From NCBI GenBank assembly GCA_036320915.1, contig JAXBDG010000004.1:1798001-1862000 (forward strand): a DNA stretch of 64,000 nt. The letters are read 5' to 3'. This DNA comes from Linnemannia elongata (Eukaryota; Mortierellomycota; Mortierellomycetes; Mortierellales; Mortierellaceae). Numbering within the stretch: position 1 is the stretch's first letter; each line of letters opens with the position of its first letter. Shown here in pieces: positions 1-64,000 of the stretch. The notes below the pieces were generated by a model. That model was not told the origin of the DNA and did not search any database. It saw only the letters and a program-made list of their open reading frames with translations. Both the position numbers and the translations under genes were made by a program.

Positions 1-1407
1 GTGACTTACCGAATCATAATCAGCTTCAATGCCATACCCTTCGAACTCTGTCCGGCTCTGTTCACGAATACTAAATTGGTTGTAGTTGCTTCTCCAGTTG
101 TTGTCGGCTGGACCTGTTGGGCCAGACGGGCTGGAGGTTGAAGATCTACCGGAATGTGTTGATCGTGAATTGGGCTATGATAGAGATGGAGGAAGATAGT
201 TGTAGTTTAGAAGGAGAGGGGAGGGAGTCAGTCGATCACCCCATGCTCAAAAAAAAAAAATGTTCAATTCTCACGAGGAAAAAGGCAATGAAATAACGCG
301 TGAATGTGTATCGTCTGTCGTTGTAAGCCGATATTCCTGCCCATCAGAACTGTTTTTGTATCTGTGCATCTTTTCTTTTTTCTTTTTTTTTTTGTCTCTC
401 TCAAAGATCTTGAACACAAGCTATGTGCGCTCGACACTTCCAAGGAAAGAAGGAAAGAAAAAGCAAACAAACAAACAATGGGTTCAAGATAACAAATAAC
501 GTCAGGGTTGTTGAGGTCGTTCACTTACTCGCGAAGACATGGGGTTTTCTTCGGCGTCTGAAGTTTCGGGAGAGGACCCATGTGCAACCCTGTGTTGGCG
601 TGGGCGAAAGTGAGTTGACTCACTCAAGGAGATTTTGCGGAAGGTGGTCGAGGTCGCTCTAGGACGCTGGCCGATCGCAGAGGAGTGGCGTGGGTGAAGT
701 TGGCTCTCGGAGTAGGCCGGCTGCTCTGGCTCTGATTGCAATAGTGAAGTATCTGTTACACTGTTGTCGATAGTGTCGGACAACTCCTGAAAGCTGTTTG
801 ACTTGGGTGGGTGGGTGTAGGCGTCCTGGTCGCTCTGCTCTTCCTGTTCCAGGTGAAGCTGCTGTTGTTCGGGTTGTTGGTCGACATGGTCCGCTGGTTG
901 GGAAGAGCTTTGAAGTAGGTTGAGAAGGTCGGCTAAATCCTTTTGGCTGACAATGGTTCCCCCAACGGACGAGATATAAAAATGAAGGCGATCCCAGCTG
1001 GCCTTCTCCAGGAGCTGGGTTCCTTGCTCCTCTTCAACTCTGAGGAGAACACTCTCCATTCTATCCGCCATGATACCAAGTCCATTCGGATCAAACTCGG
1101 GCCATATCCTGGCAAGAGTTTCTATTGCTGTCTCTTTCTAAAAAGACCAACGTGAAAAGGTACAGAGGGCGACAGTAATTGTGTCAAGTAAGTAAGTAAG
1201 CACTAGTCTCATTCACAAAACGGATGACCAGACGGGGAGTATGATGCGTTGACAGCATGGCATGCATCTCAGGGGCACGCCTGCTTGAAGGCAAAAGAAA
1301 GGACGGAGGCAGGCAATGTGACGATAGAGTAGTAGTCTCTTGTTTGTGTGGAGGTTGGTTGTTGTTGTCGTCGTTGGTGTTGTTTTTTTTATTACCTTTG
1401 CAGACAT
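1..1407 (-). CDS. Unrecognised protein, 5' part (gene runs off the window)
   Basis: Three exons can be chained in phase on the minus strand: 1407-1396 (MSAK, donor GTAATA), 1137-529 (acceptor TTTTTAG, donor GTAAGT) and 174-10 (acceptor CATAG, donor GTAAGT), after which the gene leaves the window. All three junctions are phase 0. The first ~60 residues look folded (ETLARIWPEFDPNGLGIM, then a helical stretch ending KDLADLLNLLQ). The rest is Gln/Ser/Glu-rich and probably disordered. The segment resembles the EF-hand-like 'WxEFDPxGxG' turn found after fungal Cch1 calcium channels, but it lies at the N-terminus here and no channel segments are visible, so I do not assign a function. An in-frame upstream ATG at 1446 is an alternative start. 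The exact 5' end is uncertain. Confidence 0.55.
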
Positions 1408-1446
1408 GGTGATGGGAGTTTCTGGGTGATGTTGCCTTGCGAGCAT

Positions 1447-1711
1447 AGCAGGTTTTTGATGGCAGCAAGGCGAGAGAGGCTAGAGAGAAAAAGGGTGGCG
1501 CTGGGTCCTCTTTTTATGTGAGTGGTGACGATTGTGGACAAGTTGAAGGGAAGAGAACGAGTGAGGAGTGAGGAGTGTGGTTGTGAGTGTGGCACCAGGA
1601 CAAAGGGAATAAGGGAAGGGACAAAAAGGAAAGGACTGGTGTGAAAGACGAGGGTGAGCGAGGAAGGAAGGAAGAAAGGAACGAAAGAAAGTGTGTGCCC
1701 AGGGCAAGTGA

Positions 1712-1744
<33 letters not shown>

Positions 1745-2959
1745 AAAAAGAAAGGGACAAATGTGAAAAGAAAAAAGGACTAAAGAGACCTCTTTTATTA
1801 GTGAGAGCTCAAAAAAATACTGCAAAGGGAAAAGAGGCAGAGACACAAGGTGGAGACAGGACAGAGGGAAGGGATGAAAAAGAAGGAAGGAGGTAAGGTA
1901 TGGGTATGGAGAGGAAGAAGAGGAGGACGAGGAGAAGAGACGAAGAGTGTGCCTCAACAACAACAACAACGATGCAAAGACAACAACAACAACAATCATA
2001 ATAATAACAACAGCAGCAAGAAAAAAAGAAGAAATGATGGCCGAGCGGGGAGGAAAAATAGGCTCTTCTCTGGCACTCAATCATCTCCCCTTTTTTTGGA
2101 CTCTCTTGGAGGACATTTGTCTCTTCTTTCAAAAAAAAAAAAAAAAAAAAAAAAAAAAGGAACAGTTGAACAAAAGCGAAAAAATCACTTCAACGAATAT
2201 GTGTTCTTGAACATAAATGGCAAACACTCTCATGCACCAGATATAAATGCCAGCTTGGCCACTCTCCACCACTATCTACTGCCCATCATCCATTACCCAG
2301 AAACATTTTCGACCATGGGATTCATTGAGCCGGATAGACGGATACTACGCTTTCAATGCATCCGACTCTTTCTCTCTTCTTTTCCCCCTTTTTTTGTGCG
2401 TCAATCTCTCAACCATTGGGCGCATCCTCTCTGTCTCATCCTCACATCGACCACGCGCAGCCCACTCACACACACACACACAAAGGTTATTTTCAACAAC
2501 ATCTTTTATGCCACCATGGCGAGTTGAGAAGGTCATATGAAGCCAAAAACGGGACCATGAGCTACTCTCATCCCATCCCCTTCCTTTCTTCTATCCCTCC
2601 TCCTCCCTCCCTTGTGCCATTGATAGCATGCAAATCGCAACGCAATTGAAAGAACATCCACGTGATCCTCAGACAGAAAAACAATGAAAACTTTCAGCAA
2701 CCCCACCAACTTTTTTTTTTCTTTTATGCCTTTGCTCCATTGGAAGGTTGGAAAGGGAAAACATGCGGACGTGGGTGCGGGGGCCACGTTCTCCTTCCTC
2801 TTGATAAAACATACCGTGGCAATAACAACCGCATGTGTTGGGACAGGGAGTGGGAAGATCTGGGAAACGTGCACGAGCAAAAAAAAAATAATAATGTATG
2901 CACAGGCACAGACGGTGGATGAAAATTATGTGTCTTCTCTATTCACTGCCTTCTATCCA
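1447..2959. other. Intergenic, low complexity; no gene seen
   Basis: This 1.5-kb stretch holds poly-A runs at about 1710-1735 and 2131-2158, CAA/AAT triplet runs near 1955-2015 and a CA run near 2466-2482. Open frames here are low-complexity and lack family similarity or splice support. It probably contains the promoter of the leftward gene starting at 1407 and the 3' flank of the NUDCD1-like gene. Confidence 0.5.
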
Positions 2960-5133
2960 TCAGTCTAGCTCGAGGACAAGGGCACCGTGCTTGCCCTCCA
3001 TCAAGATAACAAGGATACCATCTCCGATAAGTTGGCATCCGATGACGTCGACCTGCTTCCCTTTGGACACATCTACGACCGTCTGGCGCTCCTGCTTCAA
3101 CTTGGCCCCTGGTGTATGCCAGTAGATATATACATTCCGACTCGACTCGACAATCGCTGTAAACCGACCGTTGGGATCATGCATTACAAACCGCTTCTCC
3201 CGCTTCGACGCCTGCACAAACGCCAATGCATCAAATGTGTCTGTGTGCACAAACTTCATGATATCCTCGCCCTGCTGCACTGTTGACATGGGTTGTAGGG
3301 TTGCTCCTGCCTTGTGTTGGATAGAATAGACTAGACCATCCACGTCATGCTTCAGACACACCGTCGGCATTCTGAACGGCTGGTTCTCGCTCGGATAACT
3401 CTCAAAACTCGGGAACGCCTGGCCAATCCAGTCGTGTCCTGTTCCAATGGTTGTCGCCCGGATAATGTCGGTCCCATCCTCGGCCTGGACCCAAGAAAAC
3501 TTGATCTCCTCGCCCTCCTCGTCAATATCTTCCTGTGCATCCTGCGCGACTGAGGGTAGAACAGACGAGTCTCTGCCAGGCGCTGCATTAGGTTGTTCGG
3601 ATGTGTACTTTTCCAACGCGCTCCTGTACTCTGCAAACACCGAAGGGTCCAAGGTCTCCTCCACTGGATCCGTGTCAACTCCCTCGGCAAACACCTGAGT
3701 CCAACGCGTCTTGGAGTGCTTCTTCTCAAGGTTCAATGTCAAAATGCCTGTCGACGTCTCCAAGGTCCAAACGCATTCGTCCGGCTGAATTTGGTCAAAT
3801 AGCGGCATGTTCTCCAGTCTCGGCGCCCTGACCATGCTCTCCGTTGACTGTGAGAGGTTCACTTGAAGCTCCAATTCCTGTCGTAAAAACTTGCACTGGA
3901 TCGCGTGCTTGGTCGTGCCCCTGGGAATTCCGAAGCAAATGGTGAGATCCGTGTCGGTCTGGGTCCAGATGTAAGGTGGTTCGGACGAAGGTGCGGCACC
4001 GACGTCTGTCTTGTCCAACTCCATAGCCTCAGATCCTGGCTCGAGATACCGAGTTGTTTGATCGATCACTGGCTCCTTTGTTGGTTTGTAGGTCGAATTG
4101 CTGCCGATCACGTAGCCGTCGCCCGAGGGGTCAAGAGAACAGTAGAATGGGATCTCTGTGCCTCGGATGGAGTGAACGATGGTGTTGAAGAGAAGCTTGG
4201 GTTCGCTTGGCGGGTCAACTTCCATGGTTGTGTCTCCTGATCTTCCTGATACGGACGAGGCGCCTCTCAAATGTACGGTGCACAGGCTGACGACGAAGAC
4301 TGTTTTTGTGTCGGACTTGCGGTGCGGCGATGGCTCTGCCGAGTAGAAGCCTTCCTTGTAAGGGTAGTGGACGATGAACTTGATCTCCATTCCTAACTCT
4401 TCCTCGTTGCTAGAGGCTGGGAACGCCTTTGCTTCCAAGAGACCACAAGGCGTCATAACCTCGCTCTGCAAGGACTCCTCTGGTTGAAATGTCGTTAATG
4501 CCTCGATCACTGCCTCGTACTCTACTCCCACGATTTGAATCCTGACCACATACAAGTTGAATGCGCCATCAGAGACGAGGATATAGTCGGGTGAGATTGG
4601 CTTGACAGTCGGGAACTCGAGGTAGACGTTGTCTGGCACGATAGGGACGGGTATTTGGACCAGTCGCTTGCTGCGGAGAAGGTGGGTCGTCTAAGTATAT
4701 GTTCACAAAGGAGGCGCAGATGTTGTTTTTTGTTTTTTTGTTTTAGCTTACAGAGTGCCATTTTCAATCTGTGGATCATTATATACCTTAACAGTGTGCG
4801 CTGGCGCCTTACCTTGTCAAACTGGAGTGCGATCAACGTGTAATCTTCATCAACAGCAAACAGGACAGGTTCCTTAATGTTAGAGACATCGCCGTTGTGT
4901 GTCTTGAACGAGTTCCATCCTGGGTGGAGGTGGTTGTGGCGAATCCTGTTTTGGACTTGGCGGTATGAGAGTTTTGCAGTCGCGGGCAACTTGGGAACAA
5001 CGACGCCTGGACCAGGAGCACCGACTGCGACAAAGTGTTGGTGTGACTCTTCGAGGAATGAGAGCTTGTAGCCCTCGAACTTTGAGTTGAAGAGAGTCCT
5101 GTTCTGACGAATTGGTATTTTTGCTGCTGACAT
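2960..5133 (-). CDS. NudC domain-containing protein 1 homologue (NUDCD1-like)
   Basis: Two exons, 5133-4813 and 4690-2960, join in phase 0 (donor AAG|GTAAGG, acceptor CTTAG) to give 683 residues; human NUDCD1 is 583. The N-terminal part and the C-terminal part (about 470-683) match the beta-propeller-like regions of NUDCD1. Between them lies a CS/p23-like domain at about 345-440, with the typical start YIWTQTDTDLTICFGIP and later DECVWTLE. In animals NUDCD1 binds DHX15 and acts as an Hsp90-type co-chaperone adaptor; that role is known for the family and inferred here. Two inserts, an acidic one following the CS domain and one preceding it, explain the extra length. Further in-frame ATGs upstream (to about 5235) are preceded by low-complexity sequence, so the ATG at 5133, which begins MSAAKIPIRQNRTLFN, is preferred. 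Confidence 0.85.
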
Positions 5134-6425
5134 GGTTGAATGAAAGGCTATGTGAGAGTGGGTGTTGTTGTGTGAATGGTCAGCGAGAGATCTTTTTTTT
5201 TTCATGGTGTGAGTGTAAGCGTGTGTGAAAAAGTTCATTTGCAACAGTCACGAGCATGGCTTTCTTTGATTCGTGCGGGGTATTCTTTCTCTTCTTAGAA
5301 GTCGTCTCGCGGCGAAGCCAGGTGTGCACGCATGATATAAGGGTTCGCGAAGCGATCAAAAAAAAAAAAAAGAGGAGGAGGGTTCTGTTTACGACGATTA
5401 ATGTTTGTCCGTTTTTTTTTTTTTTTTCTTGTATCAACGAAACAGTGATAAAAGGAGATAAACAGTGCTACCATGCATCATCGCAGCTGAAATGACAATA
5501 AGGTAGACTCTTCTCCTTCTGGCTACCTTCTTACTTTTATACTTCCATGTTCTTCGACACCACAACAGGCCAAGTTAAACAAGCGAAATAAAAAGAAAAA
5601 AGTGTAAATCATGCGTGACACAAAAGTCCATTTCATCTACAGTAGCTCCCCCGGTGCCCCTGAGGGATCAGAAATAATATTTTTGATCATATATAAAAAA
5701 TATGGATGGAAAAAACACCTCGGGCAACAAACCACTCCCTTTCACTCCACTTGCAGCTCAAATGGGCAATTCTAGTGAAGGTCAATTATTGCAATGAACA
5801 ATAAACAAAGCAAAGGTGTACAAGAAAAGTGGGAATGAAATCGAAAGGGATAAAAAAGATAAAAAAAATATATAATGGACAGGGGAAGGAAAGAAAGATG
5901 AGAAAAAAATATATGCACAGGCCTTAGGTTTTCATGACTGGATTCTCGTGGCTGCAACCCCCCGTCGCCACTCATTCATCTCCGTCCCTTAAGCCCGACA
6001 CTGCGCCTGAATCCTTTTTGTTCCCCCCTCTTTCTCTCCATGCACCATGCACTCTCACAAACATTAACACAAACACTCAAATCATCCAATCTTTCCTCTC
6101 CGTCTCCCCCTCCTGCTCACCTCTGCTCGCCTGACTTGCATTCGTTTTATTCCACGATAAACACACACCACTCTCATCACCCAACAACCCTCTCATTCTC
6201 ATCCAACCAGAAAGAACTCGCGCCTTGGTGAACTAAATACTGGACAACGGAGAAGCGTCGATAGTTGGCTACACACAATGGACCCAAAAGTACGGAATAT
6301 CCCCTCACCCGTAACGTGGAAATTGCTGGTGTGGAACGCCCAGCGGTCGACACCAAGCTCACAACCCGCCCTGTTCTTCACTACGTTAGACAGCCGCACT
6401 AGGCCTGTTTCTCCTGCGTGAATTG
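5134..6425. other. Divergent intergenic region
   Basis: Between the divergent NUDCD1-like (-) and PIAS (+) genes. It contains A/T homopolymers at about 5360 and 5411, and a ~300-bp non-coding block (5641-5950) that has a diverged copy at 41895-42185. A 47-codon open frame at 6278-6421 could contribute a first exon to the PIAS gene, but no convincing splice joins it. Confidence 0.45.
5641..5950 (+). repeat. Non-coding repeat, copy A
   Basis: Aligned by eye with 41895-42185 in the same orientation. Shared blocks occur in the same order: a GTGxCCCTGA start, the identical GCAGCTCAAATG, a GACARGGGAAGGA block followed by AAAGATGAG, and CCTTAGGTTTT at the end. Overall identity looks like 60-65 percent with small gaps. 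No open frame is conserved. It could be an old mobile-element fragment or a conserved structured RNA; I cannot tell which. Confidence 0.5.
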
Positions 6426-9400
6426 ATGCATTGCATCCGCAGGTGGTCCTCCGAGAGACTTCTCCAAAGCGTTGATATTGACAACCTAGAAAAACTAGAC
6501 CTATTGCTCGCCATGGAGGACATGCTTCGACAGGTTCGCCGCGACTACCACCCCAACACAGAGTTCTACCTCTGGGAAATCGTTGCGGACTTTCACCGAG
6601 AGTAAAGTAGTTTCCTATTCAATATTTAACAGGCCATTTAATTTTGCTTCGCCTTCGTCTGATCCCAATGATCGTGGCTACTGACCGTTTCATTTCTTAT
6701 TCACGCTATCTGTAGATACCGCGACCCTGGGATGATGTCAAAATGGCAATACATCAACGCCTTCGTTCCAAGGCCCCTTCCTCTGGTCGAGAATATAGCC
6801 AGCAATCTCTTTCAAAACGCCTTCATCACAGCCGATCCAGGATATTCGCCGCCGCTACAGCCGCAAAGTGCTCCCATCGTGGACTCAGGACCAGATGTCA
6901 TCATATCAACAAATCCAACCATCTCAAGGAGTCACCTTCAATCTCTAAACGACACCACCAATCGACTGTCAGCCAGTCTCAACACAGACGACGCACTGGC
7001 TTGGAAATTGAGTGCAAATGCAAAGGCACGGCTATTATACAAATCGAGCCCTTTCTATCGAAATGTGATGGCTCTCACGATTCCTCAATATGGTCGATGT
7101 AAGTCAGGGGTAGCCTTCCATACACGAGTTGAGTTTTGTAAACAGTATGTGGATATCCTTCTGAGTGAATTGTTTATTTTTTCTACGGTACCTCCTTTGG
7201 CCTCCCTTTGACATAGCCTCGAAAAATGAAAGTGTTTTGACGTTCAAGCTCCAAATATCCTCGAGTTTATCGCAGCGACTGATGAGGTATCGTAATTTAT
7301 ATATATATTTTTCAGCTATAAATCGCATGAGTTGCGTCTTCTTATCCTTTTTTTTTCAACACCAATGGCGCTTTTATTTAACCCGCTCATCATTTGATTA
7401 TCTATACTTTCTTAGCAATCCACACTACTCTATCATGGTGTTCTGTGCGAGCAAAGAGATCCCGACAAGCCAGCAGATGCTGATGGAGTTCCCAGATGAC
7501 TGTTATATCCGCGTCAATAAACGAACACTGGACTGGGTAAGCTGCTGCCAGGCAACTTGAACGTTGAAAATTGACGAAGAGACAAAGGAGTTGGACTTGC
7601 CGCATAATTAATAACGGTGATTGGGTTGTTTGTTCAACGTAGAGGCCCCGTGGCGTGAAAAACAAGCCAGGAACATTTACTCCAGCCGACATCACGAAGT
7701 TCTGCATGCTGCAAGAGTCAAGGATCAATCACGTCGAACTTCGCTACTCCAACGCGTCCAAGGTGGTGTACCAGCGAGTTTACCAGTGTAATTATCCTCT
7801 GAACAATTGAACGCGAACCTAACAGGACCCATGTACATGGATCAAACATATTGTAGGTATTCCACGCGTCATTACATCTGGTGTGCCCAATCAACGCTAA
7901 AACCATAGTCGACTCTCTGATCCAGGAGAAATTCATCCCTAAGGAAGCAACATATCGAGCTCGTAGGTTGTCTTTTATTGCATTCCATAAGCAACCTAAT
8001 ATCAATACATGTCGGTCTGTGTTGTTTCTCTGCAGTCATTAACAAAATCGTTCCTCTTTATTTTGTTATTTTCCTTCGCACCAGTTGAGAAAAAGATCAA
8101 GGACGACGATATCATGGAACTCTCGAGCACACTGTCTTTAAAATGTCCAGTAAGTAGTTTCTTGCCTTTGTTGAGCTGCACAGTACCATTTTTGCTATGC
8201 TTGAGATTGCTAATACGTTTGGTCACTGCCTGAAAACCAATAGCTGGGCGTGCAGCGGATAGAGGTGCCTTGCCGGTCGTCAAAGTGTCAACATCTGCAA
8301 TGTTTTGACGCATTCACTTTTTTGAGCCTTAACAAAAATGTGCAGCGGTGGATATGTCCGGTGTGCAACAGGATCATGGACTCCTGGGACGAGATTATTG
8401 TCGACGGGTAAAGCAGACTTGAAAGTTTCAGTCGACGCCTTTGTGGTCCTGTAAAGCAAAAGTCTGGACGCTTAACATAGCTTTTTCTCTCGCATCCTGG
8501 TATCATTATAGCTACTGCATGGATATCCTGAAATCGACGCCAAAGAACCTGAAGAACGTAAACGTCCATCCTGACGGAAAATGGGAGATCCCGGCAGCTA
8601 TAATCTCTATTGACATTGACGACTCGACTTCTATTTCGACTGAAAGCGGATCATCGTCGTCTGAACCGACATCGCACGGGACCGACCATGAACCAATATA
8701 TGTAATCGACGATGATGACGACGATGGTGATGATGATGATGATGATGATGATGACGGCGAGGACAACCAAAACGGGAGTGACAGCAGTTATGATACCGCC
8801 CTGGCGGACTTGAGTATGGAGGCCAAAAAGGATGAGGTGAACGGAACCGGATCAAGGAGCAATTATGGGTCCTCAGGACATCAGGAGAGCCAGGCAGTCA
8901 GGAACTACCCGCTCGTTACGATATCGCCGAAGCCAGATTCGACGTTACTGCATCTACAACGCGTACCCGAAAAGTCGCAGTTCATGGACTTGACTCTCTG
9001 CTCCTCAGACGATGTGATCGACTTGACATCTGATAACGAGGACGAGGATCAGGAACAGGTCGAGGGCGAGAAGAAGAATGAAGAGGAATTGACTTCCCAT
9101 AGGAGAAAACGAGCTTTTATTCAACCCGACAACGACCCTTGCAACGAAATCAACGATATTACTCTCACCACCAACGACATCACTCTCACCAACGACCTCA
9201 CTCTCGCCAACACTGGCAAAGACTCTGTCAAATGCAGGCGTATATCAAACAGACACGACAACAGCAAGAGGACCGCCGATTCCCTTTTCACGGCCAGCAA
9301 CCATCATGAACCATGGGATGCTATCATGGATGATTTGACCCAACCAAGGATCTCTTGTTCGGCTGAGACTGCGTCGACATCAGCAATGTTACCAAAGGAC

Positions 9401-9973
9401 CCGTCACATGGATATACCCACCCTTATCATACCAGCGATCTCCAGTCGACCTTGCCACCAACGACACACTACATGACTCCAGTGGCCCCGTTCTCGCCAT
9501 CTGAACGTCTCTCATCACCGACCAATGGTGACCTGACACTGCTGCAGTTCGAGTCGGCCCCTTGTACGATCGGCTCGTTGGATTCGATTATGGAAGGGCT
9601 TTCAGGACACTCAAGCGCTCCTGGAGTCTCGGAGAGTGCGATCCCTCTATGGCCAGCATACGACCCAACGTTCGTGTCGCCGTACACCCCATACTCGCTA
9701 GGTATCTTTGGACAGACTAGCGGGAGCAGAGGCGCAGATGGATACCAGGGCCAGGCAGGATTATCAAGTAATTATGAACAAGGAGAGGAGCTCGAGGGGT
9801 TGGATGAAAGAGTAGGAGGCAGCGATGGTGAAGAGTCAGAAGAACGACCGAGTAAGCGACCCTACACCTCCAGCGGTGTTCCTTCGCCTTCATCCCGCTT
9901 CAGCCCCGAACCGGACCACGAGACAGAGGTTCGCCTAAAATCTGTGTTGAAGCAGTACTTGGCGACTCTTTGA
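6426..9973 (+). CDS. PIAS/Siz-type SUMO E3 ligase (SP-RING)
   Basis: Nine exons: 6426-6601, 6716-7098, 7217-7286, 7416-7536, 7643-7762, 7857-7962, 8085-8149, 8244-8407, 8512-9973, giving about 888 residues. It transfers SUMO from Ubc9 to substrates in the nucleus. A PINIT domain lies at about 175-330 (SPFYRNV through SNASKVFHASLHLV). An SP-RING follows at about 340-402, with KCP, SKCQHLQCFD and WICPVCN providing the Cys/His ligands. The tail is disordered and acidic, with two SUMO-interaction motifs: YVIDDDDD (~463) and DVIDLTSDNEDED (~568). The N-terminal ~60 residues are helical where a SAP domain is expected, but no clear SAP is visible. The start is uncertain: an upstream exon from ATG 6278 is possible, with acceptor CAG at 6441-6442. 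The exon 5 end (AAG|GTGGTG) was chosen because it gives the same spacing as yeast Siz1. Confidence 0.88.
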
Positions 9974-10235
9974 AACCTGTATTTTTTTGTATCTAGCTCC
10001 TCTACTTTTGTCCGAACGCGACGGACGAAGAAGAACCTCAATGTACATACTCCCTCCCTTGAACGCAATTACACATTCAAATAAAAGTTTTTATTGGTCT
10101 TCCTTTGTTCGCGTCTGTGTGTTCGCGTCTGTGTTTGTGTGAGTAAGAGTGTGAGTATGTGCCATGTTGTCGTGTGATTGTTGTTAACGTGTCTCGGCTA
10201 TGCCTATTGCGTGCCGTTTTTCAACCAACAACAGC

Positions 10236-12470
10236 TCACTGCTGAAAGCCGGCTTTCTCCTTGGGCGCGAAGTGGAGCTTGCGGGCGTTAGCGGGTTCGG
10301 TCAGGTAGGATCCCGTGGCGACCAAGAACAAGACGACAAAGTTCCAGCGCAACAAAATACGAATCATACGATCCGAGAATCTCGACACGAATCCTGGCTC
10401 CTTCGCCTGCCTCTCCTTCTCTTTCTGGGCTGCGGTTTGCTTCTTGGACTTCTCATCCTTCTTCCGCTGCTTCTCTTCCTGCTTCAACTGCTTCTTCGAC
10501 TTTGACTTGATGTCGCCGGTTGTTGTTTTTGAGTCAGCATTGCTATCGTTTCCACTGCGTCCGAACGAGAGCCACCCTCTGGTTGAGGAGGACGCTTGTT
10601 GTGACTCCTTGTCCTTCTTTATTGCCGCCTCCTTCTCCTTCTCGGCCTTGCGCTCCTCAGCTTCAACCTGTGCCAACCGTGCGGATGCGTCCTTGCCGGG
10701 CCATGGGTTCCGCTTCGCCTCCTTGTTGTCATAGCAAGCAATCTCGATCCAATCGACCAAAGTAGCATACTCTTTCTCGTCATTCTCGCCATAATCCGTC
10801 TCACCGCCCGCCCAGGCCCTCGTATCCTTGCTGTGTCCTGCATCCCAGATCATCAATTGGATCTGCATCGGCTGTGAGGGAATCTCGAGGTTCTTCTTCT
10901 TGAACTGGAGAAGGTCTTTGGGTCGAAGGGTGCGAAGGACTTTTCCGTCGATGGACCATTCGATTTTTTTAGGGGTCCATTCGATCTTGTAGACGTGGTC
11001 GTTCTCGGTCGCCGATTTCTTGAGCGTGTGTGATTCCTCCAAAGAGCTGTCATCATCGTCGTCATCGACGGAACCATGTTCGTTGATGGTCTTGATGTCC
11101 TCGATGGTGCTGCCCTCGATATTCTCACCGCTGTTCTTGGCGGTGGTGCTGTCGTCGTCGTGATGGGTCTTGTGCAACAAGAGGTCCTTGATCTTCCGTC
11201 CACGAGTGGTAATACTCTCGATCGACAGGACCGACGGCAAATGAGGCCAATGGAGTCCCGGAACCGACGCCGGCATCCACCTTCCTCCTCCTCCTTGTCC
11301 ATCCTTCACGCCCTTCGAGGATCCAGTAGAATGCTTATAGTACTCGGTAAGGACGGTCTTGGGATCACGCCCGGTGATTTGGAATGAGATCTCTTCACCG
11401 AGGGCAGGGTTCGAGAGCATGAAGGCTGTGACGATACCGGGGCCTGTAGAACCGGCCTTGAATTGAGTCGCGAAGGTGCCGTACCGGTTCCAGCGAGTTG
11501 ATGAGACTGTTGCGCCGAACCCAGCTCCACTCTTGGTCTTCACCTTGTCCCTATTGTATGGACAGTAAACAATTCGTCATTGATGAGTGAACAGTGAAAA
11601 AAGAGAGTTTTAGATTTATGTTACGGCTACATGACGTAGGAGAACCCGTCAAAATTATGGCATCAGATTTGCTTCCTTCACACTCGAAACTGGCACCTCT
11701 CATATCCCACAACGACTCAACAATGAAATAACAACAAATAGGGACAGAAAGAAAACGTACCGTTTGGCTTTAAGAACCAGTTTCTTACTCTTGGTATCAA
11801 CAAATGCATGATCATCCACAACATGGTCAAAATCAGACGTCCAATGGGCCTGATCCGGGTCACCCAAAAAGGCCTGTTTCGGGATCAGAGCCTGATGCTG
11901 TCCACGTTTGTCAGGTTGGTCCGACTTGAACTTCTCTTTGAAGGAGCGGCAGACGGGAAGAGGGAAGCAGCTGTTGACCGCTAAGGGTGTTGCTGACTTG
12001 GAGGACGAGGATGCGTCGATGGGGTGGGAAAAGGCAGGTTGGCAACCGAGTGCGATTGGACATGCTTGTAGAGTAGTCTTGTGGCAAGCTCCGTCTACAA
12101 AACCGTGGGAGGAAGGGGGGAGGAGAAAAAGGAGATGAGTAACGGTTTCTGTTTTTGTTGGTCGCTTGTCGTTGTGCTACGCAGAATACAAAAGAAACCA
12201 CACAAGCATATTTTTCACACACGCACACACACTCCATATCATCCCAGCAAACCCAACAAGACTCTCACGCAGAAAACAAAAAGAGCGAGACTTACTGTTG
12301 CAGCAAGGGTAAGAGACAGGGCAAGGGGAGTAAGATGGTCCACAGGATGGTCCAACGTCTGTGGATGTAGAGGTTGAAGAGGAGGAGCTGGACGAGAAGA
12401 GTGAGCCGTCTACCGAGGACACCCAGAAGTGGCCCATCGGCAGGAGCAGAGCAAGTGGCGCGAAACGCAT
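10236..12470 (-). CDS. Crh-like GH16 cell-wall protein, probably catalytically altered
   Basis: Three exons, 12470-12296, 12094-11761 and 11550-10236, chain exactly in phase to 607 residues. The layout is a signal peptide (MRFAPLALLLPMGHFW), a Ser/Thr linker, a Cys-rich segment (CGPSYSPCPVSYPCCNNGAC) like the N-terminus of Crh transglycosylases, then the GH16 beta-sandwich (SSTRWNRYGTF, MIWDAGHSKDTRAWAGG). Crh enzymes join chitin to beta-glucan using the motif E-I-D-x-E. Here the position reads E-I-S-F-Q (about residues 223-227), so the middle Asp and the acid/base Glu are both replaced, although the first Glu remains. The C-terminus has a charged Lys/Glu helix and then a transmembrane segment (LLRWNFVVLFLVATGSYL) rather than a GPI signal. 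A structural or regulatory role is possible; activity is doubtful. Confidence 0.85.
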
Positions 12471-12852
12471 CTTTTGACCGTGATAAAGAAGGCCTGTCTT
12501 TGTTATGTGTTGGCTTGTTGTTGTGAGAGCGTTTGTGTGCGCGCGTTGGATGAAGTGGAATAGAGTGGAACTGAAGTGTGTGGAGTGAACAAGACAAAAA
12601 GTGAGTGAAACAAAGGTGGAGAAGAAAAGGGGTTGAAGAGAAAGAAAGAGTGGGGTCTCCCGAGAATGAGATGGCCTTTTTCAACCACAAAAAATCATGC
12701 TGCTGCTTGGCACTCCATCACCATTACCATCGAAATGCGTACTTTTTTTGCGCTTTGACCACAACCCATGCCTTCACACGTACGAAATATTTTGATTTTT
12801 TTTTTTATATTTTTATTTAAACCATGTTGTCACCGCCGGGTGTAATAAGTAC

Positions 12853-14740
12853 CTAAGCGTCTTCACCATCTCCCTTGAACATGTCAACAAGGTGCTGGAC
12901 AGCTGCAACCCCTCCGTCGTTCGCAAACCGCTTCTCGCGCACAACAATCGACGCATGCGCATTCATGCCGTCAATATCAATGATCACCTTCTTCCACTCC
13001 AGCTGGTTCAACAACTTCGACATCTCGACCTGGACAGGAAGCAGTGGCAAGGGCTTGATTGACTTCAAGTGCGGGAACGAGTATGAGGTTCCTTCCTCGA
13101 CAATAGTGCTAGTCTCGCCCGTCTCCCTTTGCACCGTGATTGTCGAATGTCTCCTCTGAAGACGAGGCTGCTGTTGCAGGTCTGATTGATTCTCCTCATT
13201 ATGGTCATCATCTCGGTACTGCGCAAGGTTCGTGGTCGAAGCTCGTTCCCTGATCCGGTTCAGAGTCTCGTTCGCGTCCACCATGTCCTTGGTCCTCCTC
13301 CTCGAGTCAATTCCCTGATACGAAATCGTCGTGCTCGCAAAAATGATCCAGAGAGGCGCCAACACAGGGATCAGCGCATAAAGTCCATAACGAGACCAGT
13401 TGATGTTAGAGATCTTCTCCGATAGAGGCATCTCCTTCTGAGCAGCGGCACGTTCGTCCTGGAGTTGAGCAAGCATCTCCAAGTCATGGGGCTCATATGA
13501 CTCAATGACAGAGGAGTAGCCGCTGCTGTACTGGATCTGAAGAGACTCAAGCTCGATGAATGGATCGGCGTCTGAGAAACTAGCTGTCCAGAAGGGGACT
13601 GATCGGTCGTTGCGAACGTTGCAGTAGATCGCCCTCCGCTTAAACCGGTTCAATGCGTGGATAAAGATGCTCTCGGGTTCAGACATGGCCAACAAGATGG
13701 GTTTCCCGTTCACATAGTCGTCAATCAACTGCAACTGCTCACCTAAATATATATGAAGAGGCACGTAATAAGGACCGGCACATCCCGAAAGTCAGCGCCT
13801 TTTCTGAATTTGGTTTTTCTAGTGTTGTTTGTTTCCGAGTACAAATGACCAAAACGAGCAAAAGAGCACGTTCTTACCTGTGCGGCTAAGCATGCGCGAA
13901 CTGAGGTAGTTGAAGACTTTAGCAGAGTTGCTCTGAGGAGGTTTCCGGATTCCGAGATGAGGTGTGGCCATAGTGACGAAATAGACTGGCTCGATCCCTC
14001 GCCCGCCTTGTTCGACCGGATCAAAAAACTTTTCCATATCCAGCAAGCCCATCGCAAACCGGCCAATCAAACCACCGAGTGAGTAGCCCAAGAACGAGAA
14101 CTGGGTCACCTTCCTGCTTTTGCTGCTTTCAGTGGCGTCGGGATTGGTGTTGATATGACTGTGGAGGGAAGACGAGGACGATGATGCGGATGAGGGGTTG
14201 GACGACAACGGCGTATTACTGCTGCTATTGGCGGTGACAGAGGAGGATTTGTTGGGTTTTCCGTGTTTCTGCTTCTTGTTCTTGGACTCCTTCTTGCCGT
14301 GTTTCTTGTGCTTGTGTCCCTTCAGATCCTCGATATCGCCACCGGACTCGATCACCTCGATGACCTTGTGGATCTCCTGGACCAGCCTCTGTGCACAAAT
14401 GTCGACACCATCGTACGTAAACTTGGACTCGTTCGCCTCCGCGCAGTACTATTCGTTGTGAGAGTAATGAATTGGCGTAGGGAATCAGATATAGAGTCTG
14501 GTAGAATCGATGCTCAATTGGATTTATTTTGTTCGAGTGGCCAAGAAAGGGAGAGAGAAAGGATATACTTACGACGAGGAGACGATCGCCGAGTCGCTCT
14601 TTGAACTGGTCGGCAATGAACTTGACGTGACCTGCGTTTCCCCAGAGTCCGTGGTTGAGAACAAGGAGATGGCGGCCTTCCTGCTGGGATTCTTGCTGGG
14701 ATGCCTGTGCTACTGTTATTGGTGTTGTTGTTGCGGACAT
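12853..14740 (-). CDS. DUF676 serine esterase/lipase, Lpl1/Rog1-like
   Basis: Exons 14740-14573, 14448-13878 and 13742-12853 chain in phase to 542 residues. It is an alpha/beta-hydrolase of the DUF676 family: HLLVLNHGLWGNAGH near the N-terminus is the oxyanion strand, and GYSLGG (~177) is the nucleophile elbow with the catalytic Ser. FVTMATPHLG follows. Yeast Lpl1 is a lipid-droplet phospholipase and Rog1 a monoacylglycerol lipase; which substrate applies here is unknown. A hydrophobic segment LYALIPVLAPLWIIFAS (~365) could anchor it to a membrane or droplet. An insertion of about 70 residues, first Lys/His-rich and then Ser-rich, lies between the first strand and the nucleophile elbow and is absent from the core fold. 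The C-terminal residues after ~480 carry VVREKRFANDGG. Confidence 0.85.
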
Positions 14741-15392
14741 TTTTGTTGATGGGTATATGTAGTACGAGTTAAGTCTGTGGTTGTTGTGCTTTGAGGTTGT
14801 TGTGCTCTGTGATTGTTGTGCTGAGGATACTGGAGTAGGATGAGTTGCAGGTGAAGAGAAGTGAAGTGAAGTGGATTAAAGTGAATGAGGAAAAAAGAGA
14901 GATGTGTGATGGAAAAAATGTCAACGAAGGAGAGAGAGAGAGAGAGAGAGTTGAGAGCTGAAAAATAGACAAATTCAAGGCTGAGCAATTGCATGCTTTT
15001 ATTAACGGACACCGCGGATAAACATTCAGGCCACCGTGGCAAAAATGTAAAAAAGAAAAAAGAAAAAGCCAAGTCCAGAACCTCCCAATTGGCGCAATGT
15101 ACGAAAGACGTCGTCATCCACCACCTTTTTGATCGAGAAATCTCTATCTTCGCGGTGAGGCGTCAACGCCGCCCTTCGTTGTTCTGCCTCAGCTATCCCT
15201 TACTTGATCGAAATTGAATACGCAGGCATACCATGCTCCTTTCTTCTTTCTTTGTTGGCCCAGAATTATGAAAATATCCTTTTTGGGGGAGGAAGACGAC
15301 CATTGCAGCGTTTGATAACCATGTGCTTGCTTCCTTTCTTTACATCTCCTGTGCGTCGTCATACTCCCCTTCGTCTTACCCCACCTCCCTCA
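14741..15392. other. Intergenic flank with GA microsatellite
   Basis: Upstream of the Lpl1-like gene. It holds a (GA)n run at about 14931-14950 and otherwise AT/CT-rich sequence ending at the transposon target duplication. No gene is supported. Confidence 0.5.
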
Positions 15393-15401
15393 TCCCACAA
15401 A
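15393..15401. repeat. Target site duplication, left (TCCCACAAA)
   Basis: The nonamer TCCCACAAA directly precedes the element's left terminus and is repeated at 23528-23536 directly after the right terminus. Nine base pairs is the usual duplication length for Mutator-like elements. Confidence 0.92.
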
Positions 15402-15449
15402 GGGTTAATCTATTCGACAACCCGGGTTGCTCACCTTAGCTGACAACCC
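15402..15449 (+). repeat. Left terminal inverted repeat of the MULE
   Basis: Forty-eight bases, matching the reverse complement of 23480-23527 with about seven mismatches. It contains the perfect palindrome CAACCCGGGTTG at 15418-15429. A related motif, CAACCGGGTTG, follows at about 15479-15489, just inside the terminus. These repeated palindromes are likely transposase-binding sites (inference). Confidence 0.9.
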
Positions 15450-15813
15450 GGCAGTCACACTTTGCAAAATAATTTGTCAACCGGGTTGCGATATTACACC
15501 CTTCAAAGCATTGGCACCAGCCTCTGTCAACGCTTCTGTGCCACTGCCTCAAATACATCTGCCATACCTCTACACTCAGCTATCTGGCCCCCAATCACGC
15601 TGCCATCACCATTTAACCAAGCATATAAAAGTACCGCAGTTCCCCTGTACCATTAACAGCATCTTTTCTTGCCCCTTTCTTTTGTCTTGACACGGGTGTA
15701 CCTTGTTCTCTACCCTTGTTTCTTAAGCCCCTGTCTATACACTTGTCTCCTTCTATTCCCTTGCTCACACCCACTTGCTCTGCTGCTTTTATAGTAGAAT
15801 ATACGTTTATTGT

Positions 15814-16749
15814 CTAATGAGGACGAACAACGTAAACTGGATCGTTTTGAATTCTCTTGAGGGCTTGTTCATCAACCTCCAAAGTGAACGATCCTTCACG
15901 CTTTGTTGATAAAAGGCTCTTGACTGTATCTCTAGTGAGCTTTTGTTCGTACATCAACTCTTCTTGCCTTTTCTGCTGGATATCAAGGTAAATACGCTGT
16001 TGCTCGAAGGCCTTGCGATGTTGTTCCGCGAGGGCGCTCTGAAGATCGGTGCTTTGTTGAACTTGAGCAGTGGTGAAAGCCTGTAAGAACGTCATATGGT
16101 TCTCGGTCATTGAAGCCATAAACTTGGCATGCTGGGCTGTCGTATGCTCGGTGAATGACTCCAAGAAAACTTGATGACGCTCAATCATTTTTTGCTCCAG
16201 AAGCTGCCCGATAGTAGGTTCAGCCACCAAGGCCATTGATGTGGGCGCACGTGAAACAATGACGTCGCCGCATGAGGTGCCGTCGCTCGAGGTACTGCTG
16301 CTTGAAGTGCCGCCGTTCGAAGTGCCGCCGTTCGAGGTGCCGCCCCTTGAGGCGCCGAAGCTTGAGGTACTGGCGCTTGAGATGCCGCCGGTTGAGTCGG
16401 ATAAGCGTAAAGATACATCTTTCTCTTGTCTAGGAACCGAACCATCGACTTGCGCCGTCTTCTTGAGTGCCTCTAGAGCGGTGTTTTTCGCAACCTTGCA
16501 GAGCTGATAGTGGCGTTGTAGAGACGAGTTAAGGGTAAAGGTTGATCCACAGTAGCAGACAAAATCCATGCCCTTTGCGATTTGTCGATTGAAAGTGGTT
16601 GGTTGATCGGTATGCCTGCAAATGAATGTGATGGGTTGGTCTGTGTGGTAGGCTACAACGTGGTTCTTTTGAGCCTTGGATAGTGGTCGACCAAGGACAA
16701 GAAGGCCTTGGCCACAATCATAGTACGAACAAATGGTTCCGCGAGGCAT
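15814..16749 (-). CDS. MULE passenger: zinc-finger/coiled-coil protein of unknown function
   Basis: A single open frame of 311 residues from ATG 16749 (MPRGTICSYYDCGQGLL); the frame stays open upstream to an ATG at 16893. It is transcribed opposite to the transposase. Visible features are an N-terminal segment with paired Cys/His (CSYYDCG, later ICRHTD), a finger-like C-x-C-x12-H-x3-C (FVCYCG through HYQLC), a Gly-Thr-Ser repeat tract coded by a 15-bp minisatellite (about 16275-16395), and a C-terminal Gln/Glu-rich coiled coil. I do not recognise the family. By position it could be an accessory transposition protein, comparable in layout to MURB of maize MuDR, but with no sequence evidence for that. 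Confidence 0.6.
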   Translation of the reverse strand: MPRGTICSYYDCGQGLLVLGRPLSKAQKNHVVAYHTDQPITFICRHTDQPTTFNRQIAKGMDFVCYCGSTFTLNSSLQRHYQLCKVAKNTALEALKKTAQVDGSVPRQEKDVSLRLSDSTGGISSASTSSFGASRGGTSNGGTSNGGTSSSSTSSDGTSCGDVIVSRAPTSMALVAEPTIGQLLEQKMIERHQVFLESFTEHTTAQHAKFMASMTENHMTFLQAFTTAQVQQSTDLQSALAEQHRKAFEQQRIYLDIQQKRQEELMYEQKLTRDTVKSLLSTKREGSFTLEVDEQALKRIQNDPVYVVRPH

Positions 16750-16984
16750 GCCAAGAGAGGGTGCTGGAAGGTTTAGTGAGATGGGGTTGGCAAGAAGATG
16801 AAGAATGTGTGAGGAATCGGAGGTGCTATGTTTTCGGATATTTATGTGCCTCATTTTATATACAAACCATTGATATGAAAATGCATAATCCAAAGTTCAC
16901 TATTCAACAGATGATTATGAATAAGACAATACTCTGAAAGAGATACTTGATCAAGCTAGCTGAGTAGCCATATATATATATATT

Positions 16985-17990
16985 CATTGAGGTATCGTAG
17001 CAAGTGTGTAAGGCGCCTCTCTTCCTTGCAAAAACAATTCTCCTTGAGAACGGAGCATGGTATGCAACGGGCATGTACATACATCCTTAAAGATATCGTA
17101 GGAAGTGTGCGAGACGCCTCCCTTCCTTCCAAAAAAATATTTTTTCCCCGAAAGAGGAACGGGGCATGGTATGCAACAGGCATGCACATACATCCTTAAA
17201 GATATCGTAGGAAGTGTGCGAGACGCCTCTCTTCCTTGCAAAAACAATTTTCCTTGGGAACGGAGCATGGTATGCAACAGGCATGTACATACATCCTTCA
17301 AGATATCGTAGGAAGTGTGCGAGACGCCTCTCTTCCTTGCAAAAACAATTTTCCTTGGGAACGGAGCATGGTATGCAACAGGCATGTACATACATCCTTA
17401 AAGATATCGTAGCAAGTGTGCGAGACGCCTCTCTTCCTTGCAAAAACAATTTTCCTTGGGAACGGAGCATGGTATGCAACAGGCATGTACATACATCCTT
17501 CAAGATATCGTAGGAAGTGTGCGAGACGCCTCTCTTCCTTGCAAAAACAATTTTCCTTGAGAACGGAGCATGGTATGCAGCAGGCATGTACATACATCCT
17601 TCAAGATATCGTAGGAAGTGTGCGAGACGCCTCCCTTCCTTCCAAAAAAATATTTTTTCCCCGAAAGAGGAACGGAGCATGGTATGCAACAGGCATGTAC
17701 ATATATCCTTAAAGATATCGTAGCAAGTGTGCGAGACGCCTCTCTTCCTTGCAAAAACAATTTTCCTTGAGAACGGAGCATGGTATGCAGCAGGCATGTA
17801 CATACATCCTTAAAGATATCGTAGGAAGTGTGCGAGACGCCTTGCTTCCTTCCAAAAAAAAATTTTTTTCCTAGAAAGAGGAACAGGCATGTACATACAT
17901 CCTTCAAGATATCGTAGGAAGTGTGCGAGACGCCTCTCTTCCTTCCAAAATTTTTTTTTTCCTTGAAAGCGGACTGGAGCATCACATAGC
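16985..17990. repeat. Tandem satellite array, ~101-bp unit, inside the MULE
   Basis: About nine to ten head-to-tail copies. Successive GATATCGTA landmarks fall at 17092, 17201, 17302, 17403, 17503, 17604, 17713, 17814 and 17908, giving spacings of mostly 100-101 bp. Two variants alternate irregularly: a 101-bp form with CTTGCAAAAACAATTTTCC and a ~109-bp form with CTTCCAAAAAAATATTTTTT. Edge copies (16985-17000 and 17950-18030) are degenerate. Several frames are open through it on both strands because the unit lacks stops, but these are repeat artefacts. Confidence 0.92.
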
Positions 17991-18483
17991 ATACATACGC
18001 ATCCAACCATTGTGGTACCGTAGTATATGTGCAAGGCACCTGGCTTTCTATCTTTTTTTTTTTTGATGCATCGCAAAAGGTACAGCTGGGAATTGATGTG
18101 TTGCGGACTTGCAACATAAACTGGTCCCGCTACAATTTTAAGCATACCAGCGCAAGACGATTACTTTTGACAACCCTGTACTCTCTGTCACTTGTAAGAG
18201 ACTTTAGAGCTGCTTGATCCATAATGAATAGGTGTAATTTGTGCTAAAGGAAAGGCGGTTTTCTCCTATTTTTGACACATCAGCAATAAGCTATAAAAGC
18301 TGATATAGGATAAGGTAGGATAGGAAAAAAACCATCGAGCTTACTTGTTACACTCTTGACCCATCCTTTGCTGATCTCTTTTTCCCGCAGTTCCCGGTTA
18401 GTATTAAACTTATATCCAGTCTTGTTGCACTTGAACAATATGCAGTTGTTAATAGTTGATGTTGTGCTGATTGTAAAGCTAGA

Positions 18484-21400
18484 ATGTCAAGCACCGAGCC
18501 TATTCCTGTTGAGGACTGTCCTCCAAAATCTAAAGAGTCAAGGGTTATGTACAGTACTTACTGGCAAAAGTTGCAGACCGGTCGAATGTTGCTGGGAATT
18601 CCCTTGCCCAATATCAAAACAAATGCCAACGTTGAGGTCATCTATGAGCCCCCGCCACCCAAGGAGAGGATATATGAGGCCAGACTCGCAGCCCTCAGGA
18701 CTATTCCATCAAGAAACATTGCTTTGCAAGCCAACTCCATGTTAGGTATGAAGCGCATAAACAATATCGTTTTCATTTGCCTTTGCATCATTTTTTGGAT
18801 TGAACTATTCGACAACCCCCCCTCCCATTTTTTTTTGGTATATAACTCTGTGCTAACTTTAGTAATCCTTTTTTTATAGTTGAAGCTGAAGGGGCTTGGG
18901 GAATTCGTATCGAAGGCATAGGCGATTTTACATCCGCAGCTGTCAAGATCTTACTAGGTGCGGTGGACACGAACATTTTCATCGTCAAGGCCAGAGAGAT
19001 ACTGAATTGGATCGATGTAAATTCCGACCGTGAGTTCGCCGATTGGTTCCGTACCCTTCTTTACACTACCCCGGGCATCATGATGTGGAAATTCAATCCA
19101 ACGTCTGGCGCGTCGCTAGGCATTTCAAACACCTTTGACCTCATGAAAGAGATTTACATTGACGATGAGATTGTGCGTACAGTCATGGAGCTCTTTTCCA
19201 TGTCATATGGTGCAAACGATCGATATCTCTTCATTCCTCCCCTTCAAATCATTCTCTGGGGTCAAAATATCCTTTGGGAATGGAAGAAGGACCTAGTCAA
19301 GAGTGGGCGACTTGAAAAGGCATTCGCGATTGTTCATATGCCGGATCACTGGGGTGCTCTTGAAGTCGATTTTGAGCGGCGCAAGATCTCATTCGGGGAT
19401 TCTCTCTCGTGTTCTATCCCTGAAGTGACCATCAACAACGTTCGCAATTGGATAAAATGCTGCGGCATTGACATTGGTCGGTGGGACTGCGACACTGGAC
19501 ACTTTGCCGTTCCTCAACAACCTCCTGGAAGCGGATCGTGCGCTGTTAATGCCATTAATGCAGTGGAGAGGAGCGTGAATCCAAGGACGGCAATTTGGAC
19601 CCATACAAAGTCTGCGCAACATCGATTAAGGCTTCTTAAGCTGGTAACTGGCTATAGCAAGGTAAATATTGTTACAAAACATCAAGCTTCATTACTATGT
19701 ATGAAAATATCTTTCTTTACAACCTAACAACCGCTGTTAACATGTAGATCGAACCTCAAGGTCATTGCAATGTTGCTACAAAAAGTGATCGGAACCGAGA
19801 GGTAAAGATACTTGATCACAGAGCCGTATCGGGAATGAAGGCTGCTATGGGGAAGGTTAGTGAGGAGATTGGTAAGGAGGAGATTGCCGAGGTGGAGATT
19901 TCTGAGGTGGAGATTTCTGAGGAGGAGATATCTGAGGAGGAGATTGCCGAGGTGGAGATTTCTGAGGAGGAGATTTCTGAGGAGGAGATTGCCGAGGTGG
20001 AGATTTCTGAGGTGGAGATTTCTGAGGAGGAGATTTCTGAGGAGGAGATTGTCGAGGTAGAGATTTCTGAGGTGGAGATTGCTGATGAGGAGATTGCCGA
20101 GGAGGAGATTTCTGAGGTTGGGATTCCTCAGGTGGAGATTTCTGAGGTGGAGATCACTGGAGGGGAAGTTGCTGAGGACAATGCTGGTGGTGAAACTAGC
20201 GTGGTGGACAAGCCTGATGAGACGAATAACGGATCGATGTGGATACCTCAGCTTGGCCAACAATTTGAAAGTCTGGAGATCTTTGAAGATCTGGTCCATC
20301 CTTGGGCACACCGACAAGGATTTCAGTTGCGACGAATGCAGTCTAGACTTGAAGAACAACATGGCCAATGTCCCCGAGGTAAATAATGAAACTGCTAGTT
20401 GTACGTGCTCCTCCTTGAATACAATTTCCGTCTAACCCATGTATTTTGTTTATGAATAGTAATTTTTGGTTGCTCTTACGCCGGCAAACACGAATCGCGG
20501 AAAAACGTGGATCCAGAAAAGCATCGCAACAAGATTTCCAAGCGCACCAACTGTCCTTGCCGTATTGTTCTTCGATCTCCAAAAATGATATCTCCGTACT
20601 GGCACATCACCACCGCTGTCACAGCTCACAGCGGTCACGGGTTCGAGCAAGGCACCATGGAATTCAACCGACGCGACAGACAGCTTACCGACAAAATGCT
20701 GGAGCAGATTTCTTCTCTGGCAGGCAGATTCAACGCAAAGCAAATTATCTACTTGCTGAATCAAGAGTGGCCTGACAAGGTGTTCGATCTTCGAACGGTC
20801 ACTAACGCCATCCAAAAGGCGAGGAACAATGTGTACTCTGATGGCTCCGAGGCTGCAGAGTTATACAAGCTTCTACAAGACAAGGCGCGCAAGGACAAGG
20901 AATGGTACTTTGCAACAGAACTTGATGCCGAAGGACGCCTTCAACGAATATTCTGGATGAGTCCTTCTCAGAGATCCCTCTACCGACGTTATCGGGATGT
21001 GGTCCTCAGCGATAATACCTTCAAGACGAACCGGTTTGGTATGCCCTTCAATGCTATCGTTATCGTCGACAACAGTGGAAAAAATCGCCTGGTTGGATGT
21101 TCATTGGTCTCCGGAGAGCACACAAAGGACTATGAGTGGATTCTTCGACAGTTGTTGATGGCAAACGACAATCTTGCTCCGCATACTATTATTGTCGATA
21201 ACGATCACGCAATGGAAGCTGCCTGCGCCAGCGTCATTGGACGCACGGTTCTCTTGAACTGCATCTGGCATCTTGGTCATCAAAATCTAGGTAGAAATCT
21301 TCGTGGCGCGCTCGGCAAGGACTGGCAGGCTTTTATTTCCACTTTTTGGACTACACGAAATGCTCTCACAGTTGTCGATTTCGAGAATAGATGGTCGCAG

Positions 21401-22294
21401 CACGTTAAAGTCTTTGGCGTTGACAAACCAGACGTTGAGGCTTACTTGGAGTGGATCTTTAAGCGTCGCGAGCACTGGGCGTGGCCGTGGGTTGGTACAA
21501 GATTCACCGCTGGAATTCAAGCAACACAAAGGGTGGAGAGTGTAAACGCAATCATCAAGCGAGCCGTTAACAGCAAGACCTCCCTTCCAGTCCTATTCGA
21601 GTCTACTGAAAAGATGCTATCGGATGAGGCCAGGACGTCGCGGTATCTACACTACAGGATGGATATGACAGCTGATCCTTCACTGACCCAATTCACCAAG
21701 AAGATGTTTGCTGATATTATTGATGTGAACAGTCGCTTTCTTGGCATCGCAGCAAAAGGCCAGATGATGATGGAGATGATGCGATCCATCTATTATCAAT
21801 CCGAATTGCACCAAGCTACCAAGGTCGAAAGAGCTGCCGAGTGCAATGAAGATCAGCCAAACGAGGCTGGCGATGATGACAAGGTAAGCATATAATAAAA
21901 TCGTGAGATGATGAAAAATACTAAAGCCCCCCCAAAAAAATGGTCAAGGCATTAATGATTGATATTGCCTTCGTCTGTAGTTTGAAAAGGCGTCCAAGGA
22001 TGAAGGCCTACCAACCGAGCGCAGTGGGGAGCAATTAAACGAGGCAGGCGATGTTGAGGAGGTAAGCTTATTTAAAAAAAAAGATCGTTTGTTGATGAAA
22101 GTTGCTAAGCCCCCAAAAAAAAATGAATAAGGCGCTGAAGATCGCTCTTGCCTTCGTCTGTAGTTTAAAAGAGCATCCAAGGGAGAAGGCCTACCAACCG
22201 AGCGCAATGGGGAACAATTAAACGAGGCAGGCGATGTTGAGGAGGTAAGTTTATAAAAAAAAAAGATCGTCAGTTGATGAAAGTTGCCAAGCCC

Positions 22295-22325
<31 letters not shown>

Positions 22326-23307
22326 TCAAGGCATTAATGATTGCTATTGCCTTCGTCTGTAGTTTGAAAAGGCGTCCAAGGAAGAAAGCTCACCAACCAA
22401 GCGCAGTGGGGAGCAATTAAACGAGGCAGGCGATGTGGAGGAGGTAAGCTTATAAAAAAAAAGATCGTTAGTTGATGAAAGTTGCTAAGCCAAAAAAAAA
22501 AAAAAAAAAGACTAGGGCATTAATGATTGCTATTACCTTCGCATGTAGATTGAGAAGGCATCCAGGGATGACCGTCTGAAAACCTCGCTCAAGTCCTTGA
22601 TGGCAACTGTCACTTGCGACCGGATTAAGTGCGTGTTTGATGTGACATACCGCCTAGACGTTGATCAAAAGACACGACAGCATGTTATCCTGCTGAACGA
22701 CGACTCGTATCTTTGTACTTGTCTTCTGCTCCAAAACAATGGACTTGTGTGTCGGCACTTTTTCCACCTCATGCAAGTCGATAGTCGATGCAAGTATCAT
22801 CTCAAGCTTATTCCCAGACGGTGGTTCAAGGAAGAGCTGCAGGATTCAATTGACCTTGAAGAGTCGATGGGGCCTTTCCTGCGCACCAAGACGCAGAAGG
22901 CATATGTCGGCTTGGAGGACGCAACTGTCAACCCTGCCGCCACGTACATGGTCGATATTCAAAAGATTTTTCCATTGGCGCCCTCCCTCTCGCGAGATGA
23001 TCAAAGCCAGCTTTCAAAAAAGCGCCGCTATGGCGAGATATCGGGTCTGATGAAGGATATTATTACGGTGGTAGACTCAAATCCGGACGTGTTCGATATG
23101 GTCAAGGAGAGTCTCGATCAAGTCATTGTGAAAGGTAGAGGAGTTGAAGGAATGAGGGATCCAGTTCACGTAAAGACGAAAGGCAGACCCAAAACGTCGC
23201 GGATAAGGAGTGTAACCGAGGTCAAGAAGCACTCGACAAAATGTGGAGTATGCAATGGAGAAGGTCACAATGCAAGAAAACATCGTCGCTCTCAGTTTGA
23301 CCCATAG
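18484..23307 (+). CDS. Ulp1-like protease / FAR1-MULE transposase fusion protein
   Basis: Eight exons chain exactly in phase: 18484-18745, 18880-19661, 19748-20378, 20460-21883, 21981-22061, 22164-22244, 22363-22443, 22549-23307, giving 1,366 residues. Order of modules: a C48/Ulp1-like cysteine protease with the catalytic His in HWGALEVD (~243), then Q-x-P-x-GSGSC with the Cys at ~306; an Ile/Glu/Ser pentapeptide linker (~385-487); a FAR1-type zinc-binding domain (FEIFEDL-like start, VIFGCS, KRTNCPCRI); and a MULE transposase core with Asp in VVLSDNTFKT (~743), Asp in TIIVDNDHA (~801) and Glu in RVESVNAIIKR (~916). Three near-identical 27-residue exon repeats follow. Then come a SWIM finger (LCTCLLL through VCRHFFHLM, ~1167) and a zinc knuckle CGVCNGEGHNARKH near the end. 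The transposase mobilises the element; the protease substrate is unknown. No frameshift is visible. Confidence 0.85.
19860..20165 (+). repeat. Coding minisatellite (15-bp units, EISEE-type pentapeptides)
   Basis: About 20 tandem 15-bp units such as GAGGTGGAGATTTCT and GAGGAGATTGCC-containing variants, in frame in exon 3 of the transposon gene. They encode alternating EVEIS, EEEIS and EEEIA blocks, which form an acidic linker between the protease and FAR1 modules. Confidence 0.9.
21884..22548 (+). repeat. Tandemly repeated intron-exon cassette
   Basis: Three copies of an 81-nt exon (21981, 22164, 22363) each preceded by a similar intron, spaced 178-199 bp apart. Each exon has phase 0 on both sides and encodes FEKASK through NEAGDVEE with few changes. 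Each intron starts GTAAG, has a GATCGT block, an A-rich tract, GGCATTAATGATTG and ends CTTCGTCTGTAG. A fourth intron copy precedes exon 8, which begins IEKASRDD, and exon 4 ends NEAGDDDK, so the duplication unit spans the original intron and its flanking exon edges. Confidence 0.93.
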
Positions 23308-23479
23308 AACGACCTGGATTAAACAAAGACGCAACATTTATGCACAAAAAATACAAGGTGATATTAGTCCAGGTAAAACGGTTGAGCCTCAGGCCTTCTG
23401 TTATACGGCAACCCGGTTGGAAAATGAGAATAGATTGGGGGGTTGTCAAATAAGCCATGAAACTTTCCTAATAAGGAAA

Positions 23480-23527
23480 GGGTTGTCAAATAAAATGAGC
23501 AACCCGGGTTGCCAAATAGATTAACCC
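23480..23527 (-). repeat. Right terminal inverted repeat of the MULE
   Basis: Read on the minus strand it begins GGGTTAATCTATTTGGCA and pairs with 15402-15449. The palindrome CAACCCGGGTTG recurs at 23500-23511. Further inside are additional GGGTTGTCAAATAA direct copies (about 23442 and 23480) and CAACCCGGTTGG (~23409), so this end looks expanded relative to the left. Confidence 0.9.
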
Positions 23528-23536
23528 TCCCACAAA
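23528..23536. repeat. Target site duplication, right (TCCCACAAA)
   Basis: Perfect 9-bp copy of 15393-15401, directly abutting the right terminus of the element. Confidence 0.92.
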
Positions 23537-23657
23537 TAATCATTCATCGCCACCATGAAGCCATTGAACGGTCCGCATAAAAATTAGTATTCTCGAACGA
23601 TAAATAGGAAGCAATTACAACCGCTGTTAAGGCTAAGAAAAAATACAAAAAGAGAAG

Positions 23658-23729
23658 CTCCTTGGCGGGGAATTGAACCCCGGTCTTCCGCGTGACAGGC
23701 GGAGATACTCACCACTATACTACCAAGGA
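23658..23729 (-). tRNA. tRNA-Asp (anticodon GUC)
   Basis: The 72-nt sequence read on the minus strand folds as a full cloverleaf. Acceptor stem TCCTTGG pairs perfectly with CCAAGGA, the discriminator base is G, the D-arm contains TAGTATAGTGGTGAGTA, the anticodon loop is CTGTCAC (GTC = Asp), and the T-arm is CCGGGGTTCAATTCCCCGC, which also serves as the B box. There is no intron. A run of five T residues, the pol III terminator, follows at 23651-23647. The gene lies 130 bp from the MULE insertion, with the element downstream of its 3' end. Confidence 0.97.
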
Positions 23730-24114
23730 ATGAGCTTGGTGCATGGTTGATTCTCTGTTTTTATTTTAAATAAAAGTATAAAGAGCAGAGCACCATGTTC
23801 ACGTGAGCCTCTATTAAGTGAAGAATGGTTCTTCATAATACACAGGTTTTGGGCGAAATCATAAAAAAAAAAAGCAAGCTTGAGGTTGCTTGCTACCAAA
23901 CGGCTCCTTTGTTCTCTTTGTCAAAGAATTATAATGGCATTGGAAAAAAAAAAAAAAAGGCAAGCATGAAGCTGCATCATTCTCAATTACATTTGGCTTG
24001 TTTATTCAACGTGTATGAATTGTGTGAAGGACTCTTATAATACGTCATACTTCGCGACACGACGGGTCAGTCATACAGCTACGTTTTTATTTGTACAAAC
24101 AGACACAAGGAGCA

Positions 24115-26624
24115 TTAATCCAACGGCTCAATGGGGAGATTATGGTTGATGTTCTGAGTACCACCGGACCGGGTCTGCTCACCACCACCACCACCATCGC
24201 TACCAACGGTCGCGTTGTTGTTGATATTGTTGTTGCTGGAAGGGAAAGACCCAGGAGTGTTCGTTCCCGTAGATGAAGGAGGCACGGATCCAAATCCAAA
24301 AAATCCTCCGGCACCACCACTACCAGGACGTACTCCTGTAGACGAGTCCGAGTTTCCTCCTGGAGGGGCATTGTTTCCACTGCTGCTGTTGTTGTCCTGA
24401 CCTCCATGAGGAGGAGAAGTATGATCTCCGGTATGCTGACTGTCCTGTCCTCCTACCAACGAGAACCGACTATGTAAAACGAATAACAGAAATGAGATTG
24501 TCAGCGCAGCACGTTGAGAACCCTTAATCTCTGGAACAGTTGCTATTACGTTACCAAGTGGGGCAGGTGCCGCTGACTTTGAGCCATGGCTTGATGCAGT
24601 CCTCATGAAAGATATGCTTGCACGGCAGCTGTAGTAAGTTATCCTCCTTGGCGAACTCGTCCTTACACACACTGCACTCTGTTTTCGCCTCTACATTATT
24701 ATTTTTCATGTCATCAAAGAAAGAGAACGTCCAAATGAGTGATCCATGCCTGTCTCTTTGCCAATCGTCTGCTTCGCAACAACCAAACAAAGGCACTGTT
24801 CCCTACCAAGCTCCTCGTCAGTCAGAGTGTGGTGAGGGATAGCATTAATGATCTCATCCGTGGCGCCTACAGGACCATGCTGGCGACTATGCAAGGACGA
24901 GGAGGGGAAAAAAAACACGGTTAACACAAGCACGACTCAAATCAATCATATTGCAAAAGAATATCAAAAAGCACGAAAGAGCATACTTTTGAAGCTCCAT
25001 CATCTGCGTGATAATATCGTCGAGTCCTCTTTGTCCCCAAGCATAGTCACCAGGGTTACCAGCCATAGGGAGGAACCCACCGCCAAAACCCATTGGTCCA
25101 CCAAATCCTCCCGAGAGTGCAGATGGATCAGTCGTGTAGTGGATCTCTATGCCGAGGCGACTCAAAAGACTAAACAATGGTGAAATCGTGAGACCAAAGG
25201 CAAAAAAAAAAAAAAAAAAAAAAATTGGGTTAGTTGATCTGCTGTCATTTTGCGAAACATTGCACGAAAAAAGGATGGACATATTGACATACCTGGAGAT
25301 AAGAGAGGGAGGACTATGCCATTGAGGACCAAGCGGTAGATGCTGACCTTCTCCTGCCGCTCCTTCCTCCGTCGTCGGCGCTGCTCCTGACGGGTTTCCT
25401 CCAAGAGTATGTCCGCCAGTGGCCTGCTGTGATCCATGCGCAGGAGTTGGACCACTAGAGCCCAAAGGAGTCACCGTCTGAGTCGTACCCGAAGGTCCAG
25501 ATGTGAAAATGTATTGTGTCCCTGTCGTGAAGAACTGACCTGGGATATGCTGTTGTCGCTGTTGCTGATTTTGATTTCGTTGCTGTTGTTGTTGATACAT
25601 CTCCTGTTGTTGCTGACGTTGCAGCTGTTGATGGGCCTCTGACCTGTGAGGGGTATAGAACGCTTGGAACAGCTGGAAGAGATCCTCGAGGTTGACGGGC
25701 CCTTGGTGGTTTCGTCCCTCTACTTCGGGATATCGTTCGTCTTCATACTGGTATGACCCTCCTGTGCGATGAGAAGGGATTGCAGGAGTAGGAGGTGCGA
25801 ACGCACGGGGATCATTGTCAGCCTCGATCTATGACGAAATGAAAATTGAGAATTTTTTTTCCGTCTGCTTGTCAGAATCATCGAGAACAAACTCGTAGAA
25901 GGCTGCACCACATGCAAACTACAAACAGGAGGTATCGAGTAAAAAGAAAAAAAAACATACTTTTTCGACAAACTCGCTGTAACAGGTTGGGCACATCGGG
26001 TCGGGGACCATCATCGGAGTGATCTCTGCCTGACACTATTGTATCGTACCCCAAGGAGAAAGCGAAGAATTGAATATTCGAATATTAGTTCGTTGGCCAA
26101 TAGAAAGGTTTTGCTCGTTGATATTGTGATAAACTGTATGATGATCAACCTGCCTGATGACACCAATATTCGTCTCGTCTGCCCGATGCTGCCGCTACTA
26201 TTTCAGGTGGATCATTTGAAGGTGCTGGGGTGGAGGTGGTGGTAGTCGGAGCAGCGGGAGCAGCGGGCGTTGTAGCTGGTGCAGGCGGCTTTGGAGTCGG
26301 GTTTGGCAAGGTAGTGGTCGTCGTCGTTGTTGGTGCGGTAGACGTCGTTACGAGAACAGACGATGTCGTACTCGAGGTAGTCGGTTGGGTAGTTACTGTG
26401 GCTGTTGATGGAGGTGCAGCCTCTTGAGCAGCAGCGGTCGTCGAGGTAGGCACGGTCGTTGTCGTTGTGGATGTTGCAGAAGGAGGAGGAGGAGATGTTA
26501 TTGTTGGGGGTTGTGGTGTTGAGGATGGCCCCGAAGGAGGGGTAGCAGTGTTTGTATTATCAGCAGGAGGCTGGTTGTTGCTGCTGCTATTTGCGTTATT
26601 GCTTGGCGATTCGTTTCGATCCAT
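24115..26624 (-). CDS. RING-H2 E3 ubiquitin ligase, RNF115/RNF126-like
   Basis: Seven exons, 26624-26154, 26035-25961, 25828-25293, 25169-24987, 24886-24807, 24690-24555 and 24469-24115, chain to 611 residues. After a ~145-residue Thr/Pro/Ser-rich disordered start comes the N-terminal zinc ribbon of the RNF115/126 family (WCHQCQAEI through CPTCYSEFVEK). A Gln-rich region follows, then the family signature GDYAWGQRGLDDIITQ. The RING-H2 domain lies near the end (CSVCKDEF, LPCKHIFHEDCIKPWL, CPTC), followed by a Gly/Asn/Ser tail. RNF126-type ligases act in cytosolic quality control with Bag6 and E2 enzymes; that role is inferred. The first intron appears to start with GC (CAG|GCAGGT), because only this donor keeps the C-x2-C of the zinc ribbon in frame. 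Confidence 0.85.
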
Positions 26625-26781
26625 GGCGGTGGTGTGGGGAGGTGATGAAGTCGGAAGAAGAATTGAAGGAGAAAAAAAAATAAAATGCTTCGCCGATTTA
26701 TTGTTCTTGGAAAGTGACTGCAAATCATGGTCACGGTGACCACATCGTTTTATTCGTTCGTAAATCATTCATTTGCGGTGA

Positions 26782-29360
26782 CTAATAGAGGAAGCGACGA
26801 CGTTGGCGAGGAGGGGGTGGCGGCTCTGTGTCAGAGGTCTCCGGGACCTCAGGTTCAAAGTTGCCAGGTCGAGTAAAAGTGTGCTGCACAATACCACCAC
26901 TGACCTCGTGGGACGTGTACCGGTCAGCTAAGCACGAGCTCAGGATGGTCGGGTGGTACGGGTGCCAGCTCACATCTCGGGCAACATAAGGCGTCTTTCG
27001 TTCACTCTGAGTGTATCGCTGGAACGCCTCGCTCGTGTCAAGAGTCCGTACTCGAGTTCCGTCCATCCGGTAGATCGCTACCTTTCCATCAGCACTTCCT
27101 GTGTACAGATATCTCTGACCAGTTGAGTGAACCGGTGAAAAGTGACAACGGATCAAAGTCCGCAACACCTGGTGTCCTTGGAAGGTCATCACCGAGCAAT
27201 CGCCCTATAACAGAATTGAACGCGTCAGACAAATGAGCATGAATATAGCGACAAAATCCTTGCCATTGCTGTTGGACATGGAGACGTACGGGAATCTTGG
27301 TAGCCTTGTGACCTCTGTACTGGTCAGACCGATAATCGAAGCCAGAATCCCTAGTCTTTGGTAACTTGCTATAGTCTCGGCTCGAGTGCATCATGCGTAG
27401 ATCCCATAGAAGCATCTTTTGATCCTTGCCGTTACTGGCAAGATAGCGGTTGTCGCCTTTTGACGTGACATAAGTGATACCCTCCGCATGCCCCACAAGA
27501 ACTCCTGAGGGTGTGCTATATCGTCCTGCTCCCATCGAACGGCGATCCCTACAATAAATAGATGGGCAATAAAGGAAACTGTAAGATTCACGCTTCCAGC
27601 CATGCTCACCTCAGTCCATACGAGGTATTCTCCAGAGTATTGAGCCTACCAAACTTTAACAAGATGGTCGTCACTTCCACTGAAGACCACTTGAGAGGAT
27701 GTCGGCTCTGCGAAGCAGACAGAGTTTACATCATCCTGATGTGCCCTGACAGAGTGCAAAACGGTCCTCGATTCAATATCATACACTAGGAACACAGAAA
27801 AAATAATCCATCGCGTTAATTGCTGCCAAGACTCCATTGCATGCCAAAGGTTTATCGGATGCCACGCTGGATGCCTACCATAAATCTTGCCCTTGCCACC
27901 TGCAACAATCTCCCTTCCGTCTCCCGAGAATCGCACAGACCACAACTGTCGTGAAAATGGAGAATGAAGAATAGGGGTGAGTTAGCCTTTGAGCGCTATT
28001 TCGATCTTCGAACTTGCGCAGTGGTCCAATTGTGCGAAACGAACATTCGTACGTACTGCGTAATCCTCATCGCCTGTCGAAAAGTCCAGCAGGTGGTGGG
28101 CATCAGGAGCATCCGCCGCAGTTCGTGTCAAGTAAACATGAGGTGTGATACTCGAGTAAATCAGCCAATGGTTGTCGAGAGAGAGGTTGTGGTCGGTAAT
28201 GGTCCACCGGCCAGCCACACCCTGGATCAACTTCTCCCGGACAAGCTTGTTGCCAGCAGTTTTGTAGATGCGCAGTCGCCAGTCCTTGTCGCAGGAAGCG
28301 AACAGGGATCTAAGTTTGATAGAGAAGACAGACGAAGGAGGTGAGAAAAATATCAAGGACGTTGTTTGGATCCAGTAGCATTGCTGCGCAAGAGTATTGA
28401 CATACCCGTCCTCTGAGTATTGGCCAGAATAAGCAGATTCTCCATATGCATCGACCACTTTGCCTGGGTTATCAGGTATGATGGACTAATCATGCATAAC
28501 AAGAGGGAGGGGAAAATGTCAGTATAATGCTTATCGATAAACGTTTCGTCAGCGTTAAACACATGTAAAAAGTCCATTACCTCGCCGATGGATAGTGGAT
28601 TGACTGTCCGCGGTTTGAGCTGTCTCATCCACAATTTGCGAGTAACATTCTTCTTGTTGTCCTTGGAAGGTATATAGGCCGACTCCACACGACCAAACTC
28701 ACCCGAGTTGAGCAGCTCGTTTCCCTTTTCAGTGTCAGGTTCAGGGATCGGGGAAGGCGTCCTCACCCGTCGTCTGGTATGCAATGGCATGCCATTACCA
28801 CCCTGAGCACTCTGCATCAGCATCAGCACTAAGAAAGGAGTAGAGGCAGTTAGATTCTGCAAGGATTGAGCTTGGATGCATACAAAACCGGACACACCCT
28901 TGTAGGGCTACTTACATTGTCGAATCATGTTTGGATGACCCTCTAATGTGGAAAGATAGAAATAACCCAATGTCAGCAATGCTTCTGCATGTCACTCAAT
29001 AATGGCGCAATTGTTCTGTAAAACAGAAGGATAATCGTCGTCAGAAAACGACATGCCTGCACCTGAGAACAGTTCAGCCAGGCTGATAGTGCCATTGTCT
29101 TCATCTTCATCCTCGTCGTCCTCATCTACATAGTTCTCCTCGTCATCATCATCATCATCGTCGTCGTCCTCGTCGTCCTCGTCTTCCTCGTCTTCATAGT
29201 CCTCGTCGTTCTCCAAATCTTCAACGTTGGCGTGGTCGTTGCCATCTTCGTTGCTCTCATCATCATCGTCGTCATCTTCGTCTACTTCTTCATAGATGTA
29301 TCCCTCGTATTCATCGTCGTCTTCGTCGGCGGTCAATGGGTCTTCTCTGTCGTTGTCCAT
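26782..29360 (-). CDS. DCAF11/WDR23-like WD40 protein (CUL4-DDB1 substrate receptor)
   Basis: Nine exons, 29360-29063, 28942-28916, 28828-28581, 28485-28406, 28309-28057, 27945-27879, 27785-27650, 27548-27290 and 27204-26782, chain in phase to 596 residues. The N-terminus is extremely acidic (long Asp/Glu runs). The middle matches DCAF11: SGQYSEDG, LFASCDKDWRLRIY, WSVRFSGDGREIVAGG, FSGSDDHLVKVWDRR, SNGKDQKMLLWDLR, YTGSADGKVAIY and RDVSWHPYHPTILSS, about seven WD40 blades. WDR23 in animals recruits Nrf2-type and histone-mRNA factors to CUL4; the substrate here is unknown. Exon 2 is only 27 nt. The first junction (TCA G|GTGCAG at 29063) is inferred from phase and is the least secure. The short C-terminal tail is Pro/Arg-rich. 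Confidence 0.87.
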
Positions 29361-29779
29361 GGTTAAAGGAGGTAGATATTAGGAGGAGGGTGTCGTGGGA
29401 TAGTGTTTCGTATGCAGAGGGCGTGGGAAAGAGAAAATTGGGCGATAGTATGTCGACGAATACGGGTTAGCTGACGAGTGTTCTAAACGAGGGAGGAGGC
29501 GAGAAGGAGGGGAGAGAGAGAGAAAGAGAAAGGGCGGGGGTGAATGAGTCGAATGGGGAAGGAATGGGCGAAGAAAAGGGAGAGAAAAACGAAGAGGACA
29601 AAGAGGGTGAAAACGACAACCGCGCTCAACGGCGAAAGGAGTTTGCGTGACCGTCCTTCCTTATCCAGCCAATCAGCACATCAACACGCGGATTTTCGTC
29701 TAAGGCACTTTTACTTCCTTCCAAGGTCTTTTTGCTTCTCATAGACGATGTCGCTGGAGTAAAGTATTTATGCCTTTGA

Positions 29780-29925
29780 ACATTGACAGAAGCAAAAAAA
29801 AAAAAAAAAAAAAAAATAGAAAAAAATAGAAAAAAAAAAGGAAAAAAGGAAAAAAGGAAAAAAGGAAAAAAGAAAAAAAGTAAAAGGAAAAAAAAAAAAA
29901 AAAAAAAAAAACGATTGGTAAATGA
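29780..29925. repeat. Poly-A / GGAAAAAA simple repeat
   Basis: Long A runs (about 29793-29816 and 29888-29910) bracket several tandem GGAAAAAA units. It lies downstream of the RanBP3 gene's stop codon, in T orientation relative to that gene. Confidence 0.85.
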
Positions 29926-29988
29926 TAGAAAAACTTCATTTTGAATAATTGTATCGCAACCAGCCTTGACTTTTCCCTTCAGCTCTGC

Positions 29989-32541
29989 TCAATCCCTCAA
30001 GACAACACCCTGACCCTTGCCCTTGACTTGCCGCTCGGCTGCTCGGTTAATGTTCTGAACAACTTCCTCTGCAGTGGCAGCATCCTTCACCTATACAGCA
30101 AAGGAGCAAAAAATATCCACAAGTGTTGTTAGTCTACTGCTTTCGTGCATCAGGTTCCATAGCTTCCGGCAGAGTTCTCATGACAACGATAGAAATCACG
30201 TATAGTTCACGAACCTTGAGCAGGAAAGGAAGAGGTGCTCCCTCCTCAACGCCCATAAAACGAATGTACTTGTCGCCGGTGATGGTCACATTCATTTCTG
30301 GAAAGATCGAAACGTTCAAAATAAGACGCAACACACCGTCTGTTCGCATCACTATGTGTCGGTTGTCAATATAGTCCAAACAAAAGGCATTGTGTCAGTA
30401 TGGTTCCAGACAGCGCAAGACCGCTTTTACAAAGTGTACCTGAAACATTATGGTCGAGATATTTGTTGCCGTCTTACCGAGTCTGGCCACTTTGGTATCC
30501 CTCCTGCCAACATTGACTTTGAATGTTCCCTTGCCGCGCTCCTTCCAGGAGTGTGTCTTTTCCGTGTCAGCATAGAGCTTTCCTTTGGTCTGAAAGATAG
30601 TCATCTCGTTTTCTTCTCCCGTTTGGACTATAGTGTAGGAAAACAGCGGTATGTTGGTTAGTAAGTGAAAGATCAAAAGCAAATAACGATAGGTATTTCT
30701 TCCGCAGTATGGTGCTCACCATCGATCTGGTCTACGTTCGAGAATACACCGGCACCAAAGGAGCGCTCTGATTCTTCTGGCTGCTCTGCATCGTCGTCTT
30801 TGTCGTGGGTGTCCTGTGAAAGCAAATCACCAAAGTCGGCCTGCTCCTGGCTTCCTTCCTGAGCGATGAAGGATCCTGTGCCGAATCCACCCTCCTTGCT
30901 ACCAAATGTATTCTTTGCGCCAAAGGTGCTAAAGCTGCCCGAGGTACCAGTCTGACTGGCTGGGGAGAATTTCTATAATTTAGCAATAATGACGCTGCTG
31001 TTAGTTCGCGCTAACAATTGCCAAAAGTTACACGATCGCCCCGGAGAGGCGATCTAGGGCTCCACAAAAGGATGTCCTTACAGTTCCGGCATTCGAGGAA
31101 GATTTGGCACCAGGGACGGATCCAACGACTGATTGGGTACCAAAAACACTTCCAGAAGTCGATTCAGGAGATCCTCCTCCTGCTCCTCCTGCTCCTCCAA
31201 AAGTAGAACCGCCGAAGGCCGATGTAGTTGTGGAGCTGCCTTGACCAAAAACACTTTTGGTCGATCCACCGCCAAAGACATCCTTTACTGACTCGCCACC
31301 AAAGACGTTGGTGGGGGCAGCCATGGTGGCGAAAGGGCTAACAGACGACGTGTTTCCAAATCCTCCTGAGAATGCCGAGGGCTTGCTGCCACCAAAGACA
31401 TTGGCGTTCTTGTCAACGTTGGCAAAGGGGCTGGCAGAAGATGTGGCGCTTGTTCCTTGCAAGGTAGCGCTTGAGCTCCCGAATACGTTAGTTCCAACCT
31501 TGACATTAGCGAAGGGACTGGCAGAGGAGGTGTTACTGAATCCGCTTCCGAGTTTTGGCTGAGATTCGGAGGTGGTTGTCGAGGGGTGATCCGTTGTCTT
31601 TGCTTTGCCGTTACTATCGTTAGCCTGCTCAGACTCCTGGTCAGATGGTGGGGATGGTTGGCTCTCGTCCGGGGTGTCAGCTTTGATGGGCGTTGGCTGT
31701 GAGCTGCTTTCCATCTGTTTGTCCTGTGCTCCGTCATCGGGGCTTCCCTGATCACTCTCGACATCATCCATATCTTTGGATTCCTCCGCGGACTTGCTGC
31801 TGTCTTCCAGGGGCATCGTCTTCAAGTTGCGCTGAATCTGCTTAACCTCGGCCTTGGAGACTATCTCGCTTGCGTCCATCTCAGGTTTGCTAGAGCAGAG
31901 TCGAGGAGCAGGAGACACAGCAAAAAGTGAGTAAGAGTGGCGTTCATGGATGTGTTCCTTCAAAGTGGCTGGCAAGTCTTCTGCTGCTGAGAGGCTGGTC
32001 CATGGTTAAGTCTTGCTGATTCTCAAAGTAGATCTCTGTCCGTCGTGAGGCGATTCCACAAGCGAGCGACGACCACCTACATTTTCTTTGGGGGAACAGC
32101 TTCAACATCGCCTTCGCCTTCGATCTCAGATGTCTAGAGTAAAGCCATCGTGCGTGATTGTGCGTGAAAGAAGAACGAAACAAGCGATTAGTCCAAGGTT
32201 TCGTGATCTGAAATGCTACATGTCGTTGTTTTGTCTGTTGCTTGTTCTTTGTTGAGAAGGATGAAAATGCCGAAGACGGTAGTTGTGGTCGAAGAGAGAA
32301 TCCTTACCGAAGCTCCTTCGGGCTTCTTTGTGAGTTCCTCGCGCTTTCGCTTGTGTTCGTCTATGTGTATGGATGTCGAACGCAATAATAGGCACAAGTT
32401 GAGTTTCTTTTTTTTTTTCCTTGAGTGGTTCGTCCTCTGAGACGAATGTGAACAACTTGCGTGTGTCTGAGAGAGGCTCAGGGCTATGTCGTTCTCTTTA
32501 CCGAGAGACGGTGACTCTGTGCGACTGATGGGGCTTGACAT
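29989..32541 (-). CDS. Ran-binding protein 3 / Yrb2 homologue
   Basis: Eight exons, 32541-32502, 32360-32308, 32133-32081, 31889-31082, 30972-30720, 30627-30478, 30351-30215 and 30090-29989, chain exactly to 531 residues. It should act as a Ran-GTP-binding cofactor for Crm1-dependent nuclear export. The N-terminus has basic nuclear-localisation-like clusters (HKRKREE, PPKKIKPEM). A central region has FG-type repeats (NVFGGS, SPFATM, TFGGAG). The C-terminal Ran-binding domain spans about 400-531, with TIFQTKGKLYADT, WKERGKGTFKVN, VMRTDGVLRLILNV and KYIRFMGVEE, closely matching yeast Yrb2. The domain order (NLS, FG, RanBD) separates it from RanBP1; Nup2/Nup50 is the nearest alternative. Confidence 0.87.
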
Positions 32542-33722
32542 GGAGGACGACTGTGGGTGGTTGAAAAGGATCTGATAGATCGTGTGTGTATATTTTGCTG
32601 AATGTGTTGTGTAGAATAATAGGAATAAGGAATGGGTGGAGGGGAGCAGCCTGAGAGGTCTAGAAGGACTGTCTGGCTGGCGGTGCTGAAAAGGGAGGAG
32701 CAGACTGTGGGATATGTGATATGTGGGAGGAGGAAGTGTGTGTGTGTGTGTGTGTTGACTTTTGGGAGGCGAGTGTGGTTGGTTACTGGTTGGTTGTCAG
32801 GACCCAGACATCATGGGCAGGCAACAAGGCCATTACTACGTCACTCTAGCCAAAAATTCATGCATTCGGGAAGAAAGATCGAAATCACAACTACCGAAAG
32901 GAAAAAAAAAAAAAAAAAACGCGTGCAACGTCTTTTCTTTTTCTTTTTTTTTATTGGAGGCATGGACACTAGGCAGACTATTGTCTGCGCGTTGCCTTGG
33001 CTCGCCGTTGATCAATTAGGGCCTACTTGCTTTATTTGAGGGTTGAGGTTGAGAGTCAGTCCTCTTGTTGTTGCCTCATTATCGCTTATTGATGGCGTGC
33101 CCCCGCCGGTTGTATTTTCTTTTTTTTTCTTTTTCACAAGAAGGACAAATGAAAGATGCCCAAATAAAGTCACCTTCCCCCCCCCTCCCTCCTCTTCCAC
33201 CCTTCTCCTCTTCTTTTCCGATTAGTATAGAGCCAGTTAGAAAGGTATCTGTGATCGCCCTGAAAAACCATGAAACACCACACTGATTCCCTCTTCTGAT
33301 CGCATCCTTTCCTCCCCTTTTATTTCTTTTGCATATTACTCATTTCTTTTCTTTCTTGCCTCACCTCTTTTCCTTCTTTCTTTCTCTTCTTCTTTTTCTT
33401 CCTCCTCCTCCTCCTCCTCCTCTTCCTTCTCTTTGTTCTTTTTCCCCCCCCCGCTCCTCCGCACTCCCTCTCTTCACCCCATCCCTCTTCCCCTTTCTTC
33501 CTGACCACTCATATCCCCGAGTGTGTTCCCATCAATCTCTTGTTTTCGATTGACAATTTTTTTTTTTTTTTTTTTTTTTTGATCCTCCGCTTTTGTCTCT
33601 CCCACGCTTCTTTCTTTTATCCTTTCCTTCTTCAGCCTTCTCACTCATACCTCCCCAAGAAAAACAGGAAACTAGAAACAAAACACAAACGTATAAAAAG
33701 TCCTCTTTGGCTCCTTCCCATC
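32542..33722. other. Divergent promoter region (RanBP3 gene / DPP5 gene)
   Basis: A 1.2-kb region between divergent genes. It includes GT runs near 32738, A/T homopolymers, and a pyrimidine-rich tract at about 33300-33660, ending with a T run at 33558-33581, just upstream of the DPP5 start. CT-rich tracts upstream of starts recur in this window. No gene is supported. Confidence 0.5.
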
Positions 33723-36069
33723 ATGAGACTCATCCTCACCGCCGCCACCATACTCACAATGGTTTCATCCGCATCCGCCGCCCTCAAGCCATTGACCCCC
33801 GAGCTCATGCTCACCCTTGCCCGTCCTTCGACCGCCTCTTTGTCGCCCAACGGCCAGCTCGCTGTCTTCTCCGCCTCGCGCTACTACGTTGACACCAACA
33901 AGTCCATCCGCAACCTCCACCTCGTCAACCTCGCCAACAACAACTCCTTGTCTGACCTTACCCCTCAGGCGCCCGACACCAACCATGATAATGCTCTCTG
34001 GCTCGACAATGACCACGTCGCCTTCCTCTCCAAGGGCCAGCTCTTCGTCAAGACCGTCTCCTCCGATGCCGAGCCTTACCCCCTCACCCACTATCCTGTC
34101 GATATCAACAGCGTCAAGTTCAACCAGGCTGCCAACTTGATCGCCTTCAGCGCTGCCGTGTATGCCGACGGGTCCCTTGCTGGAGCCAAGGAGAGGGATG
34201 AGCACCTCAAGGTCTACAAGAAGGACACCGCACTCGCCTTTGACACCCTCATGGTCCGTCACTGGGATGAGTTCATCCAGGAGAAGAAGAACAACATCTT
34301 TGTCGCCCATATCAAGAAGGATGGCGACAAGTTTATCGTCGATGGCGAGGCTATCAACCTCTTGCTTAACACCGGTCTCGAGTCCCCCGTGATTCCTTTT
34401 GGCGACCAAGGCGACTTTGACATCTCCCCTGACGGCAAGGAGCTCGTCTTTGTTTCCAAGATCAACACCCCCGACAATGCCTGGCAGACAACTACCCACA
34501 TCTACACCGTCCCTACCGCCGGTGGTGCCGCACCAAAGTCCATCAACCCCGAGAGCCTCGGCGCTGCCAGCCACCCCGTCTACTCGGCCACAGGAAAGTC
34601 CATTGCCTACCTGCAGATGCTCAAGCCCCAGTACGAGGCTGACCGCAACAGAATCGTTGTCCACACCAACGGACAGTCACGCATTGTCGCCAAGGACTGG
34701 AACCGCAGCCCTGGAAGCATTCTCTTTGACTCCAAGGACGAAACCATCTTTGTCACCGCCGAGGACCAAGGCCACGTCAAGATCTTCCAGATCGACCTCG
34801 AGACCGAGACCGTTGAGGCCATTGTCAGCGAGCACGCCCAGAGCGGATTGAACTTGATTGATGACAACACTATCCTCTACTCGACTGCCTCCTTGACCAC
34901 CCCCAACGACCTCTTCACCGTCGATGTCAAGTCCAAGGCCATCCAGCGCCGCACCCACGTCCATGCTGACACACTTGCTAACATTCACCTCTCCAAGCCC
35001 GAGGATGTCTGGTTCAAGGGAGATGAGGACAAAGATATCCACGGATTCCTCCTCAAGCCCATCGGATTCGACCCCTCAAAGAAGTACCCCCTCGCTTTCA
35101 TTGTCCACGGAGGACCCCAGAGCGCCTTCAACGACAACTGGAGCACCCGCTGGAACCCCAACATCTTTGCCAGCGCCGGCTTTGTTGTTGTCTTCCTGAA
35201 CCCCACTGGATCGACTGGATATGGCCAGGAGTTGACCGATGCTATCAACAAGAACTGGGGTGGCTCTCCTTATATCGACTTGATGAAAGGCCTCGATCAC
35301 GTCCTTGAGACTCACTCTTACATCGACCAGACCCGTGTTGCTGCCCTTGGTGCCTCCTATGGTGGTTACATGATGAAGTAAGTTTGCGTCCCGTTTGTTC
35401 TTTTTTCTTCTTGCAGCTGCAAAAGGTTCTCACGAGTGTTCATTCTAGCCGATGCTAATTGTTTTCCACCTTTTTTCTTCTAGCTGGATCAACGGACACA
35501 CTGACCGCTTCAATTGCTTAGTCAACCATGACGGTATCTTTGACACCAAGAACGGTTTCTACGCCACCGAGGAGCTCTACTTCCCTGAGCACGAGGTACT
35601 TTTACTTCTCGTGTTTTTGTTCAATTGTCACCTTTGTTACATTAATCAGTCCAGCTGTAACAATATAACTAACCCTCACACATTCCTCCTCTGACACTAT
35701 TAGTACGGCGGTGTGCCATGGGACCCCAAGGCCCGTGAGAACTACGAGCGCTGGAACCCTGCCAACTTTGTCCAGAACTGGAAGACCCCCACCTTGGTCA
35801 TCCACAGCGACAAGGATTACCGTCTCCCCGTCACCGAGGGCCTCGCCACCTTCACCGTCCTCCAGCGTAAGGGTATCCCCTCCCGTTTGGTTTACTTCCC
35901 TGATGAGAACCATTGGGTCCTCAAGGCCGCCAACAGTTTGCGCTGGCATGCTGAGGTCCTTAACTGGATCCAGAAGTGGACTGCTCATCCCAAGGGTTCT
36001 TCGGCCGATGCTGTTGTCAATGATGAACAGTCGGTTGAGTTCTTGACTTCTCAGGTCAAGTTGAACTAA
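33723..36069 (+). CDS. Secreted dipeptidyl-peptidase 5 (S9C prolyl-oligopeptidase family)
   Basis: Three exons, 33723-35377, 35484-35595 and 35704-36069, chain in phase to 710 residues, close to Aspergillus DPP5 (721). A signal peptide (MRLILTAATILTMVSSASA) indicates secretion. The N-terminal half is a beta-propeller (SLSPNGQLAVF, FDISPDGKELVF). The C-terminal alpha/beta-hydrolase has HGGPQSAFNDNW, the nucleophile Ser in GASYGGYM (~546), Asp in HSDKDYRLP and His in DENHW. It should remove dipeptides from extracellular peptides. The start at 33723 was chosen because the signal peptide follows directly and the frame upstream is poly-T-derived. Codon use is strongly C-ending compared with neighbours, typical of a highly expressed gene. 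Potential N-glycosylation sites such as NKS and NNS are present. Confidence 0.93.
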
Positions 36070-36424
36070 AAAAAAAAAAGCAATGATAGGATTTTTTTTT
36101 TATTGACGGGCGTGTTTTTCACTTTTGTCATTTCTTTCATTCCTTCAATCGCTTTATGCTCCTTCCCTTGTCCATAGCCTCGTTTTTTTTTCGCTTCTTT
36201 TTTAATATCTTTCCTCCCCCCTCCCTTTCTAACTTCTCACATACCTATCGTTAATTAAACACCCAAATATTTATGTTTTACACGCAGAAACAAGCATTAA
36301 TTTATATTATGGTAAACAGTGCGGGAATGATATAACGGGGAGGGGAAGAAATGGGAAGGGAAGAGGCGCATATGAAAAGACAAACAGAGAGAAAAAGAGA
36401 GAGAGAGAGAGTGAGAGAGGTGCT

Positions 36425-39400
36425 CTAAGGAGAGGACGGGCTTCGCCGTTCTCCATAACCGCCTCCAAGACCAACAGTACTACCATTGCTACTACCACGA
36501 GACGACCCAAACGGGTTCGAGAAACGCGATTTTTTTGTCCGTGGCGAAAACGACGACCGTGAGTTGAGTGGCGGTGGTGGCATGATGCTCGACAGCTCGG
36601 GGTATGTTGTTGTTGTGATTCCCAAGACTCCCGCGGCGGTTGCAATGGAAGCCATGGTGCTGACCGAGGAGGAGGTTCTCAAGGGTGGTAATGCACCGGC
36701 GGACGTGAGGTTGGTCTCGCTATTGTTGTTGGACGACGAGAACCATCCGCTGTTGTTGTTGCTGCTTCCACTACCGCCACTTCCGGATCCGGCAGTGGCA
36801 GTCCAGATGCCGCTACCGCTCGAGGAACCCAGTTTTGAGCGGAATCCACGGCTCTTGCGAGTACTATTACCTTTGCTGCTGTTCGGACTCGTAGTCTCGG
36901 ACATTGGCGGTATAGTTGTTGCAGTTGCGCTGAGAGAGGCCAAGGAGAAGGTGAAGGGCGCTTGGCCCACTGGGCTGGCCGATACTGGTGAGGAACTGCC
37001 ACCTCCCAATACGCTTGCAGCAGTTGAGGACAAGACTGGGCCGGCCGATTCCGATTTCGTATGTCGTCGAGGTGCCGTTGTAGTCGTTTTAGTCACCGCC
37101 GCCGCCGCCGCTGTCGCTGCTCCAGCTTCTGCCGTAGTCAACAACCCCGCCGCGGCAGCTGTCCGTTGAGGAGTGCGTGGTTTAGGAGACGTCACTGGAC
37201 GAGGCCCAAATAACAACTTGACGCGTTCTATCTCCGTGTTCCAGTGCGGCATACAAAGTGTATACTCAAGTGGAACCAAGACCTCATTTTTCTCAATCAG
37301 CTTGCCCCGCTTGACAGACGACTCAAAATACGGGCCATCACAGAAACTACACCTCTGCGACGTCCGGAGATAAGCCTTCAAATGGGATGGCATCAACGGT
37401 GGGACGACCATCCCCTGCCGCAAGATCACCCTCGCAGCCAGTTCCATCAGCGTCGGCGGCGAATGAACAGGCGAATGCACAAACTCTCGAACAAGCGGGC
37501 ACCGTTCCAGCTTCAGTCGACGCAAGTACTGGAGTTGACCAACTTCAGCGGGGAGGATGGTGATGGGGTTGTCATCGAGGATGAGGTGTGTCAGGGCCTT
37601 GAGTTGGCCCAATTGACGGGGTACGCGTTTAAGCTGGTTGTTCTCGAGACTAAGGTGGGTTAGCTTTGTGAGTTCGCCGATCGAAGGAGGTAGGGTGTCG
37701 ATAAAGTTGCCGCTTAGGCGAAGATCGACGAGTTTTGTGAGGAAGCGAATCGAGTCTGGGATTGTCATCAGGCTGTTCTTGGAGAGGTCCAGAAGTGTTA
37801 GGTTGCGGAGGAAGCCAATCTCAGGTGGGATCACACATAGGTCATTGCAGCAACTATCATGACAATCATTAACATGTGGATCACAGTTAGTGCTGCATTC
37901 GCTTCTTACAGCGTATGTTGTGTCGGGAAAACAATACAAGCAAAACTTACACTTGAAGACAGGTGGCGGATGAGAGGAGGCGAATATTGGACGACAGCTT
38001 GACGATTCCGTGGGAGCAAAGACCAATGTTGGTTAGACTTGGGAGTTCAGAGAAGGGAATAGGACTCAGGTGGGCGACATCCTCGTCCGGAGCAGAGAGC
38101 ATCATCATGTTCATCATCATCGCCGAGTTTGCCGATACATTATGTCCACCAAAGTTAATCCCCGATGCCGCGTGGCCTGCGTTTCCAAGGCTCAACCGCT
38201 TGCCCAGTCGACGAGATGGCCGTGGTAACTCTTCCTGTTCGAGCTCGCCATCAAAGTCGTCACCCATACCGTCACCGTCCAAATCGTGTCGAGAAGGTCC
38301 ATAGCGATCGAAAAAGTCCTGCGGCAGATGAACAACAGTTTCGTCGGTCATGTCCATCCAGGGTCTGCGAACATCTTTGCCCTTTAGGTATCCACCGTCA
38401 GTCGTGTATCGCCTCGTGTTGTTGAAGAGCTGACAGCTTGTTGGATCCTGGAAGGCGTGGAAGGTGGGCTCCTCTGTGAAAAAGCTGAAAGGGATGTCTT
38501 GTGGTCCAGGGCTGGGTGCGCGGTCGGGCATGTCGGCGATTCCCAAGGCAGCGATCAGATCCATCTTGCGGTCGCTCGGTCCCTTAAATTCATCGTCAGA
38601 ATCGTCAAAGTCGTCCTCAAAGACCGTGCTTGCTGATCCGATCAGATCCTGCTGCGACGAAGATTGTTGAAGGGGGTCCAAGCTTTGCATTGTCCGTAGC
38701 GGTGAGGTATAGACAGCCTCGGTGTTGTTTACTTCTTGTTGTTGATGACTGATAGTAGTCGAATCGTTGTTGGTGCTGTTGTGGTAGACTGTGTTTAATT
38801 CTTCATTGTTGTTGTTGCTGATTTTGTCGCTGAGGGTGCTGTCGGATGAAGGCAAGGCGGATAGGGAGAGAACGTGTGGGTGATGGTGGTTATGAATGTG
38901 GTTCCGATGAGTTTTGGTGGCGGTGGCTGCGGCGGTAGAGATGGTAGCGGTGGTTCTAGACTGAGACAGGTGCGACGCGTACGATTGGCTGGTGATACCT
39001 AGGGGACTAAGGGGATCAGTCAGATGGGCGTCCTTCTCCCTATCCTTGTTGTCGTCCTTGCGGTGGTTGGCTGCTGGTGCTGCTGCTGGTGTGGCTGATG
39101 TGAGCATTAGCGAAGCCGGAGAGCCTAGCCCAGGGTTAGAACAGGCACCTCCTGCAGTCGTTTCATAATCATCACCACCACAACCAGCAGCAGCATTAGC
39201 AATGGGAGCACAAGCACAAGCAGACACAGAGACAGGAGATTGAATGTTACAGGAAGAGGAGGGAGACGAAGGGGAAGATGCCATCATCATATGGTGGTGA
39301 ATATCATTCTCTGCCGCCTGGACCATCGGTGTCAATGACTTTGCTGCCACCTCGGACCCCGTGGCAACAACAACCGACGCTCCTGGGTATGAGATGGGAT

Positions 39401-39881
39401 AGGTATATGTGTATGGGTAGGTGTGGACATTGGGATCCAGATTCAGATCCTGACTGACCGCATGCCATTGCAATTTGAATTCAGGACCTTGATTCAGAAT
39501 CGAGCTCAACGACACAATTTCCGCATTATCGCCATCGTCCTCGTCGTCATCATCCTGGCTGGAGACGGACGGGAGCGGCAGGTGAGCGCCCATGTATCCA
39601 GCCGGTCCAACAGGTCCTCCCTCTCCATCTGCTGTGGATCCAGTGGGTCCAGTGAAGGTACTACCGGGATGGGTCCCGTCTTCGGGGAGGGGAAGGCGGT
39701 GGTGGGGGGATTGGAGTGGGGTGACAGAGGTGGTCGAGTCTTGACTTTTGAGAAGCAGTAACCGATTGGCGATACGCTGACGCCTGGAGGAGGCTGAGGC
39801 GCTACACGAATGATCCTCCTTGCGGGCATGTGTGTAGCCAAAGGGTAACCTCGCGTGTTCTCGAGACACTGTTCCGCCCAT
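36425..39881 (-). CDS. Large leucine-rich-repeat protein with putative N-myristoylation site
   Basis: Two exons, 39881-37951 and 37853-36425, join in phase (donor GT|GTAAGT, acceptor GATAG) to 1,119 residues. The start MGGTVSREHARL fits the M-G-x-x-x-S N-myristoylation pattern. Residues 30 to about 600 are low-complexity (Ser, Thr, Asn, His) with an acidic patch. About six leucine-rich repeats follow at about 620-790 (LTLLDLSKNSLMTIPDSI, LVDLRLSGNFIDTLPPSI, LTHLSLENNQLKRVPRQL). A conserved-looking segment comes next, with CSFCDGPYFES, RGKLIEKNEVLVPLEYTLC and MPHWNTE. The C-terminal ~300 residues are again Ser/Ala/Thr-rich with basic ends. LRR proteins of this kind often act as membrane-linked scaffolds; the specific function is unknown. 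Confidence 0.82.
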
Positions 39882-42800
39882 GGTGCGTTCGTAAAGAGGG
39901 AGGAGGGAGGCGAAGGCAAAGTCGTGTAAAGGGTAGTAACGAGAGGGAGATTGAGGAAGAGAGCGAGAAAGGAAGAGTGGAAGGGAAGGGAGGAGAAGAG
40001 GGAGAAGAGGGAGAACGAGAAGAGAGAGAAGAACGAGAAGAGAGAGAGGAGAGAAGAATGAAGACGAAGAGGAGGTGGAGGTGGAAGGTAAAGGGGGATG
40101 GACCTCAGGCAATTGAGACAACGCGACACACGAAAGCAACGGTACAAGACAAAGAAAAAGGGATGAAAGCAAAACAAAACAAAGCGTAGAGTAATAAAAA
40201 CAGCCGAAAGAGAGTGAGGAAAGTAAGGTTGGAGTGGAGGAGAGATGTCGAAAGAATGAGTCTAGTCTAGGGAATGCAATTACAATGAGCAACGTGCTTG
40301 AATGGCAAGGAGGTCAGTAACAATAGAGGCAACAACGACGACGACGACAGCTGCACCGGGAATAGCGAGCATGGACAGACGAAGAATGGACAAGGAGGTT
40401 GCAAAGAAAAGAAGAGAAGAGGGGGGGTCTTTAGTTGGAGGTTGGGGACAGGGGGTACAAAGAAGCCAATAGGGACAATGAGGGAAACAAAGGGGGGAAA
40501 AGAGAGAATGAAAAGAATGAAAGTAAGAGGATAGAAAGAGAAAAAGAGCGAGTAAGACAAGGGGTGTGCGTTAGGGTTGATGGACAACAGCAACAAAAAC
40601 AAAAATAACAAGAACAAGAACAACAACGAAAAGGGCAACGACAAGAAAAAGAACCCCAGCATGAACGCGGTAGCAACAACGATGACAGCAACAACAACAA
40701 CAACGAAAGCGGTCAAGCAAATGAATGATGACTGGAAAGACTTGAGAATGCTTTTAGTTCAGGTTGCTGAAGATAGTATTGATGCTTGTCGAGGGGGGTG
40801 AAGGAGAAGAGGAAGGCTGAGGAAAGGGAGGAAGAGGAGGACTAATCTTGGACATGGATAGCCATTAGCCGACAATACGGAGACAGAAAGAGAAGGGCAA
40901 GATGAATGACAGAAAAAGAACGATAATGAGATTGAAGGAAGACAAAAGCTAGAAGGAGGAGGAGGAGGAGGAGGAGGAGGAGGAGGAGGATGTGGTGGTG
41001 GTGGAAAGGAGTGTAAATTGCCTAGCACATCTGCTTGAATACGAAATCAAGGAGGTGTCTCTTTTCTTTTTTTCTCGGGGAAGGGGAAGAGGGTGGATTC
41101 AATTACATCTTTGGATGCAAATGCAGTGAGTAAGAGCCCAAGGAAGAGAAAAAAGGGGGTTGGTTGTTGTTGTCCATTTCAAGGGAATATGTATGGCCCA
41201 TTCATAACCCATGTCATCCATGTTATCCAAGGGGGTGACATGACAAAAAAAACGAACCCGATAGACAAGGCAATTACTTCAACGAGGTCAATGTACATCA
41301 GCATCAGAGTTCCTAATGAATGGGCAAAGTATGGATGAGAGCGAAAAGAATCATTTTTTCATCCTTCCATGATCATTGTGTTACTTATGGAAAGGGGGAA
41401 AGAAGGGGTTAAGCAGGTCGGCACAGGCTGAGAAAGTGTAGAAGTCTGGGCATTCCCATGGAACGCCTTGTCAAACACCTGGCCGCTGCCGCACACAGCA
41501 AAAGTTGAGGGCGCGACGTAGAAGTACAGCAAGGAATGTATGGCAAGGACAAGGCACGGAAGAGAGATATAAGACCTGCATTGCACCAGTCTACACTCGC
41601 AAACCACGGACATAGTAGTTTCATTTGACGCGTCGATGTATGCGGAGTGTATCTTGTGTCATTTGATCCGTCGCGTGGCGGCACACCCAATCCGCCGCAA
41701 TGCGGAGTAAAAAAAATAAATAAATATATTGGGGATCAAATGGGAGGAGAAGGAGAACGTTGTTGAAGAAATGAGAAAGTGGGTGTGGATATTTTACTCT
41801 CCCATCGCCCAAAAAGAATGATGGGCGATCAACAAAAGGTCCCACCATCACCCTCCTTGTATTTGATATCGATGTTGATCACTACGCCATCCTAACTGAC
41901 GATGGTCTCCGTGTCCCTGAACAGTCAGAATCAAAAATAAAATGATCGTCCTCGAAAGGAATAATTTCAAGGCCTACAACCACACTCTTTCGCACCATAT
42001 GCAGCTCAAATGCATAACCCTGGTGAAATGCAACTGTAATAAACCAGCAAAGGAGAAAGTAATGTGGATTTTGAAAGGATTAAAGAAGAGAGAGGCAATT
42101 GACAAGGGAAGGAGGGAAAGAAGGAAAGATGAGTTGGAGCAAATATGTACACAAGTCCTTAGGTTTTTAGCGTGATTGCTATGGGACGCGTCTTTTCTTT
42201 TATGTGCTCATTTTGATCATGTCTTGAAGGTACGGATACATAGAGCAAGATGTCGGTAGTGCCAGTTCAATTGTCAGAATTGATCAGAGTGAAGGCTTCC
42301 CTTGGATAGTGTCCGTGTCCGACGTAGATGTATAAAGGGCCATTGGGATAGAGAGTGGCGTTGTGAGATGGCGAGAGATGACCATTTAGATGGGGCGGTA
42401 ATACATGAGGTAAGATACAAGTTTCTTTTTTCCTCCCCAATGCAAAGGGAAACCATAAAAAAAAAAAAGAAGAGATCCAGGGCATAGTGCAAGACGACAA
42501 ATGTGAGCAAAGAGGGAGAGAGAAGAGAGAGAGAGAGAGCGAGAGAGACAGGGAAAGACGGGCTAGACAGAGAGAGAAAGAGAGACAGAGAGGGAAATCA
42601 ACCAATGGGCATCGAGGCTAGGAAAGAGTACTTGGGCACAAGGTACCTTGTTGCCTTCAAACCGTGGTCCGACTTTTTGTGTGGGAAAGTTGGGTCCTCC
42701 TTCCTTTTCGAGACACGTCCCTTGTTCTTGTAAGAAACACAACCGTACTCTCTCACACAAACATTACACACACACGCACACACAGACAAGCATGACCAAC

Positions 42801-43190
42801 CTGTTCTTCTTTGCTCTTTTCTTTTTTATCCCCTTCCCTCCTCTTCCTCTTTCTTTTCCTCTTCTCATTTTCTTTTCTTTTCTTTTCTTTTCTTTTCTTT
42901 TTCTCTTTTTCTCTCTTCTGGCTGGGTCCTGTAGATCTCATTCCATCCTCACTCTCTCCACTCTCTTCTTCCCATTCTCTTTTAGCACTCATCAACTCCT
43001 TTTCTCTCATTCTCGCATACCCCGGTCTCATCGCCTCTCGCTAACACACCCACCTCGAACAACAACAATAACAACAATACCCTCCCTCCACACTTGTATA
43101 CACTCCCTTTTTCTATTTTTTCCTCTTTATCATCCTCATCCCTCGTCCTATATCGCAAAAAAGCCCAATACTTTTTGCTAATCGCTGCTG
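39882..43190. other. Long intergenic region, mostly low complexity
   Basis: Between the divergent LRR (-) and carrier (+) genes. It holds GA-rich tracts (39950-40190), CAA/AAC runs (40590-40710), a (GGA)n run (about 40955-40990), GA repeats (42510-42600), a (TTTTC)n run (about 42872-42900), and non-coding repeat copy B (41895-42185). The stretch 41600-41720 has short inverted and direct GCGGAGT motifs. Small minus-strand open frames at 41409-41851 have no recognisable content. Confidence 0.5.
41895..42185 (+). repeat. Non-coding repeat, copy B
   Basis: Counterpart of 5641-5950 in the same orientation. Matching blocks include CCGTGTCCCTGA, TATGCAGCTCAAATG, TTGACAAGGGAAGGA, GGAAAGATGAG and AAGTCCTTAGGTTTTT. 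It lies about 1 kb upstream of the carrier gene. Identity between copies extends over roughly 290-310 bp. Confidence 0.5.
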
Positions 43191-44777
43191 ATGCTTGACT
43201 GCGACGATAGCATCGCCCTCGTACACGTACAGGACCAACCAAGTAAGGCGCCTTTTTCTCTCTTCCTCCTTGATATACAGGAGTCGATCCAGCAAACAGG
43301 AGCAAGGCAGCAGCCATCGAGGGAAAAAAATGTAAACAGGAACCAGCCTATTTCCGGGTCACATTCACCTTGTCGGTAGGGGGGGTTCTCCCCTCCTACA
43401 CTTCCGTCTTTTGCGCCCATCTTTCATTGTTCTTTCGCTCAGGCGACAATGAGAGAGAGAAAGAGAGTGGGGGAGTAAGAGGAAATCCAATGCATTCTTT
43501 GTTCAACACATATTCTCCGAATCGATCGACTTGAACAAAGGGGACAATGTATCAAGCGACACGAGGGAAAGGAAAGAGGAGTGAAAGAGAGGGATGATGA
43601 CAATTCATCGAGCAGATGACACATACAAACACGATTTGGGTTCAGTCCCCAGTCGCCGCAAGGAAGGAAGACAGCAATGGTGGCTCTCTCTCTGGATCCT
43701 GGACACACAAAAGTGGATGTCAAGCGATCGCAAACCAGGCCAGACGGATATATTATATTTGTCTCTCTGCAACAACAACCACCCACTCGCTGTACTCTGC
43801 GCAGATACTCATCTTTCACTCATCGTGAATCGTGAGCAGGGGGACCCAACAATTTCCCCTTTGGCTGATCTCTTCTCACCAGGATATCAGGAAGGGGTTC
43901 ACCACATCGTCCATTCTAACCTCTTTTTCGTTCTTTATTCTTTTCTCTTTCTCTTTTGTAGCTAGTGGGAGCGACTGGACATCGAATTTTGTTGCAGGGA
44001 CAATAGGAGGTATGCCACTACTCCTTTACACAAAAATAAAGAAGACATAGGCACAGTGCAGGAATGAACGGAATCAAGGCTAATGTCAAACACCTCTTTG
44101 TTCATCACACTAAAAAAAACTTCTCTCCTCTTTCGTCATTCACTCATTCCGAAGGCATCGCGGGTCTCTGTGTAGGCCATCCATGGGGTATGTATCTCAA
44201 TTCATCGATCTACTAGTACTTTGGCATTTTTTATTTTCTTTTATTTTTTTTAGTTGCTTAGTTGGAGGACTTTTGCTAATTGATGACTTTTTTGTTTGTT
44301 TTATTGCGTGGACGAACAGACACTGTCAAGGTTAGACTGCAATCCAAGGAGCTCGCGGCCAAGTACTCAGGGACATGGAACTGTTTCTCTACAATATTGA
44401 AGCAGGAGAAGGTAAGAGGAACAAACATAAGGTGGATCTGTTAAAAGGAGGAAGGCCGTTTCTCTTCTGTTGTTGCGTTTATTCTTATTTTCTTGATTCC
44501 CTGCAGGAGACATGATATGCAAACACATGTCCAACTGCCACAAGAGAGTTGCACAATCAGGACAAAGAGGAAAGCGGAACTAATCCTATGTGTTTCTTTT
44601 CTATCTATTACCTTTCTCTAGGTGAAGGGTCTTTACAAGGGCATGGTAAGTTTCCCGACCATCTCACCCTTTTACTCCAGTTCTCTGAAGTGTATCCGTG
44701 TCTCTTTCCTGTGTTCCTTTTACCTTTTTCCTATGACAGATCGACTGACCTTGAAAATTGGCTTCTTTTACGCCGCC

Positions 44778-44812
<35 letters not shown>

Positions 44813-45984
44813 CTTTTTTCTTTTTTCTCATAGGCTTCTCCAATGGTAAGTTGTGAGCAGGTGACCACTCGCCTCCTATTGGACAACGCTCTTCCTTCAG
44901 TCCTGGCTAAGTCTTGAACTAGAATCATTAGAGCGTGGAGAAATATAAGTAGATCATCATACTCACCTTTGCTTTCTTTCATATTACGCTCTAGGTTGGA
45001 GTCGCATTGGTGAACGCGTTGCTATTTGGCGTATATGGATTCTTCATGGATATTCAGATGAAGAACCCTGGGGATGATCCGACCCTCATGCAGATCTACC
45101 TGGCTGGCACAGGATCTGGCATCGTCAACAGGTACCCCCCCTCGAAATACCTTTCTTTTCTTTTTGATTCGCAGGACTGGTTATGCGTGCAGTATTCATA
45201 CACATACACATACGTATACACTCAATACTGACATCCTACCTTTTTTTTTTTATTTTTTTTATTTTTATTTTTTTTTCGGCGGCAAAAAAACCAGTTTTAT
45301 CAGTTGTCCGATGGAATTGTCAAAGATTCGACTTCAAAATCAGGATCAGGCCGCAGGAGTGGTAAAGAGTGGCAGCAGTGGTCTGGGGACAACCTTCTAC
45401 AAGGGGCCCATGGACTGTTTTAAACAAACCTATCGTCAAGGTGGCCTTCGCGCCTGTTACCGTGGACTCTGGTCCACCATCCTCCGAGAGACCTCCTACG
45501 GACCTTATTTCTTGAGCTACGAAATCTTCTGCAGGGCGTTGACACCGGAGGGCCAACGGACTCAGGATCTGTCGAGTGGACGGTTGGTTGTTGCGGGAGG
45601 GTTTGCAGGCATCGCTGGATGGCTCAGTACATACCCTACAGGTACCTTTCGCTCAATTGCCCAACACAGTCGTTTACAAAACCTGCCTTTTTTTTAGATT
45701 GAACAATGTCAAGTTAACTCTCGATCTCCAATCCATGAAATGCAATAGATGTGATCAAGACAAGAATTCAAGCACAGCACGACTCGCTACCGAAATCACA
45801 ACAGTTCAAGGGCGTATGGGATTGCACAAAGCACATGTATAGAGAAGAGGGCTTTCGGGTCTTTTTCAGGGGTGTCAATGCCACCGTCATCCGAGCCTTC
45901 CCTTGCAACGCCGCCACCTTCTTGGTCTACTCTCTGGCCATGCGTGCCTTGATGCCCGCCGCGCCCGAGGAAGCTTTGGCATAA
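43191..45984 (+). CDS. Mitochondrial carrier (SLC25 family, SLC25A45/A47-like)
   Basis: Nine exons, 43191-43242, 43962-44009, 44155-44187, 44320-44411, 44622-44645, 44834-44845, 44995-45131, 45295-45641 and 45749-45984, chain exactly to 326 residues, normal for the family. The three ~100-residue carrier repeats are marked by HPWDTVKVRLQ, CPMELSKIRLQ and YPTDVIKTRIQ, each preceding the second helix of its repeat. LTPEGQ and VVAGGFAGIAGW closely resemble SLC25A45. It should sit in the mitochondrial inner membrane and exchange amino-acid or carnitine-type solutes; the exact substrate is unknown. The first repeat's motif has Trp instead of Phe (PWD), and the second has PME instead of P-x-D. Intron 1 is 719 nt and exon 6 is only 12 nt (ASPM). 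Many small exons are typical of conserved carrier genes here. Confidence 0.9.
44834..44845 (+). other. 12-nt microexon of the carrier gene
   Basis: GCTTCTCCAATG encodes Ala-Ser-Pro-Met between acceptor CTCATAG and donor GTAAGT, phase 0 on both sides. Adding it restores the SLC25 pattern GLYKGM-ASPM-VGVALVNA, where animal homologues read KGMSFPIASIAVVN; skipping it would delete four residues of a helix. Confidence 0.85.
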
Positions 45985-46307
45985 AATCATTTTCTTGCTT
46001 TTTTTTTTGTCCTTTCCCCTTCTTTCAGACTACCTAAAATGTATTGTACTTCGAAAATAGAGACATCCTTTCATTGTTACCACAACTGTCTTTTGCCTTT
46101 TATTGTGACAAAGTGGTCGAGACCCACAAGATTTACGAATGCGAAATAAGGGGGAGGAGATTAAAAATACATAGCAAAGCAGTTGAAGGTGTAGCTCGTT
46201 CCTTTGCTCAAAACCAGTTCAAAGAAGAGTTGGCCAGGCCGCAAAACACAAAAGAGAAAAGGCGAGAGAAGATGAGTGAGAGTAGCAAGAGAGAGCGCAG
46301 CAGAAGC

Positions 46308-48455
46308 TCAAGGAATTGTGTCGAGGTCCTCAGGGATGTTGAAATTGCGGTTGAACTCCTGGCGGTCGACCATGAACTTGTCCACACAGTATGACTGGAA
46401 CGTGAAGATGTTCTCTATCCAAATCGAAGCGGAATATGAGAAACGTGTTAGAGGCGGTTATAGAGCGAGCGGTTATTACAAACAAGCTCCAATTAACTCT
46501 TGGAAAAAGCTTACCTGTCCAGCGATTGGTGGCGTCCTTTGCGATTTGCGAGTATCTCTCTAGATGAACATAGAAAGCGAAGCATATGTCGATAAGTCTT
46601 TCGCGACAAGCCGAGTTTTCGTCCGCACAAAGCCCACATGTCAGCCAGTCTGCCTGCCAGTTCATCCGCCTAAAGCAAATGTCCTTACTCTGAGCCTCGA
46701 TCAAGTTTGGATCGTTGTCACTATACTGCTTGAGCTCCGTTTGGTACTGAGCATCAAGTGCCTCAGCCTCCTGCAACTGCTTGAGCAGTTCCTGACGTTG
46801 TGGCTATTACAAATCGAAGGAAGACAAGAAAGAGTCAGGACCCAGGAAGTCTCCAGCATCAAATATCAGTCCAAAGCAAAATGAGTGTGCTGATCAGAAC
46901 AAAGGACCCAGAGTCTACTGTTCGAGAGCATGCACTGATCCTCAAAACATATTTTCTTTGATCTCTTCTCTTTCCTATAACACGGGAAAGTCCAAAACAA
47001 CAAAGCACAATAGGAATGTCAACATGCGGATGATTATGTGTTACTTACGTTGTCTTGACGGCCTCCGGCAGCTTCCTGAATCTTGCTCTCCAGGTCTGCA
47101 TTGGTTGTTTCAATCCGGTTCAATTCAGCCTCCAAGTTCTGAAGTTGTGTGTTTTTCTAGCAATTTTGTGAACGTAGTAAATAATACAGTCCGTTATTAT
47201 TGTCGTCCGTTTCACCTGTTATCATGCAAAAAAAAAGTCTCTATATTCCTGATCACGGCGGCATGCATGTTAACGATATTCTTGATAAACAGTCAGCCAA
47301 TCTAAGAAGGATGGCCGTTTCCATTCTCCTCCCATTCCTCGTTCTCCCTTCATCATCATCTTTTCCACTCTCTCCCCTGTCTGTTATGCATAGTATTGAT
47401 TCTTACTGCTTGTTGCACTGCGCTGGGAAAGGACCAATAGAAGTTAGAGGTTCCAATCTTCTCGACCGTCACCAATCCATCATCGACAAGAGACTGCAGG
47501 ACATCCTTCACAGCCTGCTGAACTATTACGCGTCGACCACAGTACAAAGAGAAATCAGGAAGGCAGGGTTGGTGAGATTAGTGATACGTGTGAAAGAGAG
47601 TGATGGTAAGTCGTGCGCGGAAAGACAAAGGACAGAATGAGAGATGAGAGGAGAGGGGAGCGTGAACGTGAAAGAGAAAAGAAAGGATAACAGAGTGAGA
47701 AACCAGGGATATGATCCTCAACGTGAATATTGTCAGATTTCAGATCCAGTCAGCCCAAGGTGCTTCGTCGTCGTTGCCGTCGTAGTTGTTTGTTCTTTCC
47801 AGAAAGGGGATTAATTCAGTTGTCTGTTTGTTCTTCGTTGACAAGAGAAGAAGGAAAGGGCAAAACCTACTAATTCCTTTCTCTTTGGGCACAGTCTTTT
47901 CCAGTTCTTGGAGTTTATGGAACGTGAGCTATAACAACGGATAACGAAGGGATAGAACACAAGCCGACAAAGTAAACAAATAAACAAGGAGAAGTAGTAG
48001 GATTAATAAAGAGTTCCTGCGGAGATAAAACAGGTAAAGGACTTAAAACAAGGGCGGGTGGTTGGGACATAAGTGTAGAAAAAAGACAGAGGAAGAGGAA
48101 GGGGATGTTGGGGAGTGATCCTCCTACCGTCTCGTGAAAGTAATCCAGAAGCCGTGTGCGCTTCTCTGCTGCCGAAACGCCCTTTCGTGACTATGCATAA
48201 GAATAGAAGAAAAGTCGAGAGTAGGTCGGAGGGAGAGTCAGAAAAAAACAACTCGATAAGACGACGACGTGGTGGCGTCAGAAAGAAAAGAGGGGCGAGA
48301 AAGTGTAGGGTTAGCAAAGCAATGGAAGTCTTGCTTCTCTCTGTGGGAATCTGCATGGAAGGAACGAACGTTGCATTTCGTTCTCGCGATTGACCGTAGC
48401 TAGCTCTTTCTATTTGTTGTTCCTGTCTTTATTTCTTATTTCCTGGACTTGCCAT
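46308..48455 (-). CDS. MND1: Meiotic nuclear division protein 1 (Mnd1)
   Basis: Eight exons, 48455-48453, 48190-48128, 47928-47871, 47522-47419, 47156-47049, 46803-46689, 46559-46515 and 46414-46308, give 200 residues (family ~205). With Hop2 it stimulates Dmc1/Rad51 strand exchange in meiosis. The sequence follows Mnd1 throughout: SRKGVSAAEKRTRLLDYF, LEKTVPKEKGI, VKDVLQSLVDDGLV with KIGTSNFYWSFPS (winged helix), a coiled coil of about 80 residues, then NRWTENIFTF and the conserved end NFNIPEDLD. Exon 1 is just the ATG codon, followed by GCAAGT: a GC-AG intron that alone produces the family N-terminus M-S-R-K-G. Yeast MND1 also has an intron close to its start codon. Intron phases are consistent at all other junctions. 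Confidence 0.9.
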
Positions 48456-48889
48456 GGTTGTTTCTTGCTTGGTCGGCAGTGATTCTTGCTGGGTCGAAAG
48501 GTGAAAGGATGAACGCGAGAAGGAATGAAAGAAAAAAAAAAGTCTCCTATGCTGCAGGGGAGGTGTTATTTTGGTGGCAAACCAAAGCAAAGAAAAATCG
48601 GACTGCTGCTCAGTCTTTTTGCCTCTAAAGATATGGGCAGGGTACACACGGCCCAGAACCAATGTCCCTAAACACACACACACTTGCCCCAGTTCGTGCA
48701 ACAGAGGGTTGGGGGTGTTTAAGGTCGGAGCGATAGCGAGCAGTGGAGAAAAAGGAGAGAGCAAGGGACTGACCGAGGGATGATACTTAGCACCAAAAGA
48801 GCAATTTTGTCCAATTGCTGGATAATAATATCTTGTCTTGACTGGTTGACTGGCCATGATGATGGTACATATACATCCTGTTGCTTCAT

Positions 48890-49126
48890 CCAGTCATGCC
48901 CTTCCTCTACGATATGACGTATTTAAATTGGCATGAGTAAATGACAGATGTGCGACACAGCACGTTGTAGCTACTGTACCTTGCTGATCCTCACTTCATC
49001 ATCGCCACCACCACCTTGACCTGCGTCTGAACGATGCAATCAAGAGGGAAGGAGAAAAGATATATGACATATCACGGTAAGAAATAGAAAGAGAGACATA
49101 CTTTGTAATGTAATCTCTGTCTGGTA

Positions 49127-49184
<58 letters not shown>

Positions 49185-49300
49185 AGAGAGAGATAGGCAG
49201 AGACAGAGGGAAAGTGTAATTCGCACGGGGTGTGTCTCTGCGTCTGTGTCTGTGTCTGTTTGTTTCCATTTTGTGTAATGCAATGCGTCTATCCCAACTC
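48890..49300 (-). other. Possible small spliced gene (weak)
   Basis: Two or three mini-exons can be linked: 19 nt at about 49120-49102 (acceptor TTACCAG, donor GTATGT), then one ending AAG|GTACAG near 48981, then a last piece from about 48906 to a stop near 48886. Together they read TEITLQNAGQGGGGDDEV and ISKRKGMTG. Phases agree, but no first exon is evident and I recognise no family. It may be a 5'-untranslated part of another transcript. Confidence 0.2.
49132..49178. repeat. (GA)n microsatellite
   Basis: An uninterrupted GA run of about 45 bp, followed by interrupted GAGAAA units. Confidence 0.95.
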
Positions 49301-49810
49301 AGACGCAGACATGAAAATCGAATCGCCCGATCGATGAATTCAAAAAGACGCTCTTCTTTCTTTTTTCATTTTTTGTTTTCTCTTCTTTCTTCTTTCAACT
49401 TTTCATCATCTTTCCTCTTGGCTCGTTATCGTTCTCACGCTAGCACTTCTTTTGCTCTACTCACACTCAAACGTCCACCTCCTTCTCACTTTCACTTCGA
49501 CTAAACTCCTCTTGCACTCACCCACCTTCCTTCGCGCTTTTCTCTCGGACGACACTTCTTAATCCTCCCCATTCCCACACCCCCGCGACGCAAACTCGAA
49601 CATATCATTCCCCCCCTTTTCAACCGACGTTGAATGCAATTAAAGCCGATTCTTTTCAGTTTTGCCCATCGATCCTTACCTACTACAACCACGCCCATCA
49701 ACAACGTCCCCGCTACTACCACTACTACAACCACACATTAGTCCATCACCGTCATTATCCGGTGATACTCTGCCCTCGCCCACCTAGACATATACACATA
49801 CACCTTCATA

Positions 49811-52745
49811 ATGCCTCTCGCACGCTGGGCCTTCAACATCCGCCAACCCCTTCTCCTCGAGAATGTCGAGCCCCTGGTCACCCGGCTCACAGACGACGAC
49901 AGCCACAGCAGCGATTCTTCCTCTAGGCGGCCGCCTAACATCGTCCCCGTCTCAAACCTGCTCAACTTCCTTCCTAAATCCGAGGCAGACTCGCTCCTTC
50001 AATTACGGTTAGAGGACGATATGCGCCGTGCCCTGGTCGGCCGACTCATGATCCACGCCTTCTTCACCGCACACCACAACTGTCAATGGGAGAATCTCGT
50101 CTTTGACAACACCGAGAGTACCAAACCCGTCCTGGTATGCTATGCAACAACACCGAAAAGAAAGAGGAGAAAAAGAAGAATACCGATACATCGAAACCAT
50201 ATCATCCGTCAATTTTTTTAGTGCTTGTTTTACACCATGCACCATGCACCATGCATCTCCATGTGTGTTCTCAGTTCTTTTTTTGTTTTGTTTCCTCTTC
50301 CTCTTTGCATCCTTTTTCCCCCTCTCCCTGTTCCATGTGTCGTGTGTATTTTTGTTTGTTACATCCAACTTTTTTTTTGTTCTTTTCTGAATGTTGTTAT
50401 ATTTTGGGTACTCAGTTGAAAATACATTACACCAGGAACGCCCATACAATAACAATATTATAAACGTCAATGCGATCACAGTGAGAGGGAGGGAAAGGGG
50501 GAGGGGGGAAGAGGAAGAGGGAAAGATGGAACAACAATATAGCTTTCAACTTTATTTCTGCACATGGGTGGCATGGATGGTGGTGTCGACCATCCGTGTG
50601 TCCCACGCCTTATTTGAACGGGTCCCTGATTCCCATTCCCATCCGTTGCTCAAAAAAAAAAGACTCAAGTGCACACACACACTCTCTCTCTCGAACAGAA
50701 TTCCGTTGTCTCTTCTTTCACTTTCTCTTTTCCTTTTTTCATGTATATTTTTCTCCTCCTTTCATCCCCTTCCTTACTCGTCCTTCCTATCCACCCTCTT
50801 TCTTCGTCTCCATGTACCCCTCCTTACGCTAACGCGTTTCTGGCTCTCTTTTTTTCTTTCTTTGTCTGCTAACACCCGTCATTCCCGTTCTATTTAACCC
50901 AATCTCCAATGTGTAAAAACAGGTATCGCCAGAACACTTGAAATCGGTCAGCTACAATATCTCGCATCACGGCGATTGGGTCATCCTTGTCGGCAACACC
51001 GATCTGTCGTGCGATAGTCCCGTCCGCCTCGGTGTCGATGTCATGGACTTTCAAGAGCAAGTCTCAGGAGAATCTTTTGAATCTTTCTCGTCATGCTTTC
51101 AACACCAGGTACGAAATGGTTATCATAAACACATGGATAGGATCGACCGGATCGAAGATAGTATGTGATGTGTGGGCGACATGAAATGCAGGGACCATTG
51201 AATCTGTTGCATAGTTTTGTTGGCGCGATGAATGGTCAGATCTAAAATTTTGGGGTCGATTTGGTGGGACAGAAGGTTTTTTTTGTTGCTTCTTTACTTC
51301 TAGTTTCCCCGACAACGATGATTCTCATTGACTTTGCCCAATGTCCATCTTCAAAACCCCATTCTTTGCTTGCGCACAAAAGAGGCATAAAAATGGCGAT
51401 CGTCTCAATAACCCCAATTGGCGTTAGATCCGTTTTTCCTTCACTCTTTGCTTACTTTGCTGGTGCAGATCGGGGTCCTTTTCACATTCGCTCTATGAAG
51501 CTGTGGACTTGCGTTTCATAGTGATTCTGTGCGGTGTAAAAATAACTCTCCGGCCATGGGGGGTGGGGGTGCACACATGTTGTCAATGTCACCTACATTA
51601 GCACTATCTTCAGCTTTGTCTTCTCCTGGGCCACTTGGAATATTCGCACCCATCCTCCCCTCTCTTAACTATGTCGTCATTCCATGTTGTTGTTTATTGC
51701 TATTGCGATCGTTGAACGCAAAAAAAAAAAAAAAAAAGTCGAGAGCCCCGGTTCCCCTTCTCGAAAATTTCGATTGCATCACTTTGTTTGTATGCTTTTT
51801 TTGTGTAACTTTTCATTTCGTCGCATGAATGGGGAATGAGAGAAGACGGACAGGCATCTGTTCAGCTCAGAAGGGCTTTGAATGACGACGATAAGTGAGA
51901 ATGACGACAACATACAGGACCCCCTCCTCTCTCTCTCTCTCTCCCTTCTTCTCTATCTCCCTCTCTCTCTCCTTGCACGCCCCGACTCTAATTCTCAAGT
52001 ACCCTTTCTAATCTCTATATTTCTCTCTGTTGCCCTCTATCTCACCACACTAACAATAGTTCACGCCGAATGAAATCACGTTTATGGTCAAGGCCTCATC
52101 GCCCGAGTCATCATCACCCGATTGTGCCTCTGTCGATGCACAGCTCAAGAGATTCTATCGGTTATGGTGCCTGAAGGAGTCTATCGTCAAGGCACTAGAT
52201 ATTAACTCGGACTTTGATCTCAAGTCTATCGAGTTTACGATTCAGGACGAGGAGGAGACTGAAAAGGTAAACTTTTTTTGCTTTGCTTCTATGCCTCTTC
52301 GATGCTTCCATACTTCCATGCTTCCAGTGCTTCGTTTGCTTCGATGTGTTTCAACTGACTGAACAAAACGCCCCCCTTGACGCTCAATTGCAAATCGCAC
52401 CGTTATTAATTTCAACATTTCTCCTCTACATCCTTCCTTCCCTCCTTCACTTACCTACTTATCCTCTCCACCCACCCACCCTATTCCATTCCTACCGCAC
52501 AATAGCCAATCCTATCAACAGTCATTGGCGTCCACGAACCAAAACCAGAAGTGCTCTCAGAAGAAGGCTGGTCCTTTGAAGAGGCACTCTTGGACTCAGA
52601 CCACTGCTACGCGATCGCAGCCCAGACCGAGACTGAAGATGGAGGTTCCTCTTCGGCGATCTTGGACGGGTCAGAAATCCGGAGGTTCGATTGGAAGGAG
52701 CTTCTTAAAGACGCCGTTCCTTACCCTGTCCATTCCTCTGCCTGA
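49811..52745 (+). CDS. 4'-phosphopantetheinyl transferase (Lys5/AASDHPPT type)
   Basis: Four exons, 49811-50134, 50923-51108, 52060-52266 and 52506-52745, all phase 0, give 318 residues. It moves 4'-phosphopantetheine from CoA onto carrier-protein serines, in fungi the alpha-aminoadipate reductase Lys2 and often fatty-acid or polyketide synthases. Diagnostic pieces are RWAFNIRQ at the N-terminus, YNISHHGDWVILVG, the Mg-binding LGVDVMDF and FYRLWCLKESIVKAL (the W-x-x-K-E motif). Introns 1 and 2 are unusually long for this window (788 and 951 nt). The C-terminus (~240-318) is variable, as in Lys5 homologues. Exon 4 was started at CCAATC because that keeps phase 0 and leads into VHEPKPEVLSEEGW. 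Confidence 0.92.
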
Positions 52746-53165
52746 GCTTGTAACCATTGAGACTTCTACTATATGAAAAAAACCCCAAAAATGAACAAGA
52801 AAAAAAAAAAGATATACAACAACAACCTTTTGCTCCTCTTCTCGCACTCTCTTCCTTCATCCTTCTAAGTGCGCTTCGGCGGTGAAAACGAACGGTGTAC
52901 AGTCATCCCTGGTCGGACAGACTATATCATTTTTCACATTGCTGGGCGAATTCTCCATCCAAAATAACAAAATAATAAAAACTGCAGATATTTCTCATTG
53001 CTCAATTAGATAATAGTGTTTATGTATTACAGTAGGGGTTCAACTTTCTCGTCGTGTGACTGTCCTTGTCGTGAGTCTCAGTCAGGTTATCCACACTCGT
53101 CTCGGTCGATTTCTCCGAAGGATGTCCTCCAGTGCCCTCAGCCCTCAAACCTTCACTCCGTTCCT
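52746..53165. other. Convergent intergenic region
   Basis: The 3' flanks of the PPTase (+) and the GNAT gene (-) meet here. AATAATAAAA at about 52968 could serve as a polyadenylation signal for the PPTase transcript. No gene is seen. Confidence 0.4.
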
Positions 53166-54023
53166 TCAATCGTGCTTCTGAGCCTCAGCTTGAACCTTTG
53201 CCAAGTTCCGCCCCCAATCCTTAATACTCATCTCCAACAAAACCCGCTCCCCCATCCACTCAGGCGTCCGATCCACCTGAACAAACCCAAACTTGTGGAA
53301 CAACCTCAAAGCAGGCACCTGGTAGCCTTGCAACTTGACCCTCACAGTCTGAACCTTTTCCTTCTTGGCCGACTCGGAAATAGCATCCATCAGAGTCTTG
53401 AGGAGGAGGGTTCCTGCGCCCCGTCGTTGGTCGTCGGTGTTGACGACCCAGTTGGTGAGGACCGCTTCGTTCTTGGACCGGTCGACGACAGCGCCAATGC
53501 AGCCGATGACCCGGTTGGATTTCTCGAGAACAAAGAATTTGTTGTCCTTTCCTGCCAGTGATCCGCCCTTCACTGCGACATCCTCATCTTTCTCCGTTGT
53601 TGTTGACTCTGCGACCACACGCTTCTTGGCTTCTCCTGCCGAACTCGAACCTGCAGCTCCAGCCTTCTCATCCTGTGAACGATCCTGATCTCCAAAATAC
53701 TCCAATCGCCCCACACCCAAGTGTCCAGGTGCAGTCGTAGAGGCCTCATAGAGCAACGTCAAAAATAACACCCCCTGCGCAACAATCACCGTACCCGCCA
53801 TAATCGTCAAAATCTCGAGGTAGTTGCCCAGAGTAGTTTGACGGTACTTGAAGATCCCTGTGGCGATGGCCGTCCAGAGAAGGAGGGCGAGAGGTCGTAG
53901 TTTGAGGAAATGGAAGAGCGGCGTGACGGATTTCATGTGGGAGTCAAAGACTAGTTGGGCGACGCCGGCGCGGTTCTGAGAGGTCAAGGGTTGGACCTTG
54001 AGGGATGTTGACAACGAAGACAT
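53166..54023 (-). CDS. Membrane-anchored GNAT N-acetyltransferase
   Basis: A single-exon frame from ATG 54023 encodes 285 residues; the frame is open further upstream but only through low-complexity sequence. Two hydrophobic segments (LRPLALLLWTAIATGIF and YLEILTIMAGTVIVAQGVLFL) at about 43-100 resemble the N-terminal membrane hairpin of NAT8-type acetyltransferases. The GNAT fold follows at about 145-275, with VIGCIGAVVDR, LTNWVVNTDDQRRGAG (the acetyl-CoA P-loop motif R/Q-x-x-G-x-G/A), and a late LRLFHKFGF (motif B). An Ala/Ser/Glu-rich insert separates membrane and catalytic parts. The substrate is unknown. Confidence 0.85.
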   Translation of the reverse strand: MSSLSTSLKVQPLTSQNRAGVAQLVFDSHMKSVTPLFHFLKLRPLALLLWTAIATGIFKYRQTTLGNYLEILTIMAGTVIVAQGVLFLTLLYEASTTAPGHLGVGRLEYFGDQDRSQDEKAGAAGSSSAGEAKKRVVAESTTTEKDEDVAVKGGSLAGKDNKFFVLEKSNRVIGCIGAVVDRSKNEAVLTNWVVNTDDQRRGAGTLLLKTLMDAISESAKKEKVQTVRVKLQGYQVPALRLFHKFGFVQVDRTPEWMGERVLLEMSIKDWGRNLAKVQAEAQKHD

Positions 54024-54596
54024 CCTGAAAAAAGCGTTGGGTGGTAGGTGGTGAATGTGTTGGTGATGAAAGAGAAAGAAAAAGAAAGAGAAAAGGAAAG
54101 AGATGAGATGAGGAGGGATGAAAGAAGGTCGACTGGAGAAGTAAGGTTTGAGGCGTGAGAGGAAAAATAACAGAAGACGTAGAACGACAAACAAGAACGA
54201 TCGTGGGCAAAAGGGCCGATTCTTCTTTTCATTGGGCACGCTACTCTGCCAACCAATCAGATCTTCGCAAATGGTGCGACAAAGAAAGGTTCTCTCTTGA
54301 AAGAAGAACGCTCTCGAAACAAGTCGTCTTGTCAAACTCAACCTACAGTTCCTTGCTTACCAAGAGTGGGTCAGATAAAGAAAGAGAAATGAAGACCCAG
54401 GAACATAAGATGGGGGCCGAGAAGGCTCCAGTGGATGAAAAACAAGAAACTGAGAAACGTTGGCGCCTTTATTAGGGAAAGAAATGAGGAATCGAAAAGC
54501 ACCTTCTGGTATGAGAGAAAAGCATAGCACGGAAACCATTATGAACGAAGCAAACAAACAACAGTAAAACAACAACAACACGCTGCATTAAAGCAC

Positions 54597-56527
54597 TCAG
54601 GACCAGACCTAATCATACGCAAAATAACCATTGTCAAAAGTAACACGTTAGAATAGATTAAAACAGGACCAAACAAATAATTATAGCGAGCGATAAAAAA
54701 AGTTATTAATGGGCTTACCTTCAGGGTGGTGTCCCAGGATCCGGTGCACATGGCCATACCATCGCTGGCTACGCCCAAACAACTGACGCGGTTCTCGTGG
54801 CCCATCAGGACACCCACACGATCCGATCGTAGAGTGTCCCACACGTTGCAGTTATAATCGTCGTATCCAGCAAACATCAATCGACCTGAAATTGAGAACG
54901 CCACCGATGTGATACCGCACAGAATGTTGTCGTGTGTGTAAATGTTCATCTCGCGATCTGCCCGAAGATCAAACAGGCGGCACGATGCATCGTCCGAACC
55001 CGTACCAAACGCATCGCCGTTAGGAAAGAACCTAGTTATTGTGAGTTAGAGAACCCATTTTCCGTGTTAGTTACACACTCAAAAAGTGTAAAAGCGATTT
55101 TTACAAGATCCAAGATGAACAAAATACAAAGAACAGGCTAGGCCGCGGGCCACACAAGACCACATCAGGCTTGAGGCACTGGAACTTACTGCACGGCGTT
55201 AATGTCGGATTCGTGCCCTGTAAATGTTTGAACACAACGTCCCGATCGAATGTCCCAGACCTTGGCCGTCGAATCGCATGCACCAGACACAAAGAGGCGT
55301 TGGTCTGGAGATATCGATAAGCTAGAAAAAGTAAAATAAAAAAAACAGGGGCGGGACGATGAGTTCAAGGTAATTAAGAGCCTGCCTCCTTGACCCCCTT
55401 AGAAAATAAAAAGTTCCAACAACAGTGAAAAGGCAGGGAGAGTGAGAGGGAGAATGCAAGAGAGAAGGAGGGAAAAGAAGGCGACAGAAAGAAAGGGAGC
55501 GGCGTACTGAAGAATAAGGCAAGCGAGGAGACGAATGAGGAAGGTGAGGGAAGTATGGAGAACGAAAAAGTGGAGTGAAAAGTATACCTCATGACATCGC
55601 CAGTATGATCGTTAAACTCCATGGTCTTCATGCCAGCATCTACATCCCACAGCATACAGCTCATATCTCCACTGGAGGTCAAGATCTGACGATCGTTCAT
55701 GAAACGACAGCAGGACAGATAGCCAGAATGTGCGCTGAGTTCACGCGCCACCTTGACGGAGCCTTCTCTCGTTCGGAGATTGTAGATGGAGCACATGTTG
55801 TCGAGTCCTCCGCAAGCGACCAAGTTACCGGTCGGTGCGTAAGCACATGTCATGACCCAAGACGACCGCAGAGGGATGGCATACACCTTGTTGGTTGTGT
55901 AGGCATCCCAGACAATCAGCTTTCCGTCCTGTGAAGCCGAAACGAGATGCTTTTTGTCGGAAGCCCAGTTCATTGCGTAGATCTTGGCCAAGTGGCCTTT
56001 GAGCACACGACGAATACGAATGTTGATGCGCGTCAAGGGTTCCAACTCTTGTGACATGACCTTCACTATCGTGCATAAAAAATGAAGCATCGAATACAGG
56101 AAGAAAAAGAGTGAGCATATGTGAGAGTGTTGTTACTTGTCGTTACTTTGTCGTTCCGGAAACAATTGCAAGTTGTTCAGTATCGGCGAAGGGAGAGGTT
56201 GAGTGTAGTAGAGCGCTAATTGGATGACGAGGTGCGGTTGGAGGAATGGTCGAGGGGGAGGAGGAGGAGAATCGTCGTTGGGTGTTCATATTTAGGATGA
56301 TGTGTTGACCCTTGGAGCCTTGAGGATGGTGATGATACAAAAAAGAAAAAAAAAAGGTTTGGGCGCAGACCTGAGAAAAACGACTAGAGTGAGTGAGTGA
56401 GTGAGTTGTGTTGTGTTAACTTACGAGAGGTATCGTTGAGTGCAGCCTTTTTTTCTCTGATTTTGTCCTTCAGGTACTCGGCTTCCTTACGCGCATTAGC
56501 AATGCGCTCGGCCATGTCGGAACTCAT
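54597..56527 (-). CDS. Heterotrimeric G-protein beta subunit
   Basis: Five exons, 56527-56425, 56065-55588, 55321-55190, 55031-54719 and 54608-54597, chain exactly to 345 residues, typical for G-beta. An N-terminal coiled coil ([19 protein letters not shown]) pairs with G-gamma. Seven WD40 blades follow ([105 protein letters not shown]). It transmits receptor signals for mating, growth or morphogenesis at the plasma membrane. The last exon is only 12 nt and encodes Val-Trp-Ser-stop, completing the seventh blade with a Val where most G-betas have Ile-Trp-Asn/Ala. A long CT-rich (sense strand) region lies upstream. Confidence 0.93.
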
Positions 56528-58303
56528 CGTCGGTTAGGGTGATGGAGAGGTAGAGGAAGGAGAAAGATGTGTTGCAGATGTTGTTGTTGTTGGGTGAATT
56601 AGTTATAGGAGGACTTATTTGCGTCTGTATGAGGTTGAAGAGGAAGAGGGAGGGGTCGTGTTTGCCGATATGCGTCGTTGTTGCTGTGGTTGTTGCAGTT
56701 CGTGGTTAGATGTGTGAAGGAAGACAAGACGATAATGGGTCCAATTTCTTGAGTCGATGCTAATTTGGCAAAAAGGGGAGGGGAGAACGGGGGAGGAGGG
56801 AGACACAAAGAGAGTAAAAGAAAAAAAGGTTTGAGTTGGCTTGTGCTTGTGCTGTTTGTGTTGTTTTTGTATTGTGGGCAGAAGGCAGAGAGAGTTCCAG
56901 TTGTGTCTTTTTGTCTTCCCATGCACAAAAAAAGAAAGCAAAGGAGTGAATGAGTGAATGAGAGGGATCAGAAACAGAAGACCAGAAGCAGGTAGTGAGC
57001 AGGAGAGAACGAAGAACTAAGGAGGAGCTGTGAGTGAGAGTGTATGTGAGTATGTGAGAGAATGTATGTTGTGTACGCGGGAAGAGAGGAAGGGAGCTGC
57101 TCAGTGTGTGTGTGTGTGTGTGAGAAAGAGATAAAGAGGAGGAAGGAGAGAGAAAGAGCGAGAGAGCAAGTGACATGCTTGGGTGGTGGTGGCATAGCAG
57201 CGGTTGGACTGTGCGTGGTTGAAGCGGGAAAATGGGAGAAAGTGGCGGTCAAAGACAGATAGGTCTTTTCCGATGGCGGGGTCGTATCGTGTGGACCTGC
57301 TCAAGACGCATATGGATACAAGAGGACATACAATGAAAAGTGGGTGACCTGTGAGGTGAGTCGTGAAGAATGAATGAGCTGAATGGCAGTGGGAATGAGC
57401 GAGGAAGAAGGTAAGAATGTAAGGGGGAACGAAGGAGAAGAGGAGGAAGAGGACGAAGACGAAGAAGAAGAAGAAGAAGAGTGGAAGAGGGAGAGAAAGA
57501 GAAGGAACGGGGAGGAGAGGGAAAAGGAAAAGGAAAAGGAAGAGAAAAGAGAAGAAAAGAAAAAGAGACGGGTTTGAGCACAAAAAGAGAAAGAAAAAAG
57601 AAATGGAAAAAAGGAAACAATCTCAGAGAAACGACAAAGGAAAGGAAGGAAGGAAGAAGAGACACGCACACGTTCATAATATGACAATGAAGAAGAAAAA
57701 AAAAAGTGGATGAACCTTTGCTCCAAAAGGGGAGGGGGACACGGAGGAAGGGTGAAGATGTGCTGTACTGTGCTTTGCGACAGAAAACGACCACAATCAA
57801 CGACTGAACTACAGGCAGAACCTGCTTGAAAATCACCCCGCCACAAAAAAAAAAAAAAAAAAAAAAAAATTAGCCAAGAACGCCATGAACATCAATCACT
57901 ACGGTCACACCATTCGCTACTTCAAAGACTTACTCATCCGACAAATATGTACTCGACAGCCACTGACAATACACCGACAGAAAACCATTCTGTCATACAC
58001 CTTCGTTTTGACCACCTGCGTACCAAGAGCGAGGACACGAACAAGGGCAAGAACAAGAACAACATAGAAACTGTCAGCATATACGAAAAAAGTGCGACTG
58101 CAACCCTCGAAAGGTGGTGTACATGTCCACAAGTACTGTCTGACACCAACACACATATCGCACATATTCACACCCATATTTTGTTTGTGTTTCGTGTTGT
58201 CTCTGCGGATCACAAATCATCCTTTCCTATACCCACGTAACAAAGTAAAACAACACGGCAGCAATTCAGATCTCTTCCCGCCTCACTCTGTCTCTCTCTC
58301 TCT

Positions 58304-58350
<47 letters not shown>

Positions 58351-59814
58351 TCGTGGCAGTCGAAGACCAACCTCGCTTCAGTCCATCATTCCATAGTCCC
58401 TTGCATTGTTCCCTTTTCTTTTCCGCGTTTTTCCTTTCGTATATTGTTTATCGTTGTCTATTTTTTTTCCTCCCATCTGTTGTCGCGTTTTTATCGACTA
58501 CCTACATATGAATACCTAATCCAATACCTGTATTTCGTTTGTTTTTCTACTTTTCATCCCGCGATGTGTTGAAAAGAAATGAAAGAAGGCAAAGAAAGAC
58601 GAAAAAACAGCCGTTATCCGGTACACACTATGGTACGCAGAGAGAGAGAAAAGCATGGCAATAATGGTGCCTCTTCAACGTGAAAGTGAAAGGCGGATTT
58701 TGCGATTGAAAAGTAACAACAAAACAATCGCCCAACGAGAACAACAGGGAGGCATTGAGCGGTTAATCCACTATTCAATTTATGTCTTTTTTTCCTCTCT
58801 CTCTCTCTCTCTTCACCCGCAAAAATAAAACCAACCAATTATCGATTTTCAAAAAAGGATCGCTGACAATCCTCTTATCCCTTATCCCTCAGTAAAGCCC
58901 CCTTAAACCATCTGTCCAATCCTCTCACTCCCAATCACTCATCAAATAGATGAACAATAGGAGAATAACAACGGGAGCTCAACAATGCAGGAGGAAGAAA
59001 ATGAAATGAAAAGGCAGATAGAGAAAGTGAGAGTGTGTGTGCAAAAACAACCACTATTTGTTTTACGTTAATGATCCCATCGATCGCTCATCACAAAATA
59101 ATGCGATTAAACATCCATCCTGGAGCATTGAATTTCTCAGAGAGTTTAACAGAACAAGACGAGTGTAGATACGATAGCGAGTGAGAAAGGAGGGACAACT
59201 CGCGTACTCGTTTATCACATAAACACTCAGACCGTTGTATCAACGGCCCTCAGTTTTCTCTTTGTTCTCTCCCTCTCTCTTTCTCTTTGTGTTTTCTTCT
59301 AGCTGCTGTCTATTTTTGGTTCTTTAAACTACAACAACCACAAACGAGGAGAGGGAGGCAAGGAGAGCGCGGAAAAGCGAAAATAAAGACAAAAACGAGC
59401 AGGAGGCTGCAGTGGGGGGTGATGGAAGGAGAAAGACAGACACGAAGATAAAGACATAGAGAAGAGACAAGAAAGAAAGGGGAAGGAACAAGTGACTCTA
59501 TGGATATATATCGAATGAAGCGTACATGCCTGTCTTGCATCGTATTGTATGTAGCATCGTAGCATATCGTAGTAAGGAGAGAGAGAGAGTGCGAGAAAGA
59601 AGGGACCATGGCCTGACCGCGAAACACGGAGACTTAAGACCGACAGAATAATAAACAACAAAAAAGCCTAAAAAAAAACCAAATGCATCGTGCTCTCCTC
59701 ATTTTTCAACAACTCCCCCTCGTTTCTCTTCACACTGCTCATGCTTCTTTTTCTCTCAACCCCCTTTGCGGAAAAGAAGGCGCCCTTTTTTTTATTAATG
59801 ACTGACAGAATGAG
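56528..59814. other. Long intergenic region, low complexity; no gene seen
   Basis: This 3.3-kb stretch includes GT/GA-rich sequence (57100-57170), GAA/GGA tracts (57430-57660), a poly-A run (about 57846-57868), a (TC)n microsatellite (about 58287-58347) and mixed AT-rich DNA to 59800. It probably holds the long 5' leader and promoter of the G-beta gene and the 3' flank of the helicase gene. Open frames are low complexity without family signal. Confidence 0.5.
58287..58347. repeat. (TC)n microsatellite
   Basis: A CT/TC run of about 60 bp with a few interruptions at its left end. Confidence 0.95.
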
Positions 59815-62800
59815 TTATTCCAGGTAGCGCACCTCGGCGTGCTCTCCCAAAAAGTCCATCCAAGCCTTGAGGAACGCGTCCTTCTTGCTCAGCGTCTCAG
59901 AGTCCCCCACAACACACAGATGGCGCTTGGACCGGGTCATCGCCACTTTTTTTCGGAGGTAGAGGTGGTTCAAATATATGCATTTCAAACAAATGACATA
60001 CAAAAGAGCCATTGAAAGAGGGAAAGGGGGGAGGGAAAGAGAAGAGAAAGGAGTGAGTAAAAACAAATCGTAGTCGCCGTACATGTATGCATAGATATTT
60101 CAAAAACACACATGAAAATGCGGTAAGACCAGAAATGATAAACGCTGTTCGGTTTAACGCCTAATTGCAAGACATGATATACCACACTCACCATTTAGTC
60201 GGCGTCGATCGGAGAGGAAACCAACGTCGCCAGCATCATTTGATCTCACAAGCGTCAAGATAACCGCCTGCTTCTCTCGTCCTTGAAACCCATCTACAGT
60301 TCCAATCTCAATCTCGGGATAATCTTCCTTCAGCAATTGCCGAAGCAACGCGTTCTATACGATCCAAATAGATTGTAGATTCGTTTGTATGTCAGTCAGT
60401 GCGCGAGAAGGCGAGTGCAAAGGCGTGCGAACTTTGGCAAGATTGTCGACTAGCCGCAATACGACACTCTTGCATTAGGCCATGTCATCTCTATGTTGTG
60501 GACTAACCTGTGCGCTGTAGGGTGTGATGATGGCAATGTCCCCCGCATCGACGCCGGCCTGCATCAAGTCTTTGACGTAGTCGACGACAGTGTTGGCTTC
60601 TCCTCGATTCAACTTACTGTCGTCGGGCCCCCCGCTCAGAGACGACGTGATGGGGTTGCCGTCCTGATCCTCTGTTTCCTCCGTCATGCCCGCCATGCTC
60701 GTGTCCAAAAACACCAACGCGTGATCCGTGTCACTTTCCTCATCTGTCGACTTGCGCCGCTTCTCCACTGAAGGAAGATCCTTTAACAGCCACTGACGAC
60801 AGGACTCGTCCGCAACAAGCAAGTTCTGATACAGCTTAGTACTAGGGAAATTCATAATCGCCTCGTGCATGCGATATTGGGTCACCAATGTGCGCTTGAT
60901 GAGATTGGCTCCGTCCCTAGGAAAGCATCCCAAGAGACGCACAAACATGGTGGTCGACAGCAAAAATGAGGAATAGTCTTTATCTCGGGCAATCTTCTCC
61001 AGATCCAGTCCTGGGACCTCAAACGTTGCCGAGGCTCCTGCATTGGCCGCCTTTTTCCTCTGCTCCTTGAGTTCTTTGGTCAAAGCAAGCGTCTCTGCCG
61101 CCATTGTTGCTGTCGTACTGATTCCTTCTGAAATGATGGTCGGAGGCAGTTGCAAATGGTCGCCTGCGAGAATAACTTTTGCTCCCTTCCCAATAGCAAT
61201 CCAGCACTCCTATAACCATGACACACAGATAAGTTTGAATAAATTAAAAGTTAATTTCTCAATCTCTTTTTTGATGGCGTGCGGATATGACGATCATAGC
61301 AACGAAGCCATGCACTCACAGCTGTCATGGGTTTATCAACATGAGGCCAATAGTAGATAGTAGGAGGAATAGATAGAAAAGGGAAAGGGTCAGTAAGTTG
61401 TAGCAAAGACAAATATGACTTCATGATATCGGGCCTAGATTGCCACCAATTTAACTGTACCTTCAAGAGCCTGAGTCGCCTCGTCGATAATGACAACATC
61501 AAACTTCTCGCCCCAAAGGGTCTTGGCAGCCGCTCCATTGAGAGTACTCAGGACTACGTTGGCGCTCTGGATCAGCTCCTTGACAACAAGCTTCTCGCGC
61601 GCTCTGAAATCCTTCCGAAGTTGCTTCACGTCCTGGTACAGCTGCTTGCGCTCCGACCGGAACTTGCACTTTTGAATCTTCTGGAAGGTCTCGTCCAACT
61701 CCACGCGAATGTCATTCACAAGTCGTCCTTGGTCACTCGTTCTTGAGAGCACATCCAGTGAATGTTCCAGAACACTAGGGAGCAAACGAGCTGGGTGTCC
61801 TGTCCTGACAATGTTCAACCTGTACACGGCCAACCGCTCCACCAAGTTATCTATACCCCAACGTTTTCAACATTAATGAAATTGTACATGTGAGTCTTCG
61901 TTCATAACAAGGCAAGCGCTCAACGACACAAGAATAGACATACCAACACTGATGTTAGAGGGTCCACAGACAAGGATGCGCTTCTTTTGCAGAACCAGCT
62001 GTCGAATAAGCTCCACCAATGTAAAAGTCTTTCCTGTTCCTGGAGGTCCATGAATCAAAGCAACCTGCTCTGCGGCGAGGGCAAATCTGACTGCTTCTTG
62101 TTGAGAGGGGTTGAGAGTTGGATCGAGGAATTTGACGCTGGATAGGTTCTCCCATGTCTCGTCGAATGTTGGGTTCTGTCGTCCAAACAGTACATTCGTC
62201 AATGACAATGGCAGACTGTTTTGTGTCACTTGCGCCAACGAGCCCTTCAGGAACTTCATTTGTGACAACATCCTAGACGTGACGATAGCAGCAGTAGCAA
62301 AAGTTGTTATTTTCAGCAATTCGCATCAATCGTGCTTCCATTTGATTTACGCTCCCTTTCGATTCCATAATACATATTGATTGGTACCTTTCATAGGTAA
62401 CATTATTAGCTAGCTTGATCCTAATTAAATGCCACCGTCAATAATATCGTTAGTTTTCAACATTGACCTTTGTAACAAAGAACTATGAGAGAACGAAGAG
62501 GCACGTTATACACTTACAGTCGACAGCGTTCTTGAACTTCCTTGGGGATTTCCTCCTCGTTTTCGCCCTCCTTCCGCGATTTGATAGCCACGACAATGGT
62601 GGTCTCAGTAACTCGAAAGATAACGCCGTCTAGCTTTGGTTTCCATGTCGCCTTCATTGGCTTAGCCTTGCTTCCTGTTCCATGTTCCTCCAATGCGACG
62701 ATATCTCCCACTCGAAGTCGGTGGGGCGGTAAAGTGGGACTGGTCGAGGTGGCATTCGAAAGTTCAAGGTCTACCAGGCTTTTAGAGACGTGAAGTAATG

Positions 62801-63055
62801 CTATGTGAGTATTATGTCGCGTTGTAGGTTGTTCACAATGCATGTGTTTCTCATGCGCAAATAATTTTCGAGCTCTGACAAGGTGGTGTTCAAAGTACCT
62901 TTTACCACCGGCGCCGGTCTTCATGCCTGCGACGGTCAACCCGAGGACAGCGAGACCTTTCTTCGCCAATTGAGCAGGCGTGCAGGCCTCAAAGACCCGT
63001 TGGATTTCCACAACCTCAAAGTCACGCTCATATTGAACAAGTTTCTCCTGGTGGG
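59815..63055 (-). CDS. SF1 DNA/RNA helicase, IGHMBP2/SMUBP-2 (Hcs1) type, 5' end incomplete
   Basis: Eight exons are secure: 63055-62899, 62778-62518, 62420-62388, 62272-61944, 61850-61461 (or to 61456), 61209-60508, 60354-60192 and 59945-59815, about 720 residues. Upf1-like helicase motifs are GPPGTGKT (Walker A), DEATQ (II), GDHLQLPPT (III), TQYRMHEAI (IV), TVDGFQGRE (V) and [10 protein letters not shown] (VI). The N-terminal beta-barrel ([10 protein letters not shown]) is also like IGHMBP2. The C-terminal R3H and AN1 zinc finger of animal IGHMBP2 are absent, as in yeast Hcs1. Between motifs II and III the protein carries a ~45-residue insert ([17 protein letters not shown] region). The 61461/61209 junction does not work with the strong GTACAG donor; using ACA|GTTAAA at 61456 keeps phase with one extra residue. 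An upstream exon ending 63345 (QGQIRK) fits in phase, but its start is unclear. Confidence 0.87.
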
Positions 63056-64000
63056 CTACATACAGAGAACGGAAAATATCGTTTTATTAGTGGAGCCCTT
63101 TTTCCTTTGTCGCACCGCACCTGATGCAGAGACATCAAGTGAATATGTCCTGCAGGCATAAAAGCGTGTCGCATCTGTTGTTACCCAAGAATAATTCGGG
63201 ATCCATAGTTGAGTGTGTGTAATGAGTATGCGTTGTGGAAAAGAATGTGAGGTTTAGTTTAAATGAATGTTGTTTTTCAAAGAAGGGAATCTCAGCTTTT
63301 TGAGGGCAATGTTGAGAGGGATGCCGCAGTGTTCAAAGCGATACCTTTTCTTATTTGCCCTTGTTCATTCTGCTCCTCGAGTTCCAAGACATCTTGCGGC
63401 AGGGAGAAGAGCAAGCCACAAATTTAACGACGCGTCTTTTTGACACACAGCCATCTCCCTAATCTGTTCGATATCCTGACTCCTGTCATGCTGGAAGACA
63501 TCTGGCATTTGGGCAAGAGGCGGGAGAAAAAGAGTCATCGCACGCATAAAAAAAAGTGAACAGATGCTAAGCTAGTGCCGATAGCAGTGCATTATTGAGA
63601 ACTTCAATGACAGCATCCTCGTTCAAGACGATTATCCAGGAAAATGGGGTATGAAAACATCAAATGTATTCGACTATGCAAAAACTTGAAAAAGGGGAAC
63701 ACAAAGTAGGTAAGACTGGCATGAAGGAAAGGCAAGGGACGGAGTGAAAGAGGGAAAAAAGAAAAAAATAAGGAGAAGGGGAGGGGTATTGGTAGGGGGT
63801 CAGAAGGAGAAAGGGAAGGAGGCGGGGTGGCCGATCTACGAGTCTCCTGTCATTGTCATCACCACAAACCATCACCAACACCACAGCACCACTCGTTCTC
63901 GTCGTTCTCAGCTTTCTTGCTCTCACGCGTAGCTTATCTTCATTGCCTTCTTTCTGTAGTGCTAGATATTCGCGGCTGAGCGAGTCGGCCACAATTGGTG
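63056..64000 (-). other. Upstream part of the helicase gene or a separate partial gene
   Basis: An exon-like stretch at 64000-63927 reads ADSLSREYLALQKEGNEDKLR and ends in a good donor (GC|GTGAGA, phase 0); it continues beyond the window. A further exon candidate at about 63392-63345 joins the helicase in phase. I could not link the two in phase, so exons may be missing between 63400 and 63900, or the distal one belongs to another gene. Confidence 0.35.

Follow-up and report, generated by a model that had tools for sequence, protein, structure and literature searches.

Background

Mutator-like elements (MULEs) bearing Ulp1 domains are already known in plants. In KI-MULEs (KAONASHI/KIU), the ULP domain lies in reverse orientation to the transposase and the elements have no terminal inverted repeats (TIRs) (PMC2528002). 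An Ulp1-like domain also occurs in TIR elements of melon, and the transposase ORF of grapevine elements is followed downstream by ULP sequences (PMC2528002, PMC13317346). The same kind of protease accompanies other transposons. Ginger1 of Hydra has an Ulp1 (or OTU) domain in one polypeptide with a DDE transposase, and Mutators of hydra and lancelet also code for an Ulp1 domain, with the Ulp1 sequences of "Mutator TPases" aligned in the same source (PMC2836005). Rice CACTA proteins combine Tnp2 and ULP1 domains in one protein (PMC2528002), and oomycete Crypton elements are DNA transposons with a C48 peptidase (PMC3212892). Across these unrelated kinds of transposon, the cited sources call the role of the protease unknown or merely suggested.

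Among fungal MULEs, Hop and Mutyl make 9-bp target-site duplications (TSDs) (PMC5014426); members of MULE group 35 in part carry FAR1, SWIM or CCHC domains, and Mutyl has an antisense second ORF (PMC6446971). The words protease, peptidase and SUMO are absent from the main text of that last source, as are C48 and MULE from the main text of a study of transposable elements in fungal genes (PMC6416283). Placement near tRNA genes has been described for Dictyostelium TRE3 and Skipper-2, which integrate downstream of them (TRE3 at 40–150 bp) (PMC5911963), and for Dada DNA transposons, which target fixed sites inside tRNA or snRNA genes with a 6–7-bp TSD (PMC3706591). A literature search of titles and abstract openings, mostly outside the subscription literature, returned neither a fungal MULE with a protease fused at the N-terminus nor a MULE aimed at tRNA genes.

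A predicted protease–transposase gene in a complete element

We analyzed a window of 64,000 nucleotides from Linnemannia elongata. It contains a complete Mutator-like element of 8,126 bp that has TIRs of 48 bp and is flanked by a 9-bp TSD (Table 1). The paired TIR arms span 49 nt, one base of which falls in the TSD, and are 88% complementary. Eight exons with GT–AG ends join in phase into a frame of 4,101 nt (1,366 aa) with a single terminal stop, as the first-pass annotation had proposed; all seven introns bring in an in-frame stop when retained. On the evidence of the sequence, this gene probably encodes one multidomain transposase, composed of an N-terminal Ulp1/SENP-like cysteine protease, a linker, FAR1, a DDE/MULE core, a SWIM motif, and a knuckle-like end. 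The same judgment covers the element as a whole, which would be an autonomous, recently active DNA transposon of a Mortierella-type fungus.

Table 1. Features of the element and its surroundings (window coordinates except in the last row)
Feature	Position	Strand	Remark
Left target-site duplication	15393..15401	.	TCCCACAAA
Left terminal inverted repeat	15402..15449	+
Second gene, antisense	15814..16854	-	346 aa from first ATG
Minisatellite within element	16993..17950	.	~101-bp units
Exon 1	18484-18745	+	N-terminal region ahead of protease
Exact internal copy of TIR motif	18806..18818	+	TATTCGACAACCC, in intron 1
Exon 2	18880-19661	+	predicted Ulp1/SENP-type protease domain with H244, D261, Q301, C308
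Exon 3	19748-20378	+	linker and beginning of FAR1
Acidic repeat array in linker	19862..20154	+	15-bp (pentapeptide) unit, 19.5 copies
Exon 4	20460-21883	+	remainder of FAR1, DDE/MULE core
Exon 5	21981-22061	+	first of three duplicated 81-nt exons
Exon 6	22164-22244	+	duplicated 81-nt exon
Exon 7	22363-22443	+	duplicated 81-nt exon
Exon 8	22549-23307	+	SWIM motif, CX2CX4HX4H knuckle-like end, stop codon
Right terminal inverted repeat	23480..23527	-
Right target-site duplication	23528..23536	.	TCCCACAAA
Host tRNA-Asp(GTC)	23657..23729	-	element 129 bp behind its 3' end
Related MITE sites without tRNA	C1:4341219, C11:989797, C27:1220178, C15:191563, C30:736315

Membership in the MULE class is indicated by the TIRs, the TSD of about 9 bp, and a MULE DDE domain at residues 739–830 that scores 74.5 bits against a curated Pfam cut-off of 27.6. 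Pfam also placed FAR1 at 534–615 and a ZSWIM1-3 RNaseH-like domain at 706–808. Reading by eye identified the DDE residues as D743, D805 (or D807) and E918, and the SWIM motif lies at 1170–1184. The earlier calls of FAR1, DDE-type MULE core and SWIM were thus borne out. The zinc knuckle held up only in part: the knuckle-like end (1346–1359) reads CX2CX4HX4H here, and CCHC occurs only in family B and the Mortierella alpina homologue described below.

The open frame of the second gene comprises 360 codons, extending to 16896, and is open in 11 of 11 copies; its product has a C2H2-like stretch, judged by eye, and a Pfam search gave no match above the cut-off. Sites resembling the TIR motif TATTCGACAACCC with up to two mismatches number 11 in the window compared with 2.55 expected, and eight of them fall inside the element.

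Copies, families, and homologues

The genome holds 11 near-identical copies of this element (family A). Ten of them keep the fused frame intact, the remaining one is disrupted in exon 1, and the TSD is 9 bp in 10 of 11, with a 7-bp match in copy L010. Over 7,924 aligned bases, with gaps disregarded, the window copy and copy L016 show a single mismatch. The genome has 22 MULE loci that pass the Pfam cut-off (11 in family A, two in B, nine in C/D), and upstream of every one, on its own strand, there is a match to the protease; in the two C/D copies examined, the transposase exon is interrupted. The two family B copies have linkers that differ by 24 nt, and both frames are open.

The gene models for A, B, and C share their joining introns, a phase 0 intron that follows the protease and a phase 1 intron within FAR1. 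These shared phases are partly the modeler's choice, since the B and C splice sites were selected among several candidates to keep the frame, and the family C model covers part of the gene.

The expectation that relatives have the same domain order was upheld by the upstream proteases and by an annotated 1,326-aa fusion in Mortierella alpina (P0020; MULE 22.6 bits, below the cut-off of 27.6). Relatives therefore do not always encode the protease as a gene of its own, as P0020 is one annotated protein. There were 19 protein matches other than the window's (P0002–P0020), of which nine extend past the protease into the linker and six of these nine, by reading, reach FAR1. A homologue search with the fused query gave no match when scored on the protease region, and a single homologue among the best 7,994 candidates when scored on the transposase region.

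Identity of the protease domain

The window's own protein has no match to Pfam Peptidase_C48 (PF02902) at E 0.1 or E 1, and the protease call consequently rests on relatives. Four of the 18 members of alignment A1 match the model (best E 0.0035), and it is passed by family B (22.4 bits, cut-off 20.7) and by P0020 (27.1 bits, E 4.6e-6); searched against the genome, it found family B and missed A, C, and D. Matches of the single window domain by phmmer lie at E 0.12–1, and nine of the 11 are SUMO proteases. A profile of 11 related domains reached SENP1 at E 2.5e-12 and Ulp1 at 2.6e-8. The predicted structure (pLDDT 88, pTM 0.84) was matched by Foldseek to the SENP1 and Ulp1 structures at E about 1e-8 with probability 1.00 (TM 0.64 by query), with SUMO proteases ranked first and viral core proteases lower down.

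The His–Asp–Gln–Cys active site of the C48 class is present in the expected order. Its four residues (H244, D261, Q301, and C308 in window numbering) align to SENP1 and are invariant in all 11 domains of alignment A2 (the window, P0005–P0010, P0018, families B and C, and P0020), down to 21% identity. The domains outside A2 (P0002–P0004, P0011–P0017, and P0019) include some that are cut short and some that are long-tailed; wherever the sites are covered, His, Asp, and Cys are retained. P0019 has Phe in place of Trp beside the catalytic His. Profile and predicted fold identify the N-terminal domain as a protease of the Ulp1/SENP type. The label C48/Ulp1-like given earlier stands on these grounds and on the active site, although not by a Pfam match of the window's own sequence.

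Against a dead relic (L022), dN/dS was 0.37 for exon 1, 0.93 for exon 2, 1.06 for part of exon 4, and 0.66–0.67 for exon 8. The exon 2 ratio near 1 gives no sign of constraint on the protease and is uninformative because the relic is dead, and we dropped this comparison as a test of purifying selection on the protease.

Placement behind tRNA genes

Nine of the 11 full copies lie 41–129 bp beyond a tRNA gene's 3' end, within the 40–150 bp downstream described for TRE3. Related MITEs lie behind tRNA 3' ends at 21 of 26 pattern sites, at 32–135 bp; 15 of the 21 were scored on flanks and six from tRNA coordinates, four of these six assuming an element length of 426 bp, and sites with a tRNA on one flank were often covered on that flank alone. 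The flanks of C9:1283905 and C9:1285571 are identical, pointing to one event and leaving 20 of 25 independent MITE sites. By chance, 0.15 of 37 sites would be expected to adjoin a tRNA gene, taking 1,419 tRNA genes, a number of first-look candidates (63 scored) that we assumed to be generous and that is no proven ceiling. The placement of family A just behind tRNA 3' ends is well supported, and since copies lie mostly there, the transposase is probably led to these sites by the Pol III machinery.

Copies L014 and L017 have no adjacent tRNA by ARAGORN or Rfam. L017 interrupts a stretch that by eye resembles a B box, and was kept out of the count. Additional tRNAs were observed at greater distance from L010 and L012. 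A position of the full-length relic L022 behind a tRNA was considered and dropped; the neighbor, near L022:2368, is the end of a MITE that stands outside the counts.

Function of the fused protease

We propose that protease and transposase would be made as a single polypeptide, and that the protease may take SUMO or a similar modifier off the transposase, or off chromatin proteins at the transposase's sites of action. Of the two functions suggested by the first-pass annotation, we prefer this removal of modifiers over self-maturation; it would fit the lead of SUMO proteases in the fold ranking.

A polyprotein that cuts itself in the manner of adenovirus-type clan CE proteases, so that protease and transposase become separate mature proteins, strikes us as rather unlikely. 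The adenain-like cleavage consensus is [MIL]xGG, and it occurs in four of 10 linkers compared with 0.54 expected (P 0.0008 in shuffles); viral core proteases also figure lower in the fold list. However, the motif was picked after the linkers had been inspected, is absent from six of the 10 and has no fixed position, three of the linkers (P0002, P0004, and P0018) are incomplete, and SUMO proteases top the fold search. We rejected self-maturation as the main reading, its motif-based support being weak.

Also quite unlikely, in our judgment, is that intron 2 is often retained to give a short free protease, besides a fused or separately started transposase. Retention would lead to a stop after 21 codons, six gene calls (P0005–P0010, jgi/lgn sources) end by running into this intron, and the Yarrowia MULE Mutyl is reported as alternatively spliced in a title cited in PMC5014426. 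Yet the six calls have the look of intron-blind prediction, and the named annotations P0002, P0004, P0018, and P0020 cross the same junction without an intron.

A single-gene fusion is well supported by the sequences, and it is very improbable that the protease and transposase are separate adjoining genes, with the eight-exon chain a modeling artifact. In favor of separate genes, linker sequences are unrelated between families, and the B and C splice sites were fitted. The linker, a fast-evolving, low-complexity segment, nevertheless changes length in frame: exon 3 measures 601, 631, 676, or 721 nt across the 11 copies, with all steps multiples of 15. Among 1000 dinucleotide shuffles of each linker exon (A exon 3, B exon 2, and C exon 5), none was free of stops, and 11 of 1000 were when the 224-nt stretch of A exon 3 outside the repeats was shuffled, so the open frames are not expected by chance. 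The intact copies, the introns that can be placed alike in the three families, and the annotated fusion P0020 likewise argue for one gene. That the domain is catalytically idle, a tether binding SUMO or another partner, is scarcely credible given the invariance of all four catalytic positions in 11 domains.

In three divergent families of a single genome, the protease is physically fused and its active site is intact, which suggests that it is tied to the transposase itself. It is possible, though doubtful, that a cut-and-paste transposon settling behind tRNA genes uses the fused SUMO protease to clear SUMO from the Pol III chromatin of the target, or from itself. The tie between tRNA placement and protease is a guess: it would fit reports of SUMO at tRNA genes in yeast and in mammalian cells (PMC6128692), and family B, which has the protease and no tRNA neighbors, speaks against a simple link.

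Comparison with known systems

Like the plant Ulp1-bearing MULEs (KI-MULE/KIU, melon, rice, grapevine), the element combines a Mutator-like transposase and an Ulp1-like domain, but here the protease is upstream, on the same strand, and fused. The comparison with KI-MULEs drawn in the first-pass annotation is apt as to the Ulp1-like companion and otherwise loose, because their protease domain runs opposite to mudrA in elements without TIRs (PMC2528002). Ginger1 (PMC2836005) differs in its Gypsy-integrase-like core, C-terminal protease, and CCGG/CCGT target duplication, in contrast to the MULE core, N-terminal protease, and 9-bp TSD here. CACTA proteins with Tnp2 and ULP1 show the same pairing in one protein of another superfamily, and Cryptons are set apart as tyrosine recombinase elements. 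Hop and Mutyl share the 9-bp TSD, and Mutyl the antisense second ORF, but no protease is mentioned for them in the cited sources. With one gene and one assay, the fusion makes the question of the Ulp1 role testable.

In placement, TRE3 and Skipper-2 are similar, but they are retrotransposons with unrelated enzymes. Dada elements insert inside their target genes, whereas the sites here lie 32–135 bp behind tRNA genes, full copies (nine of 11) are outside the tRNA, and the TSD of full copies is 9 bp (10 of 11). Pol III-linked target choice, described in the cited sources for retrotransposons and, inside genes, for Dada, would here belong to a cut-and-paste element, a DNA transposon whose choice of target spares genes.

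A predicted fused protease–transposase gene in a complete, multicopy transposon

We placed the fused gene inside a complete transposon, whose bounds are set by a 9-bp direct repeat, TCCCACAAA (the TSD), present at the ends of both inverted arms. A search of the 51-Mb assembly (32 contigs) recovered the element, together with 10 near-identical copies, as a family of 11 genomic copies (family A; 7405–8587 bp long), with a 9-bp TSD in 10 out of 11 and a 7-bp match in the remaining one. The closest pair, the window's element and the copy at locus L016, differs by one mismatch in 7924 aligned bases (gaps excluded), and, as judged from the sequences, movement of family A appears to be recent. A minisatellite likely explains, from its position, the length differences between copies. 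Two TIR motifs lie inside the element (Table); we would guess that through these the transposase might act upon the gene that encodes it. A frame related to the antisense second gene lies close to the protease of family C, another MULE family in this genome (35% over 81 aa).

Features of the window's family A element and its surroundings (positions in the window)
Feature	Position	Strand	Remarks
Complete transposon	15402-23527		8,126 bp
Inverted arm	15401-15449		49 nt
Antisense second gene	15814-16854	-	C2H2-like stretch; frame open in 11/11 copies
Minisatellite	16993-17950		unit ~101 bp
TIR motif, weaker copy	18164-18176		two mismatches; upstream of fused gene
Fused gene	18484-23307	+	Ulp1/SENP-type protease, linker, FAR1, DDE/MULE core, SWIM, knuckle-like end
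TIR motif, exact copy	18806-18818		intron 1
Three tandem exon-plus-intron units	21981-22548		each exon 81 nt, in phase, 11/11 copies
Inverted arm	23480-23528		49 nt
tRNA-Asp gene	23657-23729		element ends 129 bp behind it

The first-pass annotation had joined protease and transposase into one polypeptide through eight exons, a model that proved correct to the base (4101 nt, single terminal stop). Ten of the 11 copies keep the fused frame intact, the exception being L015, broken by a 1-nt deletion in exon 1. The linker is encoded by exon 3, whose length among the copies (601, 631, 676, or 721 nt) always changes in steps of 15 nt; this pattern would lend only mild support to the fused frame, because the repeat unit alone would produce it too. 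The region covering introns 4 to 7 spans 664–674 nt in the nine copies measured, whereas the three duplicated exons it holds keep a constant 81 nt in all 11. Linker frames are open across 517–892 nt, a length that none of 1000 dinucleotide shuffles matched in any of families A, B, and C.

The fusion across MULE families and species

At least 40 matches to the MULE domain PF10551 were found in the genome, of which at least 22 were above cut-off: 11 in family A, two in B, four in C, and five in D. At all 22 loci a protease match precedes the MULE match on the same strand, the five family D protease matches being individually weak (E 0.001); in the same survey, none of the 18 matches below cut-off adjoined one. 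Family B can be assembled from three exons into a single 1561-aa frame with a Ser/Pro-rich linker, and its second copy is also open, with a linker 24 nt longer. Intron phases are common to A, B, and C (0 behind the protease, 1 within FAR1); for B and C, splice sites were selected from several possibilities with an eye to preserving the frame, and the C model is partial. Family D (five loci; L021 and L040 read) is a family C element whose transposase exon carries an insertion, L040 being 99.7% identical to family C over 4768 bp. These elements may be moved in trans. A 391-aa protease frame is still open in both loci read.

The named relatives of the window's proteins come from Mortierella, Podila, Linnemannia, and Entomortierella, which points to a Mortierella-type fungus as the host. 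Outside this genome, the annotation of Mortierella alpina has the protease and transposase parts in a single protein (P0020; 1326 aa), with a C48 match, a SWIM motif, and a MULE match of 22.6 bits, below the cut-off of 27.6. By reading, nine of 19 protein hits (the window's own excluded) continue into the linker and six of these nine reach FAR1, while six others end inside intron sequence and four stop within the protease. P0015 and P0012 have FAR1 and an incomplete protease; P0011 and P0017, overlapping versions of what is almost one protein, both read through the intron. A, B, C, and P0020 are 21%–39% identical to one another in the protease and 34%–39% in the DDE part; the common domain plan is therefore old.

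The protease domain and its proposed function

Pfam bore out the Ulp1-type assignment in relatives only: family B scored 22.4 bits and P0020 scored 27.1 bits against Peptidase_C48 (PF02902; cut-off 20.7), which did not detect the window's own protease. Across the genome Peptidase_C48 gave seven matches (the two B copies, two others, and three adjoining pieces at C2:1680316-1681041 suggestive of a host gene), leaving families A, C, and D undetected. Against single PDB sequences the window's protease reached only E 0.12–1, and a profile built from 11 related domains reached SENP1 at 2.5e-12 and Ulp1 at 2.6e-8. All 11 domains share the same active-site H, D, Q, and C, and we would expect an active enzyme because this catalytic set is conserved.

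An AlphaFold2 model (pLDDT 88, pTM 0.84) matched SENP1, Ulp1, SENP5, and SENP2 best, followed by proteases of this clan that act on NEDD8 and ubiquitin. We favor deSUMOylation as the probable function, because SUMO proteases rank first in this fold search. That the fused protein instead cuts itself seems unlikely: a candidate site, [MIL]xGG, occurs in four of 10 linkers against 0.54 expected, but this consensus was picked post hoc, and it is missing from the other six.

Placement behind tRNA genes

Nine of the 11 family A copies sit downstream of a tRNA gene, 41–129 bp from its 3′ end; these nine genes represent eight amino acids (Asp, Ile, Ala twice, Leu, Pro, Tyr, Val, and Arg). No tRNA was found at copies L014 and L017, around two family B copies, or in the C and D loci read, where the stretches fall short of the element ends. 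A TIR pattern search returned all 22 ends of the 11 copies and 26 further sites; a reversed control pattern returned none. One of these sites (L058:116-548), read fully, is a non-autonomous element of ∼426 bp with 86-nt inverted arms and TIRs like those of family A, and the other end of this element was present in 14 of 15 regions inspected. A tRNA gene lies 32–135 bp away at 21 of the 26 sites, its 3′ end facing the element in all 21. If all 1419 loose tRNA candidates were real, chance would place 0.15 of 37 in 150-bp windows downstream of tRNAs. Outside the pattern list, and uncounted, another MITE end lies ∼79 bp behind a tRNA-Pro gene (L022:2005-2400). Separately, a MULE-like fragment (847053-848085) in G000:C30:843857-850875 is flanked by two tRNA gene pairs.

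Comparison with known systems

Transposon-borne Ulp1 and Ulp1–transposase fusions are known from Ginger1, CACTA, and plant MULEs (PMC2836005, PMC2528002, PMC13317346, in the portions consulted). Literature excerpts returned no N-terminal protease fusion for fungal MULEs, no genome with a protease at every strong MULE, and no MULE settling behind tRNA genes. The plant VANC genes, described in part of PMC13317346, offer a parallel for a transposon-borne Ulp1: Those bearing it accompany anti-silencing, the role of their Ulp1 being unknown. The antisense second gene is reminiscent of the antisense second ORF of Mutyl. Maize Mu does not favor rRNA and tRNA genes, according to the consulted part of PMC7337890. 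The spacing of family A behind tRNA genes can be set beside that of Dictyostelium TRE3, which inserts 40–150 bp downstream (PMC5911963, in excerpt).
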